Below, in pieces: positions 1 through 59,777 of a stretch of 59,777 nt of DNA. Source of the stretch: an uncultured Methanobrevibacter sp. (GTDB taxonomy: Archaea > Methanobacteriota > Methanobacteria > Methanobacteriales > Methanobacteriaceae); NCBI RefSeq assembly GCF_902788255.1, contig NZ_CADAJR010000008.1:1-59777 (forward strand), read 5' to 3'. The notes beneath the pieces were generated by a model, which was not told where the DNA came from, made no database searches, and saw only the letters and a list, made by a program, of their open reading frames with translations. A program made the translations under genes and the position numbers. Within the stretch, counting starts at the first letter, position 1; every line of letters begins with the position of its first letter.

Positions 1-499
1 TTTGTTTTGATACTGGACATATTAATATATTAGCTCCACTTAATATATTAATTTTACTGCTTTTAAATTAAAAATAAAGAAAAAATAGAACGAAAAAAAA
101 TTTGTGACTCAAAAACTAGCGAAAATTCAAATCACACAAGTTTTTGAAAGAGACTAAAAAAATTATTTTTTTTATATCTATTTGTAAATTAATTTTAAAA
201 ATGGTATTCAATTTGTTTAAATATATGCTTTTGCTAATTATTATATAAATATAACAAAGTTATTCATTTTTATGTTCAATAAAATAACTTTAAACTTTTC
301 GAAAACTGGAAATTATTCGATTGAAAATATCATGAATGTATAAAAAAATCATATTGGACTTGTTGAAACTGCAGATATATTTGTTTATAATAATGAAAAT
401 TTAAAAAAGATTTCAAAATGTGAATTTTTCATAACCATTATATTAGAAGATATACAAAAATTAAATTATAAATATATAATTGGATATTAGGTGTAGTAA
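1..499. other. A+T-rich intergenic region upstream of glyA
   Basis: No complete gene is visible. The stretch is extremely A+T-rich. Near the left edge an 11-bp self-complementary word, TTAATATATTA, occurs twice (22-32 and 40-50), separated by 7 bases. A reading frame without a start codon is open just before glyA and is listed separately. TATA-like sequence around 470-480 and a GGTG at about 490-493 probably serve glyA. Confidence 0.5.
344..490 (+). pseudogene. possible decayed gene fragment
   Basis: A frame of 48 codons is open between TAA at 341-343 and TAG at 488-490, with no ATG, GTG or TTG near its beginning. The translation (for example NHIGLVETADIFVYNNENLK) has a protein-like mix of residues rather than a pure Lys/Asn/Ile run. 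I recognise no family. It could be the 3' remnant of a lost gene or chance openness in A+T-rich DNA; the second is about as likely. Confidence 0.2.
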
Positions 500-1768
500 A
501 TGACTAATTATCATGACGAAATTTTAAACTTTGAGAAAATAGCAAAAGAACATACTCAATATATGAGAAACAGTGTTAACTTAATCGCTTCCGAAAACGT
601 TACAAGTGTAGAAGTAACAGAAGCTTTAGCAACTGATTTTGCACACAGATATGCTGAAGGTCAGGCATTTGAAAGATTCTACGAAGGATGTCAATTTGTA
701 GATTTAGTAGAGGACAAGACCAAAAAACTGTCCTGTGAAGTATACGACTGTGACTATGCAAACGTTCAACCTGTTTCCGGTGTAACCGCAAACCTTGCAG
801 CATTTTTCGGTTTTGCAAAACCTGGTGAAAAGGTAATGGCTCTTGAAGTACCTTCAGGCGGTCACATTTCCCACGCAGACGTAAGTGCAGCAGGTATTCG
901 CGGACTCAAAACTGTTTTCCACCCACTTGACAAAAACGTAATGAACATTGACATTGATGCAATGAACAAAAAGATTTTAGAGGAAAAACCAAAAATCGTC
1001 TTATTCGGTGGAAGCTTATTCTTATTCCCACACCCAATTAAAGAAGCTCGTGAAGCAGCTGATGAAGTCGGTGCAACAATAATGTATGACGGTGCACACG
1101 TTCTCGGTTTAATTGCAGGTGGACAATTCCAGCAACCTTTAAAAGAAGGAGCAGACCTTATGATGGGAAGTACCCACAAGACATTCCCTGGTCCACAAGG
1201 TGGAATCATCCTTTCACACAAGGAAAATGAGGAAATCATCGACAATGCGGTATTCCCTGGTGTAGTAAGTAACCACCACTTGCACCACCTGTTAGGTTTA
1301 GGTATTGCAACCGCTGAAATGCTTGAATTCGGTGAAGCATACGCAAAACAAACCATTAAAAACGCACAGGCTCTTGGTCAGGCAATGTATGAGTTAGGAT
1401 TTGACGTATTATGTGAAGATTTAGGATTTACCCAGTCCCACCAAATCGCTGTTGACTTAAGCTCAATCAGATCAGCATCCGACATCGCTAAAGAACTGGC
1501 TGACAACAACGTTATCCTAAACAAAAACCTCCTTCCTGGAGACAACCGTGACAACTCCGATGACCCATCAGGTATCCGTATCGGTACCCAGGAAATTACA
1601 AGAAGAGGTCTTAAAGAAAAAGAAATGGAAGAAGTCGCTCAGTTCATCAAACGTGTTGCAGTCGACAAGGAAGACATCGCTGATGAAGTTGCTGAATTCA
1701 TGAACCAATACACAACCTTAGATTACGCATTCTCCGACAGGGATGCTTACGAATATCACAGATTATAG
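500..1768 (+). CDS. glyA: serine hydroxymethyltransferase
   Basis: PLP-dependent enzyme interconverting serine and glycine while passing the one-carbon unit to a pterin carrier; in methanogens this is expected to be tetrahydromethanopterin rather than folate. The 422-residue protein begins the conserved core with NLIASENV (residues 27-34), has a His-rich GGHISH region, and carries the PLP lysine in [13 protein letters not shown] (Lys about 227). The length and the divergent N-terminus fit the archaeal branch. A GGTG motif lies 7-10 bases before the ATG. The next gene, a DmrX-like flavoprotein also tied to methanopterin chemistry, starts 5 bases after the stop, so the two are probably co-transcribed. 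Confidence 0.95.
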
Positions 1769-1773
1769 ATAAC

Positions 1774-2466
1774 ATGAGAATAGCTTTCGCATTTACTGGA
1801 GCGGGTCATTTACTCCGTGAATCAGTACAAGTTGCTTTGAAGTTAGCAAAAGAACATGAAGTTACAGTATTTCTTTCAGGAGCTGCCGAAGAAGTTCTTA
1901 AGATGTATGGACTTTATGAAAGTGTCGTCAACATAACCGGCGGCAAATACCGTGAACTTGCCACTGATTCAAACCAAAAATTTTCATATCCAATTACAGG
2001 TCGTCTGTCTTTAGGCAAATATGACCTCCTTATAGTTTCACCTGCTACGGCAAATACCGTTTCAAAAATCGTTTATGGAATAGCGGATACTCTGGTCACC
2101 AATGCGGTCGCCCAGGCAGGTAAAGGTGCCGTACCGGTATACATGGTTCCAGTTGACATTCATCCGGGACCGATTGACACCGTGCTTCCATCAAAAATGG
2201 AACTGTCAAAATGTGAAGGCTGTGACGATTGTGTTGCCGCACTGGTGTGTGAACAGGGTGCAATCATTCCCCACTCAGAGATAGACCTTACCAAATGCAT
2301 CGGCTGCGGATTGTGCAGAAACTCATGTCCGAATGATGCAATCTCAGAAGGAAAAATCATCACAATCTATATGAGGGATATCGATATTGAAAATACCCGA
2401 AAGCTTGAAAGTATTGACGATATCAGGATATTCGAAAATCCGGAAGATATTTTAGATCAAATCTAA
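1774..2466 (+). CDS. archaeal flavoprotein, DmrX-like (MJ0208 family), with C-terminal ferredoxin domain
   Basis: Residues 1-135 form a flavodoxin-like, FMN-binding flavoprotein fold (start IAFAFTGAGHLL; SPATANTVSKIVYGIADTL typical of the phosphopantothenoylcysteine decarboxylase-like family). It is followed by two iron-sulfur motifs, CEGCDDCVAALVCEQGA and CIGCGLCRNSCP, enough for two [4Fe-4S] clusters. Family knowledge: members include dihydromethanopterin reductase (acceptor) of Methanosarcina, which finishes methanopterin synthesis. Position 5 bases behind glyA, whose product uses the reduced pterin, supports this role, but the MJ0208 group is not fully characterised. The 3' end overlaps the convergent DUF192 gene by 15 bases. 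Confidence 0.75.
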   Translation: MRIAFAFTGAGHLLRESVQVALKLAKEHEVTVFLSGAAEEVLKMYGLYESVVNITGGKYRELATDSNQKFSYPITGRLSLGKYDLLIVSPATANTVSKIVYGIADTLVTNAVAQAGKGAVPVYMVPVDIHPGPIDTVLPSKMELSKCEGCDDCVAALVCEQGAIIPHSEIDLTKCIGCGLCRNSCPNDAISEGKIITIYMRDIDIENTRKLESIDDIRIFENPEDILDQI

Positions 2467-2742
2467 CTTATCTCCAATATTTAATTTTAACTTGTTTTTT
2501 CTTGTTTCAAGAATATATTTTGCCCGTTTTTTTGGCTTATAGAATCTCCATGGCCTTAAGGTGACCTTATCATAAACAGTCTTGTTTTCATCGATAAAGT
2601 AAACGTCTATGGCAAATCTCATGAACATGGTGTGGATTGAGGAGTCAGTGAGGTCTGTAAACAGCATCCCCTTTTCAAATTGTTTTTTGCCCATCAAACC
2701 TTTAAAACGTTTAAAAAAAGTATCTGCATAAATTATTTCCAT
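2452..2742 (-). CDS. DUF192 family protein
   Basis: A 96-residue protein with the DUF192 signatures RFKGLMGKK near residue 12, HTMFMRFAIDVYFID in the middle and the closing stretch where homologues end with ILE...G....G.....I. Family function is unknown; structures show a small beta barrel and bacterial members are often secreted, but no signal peptide is visible here. No clear ribosome-binding site precedes the ATG. Its last 15 bases overlap the end of the convergent flavoprotein gene. Confidence 0.8.
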   Translation of the reverse strand: MEIIYADTFFKRFKGLMGKKQFEKGMLFTDLTDSSIHTMFMRFAIDVYFIDENKTVYDKVTLRPWRFYKPKKRAKYILETRKNKLKLNIGDKLDLI

Positions 2743-2796
2743 AAAAAAATATTATATTTTGCAGTATATAAGTTTTTAACAAGTTTAAAGCAATAT

Positions 2797-3474
2797 TTAC
2801 TTTAAACCGCCAAAACCATATGATTTTGATTGGACATCGCCCTCGTTAAAGTCTTTAAGGGCTGTTTCAAACTCTTCTGTTGAAAACACTCCCGGGATGA
2901 TGAGCCTTTCTTCATTTTTGGTTAATATAAAACATGGTGTTGCGGTGATTCCATGAATGAGGGCCTCGTCCTTGTCGAGTTCCACCTCAATGTTGTAATA
3001 GTTGTTGTCAAGAATCTTGTTGGCGTCAAATTCATCTATTCCGCATGAGATTGCAATTTCCTTTAAAATCTTATTGTCTGCAATGTTTTTGTTTTCAACA
3101 AAGTTTGCATGAAATATTTTTTCAACAAGGCATGACATAGCGTCTGGATGGTTGGCCTGGACATATTTGCAGATTCTATGTGCGTCCTTGGAACTTCTTA
3201 GGGTCATGTCCCTGAAACTCAGTTTTAAACCGTCATCTGAAGCTATCTTTTCTATTTCAGCAATTTTTTCCAAAGCCTCATCAGATGAAATGTCAAACTT
3301 CTCGGCGTATCTCTCAACGGCCCCGATGCTGGCCTTTCCTGTCAGCGGTTCGAGTTCAAAGGATTTCATTTCCCATTCTACATCCAGTTTCTGATTTGCA
3401 ACTGCCTTTTTGATTCTTTCAAGTCCTATGTATGAATAGGGACAGTTAAAATCGATTAAGTATAGTATATTCAT
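2797..3474 (-). CDS. DsbA-family (FrnE-like) thioredoxin-fold protein
   Basis: The 225-residue protein begins LIDFNCPYSYIGLERI, the DsbA/FrnE active-site region, but the motif is C-P-Y-S with one cysteine (Cys11), so a classic dithiol redox reaction is unlikely. The cis-proline loop is seen as GITATPCFI, and the helical insertion typical of the family lies between. There is no signal peptide, so the protein is cytoplasmic. Substrates are unknown; glutathione-S-transferase-like or monothiol activity are alternatives. Its ATG overlaps the stop codon (ATGA) of a 36-codon frame upstream, which suggests coupled translation. Confidence 0.75.
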   Translation of the reverse strand: MNILYLIDFNCPYSYIGLERIKKAVANQKLDVEWEMKSFELEPLTGKASIGAVERYAEKFDISSDEALEKIAEIEKIASDDGLKLSFRDMTLRSSKDAHRICKYVQANHPDAMSCLVEKIFHANFVENKNIADNKILKEIAISCGIDEFDANKILDNNYYNIEVELDKDEALIHGITATPCFILTKNEERLIIPGVFSTEEFETALKDFNEGDVQSKSYGFGGLK

Positions 3475-3581
3475 TTTTCATCTTCTTTTTTCTTTTGTTT
3501 GTCCTTTTTATAGATTTTGTAGAGTTTTATGCAATTGTCTACAACCTTAAAAAGTGAATTGTATTTTCTGTGAAAACTCAT
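3471..3581 (-). CDS. possible 36-residue basic protein
   Basis: A short frame (MSFHRKYNSLFKVVDNCI..., very Lys-rich at the C-terminus) ends in a TGA that overlaps the ATG of the DsbA-like gene by 4 bases, the usual arrangement of translationally coupled genes. No strong ribosome-binding site precedes it, so it may be leaderless or simply part of the leader. No family is recognised. The tail of lysines and glutamates could also be chance reading of A-rich DNA. Confidence 0.35.
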   Translation of the reverse strand: MSFHRKYNSLFKVVDNCIKLYKIYKKDKQKKKEDEK

Positions 3582-3955
3582 AGTCTTATATTTAATTCTG
3601 CCCAATATTTAACCTTTGGTTTTTAATAATTTGAAAAAATCTGGCAAGTGATATATATTCCATTTTTATTTAGATTTCAAAATCATCTATCCTTCATGTT
3701 AATTAAAAGTTCAATCAAAATAACATGAGTTTCTCATGTAACCATCAAGATAAATCATCGGCAATTCATTTAAATTAATAGAAAAAGGCAATCCATTTGT
3801 TGATTTGGGTTGTTTATCATAACCTTTATTTATAATCTTAAACAAAAAGATACATATTATAAATTATTAAAAAATTTGTGTTAATAACATGTAAATCGGT
3901 CTCTAAAAAAGGAGATTTTTATTACACATTTAATTTTAATTTTAGAGGAGTTAAA
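3582..3955. other. intergenic region before ileS
   Basis: Apart from the short frame to its left, no gene is seen. It holds a 17-bp palindrome, ACATGAG-TTT-CTCATGT (3723-3739), and likely TATA boxes for ileS near 3823-3834 and 3848-3858. The transcript leader can fold AATC..TCTC against GAGATT around 3894-3917, just before the GAGGAG ribosome-binding site at 3945-3950. Confidence 0.45.
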
Positions 3956-6900
3956 ATGCCAATCAAAGAGGCAGATAAATCATACAATCATGAAAAGATA
4001 GAAAAAAAAGTTCAAAAATTCTGGAAAGAAGAAGACACTTTTAAAAAGGTAAACGAACTTAGAGAACAAGGCCCAAGATATTCATTTTTAGACGGTCCGC
4101 CATACTGTAGCGGAAAAATCCACTTGGGAACAGCATGGAACAAGATCATCAAGGATTCATACCTTAGATACAAATCCATGAACGGATTCAGCCTAAGAAG
4201 ACAGGCTGGTTGGGATATGCACGGTCTTCCTATTGAAAATAAGGTTGAACACATCATGGGAATCCAATCCAAGCAGGAAATCGAGGAAGAAATCGGAATC
4301 GACAAATTCGTAGACAAATGTAAGGAATTTGCAATCGAAAACAAAATCGCAATGGAAGATGAATTCGACCAATTGGGTGTTTGGATGGACTGGGACGACC
4401 CTTACATGACACTTGATCCTAAATACATGGAATCCTCATGGTGGATGCTTAAAAGGGCAAACGAACAGGACTTGCTTGTAAACGACCAAAGGGTAATCAG
4501 CTGGTGTCCGCACTGTGGAACAGCTCTTGCGGCAGCTGAAATCGAATATGAGGAAAAAGTGGACCCATCCATTTACATCAAATTCCCTGTTCAGGGAGAG
4601 GAAAATACATATTTCCTTGTATGGACCACCACTCCATGGACATTGCCTGCAAACCTTGCAATCTGTGTAAACCCTGAATTCGAGTATGTTTATGTTGAAA
4701 AAGATGGTGAAACCTACATTTTAGCCGAAAACCTCATGGAGGACGTTTTAGGAAAACAGGTCAAAATCCACAGAACCAAAATCCCTGCAGAAAACGAGGA
4801 TGAGGAAGACCAAGTTATTGAAGAAAAAGAAGTAATGTATGATATTGTCAAAACCGTAAAGGGTGAAGACTTAGTCGGTCTCGCTTACGATTACATTTTG
4901 GCTGATGAAATTCCAAAACAGATGGAATTCGACTCCGAAATCGAAAAAGTTCACACAATCCTACCTGGTGACCATGTCGAGCTTGGTGAAGGTACCGGTC
5001 TGGTACATACCGCTCCTGGACACGGTCCTGACGACTTTGAAGTAGGACATGCAAACGGACTTCCGATATTCTGTCCTGTAGGTGAAGACGGATGCTTCAC
5101 TGAAGATGCGGGCAAATATGTCGGCAAGTTCACAAAAGATGAAAATCAAAAGATCATTGAAGATTTACAAGCTAAAAACCTTATGTACAGGGTTGAAACC
5201 ATTGAACACAGGTACGGTGTCTGCTGGAGATGTAAGACTCCTATCATCTACCGTGCAACAAAACAATGGTTCCTTAAGGTAACCGACATCAAACAGAAAA
5301 TGCTTGATGAAATCGAAAAGGTAGAATGGATACCTAAATGGGCCGGTGAAGGAAGGTTCCATGACTGGGTGGACAATGCACGTGACTGGACAATCTCAAG
5401 ACAGAGATACTGGGGTATACCGATACCCATCTGGGAATGTCCTGACTGTGGTGAAATAAAAGTAATCGGTTCTCTTAAGGAGTTAAAAGAAGAGTCATTA
5501 AATGACATTAACGTTTCAGACTCAGAACTCATACACAGGCCATACGTTGATGAGGTCGAAGTAAAATGTGACAAGTGCGGAAGCACAATCAAAAGGATTC
5601 CTGACGTGCTGGACGTATGGATCGATTCCGGTGTGGCCGGTTGGGCATCACTCTACTATCCAGAAGAAAAGGAAAAATTCGAAGACTGGTTCCCATATGA
5701 CTTCATTACAGAAGGTCACGACCAGACAAGGGGATGGTTCTACTCACAGCTCGGTACAGGTGTAATTTCAATGGGTCAAAGCCCATACAAGAAAGTTCTC
5801 ATGCACGGATTCGTGCTTGATGAAAACGGAAACAAGATGTCCAAGTCACTGGGTAATGTTGTCGCTCCTGAAGAGGTCATTGAAAAATACGGAGCTGACG
5901 TTTTAAGGTTCTACCTCCTCTGGGCTTCAAAACCATGGGATGACCTTAAATTTGTATGGGAAGAGCTGTTAAACATCAACAAGATGTTCAACATTCTATG
6001 GAACGTATACGTATTTTCAACAACCTACATGTCACTTGACGAGTTCAACCCAATCGGATTGGGTGAAGATGACATGATTTTACGCTCAGAAGATAAATGG
6101 ATTATCTCAAAGGCGAACAGTTTGATTAAGGAGGTTGCTGAAGACCTTGACAATCTCTTCTTCCATAAGGCAACCCGTAAAATCAACAATTTCATACTTG
6201 AAGACTTAAGCCGCTGGTATGTAAGGCTCATCCGTGGAAGGACATGGGTTGAAAGCGATGATCCGGACAAACTCGGAGCATACTACAGTCTATACACAGC
6301 GCTTGTTAAACTTATTACAGTATTATGTCCGATAGCACCTCACGTATCAGAGGAAATCTATGAAAACCTTGTAAAAGGAGTAAACCCTGAAGCTCCGGAA
6401 AGCATTCACATGCTGGACTGGGGATATGATGAGGATGCAATCGATGCAGAGCTTGAAGCCAAGATGGATGTGGCACGTGAGGTCATTGAAGCGTCAATCA
6501 AGGCAAGGGACATGGCACAGTACAAGCTCAGATGGCCGGTTTCAGACATTACCGTCGTATCTGAAGATGAAGATGTATTGAAGGCCATTGAAGACTTGAC
6601 CGACATCATCAAGGACCAATCAAATACCAAAGACGTCCTGTGCGCAAGCGAATTCGAAAAATTGTCATACAATGCAAAACCTAACCTAAAGATTTTAGGA
6701 CCTAAACTCAAAGGTGACATGGGTAAGGTAGTCAAAGGCCTGAAACAGGCTGACGGTAACCAAATAAAAGCCGACCTTGAAGCTAACGGTACAGTGACAA
6801 TTGAAGGAATAGAACTTAATGCCGAAGAGGTACTGTTTGATTCCGAATTGCCTGACGATTTCGTTTCATCAGAATTTGAGGGCGGAAACGTATTCGTAAA

Positions 6901-7195
6901 TACAAATGTCACCCTCGAAATCAGACAGGAGGCTATGGCACGTGAACTTATAAGAAGGGTTCAGGACATGAGAAAGGACCTTGACCTTGACGTTGAGGCA
7001 AACATCAATGTTGATGTCGAAACTTCAGCTGAGTTCAAGGACCTGATCGTACCGCAGTCAGAAATGATTTCCCATGAGATAAGGGCTAAAAGCTTGATTA
7101 TAACCGACACAGAAGAATGCAGTAAAGATTCTAAAGATTATACCAAAGAATGGGATATTGAAGGAGAAAAAGTAATTATTTCAATTAAAAATTAA
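3956..7195 (+). CDS. ileS: isoleucyl-tRNA synthetase
   Basis: Class I aminoacyl-tRNA synthetase charging tRNA-Ile. The 1079-residue protein has the HIGH-type signature HLGT (residues 56-59), a CP1 editing domain containing [13 protein letters not shown], zinc-type pairs CPHCG, CPDCG and CDKCG, the signature KMSKS at about residues 626-630, and the anticodon-binding and C-terminal domains of the long archaeal/eukaryal type. An open frame extends 26 codons upstream, but the start at [10 protein letters not shown] is chosen because GAGGAG (3945-3950) lies 5 bases before it and homologues start there. The gene is preceded by a long intergenic region with a palindrome and followed 10 bases later by purL. 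Confidence 0.97.
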
Positions 7196-7205
7196 GGGTG
7201 TTAAA

Positions 7206-9347
7206 ATGACTTTAGCTGACTCTGAAATAGAATATATTGAAGGAATCCTCGGAAGGAAGATGAATGAGCTGGAAGAAGGAATGCTTGACGTAATGTTTTC
7301 AGAACATTGCTCATATAAAAGCAGCAGGCCTTTCCTAAGGGCTTTTCCAACCGAAGGGGAAAACATTATCTTGGGTCCGGGAGACGATGCCGGACTTGTA
7401 AGTGTAACCGACAAGTATGCACTGGCAGTTGGAATGGAATCACACAACCACCCATCAGCTATTGAACCATACGGTGGAGCAGGTACAGGAATCGGCGGTA
7501 TCTTAAGGGATATCATTTCAATGGGTGCAATGCCAATAGCACTTCTTGATTCCCTAAGGTTCGGTCCGTTGGAAGAGGACCAGAAGTCAAGATATCTTTT
7601 CGAACATGTTGTCAAAGGTATTTCCGACTATGGTAACCGTGTTGGTGTTCCTACAGTTGCGGGTGAAATAGAATTCGACGAATCATTCAGAACAAACCCT
7701 CTGGTCAACGTAATGTGTGTAGGTCTTGTCGAAAAGGACAAGATTGTAAGGGCACAGGCACCTAACCACGGCGACGTGTTCCTGCTTATGGGAGGAACAA
7801 CTGGTCGTGACGGAATTCATGGTGTAACATTCGCATCAGAAGAACTGACCTCTGATTCAGAAACCGAAGACAGGCCTGCTGTACAGGTTGCCGATCCTTT
7901 CACAAAGAAAAGGGTATTGGAAGCTTCACTTGAGATTCTTGAAAAGATCAATGTCAGCGGTGTAAAGGACCTTGGTGGAGGAGGTCTCACCTGCTGTATT
8001 TCAGAACTTGTTGATGCATCCGAAAACGGAGCGCTTGTTGACCTTCGTGCAATTCCTTTAAGGGAAACCGGAATGACTCCATATGAAATAATGCTTTCAG
8101 AGTCACAGGAACGTATGGTGTTCGTAATTAACCCTGATGATGTTGAACTTGCCCAAAAGATTTGTGACAAACACGAAATCGTATCCTCAGTAATCGGTGA
8201 GGTAATTGAGGGAAACAACATGATAATTTCAGACGATGGTGAGGAAATTGCAAACCTCCCTACAATATTGCTTGCAGACCCACCTTCAATCGACAGGCCA
8301 CTTGCAGAAATACCTGAGGACACAGAGCCTGTTATAGTTAAGGATCCTCCTTTACACGATTCCATACCAAAACTTTTGGCATCTCCAAACATCGCATCAA
8401 AGGAATGGGTATACAAACAGTACGACCATGAGGTTCAGGTAAGAACAGTCGTAAAGCCTGGTGATGATGCTGCAGTGCTCAGAATCGATGAAAACACAGC
8501 TGTCGCACTCACTACTGATTCAAACACAATCCACACCAAACTCTCCCCATTTGACGGGGCTGGAGGATGTGTTGCAGAGGCTATCCGTAATGTGATTTCA
8601 ATGGGAGCAACCCCATATGCGGTTGTTGACTGTCTTAACTTCGGTAACCCTGAAACCCCTGAAATATTATGGCAGTTCAAGACAGCAATCGAAGGTATGA
8701 GTCTTGTTGCTGAAAATTTCAATGCACCTGTCATCAGTGGTAACGTAAGTTTCTATAATGAGACCGAAGGAATTAAAATCAACCCTACACCTGCAGTAGG
8801 TGTAATCGGAGTTGAGGATATCGAAAACATAAGAACCCTTGACTTTAAAAACGAAGGGGACAAAATCATTTTAATCGGTAAAACCTACGATGAGCTTACA
8901 GGTTCAGAATACCACAGGGCCATTCACGGCATTGAAAAGGGTACCGCTCCAAGAATCAGGATTGATGAGGAAGTCGCAAACGGTCAGACAGTATTGAAAT
9001 TAATTGATGAGGATGCAAACAAGGACATCACTGCAGTTCACGACGTATCCGCAGGAGGTCTTGCCGTGGCACTCTCTGAAATGGTTATCAAATCAGGTCT
9101 CGGTTGTGAAGTTGAACTGAAAGATGATGAATTGGATAAGATTCAGTTGCTCTTCTCTGAAAGTCATGCAAGATACCTCATAACCGTCAAGGCCGATGCT
9201 GCTGATGACATCCTGTCAAAAATCGATGTACCTGCTGAAATAATCGGTGAGGTAAAAGGCACATCATTCATAGTCAACACTCATGAATTTACATTTGATG
9301 AGTTAAATGATGCATATCATGGCGTTATTGAAAAATACATGGCTTAA
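7206..9347 (+). CDS. purL: phosphoribosylformylglycinamidine synthase subunit PurL
   Basis: Synthetase subunit of the PurLQS complex, converting FGAR to FGAM with ATP and ammonia supplied by PurQ in de novo purine synthesis. At 713 residues it is the small, three-component type. The catalytic-region histidine is in [15 protein letters not shown] (His34). Two AIRS-like ATP-binding halves follow, marked by LGPGDDAG with [19 protein letters not shown] and later KPGDDAAVL with [16 protein letters not shown] ribosome-binding site precedes the ATG. It sits in a tight run with ileS upstream and moeA 12 bases downstream; purQ and purS are not in this window. Confidence 0.96.
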
Positions 9348-9359
9348 TTAGGTGTTTGG

Positions 9360-10577
9360 ATGTTTTTATCAAAACTTGATTCACTGTCTAACGCTACTAA
9401 GCTAATAAATGATAATCAAAGGCTTACCGAAACAGAAGAGATTTCCATTTATGAGGCTCACAAGAGGGTATTGGCTGAAGATATCATGGCATTTCATGAT
9501 TCCCCGCCATTTGACAAATCCGCCATGGACGGTTTTGCTTTAATTGCGGAAAATACTTTTGGTGCATCAAATTCAGCTCCTAAGCAATTAAAGATAATTG
9601 ATGCAATTGGTGCAGGGGATTTTTCATCCAAAAAGGTCGGTGAAAACGAGGCTATTGTCATAGCTACCGGAGCACCTATTCCTGAAGGTGCAAATGCGGT
9701 TTTAATGAAGGAGTACACAACAACCGACGGGGACGATTTGACAATATACTCTCAGGTCACTCCAGGTGAAAACGTTTCTCCAAAATCCGAGGATATTGAA
9801 AAGGGCCAAAAGATCCTTGACAAAAACACATTCATCAGGTATCAGGAATTGGGTTTGATTGCATCCGCCGGATACGATACCGTCAAGGTGTTCAAAAAGC
9901 CTAGGGTCAAAATTATCATAACAGGCAATGAGCTTGTCGAACCAACCAAGGAGGAAATCGACAAGGCCAAAATCATCAATTCCAATCAGTTTACCATTAA
10001 GGCAATGGTTGAGGATTCCGGTGCAATCTGTGATATAGGACATGCCGGAGATAGCTTCGATGAGGTTAAGGAGGCAGTCCTTGAGGCATCAAAGGAATAT
10101 GATGTCATCATGACCACCGGTGGAACAGCAATCAGTAAGGGTGATGTTGTTCTTGATGTGGTTGACGATTTGGGCGAGATTCTTTTCCATGGTGTTGCCA
10201 TTAGGCCGGGTAAGCCTGCAGGTGCGGGTATTGTCAACGGCAAAATGATTTTCACACTTTCAGGGCAGCCTGTTGCCGCAATGTCTCAGTTTGACATGTT
10301 TGCAAGGAAATACCTCTTTGAAATGCAGGGCAGATCATTTGATTTCCACATCGTTAAGAGAACCTCCCAGCTCAAGATACCTTCCCAGTTGGGACGTACC
10401 GATTTTATTCGTGCGGTTTCTGATGATGAGTATGCAAAGCATGTTCTCAACAGGGGTTCCGGTATAATTCGTTCAATGGTTGAGGCGAACAGCTATATCA
10501 TCATAGACGAAAATGATGAAGGATACCAGAAGGACGATATAGTTGATGTAGTCTTATTTGATTCATTACTTTGGTAG
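9360..10577 (+). CDS. moeA: molybdopterin molybdenumtransferase MoeA
   Basis: Inserts molybdenum or tungsten into the pterin cofactor, needed by formylmethanofuran and formate dehydrogenases. The 405-residue protein shows the MoeA N-terminal signature DSPPFDKSAMDGFAL, the ATGAPIPEGANAV loop, the MoCF-binding TTGGTAISKGD motif with GVAIRPGKPAGAG, and a C-terminal beta domain. It follows purL by 12 bases and precedes the M50 protease by 16. The moaC gene lies about 24 kb away, so cofactor genes are scattered. Confidence 0.93.
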   Translation: MFLSKLDSLSNATKLINDNQRLTETEEISIYEAHKRVLAEDIMAFHDSPPFDKSAMDGFALIAENTFGASNSAPKQLKIIDAIGAGDFSSKKVGENEAIVIATGAPIPEGANAVLMKEYTTTDGDDLTIYSQVTPGENVSPKSEDIEKGQKILDKNTFIRYQELGLIASAGYDTVKVFKKPRVKIIITGNELVEPTKEEIDKAKIINSNQFTIKAMVEDSGAICDIGHAGDSFDEVKEAVLEASKEYDVIMTTGGTAISKGDVVLDVVDDLGEILFHGVAIRPGKPAGAGIVNGKMIFTLSGQPVAAMSQFDMFARKYLFEMQGRSFDFHIVKRTSQLKIPSQLGRTDFIRAVSDDEYAKHVLNRGSGIIRSMVEANSYIIIDENDEGYQKDDIVDVVLFDSLLW

Positions 10578-10593
10578 TTAAAGAGGCATTTTA

Positions 10594-11724
10594 ATGAATG
10601 GGATTTATTATTATTTGATAGCCTTTGTTGTCATCTGGGTATTGGTCGCATTGTTCCGTGATAGACTGTCAACTCATGGTGTGGAGCTTGACTTTCCGGT
10701 AATAATGTGGAAGACCCAACGCTTGAGGGGACTTATATCCAGAATCAACAACCTGTCACCAAAATTCTGGAGATGGTACATGAATGTAGGTGTTGTTGTG
10801 GCTTTTGGAGCCATGATATTCATCACATATACAATTGTGGCAACATTGCCTACAGTTTTTGAAACCCCTTCCGTTTCCATAGTTATTCCTGGTGTGGACA
10901 TTCCGGGCTCTCAAATCTATGTTCCGTTCTTCTATGGGCTGATAGGTCTTGCAACCGTTTTGGTTGTTCATGAATTTTCACACGGTATTCAGTCAGTCGG
11001 AGAGAAAATACAAATTAAATCAATTGGATTGTTGTTGTTTACAATCCTTCCGGGCGCTTTTGTGGAACCGGATGAGGATAAACTTAAAGAGGCTAAAAAG
11101 ACTTCAAGGTTAAGGGTATATGCCGCAGGATCAATTGCCAATATAACCCTGGCTTTAATAACTCTGATTTTATTGGCAATGGTTTCCTCTGGAATTCCAC
11201 ATTTCTTTGAGGAGGACGGAATTGAAATCGGCAGAATAGTTTCAGATTCACCTTCCGAAGGAATTCTAAAGGAGGGCATGGTCTTACAGGCAATAGACAA
11301 TCATATAATAAACGATTCAAATTCATATGTAGATGTGGTTGGTTCATATCATCCGGGAGACAACGTCACGGTCAAAACCGATCAGGGAACATACCATGTG
11401 ACATTGGGCAAGAATCCGAACAATGAGTCAAGAGGATTTTTCGGAATACAGGCAAGCAAGCATTTCGTTCTATCTGACGACAGTCTGGGACCGCTTCCAT
11501 GGATATTGTTTGAGCTTGCAGAGCTCTTCCAGTGGATATCAATGCTGAACCTTGGAATAGGACTTTTCAATCTGCTTCCAATCAAGCCTTTGGATGGGGG
11601 ATACATGCTTGAGATACTTCTCAGCTATAGGTTGTCTGAAGAGCACTACACTCCAATCGTAAATGCCCTATCAGTTGTCCTGGCGATGGTTATAGTATTC
11701 AGTCTCGTTGCAGGATTTCTTTAA
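10594..11724 (+). CDS. site-2-protease-like membrane metalloprotease (M50) with PDZ domain
   Basis: Intramembrane zinc protease. Residues 126-130 are HEFSH, the HExxH zinc and catalytic motif, followed by GIQS; the third zinc ligand motif is in LLPIKPLDGGYM (Asp about 333). A PDZ-like domain lies between (roughly 205-280; GIEIGRIVSDSPSEGILKEGM). Transmembrane helices are at about 4-22, 65-85, 108-125, 175-195, 310-335 and 355-376. Substrates are unknown: archaeal members are presumed to cleave membrane-bound regulators or signal remnants. It is the last gene of the run beginning with ileS. Confidence 0.88.
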   Translation: MNGIYYYLIAFVVIWVLVALFRDRLSTHGVELDFPVIMWKTQRLRGLISRINNLSPKFWRWYMNVGVVVAFGAMIFITYTIVATLPTVFETPSVSIVIPGVDIPGSQIYVPFFYGLIGLATVLVVHEFSHGIQSVGEKIQIKSIGLLLFTILPGAFVEPDEDKLKEAKKTSRLRVYAAGSIANITLALITLILLAMVSSGIPHFFEEDGIEIGRIVSDSPSEGILKEGMVLQAIDNHIINDSNSYVDVVGSYHPGDNVTVKTDQGTYHVTLGKNPNNESRGFFGIQASKHFVLSDDSLGPLPWILFELAELFQWISMLNLGIGLFNLLPIKPLDGGYMLEILLSYRLSEEHYTPIVNALSVVLAMVIVFSLVAGFL

Positions 11725-11744
11725 TCTTTCTTTTTTTTTTAATT

Positions 11745-12464
11745 CTATAGTGAACCCAACATTATGATTGTAAATGGAATGTAGTCCACAATCAAATGAA
11801 GAATATATGAGTTTACAACATTTTTTGTTTTCAGATATGGGTACAGTGCAAATATTGAACCCAGGCCCTGAATAAGCATTATCTGCAGAATCTTATTGCT
11901 GTATGCATTTATATGAAGCAAACCGAAGGCTGTAATGGAAACGATAATTCCAAGGCCAATTGCCAAATTGCGGTTTTCCGTATGTTTGAATACAATATGC
12001 ATTACAATCAGCAGTGTGAATATCTTGAAAAACTCTTCACCCAAAAGCTGGAAAAGAGGCATTATGAATGTTATCAAAGTCGGATTTTTAAAGGTTTCAA
12101 GGATTACATTGGCGGAAATAGGAACTTGAAGAACAAAAACCAGAAGACATACCATTAGCACTGACCATATATAGTATCCGACCAGACATAATGCTATTGT
12201 TAGAAAATCCCTTAATTTAGGTTTTTTAAAGAATATTTTCAAATTGCCCCTGCAGAGGTATAATGCGGGAACTACAGTGACAATAAATAGTAATATTGGA
12301 AGGTATCCGCCGGATAAGCTTTTTACTGCAATCAGTGCCACAACAAGAGCAATAGAACACAGCATCAAAAGCCAGTCAAATTTAGATAACTTCGGAACAT
12401 CATTATAGAATGGAAAGTCAATATCATCCTTTAAAAATTCAAATCTTTGTTTAATTGAATTCAA
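11745..12464 (-). CDS. putative intramembrane protease, PrsW/CPBP (ABI) superfamily
   Basis: Polytopic membrane protein of 239 residues with about 7 helices. The conserved polar motifs of the superfamily are present and spaced along the helices: EEFFK (143-147), F-x3-H (180-184, FGLLH) and H-x3-D (223-227, HLIVD). The EExxK form fits the PrsW branch better than the EExxxR of CPBP proteases. The start is TTG at 12462-12464, supported by AAGGTG just upstream; no ATG fits. Substrate unknown. It is convergent with the M50 protease gene. Confidence 0.6.
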   Translation of the reverse strand: MNSIKQRFEFLKDDIDFPFYNDVPKLSKFDWLLMLCSIALVVALIAVKSLSGGYLPILLFIVTVVPALYLCRGNLKIFFKKPKLRDFLTIALCLVGYYIWSVLMVCLLVFVLQVPISANVILETFKNPTLITFIMPLFQLLGEEFFKIFTLLIVMHIVFKHTENRNLAIGLGIIVSITAFGLLHINAYSNKILQIMLIQGLGSIFALYPYLKTKNVVNSYILHLIVDYIPFTIIMLGSL

Positions 12465-12512
12465 TTTTTCACCTTAATTATATATTAAGGGTCAAATTAA
12501 AAAAAGTTATCT

Positions 12513-12548
12513 TAAAAAAAGTAAAAGAAAGAATGTGTAATTCTTTCT
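12513..12548 (-). terminator. terminator of fprA
   Basis: On the minus strand the stem AGAAAGAAT / ATTCTTTCT (arms 12526-12534 and 12540-12548, 5-base loop) overlaps the fprA stop codon and is followed by a T-rich tract (A7 on the plus strand at about 12514-12520). Confidence 0.65.
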
Positions 12549-13773
12549 ATAATTCTTTACATGCTTGAGCTAATTTTTTACCTAGCTCGTAGCTTGCTTC
12601 GTCTTCATCAGCGGTCGGTACGAAGTAGATTTCTTGGGTATCTACAATATCGAATCCGCAGTTTCCTAATTCTTCAGCGAGTTTTGCAGGAGCTCCTCCT
12701 CTTCCACCCATTGAACCGAAGGTAACAGCTTTTCTTTCGATACCGGTTCTGTTGAAGAGTAATCCTTTCAAGTAGTACATGATGTCCCCGATACTTGGGT
12801 ATGGTACATCGTTGATTGTAGGATCACCGACAGCAATACCTTTACTGGTTAGGATACTTTTGACGATTTCTGATCTTTCATCTTCATGCAAGAAGAAGAT
12901 TTCCACATCATAACCTTCACTCATTGCACCTTCAGCAATCTCGTGAGCCATTTGCTGGGTTGAGTAGTGCATGGTGTCGTAGATGATTGTGATTTTGTCT
13001 TCACATACACCGGTAGCCCAGTTTTGGTAAGCTCCGATAATTTGCATTGGGTCGGTCCAGATTTGACCGTGGGATGGTGCAATCATTTTGATTTGATCAA
13101 GTAATCCTAATTCCACTACTTCGTTTAGTTTTTTGAGAACTAATTTGGATAGCGGTGTGATAAGGTTTGCGTAGAACTTTTGAGCAGCATCCATAAGGAT
13201 GTTTTCTGGGATTTCATCAGAGAATCTTTTGGTGAAACATAAGTGTTGACCGAATGCGTCGTTAGGGAATAAAATACCGGTCTCATCAGCAAGTAATGTG
13301 AACATGCTGTCAGGCCAGTGTAAGAGGAATGCGTCGAGGAACGCTAAGGTTCTTCCACCAACGTCTAAACTGTCACCGGTTCCGACGGTGATGAATTCAG
13401 CACCTTCTAAGGATGGGTAGTGTTTTAACAATCCTTTAACTGCAATTTCGGTACAGTAGATTGGTGCTTCAGGGAATCTTTTGTGTAAGTCCACTAATAC
13501 ACCTGAGTGGTCTTTTTCCACGTGGTTTTGGATGATGTAGTCAACTTTGACGTCTCTTCCTTCTTGTGCGAAAGCATCGTCGATACGAGCCATCATTTCT
13601 TTTGTTTTACCTGGGTAAGCATTATCGATTAATGCAACTTTGTCTTCACCGAAAACGAGGTAAGCGTTATAGGTGGTTCCGTCTAATGTGTAACCGTGAT
13701 AGGTTCTTAAGTCCCAATCGAGTACACCGATCCAGTATACTCCATCAGCTATTTTTTGAGCATTTGCTTTCAT
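12547..13773 (-). CDS. fprA: flavodiiron protein, F420H2 oxidase FprA
   Basis: Reduces O2 to water with F420H2, protecting methanogens from oxygen. The 408-residue protein has an N-terminal metallo-beta-lactamase-like domain carrying the di-iron ligands H84-x-E86-x-D88-H89 (NHVEKDHSG), His152 (LLHWPDSMF), Asp172 and a later SHGQIW histidine. It has a C-terminal flavodoxin domain with the FMN loop [11 protein letters not shown] and [10 protein letters not shown]. The start has GGTAG 8 bases upstream. It lies directly behind frdB but has its own promoter: TATA at 13846-13853 and a TTCGT/ACGAA palindrome next to it, the type of site bound by MsvR, whose gene is 10 kb away. Role is firm; the regulation is inferred. 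Confidence 0.95.
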
Positions 13774-13845
13774 TTTAATCTACCATTTTAATTTTTATTC
13801 ATTTGATTAAATCTAATGAATTATTATTATTTTCATATTTATTAT

Positions 13846-13878
13846 TATATATAGTTTTGTTTTATACGAATTGTTCGT
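13846..13878 (-). promoter_or_regulatory. fprA promoter with MsvR-type palindrome
   Basis: Minus-strand promoter. A TATA box (TATATATA, 13846-13853) is preceded by the 13-bp palindrome ACGAA-TTG-TTCGT at 13866-13878, which begins 3 bases after the frdB stop. The same ACGAA-N3-TTCGT element occurs before msvR and in the 50-bp repeats. MsvR is known to control an F420H2 oxidase operon in Methanothermobacter, so this is a likely operator. Confidence 0.65.
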
Positions 13879-13880
13879 GT

Positions 13881-14579
13881 TTATTCAGTTATTTTTTTCA
13901 ATAATTTATGGAATTTCCAAATTGAATGGCGATTCATTATTGAAATAGCTCTTTGTGTTTGAATATTCATTGGACAAACATTTTCACAGGCAAGAGATTT
14001 CACACAATCATTATAAAAATGATTACTGTAATTTTCTTTGAGAAACTTTAATTTATCCATATCACTTTCCTGTTTTGATATTTTAGAGGATGTCACAGGT
14101 AAAATTGCGCCATAGTAATTGTCTTCGCCGGTATAGTTAGGACAGGCTTCTAAACAGCACCCGCACATCAAACATTGTGATGCTTCATATTCAAATTCTA
14201 GATTATCCTGATTAATACGTGATTCTTCTTCAAGCCATTGGCGGGAATTTTTAATGTTTTCAAACATTGAGGTTCTATCGACAACCAAGTCCTTTACAAC
14301 ATGAAACTTGCTTAAGGGTTCTATTGTAATCTTATGCATTTTTTTGGTTGTTGCTTCTTCATTCACAAATGTTTTGCATGCAAGCTTTGGCAAACCATTG
14401 ATTATCATTGAACAACTTCCGCACAGTCCTTGAAGGCAACTGGACGAATAATGGATTTTAATATCATGTTTCACATTGATTCTTTCTAATAGAGTAGTTA
14501 CCGGAATGTTGAGATTGCCTTCATAAGTATATTCCTTCATGCCTTTTGAGGTTTTTATAATTACGGTTATTGACTCCAT
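13881..14579 (-). CDS. frdB: fumarate reductase / succinate dehydrogenase iron-sulfur subunit
   Basis: Electron-transfer subunit of a complex II-type enzyme. Residues 48-68 hold the [2Fe-2S] motif (Cys48, Cys53, Cys56, Cys68), residues 136-146 the [4Fe-4S] motif CLMCGCCLEAC, and residues 192-202 the third motif C-x5-C-x3-CP, usually the [3Fe-4S] or second [4Fe-4S] site. At 232 residues it is the short classical SdhB/FrdB form. It lacks the C-terminal cysteine-rich (CCG) domain of the thiol:fumarate reductase TfrB known from Methanothermobacter, so coenzyme M and B are not obvious electron donors. It follows frdA by 2 bases and is the last gene of frdC-frdA-frdB. The DNA looks more A+T-rich than the neighbouring core genes, which hints at transfer. 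Confidence 0.88.
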   Translation of the reverse strand: MESITVIIKTSKGMKEYTYEGNLNIPVTTLLERINVKHDIKIHYSSSCLQGLCGSCSMIINGLPKLACKTFVNEEATTKKMHKITIEPLSKFHVVKDLVVDRTSMFENIKNSRQWLEEESRINQDNLEFEYEASQCLMCGCCLEACPNYTGEDNYYGAILPVTSSKISKQESDMDKLKFLKENYSNHFYNDCVKSLACENVCPMNIQTQRAISIMNRHSIWKFHKLLKKITE

Positions 14580-14581
14580 TT

Positions 14582-16252
14582 TTACCAGCTCATTCTCTCC
14601 TCTGTATCGTTGAATGTAATTTTTAATTCATCATTGTCAAATGATATCACGGTTGTTTTTAGGTATTCCTCATTTGTTTCGGGATAATCTAATCTTTGAT
14701 GTGCGCCTCTGCTTTCTTTCCTTGCTAATGCTGATGATAGCATTGCTTTTGCAATATCTGTCAGTGATTTTAATAAAATGTAATCATAATAGCACCCATG
14801 ACTGTTTACATGAATTGTTTCAAGGGAATCCAGTTTATTCAATCCTTCTTTTAGTTCACTTTCCGTTCTGTAAATCCCCATGGTTCTGTTCATTATATTT
14901 GCAATTTCTTCTTCAATTTCATATGATGAAATGTTGTTGGCTTCTTTTTGCAGTTCCTTCCAATTTTCATAGGCTTCATATTCGTAGTTTAATATTTCAT
15001 ATTCTTCAGAACTATTATTTTCACATGAAATTTCTTCCAATTGATCAGCCACTACCCATCCACCGTGTATGGCTCCAAGCAATGAATTTCCTCCAAGACG
15101 GTTGGCGCCGTGGTACTGTGAAGAGCATTCTCCAATAGCGAATAAATTCCTAATATTGGTTTTATGAGTATCGTCTGTACGTATGCCTCCCATGAAGTAA
15201 TGGACGCCCGGATAAACTGGAATTGGCTCACGAGTAGGGTCAAGATTTAGATAGTTCATACAAACGTCATAAACCTCATCAAGCTTAGTTTTGACGGTTT
15301 TTTCATCCAAGTGAGTTAAATCTAAATAAACCTTATTTTCACCATCAATTCCCATGTTATCTTCATGACATACTCTGTATATGCTTCGAGATACAACATC
15401 GCGTGGCATTAAAGCGCCCTGTTCGGGATACCATTCTTCCATGAAATACCATTTTTCACCATTGCGCAAAGTGTATAATCTACCGCCTTCTCCACGGGCG
15501 GCTTCAGTAATGAGCATTCTTTTAACGGGGGTTTCTATGGTTGTTGGATGGTACTGTATCATTTCCATATTGGCTAATTCAATGCCCTGATGCAATAATT
15601 TCCCGCTTACAAATCCGTCATTGTGCAGGGATCCACTGATTTTTCCAAAAACCTTATTCATGCCGCCGGATGCTATAACAACAAAATCAGCATAAAAATC
15701 TCTTATTTCCTCTGTATTTTCGTTAATCATAACCACGCCACGACAGACTTTATTATCGTCCAATATCAATGATAAGAATCTCCAACCGATGTATCTTTTA
15801 ATTTTATCTTTATATTCCCATTTCCTGCATTCGGTGTTGATTGCTGTTAGTATCTGTTTTCCTGTTCTTGCACCGGCATAAGCTGTTCTCATCTTTTTTT
15901 GGCCACCAAAGTACCTGACATCCACATTGCCGTCGTCATCTCTTGTGAAACTTGTTCCAAGTTTGCTTAACCAATCGATTATTTCTGGGGCATCATTTGT
16001 TAGTTTTTCCACGGCATTATGGTTGTTGATATGTTGTCCTGCATTAATGGTGTCTGTATAATGTTCATTTACAGAGTCATCTTCTCCTTTAGTGTTTAAT
16101 GCGGCATTTATTCCGCCCATTGCCATTACTGATTGGGATCGTTCTGAATGCGCCGGTGAAAATAATTTCACGTGCATATTTTTGCTGGCGGATTTTACGC
16201 TACAGGTCAGTCCTGCAAGACCTGCACCAATCACTATAATTTCTTTTACCAT
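14582..16252 (-). CDS. frdA: fumarate reductase flavoprotein subunit
   Basis: Catalytic FAD subunit, 556 residues. It has the N-terminal dinucleotide site VIGAGLAGL, the FAD loop RSQSVMAMGGINAALN (38-53), the active-site stretches QYHPTTIETP, ITEAARGEGG, MPRDVVSRSIY and YPGVHYFMGGI, and the C-terminal FAD-binding AIGECSSQYHGANRLGG. In classical SdhA/FrdA the FAD is bound covalently to a histidine in RSH[ST]; here that position is Gln40, so the flavin should be non-covalent. In related enzymes loss of this histidine abolishes succinate oxidation but leaves fumarate reduction, so fumarate reductase is the likelier activity. It starts 13 bases behind frdC. Confidence 0.92.
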   Translation of the reverse strand: MVKEIIVIGAGLAGLTCSVKSASKNMHVKLFSPAHSERSQSVMAMGGINAALNTKGEDDSVNEHYTDTINAGQHINNHNAVEKLTNDAPEIIDWLSKLGTSFTRDDDGNVDVRYFGGQKKMRTAYAGARTGKQILTAINTECRKWEYKDKIKRYIGWRFLSLILDDNKVCRGVVMINENTEEIRDFYADFVVIASGGMNKVFGKISGSLHNDGFVSGKLLHQGIELANMEMIQYHPTTIETPVKRMLITEAARGEGGRLYTLRNGEKWYFMEEWYPEQGALMPRDVVSRSIYRVCHEDNMGIDGENKVYLDLTHLDEKTVKTKLDEVYDVCMNYLNLDPTREPIPVYPGVHYFMGGIRTDDTHKTNIRNLFAIGECSSQYHGANRLGGNSLLGAIHGGWVVADQLEEISCENNSSEEYEILNYEYEAYENWKELQKEANNISSYEIEEEIANIMNRTMGIYRTESELKEGLNKLDSLETIHVNSHGCYYDYILLKSLTDIAKAMLSSALARKESRGAHQRLDYPETNEEYLKTTVISFDNDELKITFNDTEERMSW

Positions 16253-16265
16253 AAAATCAACTCTT

Positions 16266-16814
16266 TCATAGAATATAATATGATAGTTCTGATAGGAACA
16301 ATAATGTGAATATTATAATTAACAGGATTCTGATAACTTTACTGCATTTGTCATAATCATTTTTTTCAACTAAAAATCCAAATGAGACCAATAATCGTGG
16401 AATGCTTATTTGCAAATGGATGAATAACGTTATAAAGAATAGTGTGTCGATAGTTAGATGAGTAATTTGCCAATTAAAATTTGGAATATATGCTGGAAGA
16501 TAAATGTATGATAAAACATGCGCTACAATAAAGATGATTATAAATATCCCACTGATTGCCTGAACTATCGTATCCTTATTGATATTGGCATATACATGTA
16601 TTTTTCGCTGTTTAATCTTGTCTTTGATGAATAGATATAGGCTTATAATTATATGGGCTATGACAAAGAATAATAGTACTTCACCGGTTACAATGGTATT
16701 TGGAGTGTATTCAATTAATCCAGCTAGTAACAATCCTGTTAATAAAGCATGAGATGCAAGTATTAAAATTATTATTATGACTAATAGTGAATTTAATTTT
16801 CGTAATTGAAACAT
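16266..16814 (-). CDS. frdC: membrane anchor subunit of fumarate reductase (SdhC/FrdC-like)
   Basis: A 182-residue protein with five predicted helices (about 10-33, 44-65, 88-108, 117-145, 161-180). Histidines fall inside four of them: His22 (SHALLTG), His54 (IAHIIIS), His99 (VAHVLSY) and His119/His133 (IHLQISIPRLL). One histidine in each of several helices is the pattern of dihaem cytochrome b anchors such as Wolinella FrdC. Methanobacteriales are thought to lack cytochromes and quinones, so haem binding and the electron donor are open questions; a haem-free anchor is possible. First gene of the operon; one of the 50-bp repeats lies about 130 bases upstream. Identification rests on context as well as sequence. 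Confidence 0.72.
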   Translation of the reverse strand: MFQLRKLNSLLVIIIILILASHALLTGLLLAGLIEYTPNTIVTGEVLLFFVIAHIIISLYLFIKDKIKQRKIHVYANINKDTIVQAISGIFIIIFIVAHVLSYIYLPAYIPNFNWQITHLTIDTLFFITLFIHLQISIPRLLVSFGFLVEKNDYDKCSKVIRILLIIIFTLLFLSELSYYIL

Positions 16815-16940
16815 TGTTAATTATTTATGTCATGTTAATATAATTAATTTTTCTATTCAGGATGTAGTCTCTTAAAATTAGCAATATTTAATAGTTATCT
16901 AGTCAAACAGTTATTCTTTTTTATCAGAGTTTATTAGTTC

Positions 16941-16990
16941 AAATCGATAAGGTTGCGAACTATATCATACGTTTTATACGAATAGTTCGT
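16941..16990 (+). repeat. 50-bp repeat copy 1 with MsvR-type palindrome
   Basis: One of three nearly identical copies (others at 19112-19162 and 20066-20115, same orientation). It contains the half-site CGAACTAT (16956-16963) and, 22 bases on, the palindrome ACGAA-TAG-TTCGT (16978-16990). The same layout occurs before msvR at 23087-23122. It lies between the frd operon (leftward) and the tautomerase gene (rightward) and could act on either; a TATTATAG follows it rightward, and a TTAAATA-like box near 16885-16895 could serve frd. Confidence 0.65.
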
Positions 16991-16997
16991 TATTATA

Positions 16998-17047
16998 GTG
17001 GCTTTTTCAAGAGGGTATAGTTATTAATTAAGTGGCTTTCATGCCAC
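16998..17047. promoter_or_regulatory. possible HxlR operator cluster
   Basis: GTGGC at 16998-17002 and a palindrome AGTGGC-TTTCAT-GCCAC (17031-17047) lie before the tautomerase gene. A further GCCAC half-site (17766-17770) lies at the other end, in the HxlR/MFS divergent promoter, between a TATA-like TTTAAATA (about 17780) and the coding region. Shared half-sites on both sides of the HxlR gene suggest an operator for it; this is inference only. Confidence 0.35.
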
Positions 17048-17092
17048 ATTAACTTTTTATTTAGAAAAATTTAATTTTCAATTGGTGATAAT

Positions 17093-17278
17093 ATGCCAGT
17101 TATAAGTTTTGATATAGGAGAATTAACAAAAGAGCAAAAAGAAATTTTAGCAAAAGAATTCAGCGAATCCGCTTCAAGAGTCACAGGCCTTCCGATAGAA
17201 ATGATATATGTGCTGTTCAACGAAAGGAAATTTGACAATGTTGGAGTCGGTGGTGTTCTTTTAAGTAATCAGGAATAG
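17093..17278 (+). CDS. 4-oxalocrotonate tautomerase-like small protein
   Basis: A 61-residue protein beginning MPVISFDIG; after removal of Met, Pro1 would be the catalytic base of the tautomerase superfamily, and the sequence continues with the family's helix (TKEQKEILAKEFSESASRVTG) and LPIEMIYVLFNE strand. The real substrate in archaea is unknown. A GGTGAT ribosome-binding site precedes the ATG. It lies between repeat copy 1 and the convergent HxlR gene; an operator-like palindrome lies 46 bases upstream. Confidence 0.85.
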   Translation: MPVISFDIGELTKEQKEILAKEFSESASRVTGLPIEMIYVLFNERKFDNVGVGGVLLSNQE

Positions 17279-17303
17279 ATGGATTTTTAAAAATTCATTC
17301 TTT

Positions 17304-17771
17304 TCATTTTAAATCCAATATTTCCTTATACATTTCTTTCAATTCTTTTTTTTCATATTCCGAATAATGTTCGTTGTCGACATCCGTTTCAAGAGCAAAC
17401 AGTAACAGTTCATAGAATACCTTATTCAGTGACCTTCCCTTTTTGGTTAGGAAATATTGGGTATTTTTTGGATCATTGCCCTCATTTGTCTTGTAAATAA
17501 GGCCATTATCCTGCATTGTCTTAAGGCATCTTGACAGTGCCTTGTTGTCCAGTGAGGGTCTGTTGACTTTAAATTCATTGAAATGGCTTTTTCCTAAAAA
17601 TAGGTCTCTTAAAACATGCAGTGTCCATTTGTTGCTCATGAATTTGAGAGTGTCTTCCAGTGGGTTTCGTTCATACTTTTTTTCGTAATATGCAAGTTTT
17701 TTTGGATTTAAAGTCATGTTTATTGTTATATATGTTTTAATATTAAGTTTTTTAGATGTCATTGATGCCAC
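17304..17771 (-). CDS. HxlR-family winged-helix regulator
   Basis: DNA-binding repressor/activator of the HxlR type. The core (NPLEDTLKFMSNKWTLHVLRDLFLGKSHFNEFKV, then DNKALSRCLKTMQDNGLI with KTNEGNDPKNTQYFLTKKG as the wing) is typical, including the usual ...KW...L..L..G..RF.E pattern. The frame allows a start at 17771, but a TATA-like TTTAAATA around 17780-17787 is only about 10 bases upstream, so translation more likely begins at Met19 (17717). It is divergent from an MFS exporter, the usual arrangement for a regulator of that exporter, and convergent with the tautomerase. Confidence 0.82.
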   Translation of the reverse strand: MASMTSKKLNIKTYITINMTLNPKKLAYYEKKYERNPLEDTLKFMSNKWTLHVLRDLFLGKSHFNEFKVNRPSLDNKALSRCLKTMQDNGLIYKTNEGNDPKNTQYFLTKKGRSLNKVFYELLLFALETDVDNEHYSEYEKKELKEMYKEILDLK

Positions 17772-17833
17772 TTTATCTTTAAATACCCTATTTTTTAAAT
17801 ATTTGATTAGAAAATTTTAATTGGTGCGATAAT

Positions 17834-19039
17834 ATGAATGATAATGAGATAGTCATGACTAAATTCCTGGCGATACTGTTTGCGATATGTTTAGGTCTTG
17901 CAATAGGTAATCTGTACTGGGCCCAGCCGTTGCTTGTCCAGATAATGGATGGTTTCGGTCTTCCCGCAGCAAATGGGGGACTTCTGGTTACTGCAACCCA
18001 AATAGGCTATGCGATGGGAATTCTCTTTATTTTGCCTTTGGGCGATTTTGTTCGAAGAAAACGTATGATAGCTATTGTAATGGTTCTGTCCGTATTGGCT
18101 TTGGTCTCCTGTGCCATATCTCCTTCATTTATCATATTGTCGCTGTCACTCTTCAGTATGGGGATTGTAACAATTTCCGGTCAAATCATATTGCCTCTTG
18201 CAGGGGATTTGAGCCGTGAGGATGAACGTGGCCACATCGTTGGAATTGTATCATCCGGAATAACAACCGGTATCCTCTTTTCAAGGTTTGCAAGTGGCAT
18301 CATTGCAGGATTTTGGGGATGGAGATCAGTTTATGTAATAGCGGCCGCCTTGAATCTGGTCATGGTTTTGGTAATGATTTATGTATTGCCGGAAATTCCT
18401 GCAAAAAACAAATTTAAATCATATGGGAAACTTTTGGCAAGTGTTTTCACCACCTTTAAAAATCATAGGTCCTTGCCGAACATATTACTGCACTCAGGAC
18501 TGATATTCGGTTTGATTTTCAACATATTCTGGACTTCCTTAACATTTCTTCTGTCCGCAGATCCATTTAACTATAACACGTTCCAAATTGGGCTTGTAAG
18601 TCTGGCAGGTCTTGCAGCGGCAGTATTTGGTGTGGGAATCGGAAAATTGCAGGACAAAGGCTTGAGCATACCTGCGCTCGGAGCGTTCATTGTGGTTTGC
18701 CTTGTTAGTATGGTGTGCGGCTTTGCATTCAGTGATTCAATAGTTGCCATTGTGATTGTTGCAGCGGTACTTTCAATTGCAGTTCAGGGAGTAAGCGTCT
18801 TGACCCAGACAAGATTGTTTAACTTATCTCAGGGTGAGCGCAGCAGACTGAATACGGTTTTTGTTGTGAATAACTTTATATTTGGGGCTGTCGGAAGTGC
18901 TCTTGCATCTCTTTTATGGTCATTGGGGGGATGGTCATATGTAATGATGGCAGCTAGTGCGGTTTCTGTTGCGGCATTGATTGTCTGGTTGTTTTCAAGA
19001 AGTAAATTTAAATATGCTGATGAATCATTGGATAATTAG
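17834..19039 (+). CDS. MFS transporter (drug/metabolite exporter type)
   Basis: A 401-residue, 12-helix major facilitator. It begins with GNLYWAQPLLVQIMDGFGLP and has the loop 2-3 signature GDFVRRKRMI (variant of GxLaDrxGrr) and a repeat in the second half. It resembles bacterial YgaY/YwoG-like exporters. GGTGCGAT precedes the ATG. It shares a 62-bp promoter region with the divergent HxlR gene, which probably controls it. Substrate cannot be told. Confidence 0.85.
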   Translation: MNDNEIVMTKFLAILFAICLGLAIGNLYWAQPLLVQIMDGFGLPAANGGLLVTATQIGYAMGILFILPLGDFVRRKRMIAIVMVLSVLALVSCAISPSFIILSLSLFSMGIVTISGQIILPLAGDLSREDERGHIVGIVSSGITTGILFSRFASGIIAGFWGWRSVYVIAAALNLVMVLVMIYVLPEIPAKNKFKSYGKLLASVFTTFKNHRSLPNILLHSGLIFGLIFNIFWTSLTFLLSADPFNYNTFQIGLVSLAGLAAAVFGVGIGKLQDKGLSIPALGAFIVVCLVSMVCGFAFSDSIVAIVIVAAVLSIAVQGVSVLTQTRLFNLSQGERSRLNTVFVVNNFIFGAVGSALASLLWSLGGWSYVMMAASAVSVAALIVWLFSRSKFKYADESLDN

Positions 19040-19111
19040 TTATTTTTGCTTCCAATATCTAATTTTTTAAATTTTTCTTTCTATTAATTATATATTTGAG
19101 TTTTAGTTGGC

Positions 19112-19162
19112 AAATCGATAAGTATTCGAACTATATCATACGTTTTATATGAATTATTCGTA
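19112..19162 (+). repeat. 50-bp repeat copy 2
   Basis: Second copy, same orientation. The half-site CGAACTAT is at 19127-19134; the palindrome is degenerate here (ATGAA-TTA-TTCGT, 19149-19161). The core between the two is identical to copies 1 and 3 except for one base. A TTTTTATAG follows it. It lies in the 294-bp space between the MFS gene and the toxin-antitoxin-like pair, which otherwise shows only A+T-rich DNA and a TATA-like stretch near 19309-19319. Confidence 0.6.
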
Positions 19163-19333
19163 TTTTTATAGATTTTGTCTTTGGGAAATTTCTTTTATAA
19201 AAATTGCTCTACTTTTGTAAAATTGCTTTAACTTTATAATATTGTATTCATTTAAAACAAAAAGCTTATAAAATTCGTAATTTAAAATAATATTAAATTA
19301 AATTTTTTAAAATATAAAATAAAGGTTTTAAAA

Positions 19334-19645
19334 ATGAGAGATTATTCTATTGAAGAGGCAATTGAAATAATTAATTCATGTGATCAATCGTTCATGCCTG
19401 ATACTAAACATTTTGATGTTAGGAATATTCAACGGATTGGAGATTTTGGCTTAATCTTTGAAACATTCTTACACAATCCATTAATGGGGATTATCAAGCA
19501 AGATTACAATAAATTTAGATTATATTTTGAACACAATCAGAGACCTACAAAAGATATATCATTAGTGATAGGTATAAATGATAATAAAGATGTGAAGTTT
19601 GTAACTGTTATGGAAACTTATAGAAATCAAAGGGTGAGAAAATGA
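19334..19645 (+). CDS. hypothetical protein, likely DUF4258-like toxin partner
   Basis: A 103-residue protein without a motif I can assign firmly. It has an alpha-beta pattern ending in a beta-rich VKFVTVMETYRNQRVRK that resembles small RelE/DUF4258-type proteins. Its TGA overlaps the ATG of a DUF2283 gene, and DUF4258-DUF2283 pairs are a known arrangement of putative toxin-antitoxin modules. Only a weak AAGG precedes the start; a TATA-like ATATAAAA about 15-20 bases upstream suggests a very short leader. The pair is bracketed by repeat copies 2 and 3. Confidence 0.5.
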   Translation: MRDYSIEEAIEIINSCDQSFMPDTKHFDVRNIQRIGDFGLIFETFLHNPLMGIIKQDYNKFRLYFEHNQRPTKDISLVIGINDNKDVKFVTVMETYRNQRVRK

Positions 19646-20007
19646 ACAACAAAGTAGTATATGATTATGACCGTCAAGGAGACTCATTATTCATATATTG
19701 TGTGGATGATTATGAATATGAAGTTTCACTTGAATTAGACAATGATGTGATTCTGGATATTGATAAAGATGGTAAACCTGTTGCATTTGAATTTCTAAAT
19801 GCATCTAAAATATTCAATCTGGATAAAAGTCATTTTAATAATTTAACTAAAATTACTATTCAATCAATAATCACTGAAGAAGCTATAAATTTAAAAGTCA
19901 AATTAGCAGTTCCGGTCCATAATAAAACACAAACTTTTGGAATGAATAGAATCACAACTAATTTAAATGGTATTCCTGCTATTGAATCTGAACTGGTTAC
20001 AGCATAA
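19642..20007 (+). CDS. DUF2283 family protein, putative antitoxin
   Basis: A 121-residue protein whose N-terminal part (VVYDYDRQGDSLFIYC, then SLELDNDVILDIDKDGKPVAFEFLNAS) is the DUF2283 pattern in which a D...G...I..I...S segment recurs. The second half (about 62-121) is an extension of unknown role. It overlaps the preceding gene by 4 bases, so the two are coupled. Role as antitoxin is inferred from this pairing only. Confidence 0.65.
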   Translation: MNNKVVYDYDRQGDSLFIYCVDDYEYEVSLELDNDVILDIDKDGKPVAFEFLNASKIFNLDKSHFNNLTKITIQSIITEEAINLKVKLAVPVHNKTQTFGMNRITTNLNGIPAIESELVTA

Positions 20008-20065
20008 CATTATTTACTCTTTAAACCACATAATTATTTAAAAATAATATGTTGAGATTTACTGA

Positions 20066-20115
20066 AAATTGATAATGTTGCGAACTATATCATACGTTTT
20101 ATACGAACGTTCGTC
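20066..20115 (+). repeat. 50-bp repeat copy 3 with perfect palindrome
   Basis: Third copy, same orientation. Half-site CGAACTAT at 20081-20088 and the 12-bp perfect palindrome ACGAACGTTCGT at 20103-20114, one base shorter in the middle than copy 1. No intact gene starts from it: rightward it faces the 3' end of a dinD remnant and then a phoU gene without a proper start, so it may be an orphan promoter left by a deletion. Confidence 0.62.
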
Positions 20116-20149
20116 TTTTATTAAAAAACAAAAAAAGTAGATGAATTAA

Positions 20150-20419
20150 TTATTCATCCAATAATTCAGGATTTTTAGAATTCTTTTTACTGATTACTGA
20201 TTTGCCGGTTACTTCTTCAAGTTCTTGCCTTGCATTTCCTGCAATGTTTCCCCCACGTTTTGCAATATCACGGCTTTCTTCAAAACCATCGGGATTTTCA
20301 ACTTTGCTTATTTCGGTTGTTGATGCTTCTGCTAACATGTTAAAAATTAGTTCAAGATTTGTCATGTTGTCTTTTAAACTCTCCTTTTTAAGTCCTTTGT
20401 ATTGTTTGTAATAAAACAT
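20150..20419 (-). pseudogene. 3' remnant of dinD (DNA-damage-inducible protein D)
   Basis: About 89 codons matching the C-terminal part of DinD/BRO-type proteins: LKDNMTNLELIFNMLAEAST, then GGNIAGNARQELEEVTGKSV. The N-terminal BRO domain of roughly 150-200 residues is missing. The recognisable homology runs to about 20410, exactly where the oppositely oriented phoU frame begins. A deletion or insertion junction at about 20410-20420 is the simplest explanation. Confidence 0.7.
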
Positions 20420-21278
20420 TGGAAGAAATTTTGGAATACATTTTTTATCAAAATCCGGCCAATCAGGACGAAATCGCTGATGATTTGCAGATAAGCAGGA
20501 GATATGTAACCAAACTCCTAAAGCCATTGGTCGACCAGGACATTGTCCGCAAGGTCTACGTAGTTAACCTGGAAAAGTATGATGAGGTTTACGGGGACTC
20601 CGAGTTCGGCCATAAAAAGATTTCAACGGATTTTTTAATGCAGAACATTTTAAGGACAATGGCCGAGCATATTGAAAATCAGTTGGAACTCTCCTTTGAG
20701 GCAATCCTTGAAAAGAACAAGAGGAAAGCTAAGGAAGCTCTTGAAATGGATTTTACAACAAACAACATGTTTGAAAAGATTCGATCATCAGTGGAAACCG
20801 TTGTCAATCTGGATCCCCACTCAAAGCTTTCCAAAATTCTGCTTTTTAATGAAGTGGCCTACAATTACGAGAGAATCGGGGATTACTGCGGCCATCTCAA
20901 CAAGTTCGTCATCAATGATGATGCCATAGTGGATGAAAGGATTCTTGAAATCCTAAAGAAGATGTATAAGTATGCTAAAAATTCCGTTTCCTATGCCAGC
21001 GAAGCATTCATTGACAGCAAGGTCGATTAAAGGATGATTTGATGGATACTGAGGAAAAAATGCATAAGATGCAGGACAGGGCCATGAGGGAAATTGCGCT
21101 TCAGATGGGGGAATCAACCTTTGACGATGTTGACCATGCGAATTATTACATCTATCTCACACGTGTAATTAAGGCATTTGAGAGAACCGGAGACATTTCT
21201 GTTGAAATCATGGATATTGCAATCGAATTTCACAAAAACATTCCAAGATCCACCGTTCCTCGCTCTTTCAGGGAATGA
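20419..21278 (+). pseudogene. phoU: HTH-PhoU regulator, broken at the 5' end and by a frameshift
   Basis: Residues 1-50 are a winged-helix domain (NPANQDEIADDLQISRRYVT...), followed by PhoU helical repeats (NEVAYNYERIGDYCGHLNKF). This matches the archaeal HTH-PhoU proteins linked to phosphate uptake. The frame stops at 21030 (TAA), while the second PhoU repeat (MDTEEKMHKMQDRAMREIAL, then YLTRVIKAFERTGDISVEI) continues in another frame to 21278. A one-base shift near 21025-21030 restores one protein of about 285 residues. The only start is a TTG at 20419 with no ribosome-binding site, at the junction with the dinD remnant, so the native 5' end seems lost. Confidence 0.72.
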
Positions 21279-21475
21279 TTAATTGGGTGTCTTAGGACAT
21301 ATTTGTATTTTGATGCATCAAGTTTCAGTTCTATTGGAGGAATGACTACCTCTTTTCCTGTCATTTGATGTGTTTCGGGATTTCGCTCGATTTTAAAGGT
21401 ATTACTATTTTTGCTCTGCATCCAGGTCACATTGTTAAGTATCTGCTTTCCATCTTTGAATGCCTTGGTCTGCAT
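21230..21475 (-). CDS. hypothetical protein, 81 residues
   Basis: A frame with neighbour-like codon use but no recognised family; the middle reads KIERNPETHQMTGKEVVIPP. No ribosome-binding site is seen; an internal ATG (Met19) is an alternative start. The last 16 codons overlap the end of phoU on the other strand, and the tcdA gene lies 51 bases upstream in the same direction. It could be a real small protein or the remnant of a longer one. Confidence 0.35.
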   Translation of the reverse strand: MQTKAFKDGKQILNNVTWMQSKNSNTFKIERNPETHQMTGKEVVIPPIELKLDASKYKYVLRHPINHSLKERGTVDLGMFL

Positions 21476-21526
21476 ATCATTACAATTATCCGATTTTTTT
21501 CATAAATTAAAGAAATTGGGAACAAA

Positions 21527-22237
21527 TCATTTATTAGCAATGTCCTTTATCACTTCGCCCGCAATTATCAATCCTGCAACCGAAGGCACAAACGAAACGC
21601 TGCCCTTCACCTTGAATTTTCTGTCCTGGTTTATCGGATGGTCGTTTGTGTTTATTGCATGCTCCTGGGAATACACTACCTTCAATTTTTCAATATTTCT
21701 TTTTCTAAGGTCTTTTTTCATTATTTTGGCAAGTGGACATACTGAGGTTTCATAAATGTCTGCAACCTCAAACATTGTAGGGTCCAATTTGTTTCCGGTT
21801 CCCATTGAGGACATGACGGGCACGCCAATCTCATCGCATTTGCAGATGATTGCAATCTTTGCCATAATCGTATCCACACAGTCAACGGCATATGAGAGGT
21901 CCTCCGTGATGATGTCGATTGGACAGTCCGCCATGTAGAATTCCTTGTATGTTTCAACATTTGCATTCGGATTTATTTCCAGTATCCTTTCCTTCATCAC
22001 GTCAACTTTATATTTGCCGATTGTATTTACGGTTGCAATCAGCTGTCTGTTGATGTTGGTTTCATCAATCTTGTCAAAATCAACTAAGATAAAGTTGCCG
22101 ACACCGCTTCTTGCAAGTCCTTCACAGACAAAGGAGCCTACACCGCCAAGTCCGAAAACTGCAACTTTTGCATCATTCAATTTTTCCATTCCCTCATTTC
22201 CAACCAACATTTCTGTTCTTGAAAACTTCTCATCCAT
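21527..22237 (-). CDS. tcdA: ThiF/MoeB-type E1-like enzyme, probable tRNA t6A dehydratase TcdA
   Basis: ATP-dependent adenylating enzyme. The 236-residue protein has the nucleotide-binding GLGGVGSFVCEGLARSGVGN at about 30-49, DFDKIDETNINRQ with the catalytic Arg/Asn, and a central region with VDCVDTIMAK and SSMGTGNKLDP. This is the TcdA/YgdL pattern, which cyclises threonylcarbamoyladenosine in tRNA. It is shorter than ThiF and lacks its paired cysteines. GGTGAGAT precedes the ATG. It is divergent from tatD across 79 bp. Confidence 0.82.
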   Translation of the reverse strand: MDEKFSRTEMLVGNEGMEKLNDAKVAVFGLGGVGSFVCEGLARSGVGNFILVDFDKIDETNINRQLIATVNTIGKYKVDVMKERILEINPNANVETYKEFYMADCPIDIITEDLSYAVDCVDTIMAKIAIICKCDEIGVPVMSSMGTGNKLDPTMFEVADIYETSVCPLAKIMKKDLRKRNIEKLKVVYSQEHAINTNDHPINQDRKFKVKGSVSFVPSVAGLIIAGEVIKDIANK

Positions 22238-22316
22238 ATTATCTCACCAAAAAATTTAACTCAATCTATAATATATATAAAATTTAACCAATAAATAATC
22301 TTTCAAAGGGATTTTC

Positions 22317-23069
22317 ATGATAATTGATACACACTGCCACATTTATGAAAGTGAAATGGATAATGCAGAGGATATTATAAAAGAGGCCGGGAAAAATGAC
22401 ATAAGTCTGATACTGAACGGTACCGATCCCGTAAGCAATGGGGAGGTATTGGAACTGTCCCACAAGTATGATAATGCCTATGCCGCCTTGGGATATTTTC
22501 ACACCTTTGCCGAGGATGTTTGTGATGATGACATTTCACTTCTGGACAAACTGCTTGATGAGGATAAGGTTGTTGCGGTGGGTGAAATCGGCCTTGATTA
22601 TTACCAAAGAAAAGACAACAAGGATTTGCAAAAGGAGCTATTTGAAAAGATGCTTGGTCTTGCCCAAAAACACGACCTGCCCGTTATTGTGCATTCACGA
22701 AAGTCCATGCAGGACACGTTTGACATATTAAAGAAACATGATGTGGTCGGATCTCTTCATTCCTACCAGGGTTCGGTTGAAATGGCAAGGCAGTTCATCA
22801 AGTTAGGGTTTTTCATAGGGATAGGCGGAACCGTTACCCACACAAACAATAGGAAAACAAAGAGGTTGGTCAGTGAGATTGACATTCACCATATGCTTGT
22901 TGAAACCGATTCGCCCTATATGTCTCCGGAAGGGATGAGGGGTGAAATCAATACCCCGATGAACTTAAAGTATGTAACCGCAAAAATGTCAGATGAATTG
23001 GGCATTACCGAAGAGGATGTTATAGGGATTACCACTGAAAATGCCAAAAGATTGTTTGGTATAATGTAG
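22317..23069 (+). CDS. tatD: TatD-family metal-dependent hydrolase
   Basis: TIM-barrel nuclease/hydrolase of 250 residues. Metal-binding motifs are DTHCHI at residues 4-9, VGEIGLDYY at about 91-99, IVHSRKS at about 123-129, LHSYQG and LVETDSPYMSPEG. Family members are 3'-5' exonucleases linked to DNA repair or tRNA quality control. AAAGGGAT precedes the ATG. The MsvR-type operator begins just after its stop. Confidence 0.88.
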   Translation: MIIDTHCHIYESEMDNAEDIIKEAGKNDISLILNGTDPVSNGEVLELSHKYDNAYAALGYFHTFAEDVCDDDISLLDKLLDEDKVVAVGEIGLDYYQRKDNKDLQKELFEKMLGLAQKHDLPVIVHSRKSMQDTFDILKKHDVVGSLHSYQGSVEMARQFIKLGFFIGIGGTVTHTNNRKTKRLVSEIDIHHMLVETDSPYMSPEGMRGEINTPMNLKYVTAKMSDELGITEEDVIGITTENAKRLFGIM

Positions 23070-23071
23070 AA

Positions 23072-23149
23072 TTCGTTTTAAAAATACGAACTATTTATTT
23101 TCATTTTAAACGAACAGTTCGTATTTTTTTCATTCATGTTTTATATACT
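23072..23149 (+). promoter_or_regulatory. msvR promoter and autoregulatory-type operator
   Basis: In order: TTCGT (23072-23076), half-site CGAACTAT (23087-23094), the palindrome ACGAA-CAG-TTCGT (23110-23122) and a TATA box TTTTATATA (23139-23147). The distance between half-site and palindrome (23 bases) matches the 22 bases in the three 50-bp repeats. MsvR autoregulation through TTCGTA-type boxes is known in Methanothermobacter, so these are likely binding sites of the downstream gene's product. The inferred transcript would have a leader of about 85 bases. Confidence 0.7.
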
Positions 23150-23256
23150 GTTCAATAATAATTATAAATTTTAAACAAATACTTATTTTTTAATTAATAG
23201 TTACATTTATTAAGCAACAATTTTAAATAATATTATATATATTGGGGGATGTTCAG

Positions 23257-24027
23257 ATGAGCGAAGGAAAACCGATACAAATATTTTCAAACTTAAACGA
23301 GAACATTGGTGTAAATGTCGTTAAAAGTCCTGTAAAACTAACCATTCTTGAAATGTTAAGGGATAGCGACATGGAATTCGATGAAATCGTTAGCAATACA
23401 GGTAAATCAAAATCAACAGTATCAGTGCATTTGAAAAGATTAAGAGAAAATGGAATTATATCTTATAGAGTTCACCCTGATGATAACCGAAAAAAAATAT
23501 TTTATATCAATTCTAAGTTTCTGGGTTCCGTAAACATCACCGAACCAAAGGAAATTGATGAAACCCAATCTGATTATATTATAAAAAATCTCATTGAAGA
23601 CGATGAGGAATTCTCAACCCTTCTTTTCCATACATTAAAATCCATGCTGATTCAGGAAGGGGTCAACATAGATCCGATTCTGCAGTCAACAGGAAACAGC
23701 ATAGGTAAATCTATTTTTAATTCAGTTTACAATGATGATTTGGATATTTTTATGGAAAACATTGCCGAGTTCTGGCAAAGAAAAGGCCTGGGAAGGCTAA
23801 CCTTTAAAATAGGTCAGATCATAAAAATTACAACATTTGACTGTTTCGAATGTAAACTTCTTCCAAGAACCGGTAAGCCTGCATGCTTTTTGGATACTGG
23901 AATATTCGAGGGACTGTTTTCCGAATTCTTTAACATGCCGGTAAGCGTAATAGAAACCCAATGCTACACAATGGGTGATGAAAAGTGTGTGTTTGAGATA
24001 GAACCTCAACACATCAAAAATTACTAA
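23257..24027 (+). CDS. msvR: MsvR-type redox-sensing regulator (ArsR-like HTH plus V4R domain)
   Basis: Residues 20-75 form a winged-helix domain (VVKSPVKLTILEMLRDS, TGKSKSTVSVHLKRLRENG). The C-terminal V4R domain (about 110-250) ends with GIFEGLFSEFF, ETQCYTMGDEKCVFEI and cysteines 196, 199, 210, 236 and 244, candidates for thiol or metal redox sensing. This architecture defines MsvR, a methanogen-specific regulator that controls its own gene and an F420H2-oxidase operon according to redox state. An upstream TTG is in frame, but ATG 23257 is chosen because GGGGGAT lies 6 bases before it. Palindromes before this gene, fprA and nrdD suggest its regulon. The stop overlaps the convergent cbiL by 4 bases. 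Confidence 0.87.
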   Translation: MSEGKPIQIFSNLNENIGVNVVKSPVKLTILEMLRDSDMEFDEIVSNTGKSKSTVSVHLKRLRENGIISYRVHPDDNRKKIFYINSKFLGSVNITEPKEIDETQSDYIIKNLIEDDEEFSTLLFHTLKSMLIQEGVNIDPILQSTGNSIGKSIFNSVYNDDLDIFMENIAEFWQRKGLGRLTFKIGQIIKITTFDCFECKLLPRTGKPACFLDTGIFEGLFSEFFNMPVSVIETQCYTMGDEKCVFEIEPQHIKNY

Positions 24028-24728
24028 TCATCGTCAAACTTAATGATGGTAGTTGTAAGGTAAGGTTTTTCATTGGAAAAGCCTTCAATAATTTTTTCGT
24101 TTTCACGTGTACAATTTTGCACGGAATATATCTCTTTTTTTCTGTTTTTAGCTTCAATTTTTGACTCCAGATCGGATGTATTTCTGGAAGCCTTCATAAG
24201 AACAATGGAATCGCTGTATTCCAAAACGTCATCCAGTCTTTCGTCGATTTTAGGAACTATTGTTAAAATGTCATTCTGCTCAACAAGAGCCTTGTTTCTT
24301 GCGGCGGCACATGCTGTAAATGAAGTAATTCCCGGAATGGTTTCAATTTCATATCTTCCAATAAGTCTTTGCTGTACATATGAGTAGGTACTGAAAATTG
24401 AGGTGTCTCCAAGAGTGATGAATGCAACGTCCCTTCCGCTGTCAAGATATTGTGCAATCATTTCTGCTGCGCTATTCCAAATCTTTTTAAGTTCTTCTTT
24501 ATCTTCAATCATAGGAAAAATAGGTTCTACAAGCATTAATCTTTTATAATCTTTTCTCTCTTCCAGTATAGGTTTTACAATAGATAATGCTATACTTTCC
24601 TTTTCTTTTGATGATTTTGGTGAGAATACTACTGGAACACTTTTCAATACTTTAGCAGCTTTTAAAGTTAACAATTCTGTATCTCCAGGTCCAACACCAA
24701 TTCCTATTAGTTTTCCTTTGTCTGCCAT
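24024..24728 (-). CDS. cbiL: precorrin-2 / cobalt-factor II C20-methyltransferase
   Basis: SAM-dependent methyltransferase of the corrin ring, needed for cobamides (including that of methyl-H4MPT:CoM methyltransferase). Start GKLIGIGVGPGDTELLTLKA is the tetrapyrrole methylase signature; VAFITLGDTSIFSTYSYV and ETIPGITSFTACAA fit the CobI/CbiL subgroup. The start at 24728 (MADKGK) is preferred over one 9 codons upstream because GTGAT lies just before it. 234 residues is normal. It overlaps msvR by 4 bases; no other cobalamin genes are nearby. Confidence 0.9.
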   Translation of the reverse strand: MADKGKLIGIGVGPGDTELLTLKAAKVLKSVPVVFSPKSSKEKESIALSIVKPILEERKDYKRLMLVEPIFPMIEDKEELKKIWNSAAEMIAQYLDSGRDVAFITLGDTSIFSTYSYVQQRLIGRYEIETIPGITSFTACAAARNKALVEQNDILTIVPKIDERLDDVLEYSDSIVLMKASRNTSDLESKIEAKNRKKEIYSVQNCTRENEKIIEGFSNEKPYLTTTIIKFDDD

Positions 24729-24813
24729 ATAATCACTTTTACAATTTAAATGCAATTTTGAAATTTGCTCGTCTACTACTTATTTATATTACATCATCAC
24801 TAATATATTTTTG

Positions 24814-26643
24814 ATGTCAAATTCAATGTTTTGTCCGAATTGCGGAATGTTAAAAAGTAATTGTGTTTGTGGAAAATACAATAATAAAAAATCTAAAGGT
24901 CCTACTAACTTATTTAGTTTTGCAAAGCCTAGAAAATCATCTATTTTGGATGATGAGATTCCTGAAGTTTATTCAATTGAGGATTATCAGCAGGATGAGG
25001 GCACAGCAGCATATCTTAAGGAAATCTATCCTGATATTGACGATGAAATCATTGCCAATTTCCCATTTAAAGAGCCAAGAATGGGTCAGCTTGAAATTAT
25101 ACAGGATATCCATGATGCAATCAAAAAGGGATATAAGTATATCATCCTTGAAGCGGGAACAGGTACTGGTAAATCAGCAATAGCCACAACTCTTGCCAAA
25201 ATGTATGAATCAGCCTATATACTGACCATGACCAAGCAGTTGCAGGCCCAGTATTCAAACGAGTTTGCCTTTCCGCTGGTTAAGGGAAGGGGTAATTTCG
25301 CATGTTTGCATGACAATCTCGAATCCACCTGTGATATGGGAGACTGTAAGACAACACCGACATCAAGCAAATTCTTCTGTCCTTATGGCGTTGCCAAAAA
25401 TCCGACATTGGATGCAGAGCTTGCCTTTGAGGATTCATTTGGAGGAACAGTTTTCTACCAGTCAGATTCACATTGCCATTACTGGAACCAAAAGGCAAAT
25501 GCTGTCAACTCCCCAATTACACTGATGAACTATGACTATGCTATTGTTGAGCTCAACTATGTAAAGCATTTCGGTACACGTTCACTGCTGATTTTGGACG
25601 AGGCCCACAACATTGAAAACAAGCTGATGTCCACAATGGAGGTCACCCTATACAACAGGCGTCTTGAAAAGGATATCAACAAGGTAATGACCAAGGAAAT
25701 CCTCGAGGACGGCGAACTTGAGGACTGGGTAATGGAAATTGATGCCATTCGCGATGCCTATGATGAGATTGAACTTAAGGATGTAAGCAAAAACAAGGCA
25801 GACAGGATAAGATCAACAATTGCAAGGCTTAAAACCCTTAAGGAAAACCTTGAAAAGGAACCTAAGAACTGGGTTATAGACACTGATGAGACAAGCGTGT
25901 GCTTCAAGCCATTGAGGGTTCATCAATATGCCAAAAACAACCTTTTGAAATATGGGGATGTTGTAATCTTCATGAGTGCGACAATACTCTCACACAAGAT
26001 GTTTTCAAAATGGCTCGGATTGAATCCAAATGAGGTATACCATATAAAGGTCGACAGTCCCTTCACCAAGGAAAAAAGGCCAATCATTCTCAATCTTGCT
26101 GGAAAAATGTCTGCAAACAGGATAAAGAATACAGCACCGAAGACAATTCCTATATTGCAGGAAATTCTTAAAAAGCATGAGGGTGACAAGGGTTTGATAC
26201 ATACCCACAGCTACAAATGTCAGCAGTACATCACCAACAACCTTTACAATTCAAGGCTGGTTTCCCACACTTCCAAAAACAGGGAAGAGGTATTGAACTT
26301 CTTTGAGAAGGATGAAAATCCTTTGGTTCTGGTTTCCCCGTCAATGAGTGAGGGTGTGGACCTGCCGTATGACAAGTGCCGTTTCCAGGTAATCTATAAG
26401 GTGCCGTTCCCATATCTCGGCGACAAGCAGGTAAACATGAGAATGAAAAGGGACAAGAAATGGTATGCATATAAGACAGTCATGACATTGATGCAGGCAT
26501 ACGGGCGTGGAATGAGAGCTGAAGACGATTCCTGTTACACATATATCATTGACAGCGATATCAACATGCTATTTAAAAGTCCAATGTACAGATCACTGAT
26601 TCCTGACTTTTTCAAGGAAGCTGTTGTTCGTGTGAAAAAATAA
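24814..26643 (+). CDS. ATP-dependent DNA helicase, XPD/DinG-like (superfamily 2, iron-sulfur type)
   Basis: N-terminal zinc-ribbon-like CPNCGMLKSNCVCG (about 7-20) is followed by a helicase core: Walker A AGTGTGKSAIA near residue 116, a cysteine-rich insertion (FACLHDNLESTCDMGDCK, then FFCPYG) like the [4Fe-4S] domain of XPD/DinG, Walker B LILDEAHNIEN, and C-terminal motifs VSPSMSEGVDLPYDKC and QAYGRGMRAEDD. It should unwind DNA 5'-3' in repair. ATG 24814 is chosen; a TATA-like TTATTTATATTA about 29 bases upstream fits a leaderless transcript. A tRNA gene on the other strand begins 1 base after its stop. Confidence 0.9.
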   Translation: MSNSMFCPNCGMLKSNCVCGKYNNKKSKGPTNLFSFAKPRKSSILDDEIPEVYSIEDYQQDEGTAAYLKEIYPDIDDEIIANFPFKEPRMGQLEIIQDIHDAIKKGYKYIILEAGTGTGKSAIATTLAKMYESAYILTMTKQLQAQYSNEFAFPLVKGRGNFACLHDNLESTCDMGDCKTTPTSSKFFCPYGVAKNPTLDAELAFEDSFGGTVFYQSDSHCHYWNQKANAVNSPITLMNYDYAIVELNYVKHFGTRSLLILDEAHNIENKLMSTMEVTLYNRRLEKDINKVMTKEILEDGELEDWVMEIDAIRDAYDEIELKDVSKNKADRIRSTIARLKTLKENLEKEPKNWVIDTDETSVCFKPLRVHQYAKNNLLKYGDVVIFMSATILSHKMFSKWLGLNPNEVYHIKVDSPFTKEKRPIILNLAGKMSANRIKNTAPKTIPILQEILKKHEGDKGLIHTHSYKCQQYITNNLYNSRLVSHTSKNREEVLNFFEKDENPLVLVSPSMSEGVDLPYDKCRFQVIYKVPFPYLGDKQVNMRMKRDKKWYAYKTVMTLMQAYGRGMRAEDDSCYTYIIDSDINMLFKSPMYRSLIPDFFKEAVVRVKK

Positions 26644-26644
26644 G

Positions 26645-26718
26645 CGGACCTGGAGGGATTTGAACCCTCGATCTTGGGATCCGAAGTCCCACGTCATTCC
26701 TAACTAGACCACAGGCCC
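26645..26718 (-). tRNA. tRNA-Arg (anticodon TCG)
   Basis: Read on the minus strand, the 7-bp acceptor GGGCCTG/CAGGTCC (one G-U pair), a D arm GTC...GAC, anticodon stem TGGGA/TCCCA with loop CTTCGGA, and T arm GAGGG-TTCAAAT-CCCTC give a complete cloverleaf. The loop places TCG at positions 34-36, reading CGA and related Arg codons. No intron is seen and CCA is not encoded. Confidence 0.93.
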
Positions 26719-26730
26719 CGTTTATAAAAA

Positions 26731-27687
26731 TTATTTTTCTTCTTTAGTGTCGATTGAGATTAGTGGAATATCTTCCATTTCATCGACTTCAGCGAAAATG
26801 TCATCAATTGATTCATTTTCAAGTTCAGCCTGTTCATATTCAATCTGTTCGATTTCCTCGGCGGTAAATTCCTCTTGAACTTTTTCTTTTGCCGGAGGAA
26901 TATCCTCAACTTTTTCTTCAATAGGCTCTTGATTTTTTGTAGAAGAAGCAGGTTTTTTAAGTGAAGTTTTAATATCGCCCATATCAAATTCGCCTATCTT
27001 GTAGGAATCCTTATCAAGTGGAATTTCACTTTTTGGTAAAACTTTCGGGGATGGTTTTTCTTTAGGGGTGGTTTTGTCGTCTTTTTTATCATCATCATTA
27101 TCTATAGAATCAATCTTACTTGTCATACTTCCAAACGGATTTTTAATATTAAATACTTTGTAGATTCCATAAATTAATAAGAATAATCCTGCAATTAGGA
27201 AAATAACGAACATAAAACTGGTTTCCCCAGCGACAACATTATCCACTACTCTATCACTACGTGACTGGAATATGAATACGGATAGTATTATGAAAATGAC
27301 TCCCAGAACGATTCCGACCATTGCAAAAACGGATCTGCCTTTTATTTTGGCATGGATGACATTATCGAAGTTTTCACTTATCTCTCCGACAAGGTCGTCT
27401 TCATATTCATCATAGTCATTCCCAGTTGATTTTTTAACTTTTGGAGCTTTAATTACATAATCTTCATTGATGGGGTTTTCTTCTAAATTAATAGCATCAA
27501 CATCATCATTGCCTGGATGGTAGATGAATTCGTCATTGATTTCTAAATTGTCATCATTATTTTCTACATGACCTTCTTTAAGATAATCGATTAATTCTTT
27601 GTCTTCTTCAAAATCTTCTTCATCAGTGACATTATTAATCATTTCTTTTAAATCAGAAATCCTATGCTCTTTTTTAGAATCTTTCAT
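26731..27687 (-). CDS. acidic membrane protein of unknown function
   Basis: A 318-residue protein with a long acidic cytoplasmic-like N-terminus (about 1-110), two adjacent helices (FAMVGIVLGVIFIILSVFIF and FMFVIFLIAGLFLLIYGIY, about 123-185) and a C-terminal tail with Lys/Asp-rich and Glu-rich low-complexity stretches. No enzyme motif is visible. The start at 27687 is chosen because GAGGTT lies 8 bases upstream; that makes the gene begin 11 bases after the TFS stop, in one operon. Function unknown. Confidence 0.7.
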   Translation of the reverse strand: MKDSKKEHRISDLKEMINNVTDEEDFEEDKELIDYLKEGHVENNDDNLEINDEFIYHPGNDDVDAINLEENPINEDYVIKAPKVKKSTGNDYDEYEDDLVGEISENFDNVIHAKIKGRSVFAMVGIVLGVIFIILSVFIFQSRSDRVVDNVVAGETSFMFVIFLIAGLFLLIYGIYKVFNIKNPFGSMTSKIDSIDNDDDKKDDKTTPKEKPSPKVLPKSEIPLDKDSYKIGEFDMGDIKTSLKKPASSTKNQEPIEEKVEDIPPAKEKVQEEFTAEEIEQIEYEQAELENESIDDIFAEVDEMEDIPLISIDTKEEK

Positions 27688-27698
27688 AAGAAAACCTC

Positions 27699-28010
27699 TT
27701 AGTCGTATGCTCTCCATGTGTGCTTACATTTTGTGCATGTAAAAATACGTGTAGGTGCCTCATCAGCACTACGGGTTTGTAACATTTTATATGTGGCCTT
27801 ATCATTTCCACATTCTGGGCAGGTTTCATTAGTGACTGGGCCTACGTCAATGTCTTCTCCAAGATTTTTAACGGTGTTTTCAGCTTTGATATCCCTGGAT
27901 AGTTTGTATTCATCATCACTGCCCATATCGTTGGAATATCCGCATTTGTTGCATTTTAAAACACCATTGCTTGGAAGCATCATAGCCCCACATTCTGGAC
28001 AAAATTCCAT
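27699..28010 (-). CDS. tfs: transcription factor S (TFIIS/RPB9-like)
   Basis: RNA cleavage and elongation factor of archaeal RNA polymerase. Two zinc ribbons are seen: CPECG...CNKCG at the N-terminus and CPECGNDKATYKML...CTKCKHTW at the C-terminus. The latter carries RSADEAPTRIF, whose Asp-Glu pair drives transcript cleavage in the TFIIS family. 103 residues is typical. It lies upstream of the acidic membrane protein and 67 bases behind a NUDIX gene. Confidence 0.93.
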   Translation of the reverse strand: MEFCPECGAMMLPSNGVLKCNKCGYSNDMGSDDEYKLSRDIKAENTVKNLGEDIDVGPVTNETCPECGNDKATYKMLQTRSADEAPTRIFTCTKCKHTWRAYD

Positions 28011-28077
28011 ATTTTATTATCTCCCAATTATTTTATATGATGTAATCTTTTTTTTAAGTTATTTAAATATTAACCTT

Positions 28078-28500
28078 TTAGATTGATTTTTGAGCTTTTT
28101 TCAGTGAGTCTTCAATTATTTTTCTGTGGTCAAAAGCAATTTCGATGTTGTCAATATCTTCATATGAAAAAATATCAATATCTTTGGCATCGCTTTCTGC
28201 CATTCTTTGTGAAAAGTCACCCTTTGCAGTGTATGCAACGGTTACTGTATGCCTTCTTGGGTCTCTGCCCGGTTTTGAATAGACATTTACCAAATCCAAG
28301 AGTTCCACATCAATACTGGTTTCTTCCTTTGCTTCTCTTATGGCAGCATCCTCAACACTTTCACCGTATTCGACAAATCCTCCAGGCAATGCCCAGCAAT
28401 CCTTATAGGGATCGTTCAATCTTTTGATTAAAATAAAGTTAAAATCCTCATCAAAAATAAAGATATCCGCTGTTAAGGAAGGATTTTTATATTCTGCCAT
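28078..28500 (-). CDS. NUDIX hydrolase (ADP-ribose pyrophosphatase-like)
   Basis: 140 residues with a full Nudix box, GGFVEYGESVEDAAIREAKEET plus SI at about 41-64, followed by LVNVYSKPGRDPRRHTVTVAY. The latter is the Pro/Gly-rich pattern seen in ADP-ribose pyrophosphatases. It would hydrolyse nucleoside diphosphate derivatives; substrate not proven. GTGAT precedes the ATG, and rpoL ends 28 bases upstream. Confidence 0.85.
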   Translation of the reverse strand: MAEYKNPSLTADIFIFDEDFNFILIKRLNDPYKDCWALPGGFVEYGESVEDAAIREAKEETSIDVELLDLVNVYSKPGRDPRRHTVTVAYTAKGDFSQRMAESDAKDIDIFSYEDIDNIEIAFDHRKIIEDSLKKAQKSI

Positions 28501-28528
28501 AAAATCACATTAAAAATTAAAATTGAAG

Positions 28529-28807
28529 CTATAAAGCTTCATCTAAAAGTTTTTTAAATTCAGAACTTTCTTTCTGTAATTCTTCTGCTGCTTTTTTCAA
28601 TACGCTTCTTGGTCTTTTTCCCCTTTTGGTTTTTATTGTCATCTGTGGTTTTCCAGTAAGAGGGTGGTCGATATTGTAAACAGCATATTCAACATCAGGA
28701 TCTTGCATTAAGATGTGTCTTAAAGCATTGCAAACTCCATGACTTTCATCTTTTACTTCAAAAGTGAGTTCTAATGTTTTTTCATCAATAATTTCAAAAT
28801 TTTCCAT
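28529..28807 (-). CDS. rpoL: DNA-directed RNA polymerase subunit L
   Basis: Archaeal Rpb11/AC19 homologue that pairs with subunit D in polymerase assembly. The 92-residue protein has the dimerisation core ESHGVCNALRHILMQDPDVEYAVYNIDHPL and the closing helix. AAGGTTGAT precedes the ATG. It follows csl4 by 14 bases; the csl4-rpoL pairing is common in archaea. Confidence 0.93.
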   Translation of the reverse strand: MENFEIIDEKTLELTFEVKDESHGVCNALRHILMQDPDVEYAVYNIDHPLTGKPQMTIKTKRGKRPRSVLKKAAEELQKESSEFKKLLDEAL

Positions 28808-28821
28808 TTTATCAACCTTAA

Positions 28822-29391
28822 TTAATCATTAACATAGTTTTGAGCGACTTTACGTCTTTCTTTTTTATTACAGGTATTGCACTGAAGCTCATTTTCTTTT
28901 TGTGTGGTATGCATGTAATCTCTACAACGGGTACACATTGCCTTTAGGACTCCACAATCATCATCTACAGTTCCTAAATCAACATTATCTCCTGTTATTT
29001 TAACTACTCTTGCCTGGATAATGTCTCCAATTCTAAAAGCATCGGACAATTTTTCCAAATAATCCTTTTTTGCCTGTGAAATGTGTATAGCTCCCATATA
29101 TGGTAGAGCCAGTGGTCTTCCATTATCTTTCATACATTCGATTTTAACATTAGCTCTTTGAGGCTTGATGTCGGTAATCTGACCGTATACTGTGTCACCT
29201 ACTTTTAAAAGAGCCGGTTTTGCATCTGACACAACAGAAATAACCTTCATTTTTTGATTAATTTTAACATTACCAAGTACTGCTGATTTAATGTCGCCAT
29301 TGTCATCGTAAGTACCTTCACCTGGGAGGTATTGCTCAATAATTCCTAGTTTGTCTCCAGGCATAACAATTTTTTCGTCTTCTATACTCAT
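28822..29391 (-). CDS. csl4: exosome complex RNA-binding protein Csl4
   Basis: Cap subunit of the archaeal RNA exosome. 189 residues with an N-terminal domain (VMPGDKLGIIEQYLPGEGTY), a central S1 domain (KVGDTVYGQITDIK...GAIHISQAKKDYL...IGDIIQARVVKI) and a C-terminal zinc ribbon (CTRCRDYM...CNTCNKKE). GGTGAT precedes the ATG. It forms an operon with rpoL and the NUDIX gene. Confidence 0.92.
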   Translation of the reverse strand: MSIEDEKIVMPGDKLGIIEQYLPGEGTYDDNGDIKSAVLGNVKINQKMKVISVVSDAKPALLKVGDTVYGQITDIKPQRANVKIECMKDNGRPLALPYMGAIHISQAKKDYLEKLSDAFRIGDIIQARVVKITGDNVDLGTVDDDCGVLKAMCTRCRDYMHTTQKENELQCNTCNKKERRKVAQNYVND

Positions 29392-29496
29392 ATTAAAATC
29401 ACCAAAATAAAGATATTACTAAAATTTCTTTAATATAATAATTTTATTCATGTTTATATTTAAAAGTATTTGTAAAATGGTGAGGTTTTCAGTTTT

Positions 29497-30501
29497 TCAC
29501 TGATATCTTTCATGGAATAGGATTTCATCCAGCTGGTAGTTTTCCCATTCACGTTTGTTTAATACGATTTCCAGTTCCTGTGGTGTCAATAATGGTTTTT
29601 TATACATCTGTGAATCGTCAATGGCTATTCTTGGGCATGCACTAACTACAAATGCATCTAATTCCATATATGGCAGCAATGCATCGGGAGATACGTTATC
29701 CACAAGGATAATGTAGCTTTCCATATTTGCATCCTCCAATATCTTCTTGATTTCCTTTGCAAGCATCATACGATACTGGCCTTCCTTTGAGGATACCAGT
29801 ATTCCCCATTTTTTGGCTGAACGTGCCTTTGTTATCCTTGCAAAGCGTATCCTTAAAATCCTGTCTGCAAACTCCTCCATGTTTCTTATTTCAGAATTGT
29901 ACGGGTCAAGGGCCAATACCGGAGTGTTTGAAAATAGCTTGATTCCAAGAGGATGGAAATTCCCGTTTCCAATGAACAGAATCACGTCAACTTCCAAATC
30001 CTTGATTGATGAGAAATTGCATCCCAACACCTGTCCTTTTCTTGTTGACGGTGAGGATCCTAGAATCACTTCCTTGCCGTTGTCCTCAAGAAAATCCCGT
30101 GTTTCATTTAAAAGATGCAGGTGCTGAGTTGTTGTAACGAGTCCTATCCGTGAGTAACCTTTTAGATATTCAAGGCTTTTTTCAAGGTCCTTTTTGATGT
30201 CTATCTTTGAGTATGCCTCGATGAATAGTGTGGGAATCTCGTACTTTAGTGGAAGCGGGGTGTGGCCGTAGTGAACAATGAGGTCAACTGATCCTTTCAT
30301 TTTCCAGTCTCCGACATCACACGCTCCGAAGCACGGATCTCCTGAAATGATTACTATGGCTTCGGTTTCCTCTTCGATTTTTCTGGCTATTTTTGTTGCC
30401 TGAACTTTCAGCCCTTCGGGAAACTGCAGTCCTACGGTCTTTGCATCAATAGAGTTGATTTTACGGATTACCCTATCCATGTCCATATCATACATTGACA
30501 T
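29497..30501 (-). CDS. dph2: diphthamide biosynthesis enzyme Dph2 (3-amino-3-carboxypropyl transferase)
   Basis: Non-classical radical-SAM enzyme that starts diphthamide synthesis on elongation factor 2. The three cluster-binding cysteines characteristic of the family are seen in [20 protein letters not shown] and [10 protein letters not shown], across three similar domains. The 334-residue start at 30501 ([11 protein letters not shown]) is preferred over one 8 codons upstream, because it follows the hpt TAA directly. It is the second gene of an hpt-dph2 operon. Confidence 0.92.
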
Positions 30502-30502
30502 T

Positions 30503-31072
30503 TTAATCTTCAATTGTGCTTTCAATTACTACCTTGCCGTCAATCACATCAAGCTTAACGATTGATATGACATCAAGTCCTGTTTCCTTTTTGACGATTT
30601 CCTTTCCCTGGCCCTTGTCGATGATTGCCACAACGGATTTCAAATCAAGGCCCATGTCTTCAAGGGTCTTGATAAGTGCCACCAATGTTCCTCCGGTACT
30701 TACAACGTCATCAATGAGCAATATCTTTTCACCTTCATGCAAGTCGTTTACATAGAGGTTTGATGAGCCGTAACCGGTTTTCTGATAGACTTCCTTTTCA
30801 CCAGGAAGACCGTATTGCCTTTTACGGATTACCACGAATGGAATATCGGTTGCAAGGGACAGTGCGGTTGCAAGATGTATTCCCATAGCTTCAACTGCAA
30901 CTATTTTATCAATATCCAAGTTAGCGTATTTGTACACTGCAAGAGATAATTCCCTAAGCATTGTAGGGTTCATTGCCGGAACACCGTCACTTATAGGATT
31001 TACAAAGTAGTTATACTCACCTTTCTTTACAATAGGAGATGCCTCTAGAGATTTAATTACTTCTTCTAACAT
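30503..31072 (-). CDS. hpt: hypoxanthine/guanine phosphoribosyltransferase (archaeal Hpt type)
   Basis: Purine salvage enzyme. The 189-residue protein has the PRPP-binding motif [15 protein letters not shown] (in the translation [14 protein letters not shown]), [15 protein letters not shown] near the N-terminus, and a flexible loop [15 protein letters not shown]. The open frame extends 62 codons upstream as an implausible hydrophobic stretch; the start at MLEEVIKSL (31072) has GTGATT just before it. Adenine specificity is an alternative for this archaeal family. Divergent from srp54 over 85 bp. Confidence 0.88.
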
Positions 31073-31157
31073 AATAATCACACGAAAATTATTAAAACTT
31101 ATATAAATATAAATATATCTTAATATAATAATTAACTTTTCTAAAAGAAGTGATAAT

Positions 31158-32501
31158 ATGCTCGGAAATTTAGGTGAAAATCTTACTAATACAATGAAAA
31201 AATTAGTAGGAATGTCAGTTATTGATAAAAAGACAATTAAGGAAGTTGTAAAAGACATACAACGTGCATTAATTCAATCTGACGTTAATATTAAATTAGT
31301 TTTAGATTTATCAAAAAAAATAGAGAACCGTGCTCTTGAGGAGGAACCCCCAAAGGGTATCACTCCAAGGGAACACGTCATAACAATTATCTATGAGGAA
31401 ATGGTCAACCTTTTGGGCAGTGAAGCCGCAGGCCTTGAAATCAATGACAGGCCATATAAGATATTATTTTTAGGGCTTCAGGGTTCAGGTAAAACCACCA
31501 CAATCGGTAAACTGTGTAGATATCTGCAGAAAAAAGGTTTCAATCCTGCCGTCGTATGTACAGACACATGGAGGCCGGCAGCTTACGAACAGTTAAGGCA
31601 ACTAACTGAAGAGATGGATGTGCCTTTATACGGTGATCCAAACAACAAGGATGCACTTGACCTTGCAGCAAAAGGTCTGCAGGAGTTCAAAAACCGTAAG
31701 GTTATCATTTTCGATACTGCGGGAAGGCACAAGGAAGAGTCAGACCTCATTGCCGAGATGGATGAGCTGGACAATATCATCAATCCTAATGAAGCCATTC
31801 TTGTTATTGACGGTACAATCGGTCAGCAGGCTGGGGAACAGGCAAAGGCATTCTCACAGGCAACCGATATCGGTTCCATAATCATCACAAAACTAGACGG
31901 TTCAGCAAAAGGTGGGGGTGCGATGTCAGCTGTAGCTGAAACCGGTGCTCCAATCAAGTTCATCGGTACTGGTGAAAGGGTAGATGATTTTGAGCTATTC
32001 GACCCTGAAAGATTCATTTCAAGACTTCTGGGAATGGGAGACATCAAGTCCCTTATCGAAAAGGCTGAAGAAAACATCGATGAGGACATTGCCGAAAAGA
32101 CCATGAACAACATGCTTACCGGTAAGTTCACACTGATGGACATGAAAAACCAGTTTGAGATGATGAACAGCATGGGTCCTATGCAGCAGGTCCTCAACAT
32201 GATTCCTGGTATGGGGAACAAGATTTCAAAAGAGGCATCCAAAATGACAGAGGACAAACTCGAATCCTACAAGATAATGATGTCCTCAATGACAGAAGAG
32301 GAGATGCTGAACCCTAAAATCATCAAGCAGTCACGTATACAAAGGATTGCACGTGGTTCCGGTGTTGACGAAAGCGAAGTCAGGGAGTTATTGAAGTACT
32401 ACAACAACACCAAAAAGACAATGAAGGGAATTGGAAAACGTGGCGGACGTCTCAGGGGCGGAGCTATGAACCGTATGATGGGACAATTTATGAACAGATA
32501 A
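31158..32501 (+). CDS. srp54: signal recognition particle GTPase SRP54
   Basis: Targets ribosomes translating membrane and secreted proteins. 447 residues: N domain, G domain with [34 protein letters not shown] and [11 protein letters not shown], then a Met-rich M domain (about 300-447) that binds 7S RNA and signal peptides. GTGAT precedes the ATG. The pus10 start lies one base after its stop, so the two are translationally linked. Confidence 0.97.
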
Positions 32502-32502
32502 C

Positions 32503-33708
32503 ATGACTTTGGCTAGTGACATTTTAAAGGAAACAGACGGCAAGATCTGCAAGCATTGTCTCGGGCGCAAGCTGTCAAAGACGGTCGAAGGGTCCAACAA
32601 CATCGAAAGGGCCGACAAGGTATGTGCCGAGTTGGACATTGATTTGGACGATGTTGAATGCGTGATATGCGACAACATCTTTGACAAGATTGATGATGAT
32701 TTGTATGACAAAATCGATGCCAAAATCAACCAGCTCGGAATCGAATTCGATACATTTCTTGTAGGCTCACAAATCCCAAAGGACATTCAAAAGCGTGACG
32801 AGGAGCTGTCTGAAAAATTTGATTTAGGTGTTGAAACCCTTAAAAAGGAGGTCAACAGATTAATCGGCCTTGGAATATGGGAAAGGTATGACAAGGATGC
32901 CGAATTTGAAAGGCAAGACATTGTATTCAGCATCGATTTGAGAAATGACCCTAAAGTCAGGATACAGATTAACCCGTTGTACATTGAAGGAAAGTACAAC
33001 AAGTTCAAGCGCGGAATACCTCAGACCAAATGGCCGTGCACCAAATGCAAGGGCAGAGGATGTGAAGAGTGCAACGGCACAGGAAAACAGTATCCCGAAT
33101 CTGTCGAAGAGTTAATATCCGAGCATTTTTTAAAGTTGACTCAGGGCAGGGAGGCCAAGTTCCATGGTGCCGGACGTGAGGACATTGATGTGCTGATGCT
33201 GGGTTCAGGAAGGCAATTCGTTCTGGAAATCAAGGAACCTAAAATAAGGAAACTTGATTTGCCTAAACTCGAAGATGAAATAAATAAAATCAATGAGGGA
33301 AAAACTGCTTACCATGGATTGAAACTCTGTGAAAGGCCAAGAAAGGCGGAAATAAAGCAGTCTTCACCAGATGCATATAAGGTTTATAAGGCAATCGTCA
33401 AGTGTGATGAGGCATATGATGCGGCAAAACTTGATGAACTGCTTGAATTGAATGAAATAAATCAGCAGACACCTTTAAGGGTGCTTAGAAGAAGGACTGA
33501 TATGGTACGTGTAAAGCATGTGCTTGACCTATCATATGAGGTAATTGATGATAAGACTTTTGTCATGAACATCAAAACCGAAGGCGGACTCTACATCAAG
33601 GAACTGATTTCCGGTGATGAGGGAAGAAGCCAGCCTAATGTAAGTGACATTTTGGGCGTTAATGCAATTTGCGAACAATTGGATGTATTGGAAGTAAGTG
33701 AAAAGTGA
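32503..33708 (+). CDS. pus10: tRNA pseudouridine synthase Pus10
   Basis: Makes pseudouridine 54 and 55 in archaeal tRNA. 401 residues: N-terminal zinc module (CKHCLGRKLS...CVIC), a THUMP-like region, a second cysteine cluster CTKCKGRGCEECNG, and the catalytic GREDIDVLMLGSGRQFVLEI containing the active Asp. The C-terminal RVLRRRTDMVRVK fits the family. It begins 1 base after the srp54 stop. Confidence 0.94.
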   Translation: MTLASDILKETDGKICKHCLGRKLSKTVEGSNNIERADKVCAELDIDLDDVECVICDNIFDKIDDDLYDKIDAKINQLGIEFDTFLVGSQIPKDIQKRDEELSEKFDLGVETLKKEVNRLIGLGIWERYDKDAEFERQDIVFSIDLRNDPKVRIQINPLYIEGKYNKFKRGIPQTKWPCTKCKGRGCEECNGTGKQYPESVEELISEHFLKLTQGREAKFHGAGREDIDVLMLGSGRQFVLEIKEPKIRKLDLPKLEDEINKINEGKTAYHGLKLCERPRKAEIKQSSPDAYKVYKAIVKCDEAYDAAKLDELLELNEINQQTPLRVLRRRTDMVRVKHVLDLSYEVIDDKTFVMNIKTEGGLYIKELISGDEGRSQPNVSDILGVNAICEQLDVLEVSEK

Positions 33709-33712
33709 TAAT

Positions 33713-34180
33713 ATGGCGGATGAATTTACACATTTAACAGACAGCGGAGTACACATGGTTGAAGTCGGCGAAAAGCCTGATCAAAAAAGAAGGGCCGTTG
33801 CACAGGGAAGCATATTTCTCGATGAACATACCATTGACATGATTCAAAATGAGGAAATAAAAAAGGGTAACGTATTGACCACAGCTCAGATTGCCGGAAT
33901 TCAGGCGGTAAAAAACACTTCCTCAATCATACCGTTATGCCATCCTCTTGCATTGACTGGAATAGAACTTGACTTTGAGGTCAAATCAGATGAAATCATT
34001 GCAAAATGTGCGGTAAATACCCTTGGAAAAACCGGTGTAGAAATGGAAGCAATCACCGGAGTAAGCGTTGCACTTTTAACCGTATGGGATATGGTAAAGG
34101 CTGTCGAGAAGGATGAGGACGGTCAGTATCCTGATACCAGAATAAGCGACATCAAGGTTATTGAGAAATTGAAAATTTAA
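33713..34180 (+). CDS. moaC: cyclic pyranopterin monophosphate synthase MoaC
   Basis: Second step of molybdopterin synthesis. 155 residues with the family motifs GNVLTTAQIAGIQAVK, IPLCHPLALTGI, and KTGVEMEAITGVSVALLTVWD followed by a conserved Asp/Lys end. The start at MADEFTHL has GTGAT upstream and is preferred over an in-frame ATG 5 codons earlier. It follows pus10 by 4 bases; moeA is elsewhere in the window. Confidence 0.95.
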   Translation: MADEFTHLTDSGVHMVEVGEKPDQKRRAVAQGSIFLDEHTIDMIQNEEIKKGNVLTTAQIAGIQAVKNTSSIIPLCHPLALTGIELDFEVKSDEIIAKCAVNTLGKTGVEMEAITGVSVALLTVWDMVKAVEKDEDGQYPDTRISDIKVIEKLKI

Positions 34181-34275
34181 TAATGTTCGACTAATTGTGT
34201 GCATTATTTTTATATACTATGAAGAAAATATTTATATTCAGTTATTTTATTTAATTAATTTTATGGAGATTTATC

Positions 34276-34437
34276 ATGGCAAAAAAAGATAATAAAATTT
34301 CAATGCCTCAAACCGGTGCAGGTTTGGTAAGATACTTTGATGAAGAAAGTTTAGGTCCAAAACTTTCACCAGAGCATGTTATTGTAGCTACTATTATTTT
34401 AGCGATATTATGTTTTGTTTTAAGATATTCTGCTTAA
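34276..34437 (+). CDS. secG: preprotein translocase subunit SecG (Sec61-beta)
   Basis: Small tail-anchored subunit of the archaeal Sec translocon. The 53-residue frame has a polar N-terminus with MPQTGAGLVRYFDEESLGPK (a hallmark of archaeal Sec61-beta) and one C-terminal helix, VIVATIILAILCFVL. GGAGAT lies just before the ATG and a TATA box (TTTTTATATA) is near 34208-34217. Single-gene unit. Confidence 0.93.
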   Translation: MAKKDNKISMPQTGAGLVRYFDEESLGPKLSPEHVIVATIILAILCFVLRYSA

Positions 34438-34479
34438 GAATATTTTATAACAAAAAACACTACTTTTTTTATGATTTGA

Positions 34480-35304
34480 ATGTTAACCAAAAGAATTATT
34501 CCCTGTCTAGATTGTGATTTGCAGGTTCCGGAAGGCCGTGTCGTTAAAGGGGTCGAGTTTAAGGAAATCAAATATGCTGGAAATCCAGTTGACCTTGCTA
34601 CACGCTACTATGAGGAAGGTGCTGATGAGGTGGTTGTATTGGACATCACAGCTTCACATGAAAGACGCGCAACCATGGCCGATGTTATCGACAGATTGAC
34701 TGAGAATGTTTTCATGCCAATTTGCGTAGGAGGGGGAATAAGAAAGGTTGACGATTACATCAATATGCTTAAGGCAGGAGCGGACAAGTGCTCCACCAAC
34801 ACCGCAGCCATCAAGAATCCTGAACTTCTAACCGAAGCATCCAAGGTTGTAGGATCACAGGCTGTCGTGATTGGAATAGATGCAAAAAGAAGATATGTTG
34901 ACCATCCTGACGATTCAAAGGACAAGACAGTCATTGAAACCGATAAAGGCTACTGCTGGTTTGACACAAGCATTTACGGCGGACGTGAATTTACAGGAAT
35001 CGATGCAATCCAATGGGCAATTGAATGCCAGGAACGCGGAGCCGGAGAGGTATTGTTGACCAGTATGGATGGGGATGGAACCCAGAACGGTTATGACATT
35101 GAGTTAAATAAGGCAATAAATGATGTGGTTGACATTCCAGTCATTGCCAGTGGCGGGGTCGGCGAACCTAAGCATATATTGGAAGTTTTCGAAAAAACCG
35201 ATGTTTCAGCTGCACTTGCTGCAAGCATATTCCACTTCAACCAATATTCAATAGGAACCGTAAAGGAATACCTTAAGGAAAATAATGTGGCTGTTCGCTT
35301 ATGA
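34480..35304 (+). CDS. hisF: imidazole glycerol phosphate synthase subunit HisF
   Basis: Cyclase subunit of histidine synthesis. 274-residue TIM barrel with the catalytic Asp11 (IPCLDCDL) and IGIDAKRR, and phosphate-binding [10 protein letters not shown] and [11 protein letters not shown]. No ribosome-binding site is seen; a TATA-like TTTTATAAC about 30 bases upstream suggests a near-leaderless transcript. The stop overlaps the start of the DNA glycosylase (ATGA). hisH is not in the window. Confidence 0.95.
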
Positions 35305-36215
35305 TTATAAAGACACCTATTGACTTGGAATTGACCCAATTGTCAGGTCAGACCTCACAGCCTCCATGGCATGAGGTTGAAGGCACTTTTTCTAATGTTG
35401 TCAACGTTAACGGCGAACCGGTTGTCTTTGATGTTAAACAATCCGTAGAATTTTTGGATTTCAGCTATTCCGGAGACATTTCACAAAATCAGGCTACCGA
35501 TAAGCTCAACTACATTTTTGACTTGGATTTTGATTTGGACAAGTTCTATAAATATCTCGCCAACCATGCCGAGCTGGCCGAAATGTCCAGGTTCTGCAAT
35601 GGACTGAGACTGTTTTTGGCACCCGACCCATTCGAGTGTGTAATATCATCAATCTGTTCTGCAAACAATTCCATAAAAAGATGGACCAAATCGGTTTCAC
35701 AGATTAAGCAGAATTGGGGAAATCAACATGGCGATTACTATACTTTTCCTAAAAGCAACGACTTATTAAAGGTATACTTGGATGATGAAGAGGAATCAGA
35801 TTTGTCAAATATTCAAGATATTTCAAAGTGCACAAATAATCTAAAGAATTGTGGCGTGGGATATAGAGCACCTTACATGAGAAGGGCAAGCGAGATGTTT
35901 ACAGATGAAATTGACCTTCAGGATATTTTCAAGATGAGCTATGATGAGGCATTCGAGACAATACTGGAAGTTCCGGGAGTGGGTCCGAAAGTGGCGGACT
36001 GCATACTGCTTTACGGGTTTAACTTCAGGGAAGCATTTCCTTCAGATGTGTGGATAAAGCGCATAGTTTCACACCTGTACTTCGAGGGAAAGGATATCAG
36101 CGTTGCTAAAGTCCGTGAATTTGGAATGGAAGAGTTTGGTGACAATGCAGGCTATGTGCAGCTTTACCTGTTCCACTATGCAAGAAAATCAGGTTTGATG
36201 AGCAAGCTCAAATGA
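35301..36215 (+). CDS. DNA glycosylase/AP lyase, OGG1-type (HhH-GPD)
   Basis: Base-excision repair enzyme removing oxidised purines. The 304-residue protein has an N-terminal domain like OGG1 and a helix-hairpin-helix GPD core, [17 protein letters not shown], then [10 protein letters not shown]. Lys230 and Asp249 fall at the positions of the catalytic Lys and Asp of OGG1 and with the same 19-residue spacing, so it should act as a glycosylase with lyase activity. It is coupled to hisF by a 4-base overlap. AlkA-like alkylbase repair is less likely because of the lysine. Confidence 0.87.
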
Positions 36216-36256
36216 GTTATCAAAAGTTACATATATTTATAAATTAATGTATTATT

Positions 36257-36724
36257 ATGAAAGCAACCGAATTACTTGAGGAAATCAGGGAAAACTTGAA
36301 GGATTATCCAATAGAATATCTCAGAAACAAGGTTACAGATGACAGATACAAGGATCCATTAACAAAAAGTCTTGCAAAGTACAATTCAGAGGCTTGGGAT
36401 GAGATTTTTGCCCTAAACATCACCGATGACTATGACATCAAGGACGGAGTGGTGGAAAACATCAAAAAAGACATTGACTTTTATTTCGACACCTATGCCG
36501 GAGGGGATGAGGAAACAAGGGAATTTACAAAATACATCTCACTTTACCTGGCGTTGATGGCAAAAAGGCCATTGCATCCTGTTGGCGAGAGCCCTGTAAA
36601 AGATCAGGTATTCTTGGAAAACGGCGAATACAAATGCAAGTCAAGAATCATGAGCATAAAAGACGAGAACTCATTGTGCCGCTATTGTGTCTGTAAGAAT
36701 GCAGGTTTTTCCTTTGGATTTTAA
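36257..36724 (+). CDS. DUF2115 (UPF0305) protein, first of two
   Basis: 155 residues with the DUF2115 C-terminal signature HPVGESPVKDQVFLENGEYK plus CRYCVCKNA, a probable metal-binding cysteine cluster. Homologues are known only from methanogenic archaea; no function is established. A TATA-like ATATATTTATAAAT about 25 bases upstream indicates a leaderless transcript. The paralogue follows 13 bases later. Confidence 0.85.
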   Translation: MKATELLEEIRENLKDYPIEYLRNKVTDDRYKDPLTKSLAKYNSEAWDEIFALNITDDYDIKDGVVENIKKDIDFYFDTYAGGDEETREFTKYISLYLALMAKRPLHPVGESPVKDQVFLENGEYKCKSRIMSIKDENSLCRYCVCKNAGFSFGF

Positions 36725-36737
36725 ATGGGGAATTTGA

Positions 36738-37280
36738 ATGTCAGATGAATATATGGAAATGTGTGATGAGCTTACAAGTCTCATTTCTCAAAACAAGACT
36801 ATTTCAGGAAATTCGGTCTTTGAAATACTGAAAAAGTATTCATCTAACATTTCTGTTTTTGACATGATGACATTCGCCTCCCAAGTGATTGAGGAAAACA
36901 AGTACGTGCAGGAAAACTATCGCGAAGACAGCCAGAAGTCATATATGTCCTTTCTCTATCGCGTGAGAGACATCCCAAAGGATACAAATGATTACAGTAA
37001 GGAAATTGACAGAAAAGCTTTAGGCGATGCAATAACAACCTTAAAAGTAAATCATAATGAGGAAACATCCAAAAATAAGAGTCCACTAATTTTCTATATT
37101 GCTTCACTTTATGCAACATTTATTTTGGAGGAGTCAATCCATCCTGTGGGCACTCCATTTCCAGGATCTCTTAAGGTCGAGGAGAGGGATGGAAAATTTT
37201 TATGTCCTGTAAGGGATGCTAACATCGACACTCCAAATGCGGTCTGCAATATCTGCCTTGCCGAGCAGTTGGACTTTTGA
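36738..37280 (+). CDS. DUF2115 (UPF0305) protein, second of two
   Basis: 180 residues, paralogue of the preceding gene, with the better conserved ending HPVGTPFPGSLKVEERDGKF, CPVRDANIDTPNAVCNICLAEQ. The cysteine pattern C-x15-C-x2-C is fuller than in the first copy. GGGGA precedes the ATG. Function unknown; the tandem arrangement suggests duplication and joint expression. Confidence 0.87.
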   Translation: MSDEYMEMCDELTSLISQNKTISGNSVFEILKKYSSNISVFDMMTFASQVIEENKYVQENYREDSQKSYMSFLYRVRDIPKDTNDYSKEIDRKALGDAITTLKVNHNEETSKNKSPLIFYIASLYATFILEESIHPVGTPFPGSLKVEERDGKFLCPVRDANIDTPNAVCNICLAEQLDF

Positions 37281-37320
37281 ACGTATAAGTTCATATTCCA
37301 TAAACTCCATATTATAATTA

Positions 37321-38688
37321 ATGGAGAATAAAAATTTACTCTTGTTGATTTGTACTGTATTGTCATTTTTCACTGTTTTTGCCGTTAATGCAGTCAATAT
37401 TGTAATTCCAAGCATTGCGGCTGAATTTCACATGAGCAATATAGTTCAGAACTGGGTAACCATCATCTTTTTACTTATTGTGGCGGTATTGTCCGTTCCC
37501 GCCGGTCAGATTTCCGGCAAATACGGCCTTAAGAAGGTCACTAACTTCAACATTATACTGTTTATCATAATCTCCATCGTCAATGTAATTGTCACATCAT
37601 CCGAGCAGTTTTTAGCATGCAGGTTCATTTTGGGAATTTCACTGGCATTCATCAATGTCACTTCAATGGCAATGATAGTGAATGTATTTCCTCCTGAAGA
37701 GCGTGGTAAGGCACTGGGAATAAACATTACCGGTGTTTATGTGGGGCTGTCACTTTCTCCGGTAATTGGAGGAATCCTCAACTTTAATTTGGGATGGAGG
37801 TCAGTGGTGCTTTTCGGAGTTCCATTCCTGTTTGTTATTCTGGCGTTGCTTCTGACAAGAATCGATGAGGAATGGTCATCATTTGAAAATATCCCTCTTG
37901 ACCTTAAAGGATCCTTGGCATATGGAGTAGGCATAGTTCTTTTCATGTACGGATTCACAGTTCTCAACACACAACTGGGAATAATCCTGACAATATTGGG
38001 AGTCATAATCCTTGTGATTTTCGCACTGATTGAATTAAGGCAGGACTATCCTGTATTTGACATCAAGTTTTTCAAAAACCATAAGTTCCTCTCAGCCAAC
38101 TTCGCATCACTGTGCGCCTATCTGGCGACATATGCGGTTACAACAATCCTAAATTATCACTTGCAGTACATTAAGGGATTCGATTCACAGACTGCAGGAA
38201 TAATTCTTCTTGTGGCACCGTTATGTCAGGTAGTTTTGGCTCCGATTGCAGGAAGGCTGTCCGACAAGTTCGTTCCCCAGATATTGGCTGCAATTGGAAT
38301 GGGTCTTGGAACAATATCACTGTTTTTATTTTCATCACTCGACAGTGCCACTTCAATTGAGTTTCTAATAATGTCGATGATAATCTACGGTGTCGGGTTT
38401 GGGCTGTTCTCCCCACCGAATACAAATGTGATAATGGGTTCAGTTCCGCCAAAGGACACTTCAGTGGCATCGGCGGCGGTTGCAACCATGCGTACAGTTG
38501 GCCAGGCGATGAGTATGGGAATATTGACACTTGTGTTTGCATTTGTTATGGGTGACGTTCCGATTATTGAGCAATACTATCCTATGCTGGTTCAAAGCTG
38601 TCAATTAACCTGCATCATTTGTGTGGTATTGTGTATAGCATCTGTTTTCGCTTCATTTGTTGGAATCAAGGCGAAAACTTCAGAATGA
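37321..38688 (+). CDS. MFS transporter, DHA2/EmrB type (14 helices)
   Basis: 455 residues with about 14 hydrophobic helices, start LLLICTVLSFFTVFAVNAVN typical of DHA2 drug:H+ antiporters, motif A variant GQISGKYGLKK and the second-half repeat GRLSDKFVPQ. Probably exports drugs or small metabolites. No ribosome-binding site; a short-leader promoter is likely. No regulator gene is adjacent. Confidence 0.88.
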   Translation: MENKNLLLLICTVLSFFTVFAVNAVNIVIPSIAAEFHMSNIVQNWVTIIFLLIVAVLSVPAGQISGKYGLKKVTNFNIILFIIISIVNVIVTSSEQFLACRFILGISLAFINVTSMAMIVNVFPPEERGKALGINITGVYVGLSLSPVIGGILNFNLGWRSVVLFGVPFLFVILALLLTRIDEEWSSFENIPLDLKGSLAYGVGIVLFMYGFTVLNTQLGIILTILGVIILVIFALIELRQDYPVFDIKFFKNHKFLSANFASLCAYLATYAVTTILNYHLQYIKGFDSQTAGIILLVAPLCQVVLAPIAGRLSDKFVPQILAAIGMGLGTISLFLFSSLDSATSIEFLIMSMIIYGVGFGLFSPPNTNVIMGSVPPKDTSVASAAVATMRTVGQAMSMGILTLVFAFVMGDVPIIEQYYPMLVQSCQLTCIICVVLCIASVFASFVGIKAKTSE

Positions 38689-38756
38689 TTCATATGGAAA
38701 TACTATTATCTTATGAGTGTATAAAATAGTATACAACGATTCATTAAGGTGATATT

Positions 38757-39269
38757 ATGAAAGATTTTTTGGAGTTGGCCTGTGAAAGGTATTCGGTGAG
38801 AAAATATTCCGACAGGGAAATTGAGGATGAAAAACTTGAAAAGATTCTAAAGGCGGCACAGGTCGCACCAACAGGAAACAATTTCCAGCCGCAGAGGGTT
38901 TTTGTAATCAAAAGTGAAGAGGGACTTGAAAAGATCAGAAACTTCACTCCCTACTGTTTCGGCGCTCCAATAGTGCTTTTGATATGTTATGATAAGAGCG
39001 TTTCATGGAAAACAGTTGACGGGCATGATGCAGGCCTTGATGATGCGGTTATTGCAACAACACAGATGATGCTTGAGGCATATGACCTTGGAATAGGTTC
39101 CGTCTGGGTCAGGGGATACGACAAGAGGGTGCTCGATGAGCTATTTGACCTGCCGGAGAATATGGTCACAGTCGCACTGCTTCCTATAGGATATCCTTCA
39201 GATAAATCAAAACCTTCTCCATTGCACTCCCGTAATGTGAGCATGGACGAGATGGTTGATTACTTGTAA
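38757..39269 (+). CDS. nitroreductase-family flavoprotein
   Basis: 170-residue FMN-binding oxidoreductase: RYSVRKYSDREIEDEKLEKI at the N-terminus with the FMN-phosphate Arg/Ser, AAQVAPTGNNFQPQ, and ALLPIGYPSDKSKPSPLHSR at the C-terminus. Electron acceptor unknown. AAGGTGAT precedes the ATG. Its neighbours are two exporters, which suggests a detoxification setting. Confidence 0.88.
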   Translation: MKDFLELACERYSVRKYSDREIEDEKLEKILKAAQVAPTGNNFQPQRVFVIKSEEGLEKIRNFTPYCFGAPIVLLICYDKSVSWKTVDGHDAGLDDAVIATTQMMLEAYDLGIGSVWVRGYDKRVLDELFDLPENMVTVALLPIGYPSDKSKPSPLHSRNVSMDEMVDYL

Positions 39270-39308
39270 TCTTCAAATATATATGATGTAAATTATAGAG
39301 TACATATT

Positions 39309-41023
39309 ATGGAAAGGAAATATCGATTCTTAAGGGACAAGTATTACGGGTTGTTGCTGCCTACATTGTTTATGGTGATGTCTGAAAAGATTGCGGTTGT
39401 CATAGACGTTATCATGGTAGGAATATTCATTGGAGGTTCACAGCTGGCCCCAATAAATTCGATATCTCCCCTACTTTATTTTACTGGTATTTTCTACATT
39501 CTTTTTGGTCAGGGAGGAAGCTTACTGGCTTTAAGGGCAAAATCCGATTTGGATGAGGGGAAGTCCAATTTTTATTTTACAGTTTCGATTATAGGAATCA
39601 TTGTATTTTCCCTGATATATATTGCGGCGATATTCTTTTTTGCAGACAATATACTGCAGCTTTTAAACATTCCTTCAAATATTTTCTATCAGGCTAAAAG
39701 CTATCTGCATGTAATGATGTTTTTCTATCCGCTGAACTGTTTCATCATAGTTATTTCCTATTTTATTCGTTCCGACGGGTATCCGAATTTACCTTTCTAT
39801 TCAGTGTTGATAGCAAATGTGACAAATATAATATGTGATGTAATATTCCTGAAATTCTTCAACATGGGAATTGAAGGCGCAGCATTGTCAACAGTTGTTG
39901 GATACGCTGTAGGGGTGGCCTATATATCAAAATACCTGTTAAGCAAACGCCGAACATTCAAGTTCGTTTCACTCACCAAACTGAAAATTGGGCAGTGCTT
40001 GGATTCATTCAAAAAAATAGTTCTCAACACTCCGGAGGTTGTGGGAAAGATATTCTTCTCAACTCAGATGGCGGTATTCACATATCTCTGCTCCACCTAT
40101 TACGGTGCTGCGGGACTTTTGGCCTTTCTTGTATATGACAACTCCGAAACATTCGTATACATTGTCCTTTCCGGAATCATGAAGGCAATGAGTCCAATTG
40201 TGGCAGTGTTTTATAAGGAAATGGACTTCAAGGCAGTGCAGTATATAATCAAAAAGTCAATCAAGCAGATTTTAATAGTTAGCGTGCCTGTTGCGGTTCT
40301 TTCTTTGTCTATCCGGATATACTGATAAAGCTTTTCAACATTACCGACCCAACATACGTGGAGATTGTCAGCTTTGCAATACGCGTGACCTCATTCGGAT
40401 TGATTGGTAGATGCATGTCATATCTTCTGGCCAATTATGCCCAGGCCATTGAACAGAACAGGATTTCATTCATAATCACATTTTCCGAGGAGTTCCTGAT
40501 TTCCATTTCTGCGGCATTGATATTGACTCAGATATTGGGTGGAATAGGCATATGGATTGCAATCTTATTGTCTGAAACAGTACCTATTTTAATTTATATT
40601 GGAATGGCAATACGCCTGCAAAAGTCTCATAAGAGTGAAATCAAAAGCATATTATTGCTTCAGGATTCAAATCTTTTGAATTTCACATTTAGCAAGGACC
40701 ATAATGAGTATCCTGAAGAAGTCTCACAAAAGGTTGAAACAACATTCAAGCAATATTCCCCGATGTTTTTCTCATCAGTGGAGGGCATATGTGAAAACAT
40801 TTTTGAACATGATTCCTCGGTTGAGCTAATCGACATTACCTTAAGGATGATAAACGGCAAGGCTGTGGTTCAGTTCATAGATGACGGTGAGCTATATAAT
40901 CCGTTCAGCGATGATGAGTTCAGTGAATCTCAAACAATCAGGAAATTAAGAGAAAACAATTGTGAATTGGAGTATACTAACGTTTTAGGGTTCAACAAGT
41001 CCTATGTAAGATTCAATTATTAG
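39309..41023 (+). pseudogene. MATE transporter fused to a histidine-kinase-like ATPase domain, split by a frameshift
   Basis: The first frame (39309-40325, 338 codons) is a MATE efflux protein of 8-9 helices. It stops in TGA followed at once by TAA. The rest of the transporter (YPDILIKLFNITDPTYVEIV and onward) continues in another frame through about 40310-40690. It then leads into a cytoplasmic GHKL-type ATPase domain with an N-box-like ENIFEHDSS and a G1-like FIDDGELYNPF, up to 41023. A one-base change in the T-rich run TTCTTTCTTTG (40298-40307) would restore one protein of about 571 residues. Broken gene, phase-variable tract or assembly error cannot be told apart here. Fusion of a MATE pump with an RsbW-like ATPase domain is itself unusual. 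Confidence 0.72.
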
Positions 41024-41029
41024 TTTTTA

Positions 41030-41065
41030 AAAAAAAGAAATTGGAAAGATAAGAATTTATCTTTC
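41030..41065 (-). terminator. terminator of the cyclophilin gene
   Basis: Minus-strand hairpin GAAAGATAA/TTATCTTTC (arms 41044-41052 and 41057-41065, loop of 4) covering the stop codon, followed by a T8 tract (A8 on the plus strand at about 41030-41037). Confidence 0.65.
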
Positions 41066-41488
41066 TTCGATGGTTACTTTGTTCATTACGTCTCCTTGAC
41101 GGATTGCGTTAACGACATCCATGCCTTCAATAACTTGACCGAATACTGTGTGGACACCGTCTAAGTGTGGTTGTGGTGAGTGTGTAATGAAGAATTGGCT
41201 TCCACCGGTATCTTTACCAGCGTGTGCCATGGACAGTGCACCGGTTCCGTGTCTGTGAGGGTTTCCTTCGGTTTCACATTTGATTGTGTATCCAGGTCCG
41301 CCTGTACCGTTACCTTTAGGACATCCACCTTGGATTACAAAGTTAGGTATTACTCTGTGGAAGGTTAATCCGTCATAGAAACCTTGTTTTATTAGTTTTT
41401 CAAAGTTAGCTACAGTTCCAGGTGCTTCATTTGGGAAAAGTTCGAGAACAATGTTTCCCTTATCAGTTTCAATAGTTGCGACTTTCAT
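41057..41488 (-). CDS. peptidyl-prolyl cis-trans isomerase (cyclophilin)
   Basis: 143-residue single-domain cyclophilin: [13 protein letters not shown] with the catalytic Arg, [31 protein letters not shown]. No signal peptide, so cytoplasmic. Protein-folding role. TTAGGTGA precedes the ATG. Divergent from argD across a 70-bp promoter region. Confidence 0.95.
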
Positions 41489-41558
41489 TTTTTCACCTAA
41501 TTTTTAAATAATACTATTAATATAAATATTATTGATTAAATAGTTTATGGAGGATAAA

Positions 41559-42719
41559 ATGAATACTCAAGAATTAATTAAAATTGAAGACGATTATTTT
41601 ATTAACACTTTCACAAGACAACCAATCGTGCTCGACCATGGGGACGGCTGTAAGGTAACAGACATTGACGGAAACGAATATCTGGACATGTTTGCAGGAA
41701 TTGCAGTTAACTGCTTAGGCCACAATCATCCTAAGCTTGTAAAGGCAATCCAGGACCAGGCTGAAAAACTGATCCACATTTCAAGCATCTACTACAATGA
41801 GCCTGCATTGGTTTATGCTAAAAAATTAATTGACAAAACAAGCTTTGACAGAATATTTTATGCAAACAGCGGTGCTGAGGCAAATGAAGGAGCAATAAAG
41901 CTTGCTGTAAAATACACAGGTAAAAGCGAAATCATCTCAACCGTTGATTCATTCCACGGAAGGACAATAATGACCCTTGCTGCAACCGGTCATGAGGAAT
42001 ACCATGAACCATTCAAGGCAGTAATGCCAAAAGGATTCATCAACGTTCCATACAATGACATTGAAGCCATCAAGGAAGCGGTCAATGAAAATACAGCCGC
42101 AATCATTGTCGAACCTGTACAGGGTGAAGGTGGAGTCAACGTTCCTGATATTGAATACTTAAAAGAAATCCAGAAAATCTGTAATGAAAACGACATCGTA
42201 TTCATTGTCGATGAGGTCCAGACCGGTTTTGGAAGATGCGGAACACTCTTTGCACATGAATTGTTCGATGTAAAACCTGACGTAATGACAATGGCTAAAG
42301 GAATCGGTGGAGGAGTCCCAATGGGCGGAATCCTTGCAACCGAAAAGGTAGCTAGCGCTTTCGTTCCAGGAGACCACGGTACCACATTCGGTGGAGGTCC
42401 ATTGGTAGCGGCTGCAGCAAATGCCGTACTTGACGCATTTGAAGAAGAGGACATCCTGGCAAATGTCAATGAAGTCGGCGAATACTTCCTATCAGAGCTT
42501 AAAAAATTGGATAAGGAAATTATCGCTGACGTGCGTGGTGTCGGATTGATGGTTGGAATCGAACTGACCAAACCTGGTGCTGAATACGTTGACAAACTCC
42601 GTGAAGCAGGATTTTTAATCAACTGTACCTCTGGCAATGTCTTAAGGTTCGTACCACCATTGACAATTACCAAAGAAGAAATTGATGAGTTTGTAAAAGC
42701 TTTAGATGAAATACTCTAA
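41559..42719 (+). CDS. argD: acetylornithine aminotransferase
   Basis: PLP-dependent class III aminotransferase for arginine (and possibly lysine) synthesis. Motifs: GIAVNCLGHNHPK, FYANSGAEANEGAIKLA, SFHGRTIMTLAATG, FIVDEVQTGFGRCG and TMAKGIGGGVPMG with the PLP lysine at about 247. The start at MNTQELIKIE is chosen because GGAGG (41549-41553) lies 5 bases before it; that motif would be inside the gene if the upstream ATG were used. 386 residues. Ends in a 4-base convergent overlap with a NUDIX gene. Confidence 0.93.
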   Translation: MNTQELIKIEDDYFINTFTRQPIVLDHGDGCKVTDIDGNEYLDMFAGIAVNCLGHNHPKLVKAIQDQAEKLIHISSIYYNEPALVYAKKLIDKTSFDRIFYANSGAEANEGAIKLAVKYTGKSEIISTVDSFHGRTIMTLAATGHEEYHEPFKAVMPKGFINVPYNDIEAIKEAVNENTAAIIVEPVQGEGGVNVPDIEYLKEIQKICNENDIVFIVDEVQTGFGRCGTLFAHELFDVKPDVMTMAKGIGGGVPMGGILATEKVASAFVPGDHGTTFGGGPLVAAAANAVLDAFEEEDILANVNEVGEYFLSELKKLDKEIIADVRGVGLMVGIELTKPGAEYVDKLREAGFLINCTSGNVLRFVPPLTITKEEIDEFVKALDEIL

Positions 42720-43120
42720 AGCCTATAATTCTTTTTTTTTAAAACTTTTTCTAGACAACCTGACAGTGTCAGGGTTTTGATTTCATCTATTGAAGCGTAC
42801 CTTGCATCGGTATGCTCATCGCTAATTTTTACCTCACCCTTAACATCATCAAGATACATTATCATCTGAACTGTTCTTTTAAATGGATAATCGTGCTGTA
42901 TGGCTATTGCAAGATCTCCCACCTTACAGTCAAGATTTGTCTCCTCCTTTATTTCCCGTAAAAGTGCATCATCGAAAAACTCGCCATTTTCCACCTTGCC
43001 TCCGGGAAGTTCCCAGGTGTCCGGGTCGGTACGGCTTTTGGGATGCCTTTTAAGGACTAGAATTTCACCATCGTCATTTTTGATAATTCCTCTCATTGTA
43101 AGTCCGTAATCTCTTTTCAT
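42716..43120 (-). CDS. NUDIX hydrolase (MutT-like)
   Basis: About 134 residues with a full Nudix box (GGKVENGEFFDDALLREIKEET plus NL, about residues 41-64) preceded by KRHPKSRTDPDTWELP. Related to MutT/dGTP-type sanitising pyrophosphatases, substrate unproven. The start at MKRDYGLTMRG (43120) is preferred to an ATG 11 codons upstream since the family begins near here. Convergent with argD with a 4-base overlap. Confidence 0.85.
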   Translation of the reverse strand: MKRDYGLTMRGIIKNDDGEILVLKRHPKSRTDPDTWELPGGKVENGEFFDDALLREIKEETNLDCKVGDLAIAIQHDYPFKRTVQMIMYLDDVKGEVKISDEHTDARYASIDEIKTLTLSGCLEKVLKKKNYRL

Positions 43121-43252
43121 ATTATTTAATTTTAACAATATATTTTTAAACATTTTGCCATTCTTATCGGAAAATGCTTTTCCTTAATTACTTTTAAATA
43201 AAAACAAATCAATATCTATAACTATAATGAAACTTTATAAGGAGTTTAGATT

Positions 43253-44536
43253 ATGGATTTAAATATTAAAGTAAACGATAAAAACCACCTTGATATCGGT
43301 GGCGCAGATGCAGTAGACATTGCAGAAGAATTCGGAACTCCAACCTATGTAATGGATGAAAACAGAATAAGAGAAAACTACAATAAATTCTATTCAACCT
43401 TTTCAAAATATTATCCTGACTTTAAAGTATTTTACGCATGCAAAGCCAATACCAACCTTGCAGTAATGAAAATATTGGAAAGTGAAGGCTGCTGTATTGA
43501 CGCAGTTTCACCTGGTGAGGTTCACATTTCAAAAATGCTCGGCTTTTCAGGTGACAGAATATTATTCACAGGTAACAACATAACCAATGATGAATTGAAA
43601 TTCGTCCACGACGAAGGGGCTGTCTTAAACATCGATTCAGTCTCAGCACTCAAAAGACTTGCAAAAATAGTTGATCCTGAAGGACTTAAAATATCATTCA
43701 GGGTAAACCCAATGGTAGGTGCAGGACACCACGACCACTGTATCACCGGTGGTGTAATGAGTAAATTCGGTATCATGGACAATGAGGCATCAGAGGTTTA
43801 TTCACTTGCAAAAGAACTCGGATTCAATCCTGTAGGTATGCACTCCCACATCGGATCCGGTATCCTTGACCCTGAACCATTCAAACTCGCTATCGAATCC
43901 ACAATGGACATTGCAGGAAAGGTCCATGAGGAAGCTGGAATCGATTTTGAGTTCGTTGACTTCGGTGGAGGTGTAGGTGTTCCATACACTCCTGAAGAAA
44001 AACTTCTTGACCTTGACAAATTTGCTGAAGTCAATGTGGGACTCTTCAAGGAAAAACTCGAACAGTATGATATGGGCAACCCTACAATGTATCTTGAACC
44101 TGGAAGATACCTTGTTGCTGACGCATGTGTGCTTTTAGTAACCGTAAACAGTGTAAAACAAAGCTACCGTAAATTCATCGGTGTGGATGCTGGTTTCCAC
44201 ACACTCTTAAGGCCGGCAATGTATGACTCATACCACCACATCGTGGATGCAAGCAGAATGGACGCTGCCAACACCCAGGAAGTGGATATTGCAGGTAACG
44301 TATGTGAATCAGGTGACCTGTTTGCACGTGACAGACCAATGCCTGACGTCGAAGAGGGTGACGTTTTAGGTATCATGAATGCGGGAGCATACGGTTTCAC
44401 CATGGCATCACATTACAACTCAAGACCATTGGCATCAGAAGTTCTCGTAACTGACGGAAAATGTAATATTGTACGTGAAAGAGAAACCTTTGAAGACTTG
44501 TATGCAAAACAAAGAGTTCCACCACATTTAAAATAA
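43253..44536 (+). CDS. lysA: diaminopimelate decarboxylase
   Basis: Last step of lysine synthesis. 427-residue fold III PLP enzyme: Lys64 in [11 protein letters not shown] binds [17 protein letters not shown] and [13 protein letters not shown] contact the phosphate and substrate, and [11 protein letters not shown] supplies the active-site cysteine from the second subunit. GGAG precedes the ATG. Operon with dapF 9 bases later. Confidence 0.96.
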
Positions 44537-44545
44537 GTTGATACT

Positions 44546-45406
44546 ATGGTAGATTTAAAAGGATTAAAATTTTCAAAAATGCATGGAATCGGAAATGATT
44601 TCCCAATCATCAACGAATTCGACGGTGAGGTCATTCCTGAAGCTGACAAACCTGAAGCATGCAGAATTCTTTGTCACAGAAACTTCGGTGTCGGAGGGGA
44701 CGGTGTCTTATTTGTGGAACCGTCTGAAGTTGCCGACATCGGATACAGAATGTTCAATCCTGACGGCAGTGAAGCTGAAATGTGCGGTAACGGTATCAGA
44801 TGTTTTGGAGACTTTGTTTACAGAAAAGGCATCCTAAAACAGGAAAAAATGACTGTTGAAACCCGTGCAGGTATCAAAACCATTGAAATCACTCTTGAAG
44901 ACGATGAGCCGGTGCTCTTCAAGGTTGACATGGGACTTTCAACATTCAAGACTCCTGAAATACCAATGACAAGTGATGAGGATGAATTCCTTGACGGCGA
45001 ACTTGAAGTTGTCGATACAACATTCAACGTAACCGCAATCAGTGTGGGAAACCCTCATGCAATCATCTTCGTTGATGATGTTGACGCAATTGACATCGAT
45101 AAGTACGGCCCCGCCATTGAGGCACATGAATTGTTCCCTGAAAAGATCAACGTTCACTTTGTTGAGGTCATCTCCAAAAACGAGGGTAAAATGAGAACCT
45201 GGGAACGTGGTGCTGGAGTAACTCTCGCATGCGGTACCGGTGCAACCTCAACTGCAATTTCAGGATTTAAGCTCGGCCTCTTTGATAGTGATGTATTGCT
45301 TCATTTGCCTGGTGGAGACTTGAAATTCAATGTATATGAAAAAGAAGATGCTTTGGGCGCTTTCATGGAAGGCCCAGCCAAATTAGTTTTCGATGGAGAA
45401 TTCTAA
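44546..45406 (+). CDS. dapF: diaminopimelate epimerase
   Basis: Converts LL- to meso-diaminopimelate before LysA. 286 residues, two alpha-beta halves each supplying one catalytic cysteine: MFNPDGSEAEMCGNGIRCFG and VTLACGTGATSTA. FSKMHGIGNDFPIINEF is the usual N-terminus (most have FVVI or FIVI). Downstream of lysA in one operon; its end overlaps a small convergent frame by 4 bases. Confidence 0.96.
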   Translation: MVDLKGLKFSKMHGIGNDFPIINEFDGEVIPEADKPEACRILCHRNFGVGGDGVLFVEPSEVADIGYRMFNPDGSEAEMCGNGIRCFGDFVYRKGILKQEKMTVETRAGIKTIEITLEDDEPVLFKVDMGLSTFKTPEIPMTSDEDEFLDGELEVVDTTFNVTAISVGNPHAIIFVDDVDAIDIDKYGPAIEAHELFPEKINVHFVEVISKNEGKMRTWERGAGVTLACGTGATSTAISGFKLGLFDSDVLLHLPGGDLKFNVYEKEDALGAFMEGPAKLVFDGEF

Positions 45407-45567
45407 TTCTCCTTCATTTTTCTTAATATTCCAACTGCAATATCGACCACCGCCAATATCACAATCAGTATTGTCCATATGCTAATTTCTTTTCTTATTG
45501 CTGCAAATAATGCCGCAAGAATTATTAAAATCACACCAATAAGTATTGATAATTTCCATTGTTCCAT
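45403..45567 (-). CDS. 54-residue membrane protein
   Basis: Small frame MEQWKLSILIGVILIILAAL..., with two hydrophobic helices (about 7-24 and 30-48) separated by AIRKEIS and a basic C-terminus. A strong ribosome-binding site (AGGTGAT) lies just before its ATG, which argues for a real gene. No family recognised. It overlaps the dapF stop by 4 bases on the opposite strand and follows the methyltransferase stop region by 11 bases in reverse order. Confidence 0.7.
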   Translation of the reverse strand: MEQWKLSILIGVILIILAALFAAIRKEISIWTILIVILAVVDIAVGILRKMKEN

Positions 45568-45578
45568 TGTATCACCTT

Positions 45579-46163
45579 TTAAATTTTGTAAGCATTAATC
45601 AATGTTATGTCTTCAAAAAAGAAGTGTTCCTTTTCCTTTATTTCTGCAATGAATCCCATTTCATCAAACTTCTGCAGGGTTTCCTCATTGCCTGACAGTG
45701 AAGACTGTATCATCTGCACAATTCCACCGTCATTTAAATGATTTTCCACTTCATTTAAAAACATGTCAATTACTTTTCGACCATTTAATCCACCATCGAA
45801 TGCATAATTTAAAGTGTCATCAATAACATCGCCATCTTCGGTTGGTAGATATGGAGTATTAAATAAAATTACATCAAATTTTCTATTTTCAACAGGTTCA
45901 AAGAGGTTGCCGAATAGGATTTCAATGTTTTTTATGCCGTTGTCCTCGAAGTTTTTTCGGGCAAGCTCACAGGCATCAAAGTTGATGTCGGTAACCGTGA
46001 TTTTATCAGTCAGCCTTGAGGCATACATGGCGACAATCCCAGAACCTGTACCAATCTCCAATACGCTTTGTCCCTCTTTTATTTCCAGATTGTCGGCAAG
46101 AAGATAGCTGTCCTCCGCCGGGATATATACATTGTCATCAGTGTTAATTATAAAATCAGCCAT
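45579..46163 (-). CDS. HemK/Mtq2-type glutamine (or release-factor) methyltransferase
   Basis: SAM-dependent methyltransferase of 194 residues: VLEIGTGSGIVAMYAS (SAM loop, 35-50), and a catalytic motif FNTPYLPT (101-108) in place of the usual NPPY. Homologues with the short form (HemK2/Mtq2) methylate the GGQ glutamine of class I release factor. The start at MADFIINTDD (46163) has GTGAT upstream; the frame extends further into ksgA. It overlaps the ksgA 3' end slightly and belongs to that operon. Confidence 0.85.
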   Translation of the reverse strand: MADFIINTDDNVYIPAEDSYLLADNLEIKEGQSVLEIGTGSGIVAMYASRLTDKITVTDINFDACELARKNFEDNGIKNIEILFGNLFEPVENRKFDVILFNTPYLPTEDGDVIDDTLNYAFDGGLNGRKVIDMFLNEVENHLNDGGIVQMIQSSLSGNEETLQKFDEMGFIAEIKEKEHFFFEDITLINAYKI

Positions 46164-46167
46164 AAAA

Positions 46168-47040
46168 TCACTCTTCAAATAATGGGTATAGGTTTTTTGA
46201 GATGAACATAATCTCTTCGGGAGTGAGAACGACAACCCTTTTTTTAAGATAATCAATAAGTTTTTCATCCTCAATCGCATTCAATCTCTTTTTCAGGACT
46301 TTCTTGTCAATATTTGAGATTACGTGTCTTGAATCAATAAGGGCATTGCGTATTTTCTTGTTTCTGTGTTGAAAAAGGGCTTTTGTAAATTTAGAATAAG
46401 TTTTAAAATCATCCTCAGCTATTGTATTTTCCTTTGGTGTCAGTTTGACGACAGTGGAGTCTATCTGCGGCTTTGGAATGAAGCTTTCGCAGCTCACATC
46501 GGTCATCTTTTCGACATCGCACTTAAAGTAAAGCATCGCTGAGAGTCTTGAGTAGTTCTTTGATCCGACTTCACCATTCATGCGCTGGGCAAATTCCTTT
46601 TGATACATTAGAATCGCAAGGTCAAAATCATAATCGAGAAATTTAAATGTAATCGGTGATGAGATTTGATAAGGTAGGTTAGAGATGATTTTATTGAACG
46701 GGGCAAAATCCACCTTCAACGCATCATCGTTAATCAGTTCTACATTATCTATGTTTTCTTTTTCAAGTCGTTTAGCCAGTATTTCACAAATATTTGAGTC
46801 CTGTTCTATGGCTATGACCTTTTTTGCTCTTTTGGCAAGTTCAATTGTTAGTGTACCGATTCCCGTACCGATTTCCAAAACAACATCATCCTTTGTGATG
46901 TTTCCAAAGTCAATAATCTGGTCTCTTTTGTTTTTATCAATCAGATAGTTCTGACCCAGATTTCTGTTTAACTTTATCCCATTTTCATTCAAGATATCTT
47001 TGGTTATTTTGGATAGGGATTGGGAATTTTCACTAATCAA
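46168..47040 (-). CDS. ksgA: 16S rRNA adenine dimethyltransferase
   Basis: Dimethylates two adjacent adenines near the 3' end of 16S rRNA. 290 residues: LGQNYLIDK, VLEIGTGIGTLTIELA, EQDSNICEIL, and the catalytic NLPYQISSPITF. The start is TTG (47038-47040) with GTGAT in front; no ATG fits better. Neighbour of DUF655, rpoF and rpl21e as in many euryarchaea. Confidence 0.94.
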   Translation of the reverse strand: MISENSQSLSKITKDILNENGIKLNRNLGQNYLIDKNKRDQIIDFGNITKDDVVLEIGTGIGTLTIELAKRAKKVIAIEQDSNICEILAKRLEKENIDNVELINDDALKVDFAPFNKIISNLPYQISSPITFKFLDYDFDLAILMYQKEFAQRMNGEVGSKNYSRLSAMLYFKCDVEKMTDVSCESFIPKPQIDSTVVKLTPKENTIAEDDFKTYSKFTKALFQHRNKKIRNALIDSRHVISNIDKKVLKKRLNAIEDEKLIDYLKKRVVVLTPEEIMFISKNLYPLFEE

Positions 47041-47048
47041 TTTATCAC

Positions 47049-47669
47049 TTATCTTCTAGAAGATCTTGGAGGTTGTGTAAATAAGTAATATTTATTCTTA
47101 CCCCTTTTTGGTTTTGTAGTGTCAAGTTCTTGTTTAACACGGTTAACAATCATTCCTGCAGGATCAGCTAAAGTTGGAAGCCTTTCTGAAATGTCTTTGA
47201 AACTTTCAAAAGGTTTTTCTCTTGCTTTGATGATGTCCCACATGTATTTTTTACCAATTCCAGGAATCAGTTCAAGAGAATGCATTCTTGTACTTACTGA
47301 ATCTGCAGTGTTAAAGAATTCAACAAATTTATCTTCATTAGCTTCAACAATATCGCGTATAGCATAATCCATTTCGATTCTGCTTGTTGCGGTAAGGTTT
47401 TCATAATCTAATTTTCCAAGAACCCTGTATATTTTATCTCTTTTTCCTTTACCAATATATACGGTATCTTGGATTTCTAAATCAACACCATTTTTAGGAG
47501 CTAATTCAAGTAAAGTGAATTTTTCTGTACCAATAGCTTGAGCAATAGGTTTACCACCGAATTTAGACATATCAGATTTGACATATCCACGACTGAGATA
47601 ATCAAGCACAACAGCATTTTCTTCCTTTTGCACTGTTGGTTTTTTTTCATTTTTATTTCTATTATCCAT
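47049..47669 (-). CDS. DUF655 family protein (RNA-associated, function unknown)
   Basis: 206 residues, with an OB-like N-terminal part (LDYLSRGYVKSD, DTVYIGKGKRDKIYRV) and a helix-hairpin-helix LIPGIGKKYMWDIIKAR (about 130-150), which suggests nucleic-acid binding. The start ATG 47669 is chosen because GTGAT lies just before it; a GTG 4 codons upstream is also open. Conserved between rpoF and ksgA in euryarchaea, so a role in ribosome or transcription-related RNA handling is likely but unproven. Confidence 0.88.
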   Translation of the reverse strand: MDNRNKNEKKPTVQKEENAVVLDYLSRGYVKSDMSKFGGKPIAQAIGTEKFTLLELAPKNGVDLEIQDTVYIGKGKRDKIYRVLGKLDYENLTATSRIEMDYAIRDIVEANEDKFVEFFNTADSVSTRMHSLELIPGIGKKYMWDIIKAREKPFESFKDISERLPTLADPAGMIVNRVKQELDTTKPKRGKNKYYLFTQPPRSSRR

Positions 47670-47848
47670 TTTATCACTCACTATTGTTTTTTTATTATAA
47701 CTTATGCTATAATATAAAGTTATTTATAAATTTGATTGTTAAGTATAATAAAGATATCTAAAATATAGTGAAAATTCGATGTTTTTTTCAAGGTTTTTGA
47801 AGTTAACCTTTCTAAGTAATGGCTGTGTAAAATTAGTTTAAAATAAAT

Positions 47849-47877
47849 AAAAAAAGGGAATAGTAGAAATACTATTC
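47849..47877 (-). terminator. terminator of rpl21e-rpoF operon
   Basis: Minus-strand hairpin GAATAGTA/TACTATTC (arms 47858-47865 and 47870-47877) overlapping the rpoF stop codon, followed by CCTTTTTTT. Confidence 0.65.
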
Positions 47878-48216
47878 GACGTAGTCATATTGTTCTAACA
47901 TTTCAAGGATTTTTTCCATATCCTCTTTGGTTGTTTTGGTTGGTTCTTTGGCGAAAATCAATCTCATGTCCGCTAAGTCTTCAGGAACCAAGTCAACAAT
48001 ATGAGCAGCGACCTTGTCTCTTAATCCAAATTCATCTTGAAGTTTTTGAAAAATTTCTTCCGCATCTTCAGCAGAGTATCTTTTGAATCTGGAAATGTGA
48101 TTCAATGTAAGATTTTGTTCATAGTTCAATTCGTTGTTTTCTGAGAATTCTTCAAGAATTTCTTTTACTTTTGAACTTGGTATTGGTTCGCTTTCAATAA
48201 CTTCTTTTCCAATCAT
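47872..48216 (-). CDS. rpoF: DNA-directed RNA polymerase subunit F (Rpb4-like)
   Basis: Part of the F/E stalk of archaeal RNA polymerase. 114 residues: the HRDC-like fold is seen in LTLNHISRFKRYSAEDAEEI and HIVDLVPEDLADMRLIFAKE, the hallmark segment of archaeal RpoF. It follows rpl21e by 5 bases and ends in a hairpin terminator. The partner subunit E gene is not in the window. Confidence 0.93.
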   Translation of the reverse strand: MIGKEVIESEPIPSSKVKEILEEFSENNELNYEQNLTLNHISRFKRYSAEDAEEIFQKLQDEFGLRDKVAAHIVDLVPEDLADMRLIFAKEPTKTTKEDMEKILEMLEQYDYVE

Positions 48217-48221
48217 AGAAA

Positions 48222-48512
48222 TCAGTTTTGTAATTTTAAGTGATCAGGTCTTACTATTAACTCTTTTGCTTTGTTTCCATCTTTTAAGGATACGATGTAA
48301 GCTTTACCTTTTTGTCCTGTGATTTTACCGGTTTTACCGTGGAATCTAGGAGCAGGTTGTCCTTTTTGGATGGATGGGTTAATAGTAATGTGAACTAAAT
48401 CTCCTTCTTCAAATCTTTGGAGTCTGTTAGTAATTGGGTTTGTTCTACCCGGTCTTTGTACTTTAGTCATTTTTTTTCTTGATCTACTTTTTAATCCTCT
48501 TGATCTTTGCAT
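48222..48512 (-). CDS. rpl21e: 50S ribosomal protein L21e
   Basis: 96 residues beginning [17 protein letters not shown], with [37 protein letters not shown] as in all L21e proteins. AGAGGTTAT is a good ribosome-binding site. First gene of the rpl21e-rpoF operon. The leader upstream contains a large hairpin (see 48548-48600). Confidence 0.96.
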
Positions 48513-48547
48513 TATATAACCTCTTATCAGTTCGTCTGGGTATGAAT

Positions 48548-48600
48548 CTATGTTATCAGCGACCTAGTATTAAAAAAGCCCATAAATACTAGTAACATAG
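48548..48600 (-). other. structured leader upstream of rpl21e
   Basis: Two perfect 8-bp arms, CTATGTTA (48548-48555) with TAACATAG (48593-48600) and CTAGTATT (48564-48571) with AATACTAG (48585-48592), stack into a 16-bp stem with an 8-base bulge on one side and a 13-base loop. It lies 36 bases before rpl21e, in its presumed 5' leader. It could be a regulatory leader or a small RNA; CTGA boxes nearby (minus strand) are not enough to call a C/D RNA. Confidence 0.5.
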
Positions 48601-48720
48601 AATGTGAAAATAACTATTACCATCAGTGATATGATAATATTATAATTTTAGTTTAATGGTATTAATATACTTTTAGTTTTTTGGTGAATTTGGTTGTATA
48701 ATATGAAAATACTAATAAAT

Positions 48721-48759
48721 AAAAAAATGGTGTGAAAGAAGATAACCTTAGTTATCTTC
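48721..48759 (-). terminator. terminator of nrdD
   Basis: Minus-strand hairpin GAAGATAAC/GTTATCTTC (arms 48738-48746 and 48751-48759) with the nrdD stop codon in its loop, followed after 10 bases by a T7 tract. Confidence 0.6.
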
Positions 48760-51066
48760 AAATCTTCTTCTGTCAATTAATTCTTGACGTTTACCTGGGT
48801 TCCATCCACCGGATGCGGATTTTGCACGACCTACTTGTTGTACGTAACCTGTAATACGGTCATACCATTCTACATCTTCGGTTTCTCCACAGGTAGGACA
48901 TTTATTGTTGAGTCCTTTCATTAAAGTTTTACATTTTAAACAGAAGCTTAATGCTGAGCTGTAAGCCCAGAATCCGATATCGGATTTGCGAGCAATTTTA
49001 TTGGTTAAGCTCATTAATGAATCTGGATCGGAGTATGATTCGCCCATGAATGCATGGAAGATGTGTCCACCAGGAGTTAAGCTGTGGTATTGCTCTTCAA
49101 TTTTGATTTTTTCAATTAATGATAATCCTGTGTCTACTGGTACATGTGAGGAGTTGGTGTAGTAGTTTGCGTTTCCTTCACCTTGTACGATTGCTTGGTC
49201 TCCGAATTGTTTTTTGTCGAGGGTTGCAAATCTGTATGCAGTAGATTCAGCAGGAGTTTGTAAAACAGACCATCTGAGACCTGTTTCTTCTTGTAATTTT
49301 TTAGCTCTTTGGTTTACATATTCGAGACATTTTACACCGAACTTGTTGGCGTCAGGGTTTTCGATACCTTCACCGAAGAGGGATAATAACATTTCGTTAA
49401 GTCCTACAAAACCAAAGGATAATGTTGAATTTTCAATTCTGTAGTAGGATTCTTCTCCCACTTTTTGTTTTAAGAATGGAAGGATGTGGAAGTCGTTTAA
49501 ACATTTTAATGCTTGTTCTCTTCTAAGCATTAAGGTTTCCACTGCAAGATCCATGTATTCGTCTAAGTATTCGAATACTTGGTTTTCGTCTTTGGATTGG
49601 TATCCGATTCTTGGGAAGTTTAAGGTAACGTATGCGAGGTTTCCTGTTCTTAAACAGTCTTTGTCCCAGTCACCGGTCCAGGTGTCCTGTAAACAGGTTC
49701 TGCATCCCATGTAGTTTGCCATTTTTCCACGGTATTCAGGGAACATGTTTACAAAGTATGATGAACCGTATTTTGCGGATAATTCATGAACTAATCTTAA
49801 GTCATCTTCGTATTCACTGGTCATTGTTTCAGGTCTTAATGTGTAAATGGTATTTGGGAATAAATGAGGTTTACCTTCATTGTCTCCTTCAAGCAATGTT
49901 TCAGTGAATGCTTTTTGAATTAATCTGGTTTCATCTTCAAAGTCAGCGTAAGTTCCGACAACTTGACCTTTTGGTCCGTATGCGGTTTCTTCTTTTAAGA
50001 AATCAGGGACACCGAATTCCAATGCCATACTTGTGAAAGGCACTTGGGATCCACGTGCTGCATATGCCATGTTGAGGTTGTATATGAGCATTTGTACAGC
50101 CTGTTTGATTTCGTCATAGCTTCTTCCTCTTGCGAATGGTGCAACAAATACGTTCCAGAGGGACATTGATTGTCCACCGGACATGTTTTGCTGTGCTGCA
50201 AGCATGATTTCACCGGTATGGTTCATTAAGGTTTCCATATGGTTTGGTGCACCTGCAATGGAAGTGTGGTCTCCAGTTCCATCAACTTTTAATCCGTATT
50301 TGATGAATGTTCTTATATCATGTTGGAGACAGTTGATTGGTCTTCCAGCGAAAAATTCCAAATCGTGAATGTGGATATCACCGGACATGTGTGCATCTGC
50401 TAAGTGTCCAGGTAACATTTTTAAGAGTGCGTATTGTTTTAATGCTTCGTCTGCTACATGTTTGTGGATACTTTCAGGGTTGTGAATCATGTTTGCGTTG
50501 TCCCTGTTACCGTTTTCGATGAGTGAGGTAATGTTGTATACAGGGATACCTAAACGGGTGTAACGGCTTCTTAAATCTTCAAGTCCGTATTCGATTAATT
50601 TTGTGTTGACCATTTCCCTAATCATTGGAGCGGTCAGGTATTCCACATTTAATTTTTTGAGTTCTTTCCAGGTTTCTGTAGCGATTTCAAAAGCAGTTTC
50701 TTGACTAGCACCGGTTTCTTCAATTAAGGTGTTAGCGATTTTTGATAAGTCGAATGCTTCGATAGTATCTCTTGAGGTTCTTACTTTTAATTGGGTACTT
50801 GCAAGGTATTTGTTTGCAATTTCAGGGTCGATGTCTTCTAGACATTCGTGAACAATCTTTTTGATTTCTTTGGTTTTGATTCCATCGTATAGCTGAGATA
50901 CTACGGTTGCTATGATCTTGTCAGATTCAAAGAATGGGGTTTCAACCATTATTAATGATTTCATTAATTTTTCATAACTGAATCTTTCTCTAATACCGTT
51001 ATTTTTTTCTACATTAATTTTAACGGTTTTTTCTAAATTATTTCCTAATTCTGAAATTTTTTCCAT
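48748..51066 (-). CDS. nrdD: anaerobic ribonucleoside-triphosphate reductase
   Basis: Class III reductase making dNTPs under anoxia through a glycyl radical that O2 destroys. 772 residues: an N-terminal ATP-cone (GIRERFSYEKLMKSLI), the ten-stranded barrel with its cysteines, a C-terminal zinc site (CLKCKTLMKGLNNKCPTCGE) and the radical loop YDRITGYVQQVG. ATG 51066 is preferred to an upstream GTG because GGTGTGA lies before it. The activase gene nrdG is not adjacent. Two MsvR-type palindromes lie in its promoter, fitting oxygen-dependent control of an O2-labile enzyme. Confidence 0.95.
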   Translation of the reverse strand: MEKISELGNNLEKTVKINVEKNNGIRERFSYEKLMKSLIMVETPFFESDKIIATVVSQLYDGIKTKEIKKIVHECLEDIDPEIANKYLASTQLKVRTSRDTIEAFDLSKIANTLIEETGASQETAFEIATETWKELKKLNVEYLTAPMIREMVNTKLIEYGLEDLRSRYTRLGIPVYNITSLIENGNRDNANMIHNPESIHKHVADEALKQYALLKMLPGHLADAHMSGDIHIHDLEFFAGRPINCLQHDIRTFIKYGLKVDGTGDHTSIAGAPNHMETLMNHTGEIMLAAQQNMSGGQSMSLWNVFVAPFARGRSYDEIKQAVQMLIYNLNMAYAARGSQVPFTSMALEFGVPDFLKEETAYGPKGQVVGTYADFEDETRLIQKAFTETLLEGDNEGKPHLFPNTIYTLRPETMTSEYEDDLRLVHELSAKYGSSYFVNMFPEYRGKMANYMGCRTCLQDTWTGDWDKDCLRTGNLAYVTLNFPRIGYQSKDENQVFEYLDEYMDLAVETLMLRREQALKCLNDFHILPFLKQKVGEESYYRIENSTLSFGFVGLNEMLLSLFGEGIENPDANKFGVKCLEYVNQRAKKLQEETGLRWSVLQTPAESTAYRFATLDKKQFGDQAIVQGEGNANYYTNSSHVPVDTGLSLIEKIKIEEQYHSLTPGGHIFHAFMGESYSDPDSLMSLTNKIARKSDIGFWAYSSALSFCLKCKTLMKGLNNKCPTCGETEDVEWYDRITGYVQQVGRAKSASGGWNPGKRQELIDRRRFEDN

Positions 51067-51117
51067 TTTATTCACACCATTTTCCTAATTTATAAAAATT
51101 TGTATTATCCAAGTTTC

Positions 51118-51133
51118 GAGAGCCTACGCTCTC
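51118..51133 (-). other. hairpin in the nrdD leader
   Basis: GAGAGC-CTAC-GCTCTC forms a 6-bp GC-rich stem in otherwise very A+T-rich DNA, about 50 bases before the nrdD start and downstream of both candidate TATA boxes. No T tract follows on either strand at the right distance, so a leader structure is likelier than a terminator. Confidence 0.45.
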
Positions 51134-51170
51134 AACTAAATTATTATATGTAAGTACATGTATAATTATT

Positions 51171-51243
51171 GTTCGTATTGATACGAACATCTAATTAATA
51201 CTTAGATTTTCATGGTATATAAATTGTTCGTCTTGACTCGAAC
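51171..51243 (-). promoter_or_regulatory. nrdD promoter with two MsvR-type palindromes
   Basis: Site 1, GTTCGTATTGATACGAAC (51171-51188), is a 7+7 palindrome of the form TTCGTA-N4-TACGAA. Site 2, GTTCG-TCTTGACT-CGAAC (51226-51243), has the same 18-bp length. Their starts are 55 bases apart, about five helical turns. On the minus strand site 2 abuts a TATA box (TTTATATA, 51216-51223) and site 1 would lie just past the transcription start. The layout fits control by a dimeric regulator, presumably MsvR. Confidence 0.72.
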
Positions 51244-51317
51244 ATTATTTATATACTCTGAAATTTATTATATAATTATTATTAAAAATCAATTGTCCGA
51301 GAGCATTTGGTAACGAT

Positions 51318-54300
51318 TTAGAAAAATACATCCAAAGAGCTCTGCTTGGACTTGTCACTTTCAAACAAAGAGTTGATACCGAACTCCTGAATCTCCAAAC
51401 GCTGTTCAAGATAGTGGGATACCGGATAACGGTTAACAAGATCCCTTGAAATCTCAAGATACTTGGTAACGGAACCCTTTGAAACTGATAAAATCAGGTT
51501 TCCACCACACTTGCACTTACCGGTCAGAGGCATTCTTCTGTACTTTGAACCGCACTTTGTGCACCTGACCTTCTGCTTTGAAAACGCCCTTGAGTTACCC
51601 ATGATGTCCGGCAGGAAGTGGGAAGATAGAACCTTTTCAACGACACCACGCTGATCAACCGCACGGATGGATTCAGCAAGTGCAATCTGGGCCTCAACCT
51701 TTTCCCTCATGGATGGCAAACGCTTATAGAGACACACTGTCGGTCCTGCATGGATATTTGAGGTATGGTGGGAAAACATCAGTCCCTCATATTGCTGCGG
51801 TGTTCCCAAATGCATCTCAACGTTGTCGATGTATTCCAGGACGTCTGCAGGCTTGTGAGGAGTGTAGGTTTCCTCATAAAACTCAACAGGGAACCTTTCA
51901 AATATGTCCAGGTTGTGTGATTCGTCGTCAATCTCTTCAGGGTCAATCCTTGAGGATAAAACCAGTGGTGCATCCATACTACCACCACGTGTATTCGGCA
52001 GGTATGTCTTTGAGAAGTTAATTAAAGCATCCAAAAGCAACATCACCGCATCTTCGTCACTGTCACAGTTTCTACGTTTTGCTGAGTGGAAATACGGATG
52101 AGCATAACATCCCAAAGCCTTGGTGAAACCGACTATACGGCCAAGTACCGCTGCGGATGTGTGGGGTGCAAGACCTCCTACAAGATGTCCTATCAGGTCT
52201 TCTTTTTCCTTGACATTGTAGTACGGATCCATGTCATAGTATCTTACAAGCTCATCATCGATGAACTGTGCTGTTCTTTTAAGATACTCTCCGCAATTGT
52301 CTGAAATGACGATATCCTGAACCCTAAGCTCGATAATCTGGTCAATGTTTTCAATAGGATTGCCGTAACAGTCCTTCTCATAACCCATTTCGTGGAGCTT
52401 TTCAACTGTAACTCCAATCTCACGTGGAATGAAATGTGTCAGCGGCAAATCTGTGGAATCGTGACGGATTGTACCGTCCTTGAATGTGAACACTTCATGT
52501 TTTGCCCTTAAAATTCCCTTTTCCATAGGTTCAGGGAGTTTGGACTCTGAAATCATACCGACAACACCTTTTACCTCATCAACTCTTCTCACCTTGACGT
52601 TATCTGATGCCTTTTTGAGCATACTTGCAAGAGGGATGCTTTTCTCTGAAGGTTTTGTCATTTCTGTCGGATGGCCACATTTAGGGCACAGTGAACCGAA
52701 TGAGCTTATGCCACATTCCGGATTGGTACATTTACGTCTTGAAATGTCGACCTTGATGCTGCCCTTTTTGGCTGCGGTTGCAACCAGTCTTCTGGCTCCT
52801 CCGTAGTTTCCGATAGGAATCAGACCGTGAGGAGCAGGTCTCATAAGTCTTTCCTTGGATTTTTCAGGCCTACCTACACGGGTACCGATATATGCTGGAG
52901 CCTTGCTTTTGATTTCAATAGGTGATACTGCATTGACGGCCTCCATTGTCGTGTTCATCTTAGGCAATTTGCCTGTCAGTGTGTTTAGCAGTGCATAGGA
53001 ATGATCCTTGTCAATGATTATCTTGCCGTCACGAACAGTATGCGGAACGCCGATGACTTCAAGAACACGTTTCGGATATGACAGGTCAAGTTTGATTCCT
53101 TTATCTTCTGTGTAGGTGTCTTTTGAAGCTTCAATCAGTTCAATCAGTTCGTTCAAATCATTGATTGTCACGTCATGATAACAGTAGGTGTATTTCGGAT
53201 GAAGAGGAATGTCATATTCTCTTGAAAGTTCAAATGCTTCCTTTGCGGGAATGTAATCGTATTCAAGACGGCCCAAATCCAGATCGTCGTTGAACTTCTC
53301 GCTTCTCATAAGCAACTGAATCCACCATTCTTCAACCCATCCTGAAGGGTATAACGGCTGGTTGTTTCTTAAAAACTCGCCGAATGCAACCAGCATGTCT
53401 CCTAAAAAGAGGATTTCAACAACATCCTTTTTGACTTCACGTGCCTTTTTGACTGAATTGAGAACCAAAACATCTCCATTTTTAAGCTTTACGGTAGGGC
53501 CTTCAATGGAATCCACCGGAACAACACAGTTACCCTTTCCTGGATATTCGATTTTCAGCTGTGTTCCGACAGCCAGAAACTCGAGCAGTGCCATGGTGGC
53601 CGGGTGAACTCCCATTGTAGCAAGACCTGTGTTTCTTGACCTTCCGTATCTTAGCCTGAAAGCGCCCTTTTCGGAAGGATATCCCAAAATAGGCCTTCCT
53701 CCAATGATATCCTGGATGTATTTAGGTTCGCTGACAATGTCTGACTCTCCTTCATCGCTTGATTCTGATGTTTTAGGTTTTGAGTATTCCTCAAGCCAAT
53801 CCCAGTCGAGACCCAGTTTGTTTGCAATCTTTTTAATCTTTTTGGATTTCTGGATAACGCCCTCGACCATAGCCAGAAGCGCTCCTCCACGAATGTTGTT
53901 GGTTTCGACACGTTCCAAATCCCTGTGTGACACTTCAACCTGATCGGTCTGTTCCCCTGAAACCTCAACAGGTATGTGATTGGCAGCAAATCTCACTTCC
54001 TCTGGTGTTGGTGAGTATTGTAAATTTGTAACTTCGGATTCGTATAGCTCAACTTCCTCTACATACCTTTCGATTTCGTCCTCAATCGGCTTGAATGCAT
54101 CAATGTTAATTGCCTGTCTGATTTTGTCTCCCAAAAGCACGGCAAGTGCTGCAGCTGTACCACCGGCACTTCTGATAGGTCCTGCAAAATATACTCCGAT
54201 ATATTTTGTGCCGTCAAAGTTCTGCTTGATTTTAACATCGGAAATACCTTCCAAAGGTGCTGCTACAACCCCTTCTGTCAAAATCGCCAGTGCAGTACGC

Positions 54301-54602
54301 AAACCCTGGTCACATCTCTGCTCCTCATCGTAATCGGCCTTTTCACCGCTTAGTGGAAATGTGCCGTCTGCGATTTCAGCTGCAATTTCAAATGCGACAG
54401 ACTCCCTGTCCATATCCTTTTCCAATTCCTTAATCCTTTTTGCTACACCTTCAGGACCGACAAGCCCTTCAACTCTTTCAGCTAAATCCTTTGCAAGAGG
54501 TACTTCGGTCTCTGTTTCAACATCAAGACCTCTGGACCTTGCCATATTAGCTATTTCGTATAGGTGATTGGTTTCTTTTTCTAATCTTTCAAAATAATCC
54601 AT
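51318..54602 (-). CDS. polC: DNA polymerase II (family D) large subunit DP2
   Basis: Catalytic polymerase subunit of the archaeal replicative enzyme PolD. 1094 residues without an intein: N-terminal domain, conserved FAGPIRSAGGTAAALAVLLG at about 139-158, FRLRYGRSRNTGLATMGVHPA, a zinc finger CTNPECG...CPKCGH, the catalytic region NTRGGSMDAPLVLSSRIDP and LVGGLAPHTSAAVLGRIVGF, and a C-terminal zinc motif CTKCGSKYRR...CKCGG. GGTGGCGAT precedes the ATG. The small subunit DP1 gene is not in the window. Confidence 0.96.
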   Translation of the reverse strand: MDYFERLEKETNHLYEIANMARSRGLDVETETEVPLAKDLAERVEGLVGPEGVAKRIKELEKDMDRESVAFEIAAEIADGTFPLSGEKADYDEEQRCDQGLRTALAILTEGVVAAPLEGISDVKIKQNFDGTKYIGVYFAGPIRSAGGTAAALAVLLGDKIRQAINIDAFKPIEDEIERYVEEVELYESEVTNLQYSPTPEEVRFAANHIPVEVSGEQTDQVEVSHRDLERVETNNIRGGALLAMVEGVIQKSKKIKKIANKLGLDWDWLEEYSKPKTSESSDEGESDIVSEPKYIQDIIGGRPILGYPSEKGAFRLRYGRSRNTGLATMGVHPATMALLEFLAVGTQLKIEYPGKGNCVVPVDSIEGPTVKLKNGDVLVLNSVKKAREVKKDVVEILFLGDMLVAFGEFLRNNQPLYPSGWVEEWWIQLLMRSEKFNDDLDLGRLEYDYIPAKEAFELSREYDIPLHPKYTYCYHDVTINDLNELIELIEASKDTYTEDKGIKLDLSYPKRVLEVIGVPHTVRDGKIIIDKDHSYALLNTLTGKLPKMNTTMEAVNAVSPIEIKSKAPAYIGTRVGRPEKSKERLMRPAPHGLIPIGNYGGARRLVATAAKKGSIKVDISRRKCTNPECGISSFGSLCPKCGHPTEMTKPSEKSIPLASMLKKASDNVKVRRVDEVKGVVGMISESKLPEPMEKGILRAKHEVFTFKDGTIRHDSTDLPLTHFIPREIGVTVEKLHEMGYEKDCYGNPIENIDQIIELRVQDIVISDNCGEYLKRTAQFIDDELVRYYDMDPYYNVKEKEDLIGHLVGGLAPHTSAAVLGRIVGFTKALGCYAHPYFHSAKRRNCDSDEDAVMLLLDALINFSKTYLPNTRGGSMDAPLVLSSRIDPEEIDDESHNLDIFERFPVEFYEETYTPHKPADVLEYIDNVEMHLGTPQQYEGLMFSHHTSNIHAGPTVCLYKRLPSMREKVEAQIALAESIRAVDQRGVVEKVLSSHFLPDIMGNSRAFSKQKVRCTKCGSKYRRMPLTGKCKCGGNLILSVSKGSVTKYLEISRDLVNRYPVSHYLEQRLEIQEFGINSLFESDKSKQSSLDVFF

Positions 54603-54763
54603 GGTATCGCCACCAAGTTACAAAATTAATAAGTATATAATCTATTGTTTTTCATACAATATTAAGTTTTTTAGATAATACTTAAATATGGTAAAATCTT
54701 AATTTATTACTGTATCTCGTAGTTGAATGTATATAAATTAATATTGCTATAATGGTGATTTTA

Positions 54764-55819
54764 ATGTCTGATAAACCAATAAACGCTATGTATGGGCAAA
54801 AAGTGAAATTAGACTTAAATAAATTAAGGTCTAAATCAAAAACTGAAAGCAAAGACAAAGTAGTTGTAGAAGAAATCGTCGAGGAACCTGTTGTTGAAAA
54901 CAAAGTTCCTGAAGCAGTAGTTGAAGAAACTGCTGAAGAACCAGTAGTTGAAGAAGCTCCTCAAGTGGTGGATGAAGAGCCGGTAGTTGAAGAAGTTGTT
55001 GAAGAGGAAGTTCCTGAAGAGGCTGTTGAAGAAGCAGCTGAAGAGCCTGAAGTTGAAGAGGAAGTTCCTGAAGAGGTTGTTGCAAAGCCAAAACAACAAG
55101 ACAATTCTAAAAATGATAGATTAATCCAAAAATTACAGGATAAGGATAAAAAATTATCCAATCAATCAAATGAACTTAACTACTTGACTAATACTGTCAT
55201 TCCTAAACTCAAAAAGGAAAATGCTGAGTTAAAAGATGTTAAAATTGAGTTAACAGACGCGCTTGAAAAAACTACAAGAAAATACTTTGATCAATTGGAC
55301 ATTAGTGCTGATTTGAGTAACAAAATTGGAAAAATCGGTGCTGAAAATGCGGTTAACAAAGTAAGGGCTGATAAACTGGAATCAGAAGTCGATTCCATTA
55401 AGGAAGAGTATGAGGCTAAATTGTCAGACCTTGAAAACCAAATCGACACTACCGATCTTGACAATGTTAAAAAAGAAAACAGCAAATTAAATAAAGAAAT
55501 CAAAGAATTAAAAGACAAATTGGCTGATTCCAGAAAAGAAAACATTAACCTTTCCGATGAAGTTGACAAGTTAAGGGCTGAGATAATCGAATTCGGAAAC
55601 TATAAGGAAGAAGTTGAGACACAAAGCAAAAAAGAAGTGCAAGGCCTTAATGACGAATTATCTGACCTTAGAACTCAACTCAAAATTAAAGAAAGCAGTT
55701 ATGATAAACTTTCAAATGAATCAGGTAAAACTATTGCTGATTTAAGAAAACAAGTTGCAAAACTTGAAGAAAAATTAGAAAAAGAATCCAACAAAGGATT
55801 GTTCAACAGATTTAAATAG
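54764..55819 (+). CDS. acidic-repeat and coiled-coil protein of unknown function
   Basis: 351 residues in three parts: a short N-terminal segment (MSDKPINAMYGQKVKLDLNK), an acidic Val/Glu/Pro-rich region (about 25-108) built of repeats such as EEPVVE and EEVPEE, and a long coiled coil (about 110-345) rich in Lys, Glu, Leu and Asn heptads. No membrane segment. Start chosen by GGTGAT at 54754-54759 and a TATA box (TATATAAAT) near 54729. A structural, SMC-like or scaffolding role can be imagined, but nothing in the sequence proves one. Divergent from polC. Confidence 0.75.
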   Translation: MSDKPINAMYGQKVKLDLNKLRSKSKTESKDKVVVEEIVEEPVVENKVPEAVVEETAEEPVVEEAPQVVDEEPVVEEVVEEEVPEEAVEEAAEEPEVEEEVPEEVVAKPKQQDNSKNDRLIQKLQDKDKKLSNQSNELNYLTNTVIPKLKKENAELKDVKIELTDALEKTTRKYFDQLDISADLSNKIGKIGAENAVNKVRADKLESEVDSIKEEYEAKLSDLENQIDTTDLDNVKKENSKLNKEIKELKDKLADSRKENINLSDEVDKLRAEIIEFGNYKEEVETQSKKEVQGLNDELSDLRTQLKIKESSYDKLSNESGKTIADLRKQVAKLEEKLEKESNKGLFNRFK

Positions 55820-55851
55820 ATGATTAATTCATCTATTACCTTATTTTTTTT

Positions 55852-56322
55852 ATGAATTCTGACGCTTATTTTATGGATGAAGCTATTTTGGAAGCTGAAA
55901 AGTCTTTGGCTGAAGGTGGAATTCCAATAGGGGCAGTTCTGGTTAAAGACGGAGAAATAATTTCCCGTGGACATAACCGTTTGATACAGAATGATTCCGT
56001 TGTGCTGCATGCGGAAATGGATGCGATTGAAAATGCGGGGCGTCTTGACTATGAGGACTACAGGAAATGTTGTCTCTATACTACACTGTCGCCCTGTCCG
56101 ATGTGTTCCGGGGCAGTAATATTGTACAATATACCTAGAGTTGTCATAGGGGAGAACACAACCCTGATGGGTGCGGAGAATCTGTTGCTCTGCAATGATG
56201 TTGAAGTGGTTGTCCTGAATGACATCAAATGCAGGGATTTGTTTTTGAAATTCACATCCGACAATTCGAAGATATGGGATGAGGAACTTAAAAAAGTGGG
56301 AAACACTACAGAGGTGAAATGA
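55852..56322 (+). CDS. cytosine deaminase-like (FCY1/TadA superfamily)
   Basis: Zinc-dependent deaminase of 156 residues: the zinc and proton-shuttle motif HAEMDAIENAGRL and TTLSPCPMCSGAVILYNIPRVVIGEN. The C-terminal part (VVVLNDIKCRDLFLKF) follows yeast cytosine deaminase rather than tRNA adenosine deaminase TadA, so pyrimidine salvage is favoured. No ribosome-binding site; a T-rich stretch precedes the ATG. The GNAT gene starts inside its stop codon. Confidence 0.85.
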   Translation: MNSDAYFMDEAILEAEKSLAEGGIPIGAVLVKDGEIISRGHNRLIQNDSVVLHAEMDAIENAGRLDYEDYRKCCLYTTLSPCPMCSGAVILYNIPRVVIGENTTLMGAENLLLCNDVEVVVLNDIKCRDLFLKFTSDNSKIWDEELKKVGNTTEVK

Positions 56323-56699
56323 TGGAGATAATAGTTACAGATGAACGTGATGTGAGATTTATAGAGATGTGTGCATCATTCGGGTGTGAAGTTAGTGACC
56401 CTCAGGTAGTATTGCTTTTGAACAGTTTCAACAGGACCATAGGCTGTGCAAGCTTTAAGGTCTATGATGCGGACTCCGCCGAGATAACAACACTGTTTTT
56501 AAACTCATATGATGACAGGGAAAAGATATCCTATAAACTGATAAGGCAGCTAGAAAAGATTGCGATGGACTATGAATTCAAAAGTGTCGTTGTCAGTTTT
56601 GATTCCAAAGAGGATATTCTGATTGAAATATTCGAAAAACTAGATTATAAATTCGTTGATGACCTTTTGATGAAAAAGGAATTCAAAAGTATGATTTAA
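56322..56699 (+). CDS. GNAT-like acetyltransferase-fold protein
   Basis: 125 residues with the GNAT alternation (IGCASFKVYDADSAEITTLFL, then a helix with DREKISYKLIRQLEKIA, and KSVVVSFD...FEKLDYKFVDDLLMKKEF at the end). The acetyl-CoA loop is degenerate (SYDDREKISYKLI instead of Q/RxxGxG/A), so activity is uncertain. ATG 56322 is preferred over one 3 bases earlier because GAGGTGA lies at a better distance; it overlaps the deaminase stop (TGATG). Confidence 0.65.
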   Translation: MEIIVTDERDVRFIEMCASFGCEVSDPQVVLLLNSFNRTIGCASFKVYDADSAEITTLFLNSYDDREKISYKLIRQLEKIAMDYEFKSVVVSFDSKEDILIEIFEKLDYKFVDDLLMKKEFKSMI

Positions 56700-56708
56700 A
56701 AAAAATAG

Positions 56709-56744
56709 ATTAAAAAAGATTAAGCTTCTTGTCTTAATCTTTTT
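56709..56744 (-). terminator. terminator of lysS, possibly bidirectional
   Basis: Inverted repeat AAAAAGATTAAG/CTTAATCTTTTT (arms 56713-56724 and 56733-56744) with A-rich and T-rich ends, located between the convergent GNAT and lysS genes and covering the lysS stop codon. Confidence 0.65.
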
Positions 56745-58303
56745 ACAACAAAGTCTTTGTCCAGGCTTAATAAGAATGAAGCAGCTCTTGGACCTTGTTT
56801 TTGACCGAGTATCATTTTATAGATTGCTTGGAAACCTTTTTGTGGTTTTAAACCTTGACCTTCAAGGATTTCATACATTGCATCGTGCAATTCTGTTGCA
56901 TCGCTGAACTCAGTGCTTTCCATTAGGTCAGCCAAACCGTTTAGGAATTGGGTCTGTTCATCTGTTAGAGGTAATTTTGGAACCTTTTTAGTTTGCACCT
57001 GGAATTTCACAAACTTAGGTGCATAAGTGTCCAACCAGTATATTACATTGTCAACTCTTTCACGGTATTGTGCCATTTCAGTTTCTGTCAGGTCGCCGAA
57101 TTCTTTGTCCTTAAAGCTTTTGGTCAATTGTGAGTTCTTTTTAAGGATTTCAAAGATTTTTTCCAAATCGTCACCAGCAATCTGATAAGCGTTAACGAGG
57201 AATCTGAAAGGTGGTCTGAACGGTAGAGGACTACCTTCATTGATCTGCACGATTTCATAGATTTCCTTGAATTTTCTTTCCTCTTTTTCTGATGGAGCTT
57301 CAACTTCATCGTAGAATACTTTTTCAACTGTATCGAAGCTGTCGATAAAGTCTAGGTATTGCATTTTTGGTGAGAAATCCTTTGCCTTCATAGGTTTTGA
57401 CCTGAACAGGTAATAGTTTAGGCTTTCTGCAGGTCCTATTTTCAGCCATTCTTCAGGTGCAAAGAAGACACCGTGTGATTTACTCATTGCTTCTCCATCA
57501 AGGGTAATCCATTCGTAAGGCACTGGATATGGTGCAGGATAGTCAAAGATTTGCTCTGAAATCACACTACTTACGTCATAGGATCCTCCACTTGCGGCAT
57601 GGTCTTTTCCGAATGGTTCACAGGTGGTTCCGAATATTTTCCATCTTGCGGCCCATTCTACTCTCCAGGTCAACTTACCGTTACCGGATTTGATGTCCAT
57701 TTCACCTTCGTGGCCACATTCACATCTGTATTTGATGATGTCTCCGTCATAATCGTAGGCATATGTGGTATTTACTCTTCCACATTCATCACAGATTGGG
57801 TTGTATGGCAACCAGTCGTCTGCCAGAGGTTCTCTTCTGTATTCGTTGAAGATTTCCTTGATTTCATCTACTTTTTCCAAGGATAATCTGATGTAATCGT
57901 TATATACTCCGGATTTGTACATTTCAAAACCGGATTTAGCTTCCATTTCAATACCATAGTCGTCCATGACGTTCAGCAATGGTTTTTCAAAGTGTTCCAC
58001 AAAGTTTGCACAGCATCCGTCTGGGCATGGAATCATTGAGTATGGCATTCCAAGGTATTTGTCGTAATCTTCAGGAAGTGGATACGGAACTTTTCTAAGT
58101 GGGTCATGGTCATCTGCAATCCATATGGTTTTAGCTTCTTTTCCAAATTCTCTTAATTTTTTACCGATTGCGTTTGCTATAAATATATCGCATGAGTTTC
58201 CAATATGAATGGAACCGGATATTGAGGTTCCGCTTGCGATAACATGTTCTTCTACATCTCTTTTAGCAAGTTCTTCTGCTATATTTTCAATCCAATGTGT
58301 CAT
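56720..58303 (-). CDS. lysS: lysyl-tRNA synthetase, class I
   Basis: Class I-type LysRS found in archaea and few bacteria. 527 residues: HIGH-type motif SIHIGN at about 31-36, zinc-like CDECG...CECGHEG, KMSKS-type motif GEAMSKSHG at about 272-280, and an alpha-helical anticodon-binding C-terminus. GGTGAATAT precedes the ATG. Followed by pan 81 bases upstream in the same direction; ends in a hairpin terminator. Confidence 0.95.
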
Positions 58304-58384
58304 CTATATTCACCATTAAAATAATAAGAATAAGTTTTATACTACCTTAATTTTTGTATTTATTAATATAAAAAGTATTAGTTT

Positions 58385-59578
58385 TTAATTAATTCCTTTG
58401 ATGGAATTCATGATTTTGTCGATTGAATCCATGAAGTCCTTGTATATCACTTTTCTTCTGTTGTTTCTGATTGCAAACATTCCCGCTTCAGTGCAGACCG
58501 CCTTGAGGTCGGCCCCTGAAAGGCCTTCTGTCACTTCACTTATCTTTTCAAAATCGATATTGTCGTCAAGCTTCATCTTTTCGGTGTGGATTTTAAGTAT
58601 TTGGCGTCTGCCCTCAATGCTTGGATTTGGAACTTCTATTGTACGGTCAAATCTTCCCGGCCTCAGGAGTGCGTCATCCAGTATGTCGGGCCTGTTTGTT
58701 GCGGCTATTATTCCTATGTCTCCACGTGATTCAAAACCGTCCAGTTCAGCCAGAAGCTGCATAAGTGTACGCTGAACCTCACGGTCGGCTCCGCTGGTGT
58801 CTCCCATCCTTTTGGTCCCGATTGCATCTATCTCGTCTATGAAAATGATTGCAGGCGTCTTTTCACGTGCCAGTTCAAAGACTTCCCTAACATACCTTGA
58901 GCCCTCACCGAGATACTTGTTGACAAATTCGGATGCCACAAGCTTTATGAACCTTGCATTGGTATTGTTGGCCACTGCCTTTGCAAGCAATGTCTTACCG
59001 GTTCCTGGAGGTCCGTACAGCAATATTCCCTTTGGAGGATCAATTCCTATTTCCTTGAATATTTCAGGGTGCAATATCGGAAGCTCAACTGTTTCCCTTA
59101 TCTCGACAATCTGATATTTGAGCCCTCCAATGTCATCATAGGTAATGTCCGGACGGTCTATAACCTCCATTGCAGTAATGTTTTCGTCCTTCTTTTTAGG
59201 AAATACGTTGACGACGGTTAGGTTGTTCTGGTTCAGTGCCACCCTTGCTCCTGGTTCGAGAAGGTCCTTGTTGATTGAGCCCGGATAGGTCACCAGAAAT
59301 TCATGGCCTACGTTTCCCTTGATTCCGACCTGGTTGTCATCGAAGACTTCGGTTACTGTTGCAAGGATTAGCGGATTTTTCTTGAATGACTTGATTTCTC
59401 CTTTCAGCTCCTTGATTTTGCCTTCAAGCTGGTGGTTGCTGACATTTGATTTCAGCTGTTCGCCTTCAAGATGTCTGACCTTTTGCATCAATTCGTCTTT
59501 AACCTTGTCATTTTCCTCTTTAAGAGATTCTATGCTTTCAATCAATTCTTCTTTTGAAGCATTTTCTATGGATTCCAT
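58385..59578 (-). CDS. pan: proteasome-activating nucleotidase
   Basis: Hexameric AAA+ unfoldase feeding the 20S proteasome. 397 residues: N-terminal coiled coil (about 1-65), OB domain (70-140), and AAA+ domain with GPPGTGKTLLAKAVA, IIFIDEIDAIGTKR and the arginine-finger region RPGRFDRTIEVP. GGAG at the right distance precedes the ATG. Oddity: the protein ends SIKGIN and lacks the hydrophobic-Tyr-X tail that opens the proteasome gate in known PANs. Confidence 0.95.
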   Translation of the reverse strand: MESIENASKEELIESIESLKEENDKVKDELMQKVRHLEGEQLKSNVSNHQLEGKIKELKGEIKSFKKNPLILATVTEVFDDNQVGIKGNVGHEFLVTYPGSINKDLLEPGARVALNQNNLTVVNVFPKKKDENITAMEVIDRPDITYDDIGGLKYQIVEIRETVELPILHPEIFKEIGIDPPKGILLYGPPGTGKTLLAKAVANNTNARFIKLVASEFVNKYLGEGSRYVREVFELAREKTPAIIFIDEIDAIGTKRMGDTSGADREVQRTLMQLLAELDGFESRGDIGIIAATNRPDILDDALLRPGRFDRTIEVPNPSIEGRRQILKIHTEKMKLDDNIDFEKISEVTEGLSGADLKAVCTEAGMFAIRNNRRKVIYKDFMDSIDKIMNSIKGIN

Positions 59579-59650
59579 GGTATCTACTCCTATATATGAT
59601 AATATAAGAGTAAGATTATTTTAACTTTTTGAAAAATAGTCGGTGGTGTT

Positions 59651-59684
59651 AAAAAAAGAAAAAGATAAATCGTAATGATTTATC
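59651..59684 (-). terminator. terminator of a gene lying right of the window or of an adjacent insertion element
   Basis: Minus-strand hairpin GATAAATC/GATTTATC (arms 59664-59671 and 59677-59684) followed by TTTTTCTTTTTTT. No gene ends immediately upstream in the window; the remaining 90 bases carry an IS-like end. Confidence 0.55.
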
Positions 59685-59697
59685 TAAATGATGCAAG

Positions 59698-59777
59698 AAT
59701 ACCACGACCTCTTCAAGGTCGTGGATGAATTGCAAGTTGGGTTATACCTTTGTGAATTGTTATTTATTGGGTTTCAT
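59698..59777 (-). mobile_element. probable right end of an IS200/IS605-type (TnpB) element
   Basis: The perfect 9-bp hairpin CCACGACCT-CTTCA-AGGTCGTGG (59702-59724), preceded on the minus strand by GCAATTCAT, has the form of the subterminal hairpin downstream of tnpB in IS200/IS605 elements of archaea. If so, the transposon body and tnpB lie to the right and read leftward; only the last 80 bases are in this window and no tnpB sequence can be seen. The exact boundary is not determined. Confidence 0.5.

Follow-up and report, generated by a model that had tools for sequence, protein, structure and literature searches.

Why would a methanogen from a supposedly cytochrome-free group encode a membrane-anchored fumarate reductase whose anchor resembles a dihaem cytochrome b? 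Methanogens are classed by whether or not they possess cytochromes, and Methanobrevibacter and Methanosphaera are counted among those that lack them. The frdCAB operon that raises this question lies in a stretch of 59,777 nucleotides, here called the window, from an uncultured Methanobrevibacter sp. The window is contig C8 of the host genome (G000), which comprises 2.20 Mb in 69 contigs and is 99.93% complete.

The frdCAB operon and its subunits

The operon occupies positions 13881-16814 on the minus strand, with frdC as the first gene. All three genes are intact, with no internal stops and with gaps of 13 nt and 2 nt between them, and they encode the classical three-subunit enzyme claimed in the earlier note. 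This is also the subunit composition of the type-B quinol:fumarate reductases (QFR), which have a single anchor and two haems b and of which Wolinella succinogenes FrdCAB and the enzymes of Desulfovibrio gigas and Prevotella bryantii are examples. The genes are as follows.

frdC, 16266-16814, minus strand: 182 aa, membrane anchor of five helices and predicted dihaem cytochrome b
frdA, 14582-16252, minus strand: 556 aa, flavoprotein subunit
frdB, 13881-14579, minus strand: 232 aa, iron-sulfur subunit with 2Fe-2S, 4Fe-4S and 3Fe-4S motifs

The single five-helix anchor with histidines in helices I-IV, the three-cluster FrdB and the FrdA active site are all shared with the type-B enzyme of Wolinella. 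The window sequences differ from it in the FAD site of FrdA, in the size of FrdC (182 against 256 residues), in the lack of a counterpart to Glu180 in FrdC, and in a host that is reported not to make haem and in which the quinone genes searched for were not found.

FrdB contains one 2Fe-2S domain (Fer2_3, E 1.3e-26) and a dicluster domain (Fer4_8, E 2.3e-8), and its best solved relative is the iron-sulfur subunit of Wolinella. All eleven cysteines of the clusters are present in the window FrdB, and each is found in 78 or 79 of 79 relatives. At the third cluster the spacing is that of a 3Fe-4S centre, with Ser or Leu at the would-be fourth cysteine. The domain search found no CCG domain in the 232 residues, and the 488-position TfrB model was matched over positions 2-212 only (120.6 bits, cut-off 385). 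The earlier description of a FrdB with three clusters but no CCG domain is thus borne out. The soluble thiol:fumarate reductase TfrAB shares with FrdCAB the reduction of fumarate, an FrdA-like subunit and an iron-sulfur N-terminal domain; it differs in being soluble and anchorless, in taking electrons from the CoM/CoB thiols, and in the extra C-terminal CCG half of TfrB. FrdCAB has neither the CCG domain nor the soluble, anchorless organization of TfrAB.

In FrdA, the domains FAD_binding_2 (E 1.7e-84) and Succ_DH_flav_C (E 4.1e-19) were identified, and the nearest solved structures are fumarate reductases and succinate dehydrogenases. His235, Glu250, Arg284, His351 and Arg385 are identical in 100 of 100 relatives, and position 249 is Thr or Ser. 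Pairwise alignment to E. coli FrdA places the window motif RSQSV on RSHTV, with a glutamine at the position of the histidine that holds FAD covalently.

FrdA Gln40 codon, 16133-16135, minus strand: replaces the covalent-FAD histidine in the pairwise alignment to E. coli FrdA

Glutamine occupies this position in all 100 FrdA relatives, a count that is not wholly independent since the set was partly found with a pattern that includes the Gln motif. Histidyl-FAD, which would not form in this FrdA, is usual in complex II but lies outside the type-B definition. In complex II relatives whose FAD is not bound covalently the flavin potential is lower, and fumarate is reduced but succinate is not oxidised (PMC9557727). 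With Gln40 the FAD would not be held covalently, and the enzyme should therefore run only towards succinate; FrdCAB is predicted to be a one-way fumarate reductase.

The AlphaFold2 model of FrdC (mean pLDDT 91.9) has five helices, at residues 4-30, 38-69, 79-105, 113-144 and 151-180, and places His22, His54, His99 and His133 in helices I-IV. Five helices with histidines in four of them had been claimed earlier, together with a proposal to predict the structure at these four residues; the prediction agrees and gives a complex II cytochrome b fold.

FrdC His22 codon, 16749-16751, minus strand: predicted distal-haem ligand, corresponding to Wolinella His44 by helix order
FrdC His54 codon, 16653-16655, minus strand: predicted proximal-haem ligand, Wolinella His93
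FrdC His99 codon, 16518-16520, minus strand: predicted distal-haem ligand, Wolinella His143
FrdC His133 codon, 16416-16418, minus strand: predicted proximal-haem ligand, Wolinella His182

The window FrdC alone stayed under the Pfam and NCBIfam cut-offs, and no solved structure was matched in a single-sequence search. Sdh_cyt was matched by 10 and the b558 family by 4 of 44 FrdC relatives, and a profile of these 44 rows was needed to link FrdC with solved structures. The profile matched the dihaem cytochrome b of Wolinella QFR (2bs4_C, E 4.4e-6) and aligned His54, His99 and His133 with His93, His143 and His182; the pairing of His22 with His44, both in helix I, is based on helix order and not on direct alignment. 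In Wolinella, His44 and His143 bind the distal haem and His93 and His182 the proximal one (PMC10739449). The best Foldseek matches of the model were likewise complex II cytochrome b subunits, from Chloroflexus SDH and Wolinella QFR (9lay_C and 1qlb_C, probability 1.00, TM 0.62-0.67), with weak E values of 0.006 to 0.07.

Over the 44 aligned FrdC, which apart from one close relative are 20-49% identical to that of the window, the only invariant columns are the four histidines and Gly146. The histidines have no exceptions in 75 distinct FrdC (26 archaeal, 49 bacterial), partial-sequence gaps aside. This conservation is the strongest evidence for the predicted dihaem FrdC, from which we infer that FrdC is loaded with haem. 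The complex could instead be assembled without haem, FrdC being a mere anchor and a soluble cytoplasmic donor acting through FrdB. The Methanobacteriales make no haem (PMC13135261, PMC8351635), and the E. coli-type (type D) QFR demonstrates that haem is dispensable in the superfamily (PMC10739449), both of which agree with such an assembly. We nevertheless regard it as improbable, because without haem the histidines should drift, whereas they are invariant in every archaeal lineage, across three separate acquisitions, while nearly everything else has changed. Of the two options offered in the earlier note, acquired haem with a lipid carrier is thus favoured by histidines that are invariant across archaea and bacteria, and a haem-free complex with an unusual donor is disfavoured.

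The position of Wolinella Glu180, the E-pathway glutamate, is Glu in none of the 44 FrdC, and the region of the quinol-site Glu66 contains no conserved acidic residue in the aligned sequences. The E-pathway glutamate is not universal among type-B enzymes. Neither its absence nor the changed FAD site was mentioned in the earlier note.

Distribution and origin of the genes

frdC was found in 20 of 67 genomes of the genus, two further weak matches (E about 0.005) being left out, and in 30 of 152 genomes and 7 of 20 genera of the Methanobacteriota, normally within frdCAB. It is thus not peculiar to the window organism. Named matches belong to Methanobrevibacter, Methanosphaera, Methanocorpusculum and many gut Firmicutes, and the C-A-B order was found again in most of the archaeal and bacterial loci fetched. 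Because this order recurs and the four FrdC histidines have no exceptions, the frdCAB pattern is beyond chance.

The phylogenetic tree of FrdA (41 rows) places the methanogens in three positions. The main Methanobacteriales clade (support 99/95) is joined by Paenibacillus, Mageeibacillus and an Atopobiaceae MAG (100/99). A further group (100/99) unites Methanocorpusculum, Clostridium aminobutyricum and a Lachnospiraceae MAG; Methanobrevibacter sp. OttesenSCG-928-I08 falls near a Faecalibacterium-Peptostreptococcus group (86/83). The AU test rejects a single archaeal clade (p 7e-43) as well as a single Methanobacteriales clade (p 1e-4). The window FrdA is closest to Methanosphaera (100/100) and not to most Methanobrevibacter, and the gene has therefore also moved within the family. 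Together the trees and AU tests give at least three transfers of frdCAB from Firmicutes into gut methanogens. The horizontal origin hinted at earlier, for which a phylogeny of FrdA had been proposed as a check, is supported by this topology. The A+T-richness that accompanied the hint is real but moderate (34.9% GC in frdCAB and 27.9% in frdC, against 40.2 +/- 3.4% in the 32 other genes of the window).

The bacterial relatives have much in common with the window operon. The frdCAB of Paenibacillus and Mageeibacillus (L093, L096, L094), sister to the main Methanobacteriales clade with 53-54% FrdA identity, have the same operon order and residues; their hosts are bacteria. Gut Firmicutes including Faecalibacterium (L100, L103, L112, L130, L137) share the gene order, the FrdA glutamine and the four histidines, and differ in having a bacterial host, 44-46% FrdA identity and an upstream gene of their own (DUF6921).

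The carriers are mostly metagenome-assembled genomes and the closest outsiders are bacterial, as would be expected if the assemblies were contaminated with bacterial DNA. The window contig, however, also encodes the archaeal DNA polymerase DP2, SRP54, Pus10 and diphthamide synthesis, frdCAB is present on a closed chromosome of 2.87 Mb (G118) and on a 552-kb contig (G062), and the archaeal copies form a well-supported clade of their own, which leaves contamination with hardly any probability.

Outside the operon, the window genome also has genes for the ordinary TfrA, which scores 842.8 bits (cut-off 718), and TfrB, which scores 668.2 bits (cut-off 385). The contrast drawn in the earlier note holds in that frdCAB is distinct from TfrAB, but FrdCAB is no replacement of TfrAB, both being encoded. 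That the operon is superfluous or in decay alongside TfrAB, and serves no function today, would fit this finding and the patchy distribution in the genus, as well as an in-frame deletion in one genome (G032) that fuses about the first 30 FrdC residues to the end of FrdB and frameshifts in some MAG copies. The window genes nevertheless have their full length and lack none of the cofactor and active-site residues, and relatives at about 60% FrdA identity share the residues and the gene order, so that decay is very unlikely. A TfrAB encoded in the genome, which according to the earlier note might reduce the operon to a decayed copy, was indeed found by the search suggested there; since FrdCAB is intact beside it, that consequence does not follow. 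The contamination and decay readings were both rejected, the first on the archaeal contig and the closed chromosome, the second on the intact genes and conserved residues.

Haem, quinone and the electron donor

No ahbD match exceeded the cut-off in the 67 genomes of the genus (best in the window genome 71.1 of 500 bits), and the weak matches are presumably other radical-SAM proteins. This search for haem synthesis, also proposed earlier, agrees with the presence of AhbABCD in 0 of 102 Methanobacteriales (PMC8351635). The Methanobacteriota lack haem synthesis, and the catalase of Methanobrevibacter arboriphilus needs added haemin (PMC13135261, PMC5467289). This catalase sets an example of a bacterially derived haemoprotein in the Methanobacteriales that depends on haemin in the medium; it differs from FrdCAB in being soluble and not an electron-transfer complex, and no catalase was found in the genomes of the genus that were searched. 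As regards quinones, MqnA and MqnD are absent from the window genome, and the classical Men pathway, probed through the UbiA-type MenA, gave no MenA-like protein. The single UbiA-family protein is a prenyltransferase of archaeal type: it scored above the threshold for a prenyltransferase model, and geranylgeranylglycerol-phosphate transferases came next among its matches. With no sign of haem or quinone synthesis in the genome, the organism probably takes both from neighbouring microbes.

We consider it probable that frdCAB is a transferred type-B fumarate reductase from a Firmicutes-like donor, working with scavenged haem and a foreign quinol or similar carrier. The intact operon, the conserved haem, cluster and active-site residues, the horizontal origin and the absence of the haem and quinone genes searched for make up the part of this reading that is based on sequence; the identity of the electron donor, the direction of flow in the cell and the benefit of FrdCAB we infer. 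Against it count that a hydrogenase cytochrome b (PF01292), a possible quinone-reducing partner, was looked for in the window genome and not found, that no haem uptake gene was identified, that most carriers are metagenome-assembled genomes, and that FrdC has no conserved acidic residue around Glu66, so that use of a quinone is a prediction that goes beyond the sequence.

The donor of a dihaem enzyme might also be something other than menaquinol: the electrons may come from extracellular reduced flavins or some other small carrier on the outer side of the membrane, or from an archaeal lipid carrier that is not yet recognised. Genes near frdC suggest such donors: an FMN-binding lipoprotein (PF04205) lies upstream in some Firmicute relatives (L107) and a membrane-linked DAITGAT-motif protein (DUF6921) in others (L100), and a CDP-alcohol phosphatidyltransferase gene (PF01066) stands beside frdCAB in most methanogen loci examined, upstream or downstream according to lineage. 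When about 80 loci were compared for a shared neighbour that could import haem or reduce quinone, this last gene alone recurred in archaea. The absence of Glu at the Glu180 position in the 44 FrdC points the same way, but the Prevotella QFR also lacks Glu180 and still uses menaquinol (PMC10739449). The window genome, moreover, contains neither an FMN_bind protein that could serve as an extracytosolic flavoprotein donor nor a homologue of the PF01066 neighbour at E 1e-5, and neither is therefore required for FrdCAB here. A donor of this kind is a minority possibility, to be taken more seriously than a haem-free assembly.

In the preferred reading, with scavenged haem and a foreign quinol, electrons would be taken up by FrdC close to the distal haem (His22/His99), pass to the proximal haem (His54/His133) and travel through the three clusters of FrdB to the FAD of FrdA, where cytoplasmic fumarate would be reduced. 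The haem would come from the surroundings, by the precedent of the M. arboriphilus catalase. The quinol would be foreign, in the simplest case menaquinol released by gut bacteria, as proposed for Faecalibacterium, which has a fumarate reductase of the same family (its operon is L130/L137) and no menaquinone synthesis, depends on menaquinone from outside and is stimulated by that of its neighbours (PMC5738691). The benefit may be a membrane-linked succinate route that leaves the CoM/CoB thiols, the donors of TfrAB, unspent.

Meaning for gut methanogens

The open-access papers searched, which deal with gut methanogens and with haem proteins and b-type cytochromes (PMC8351635, PMC9478090, PMC13135261, PMC10658910), make no mention of a dihaem fumarate reductase of methanogens. 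The enzyme combines a type-B architecture with non-covalent FAD and the lack of the E-pathway glutamate, in hosts apparently unable to make the cofactors. A conserved b-type cytochrome in about a fifth of the sampled species of the phylum would break the division into methanogens with and without cytochromes at the level of genes, and it predicts dependence on the haem, and probably the quinone, of neighbours. It is conceivable, although we hold it somewhat less likely than its opposite, that several gut methanogen lineages run a partly scavenged respiratory module, in which a transferred dihaem fumarate reductase uses haem and quinone from the community. In addition to the Na+-pumping methyltransferase Mtr, these organisms would then have a second redox site in the membrane. 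An active enzyme would tie rumen methanogens to the haem and vitamin K2 of bacteria, which is relevant to what they need for growth in culture, and would link methane producers with a competing sink for reducing power, the fumarate-succinate route.

PF01066 and other neighbours in methanogens

A CDP-alcohol phosphatidyltransferase gene (PF01066) adjoins frdCAB in the majority of methanogen loci, lying 5' of the operon in Methanobrevibacter and Methanosphaera and downstream of it in two genomes, G082 and G114.

PF01066 genes beside frdCAB (coordinates local to each locus)
L039: 6115-6612
L080: 2500-3036
L189: 8177-8671
L190: 7046-7639
L192: 5809-6369

Within the genus, close homologues of this neighbour are nearly all found in frd carriers; the exceptions are G002, G007, G057 and G032, of which G032 itself has an frd remnant. 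No homologue of this PF01066 gene was found in the window genome (E 1e-5). The window operon has the following neighbours.

Neighbours of frdCAB in the window
12547-13773 (-): F420H2-oxidase-like flavodiiron protein (ODP and flavodoxin domains), directly 3' of frdB, same strand
17093-17278 (+): 61-aa tautomerase ORF, upstream
17304-17771 (-): HxlR-type regulator, upstream
17834-19039 (+): MFS transporter, upstream

The flavodiiron gene showed no linkage to frd at other loci.

Lost, possibly duplicated and separate operons

On contig C4 of G032 (L069, about 56.5-57.1 kb) the FrdC N-terminus is joined to the FrdB C-terminus through an in-frame deletion, and this fusion is a relic of a lost frd operon. 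In MAG RUG11657 (G036), contigs C79 and C99 carry two operons, one of the window type and one of the main Methanobrevibacter type; this is either a real duplication or a mixed bin. Methanocorpusculum MAGs from cattle and buffalo (L102, L140) have their own, separately acquired frdCAB.

Genes near bacterial and Methanosphaera frdCAB

A phosphopantetheinyl-transferase-like and a YxjI/LURP-like gene, both named by eye and not by profile, are found near frdCAB in Methanosphaera as well as Paenibacillus loci, possibly as a trace of joint transfer, or by coincidence.

Gene pairs (Methanosphaera, Paenibacillus)
L080: 1407-2042 and L093: 4692-5381
L081: 3616-4107 and L093: 8397-8885

Firmicute operons are preceded by either an FMN-binding lipoprotein or a DUF6921 protein, the latter with a flavinylation-like motif (DAITGAT).

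Genes preceding Firmicute frdCAB (either type)
L107: 4420-4875
L100: 4936-5454
L137: 4095-4658

These upstream genes hint that bacterial frdCAB has an extracytosolic flavin partner.
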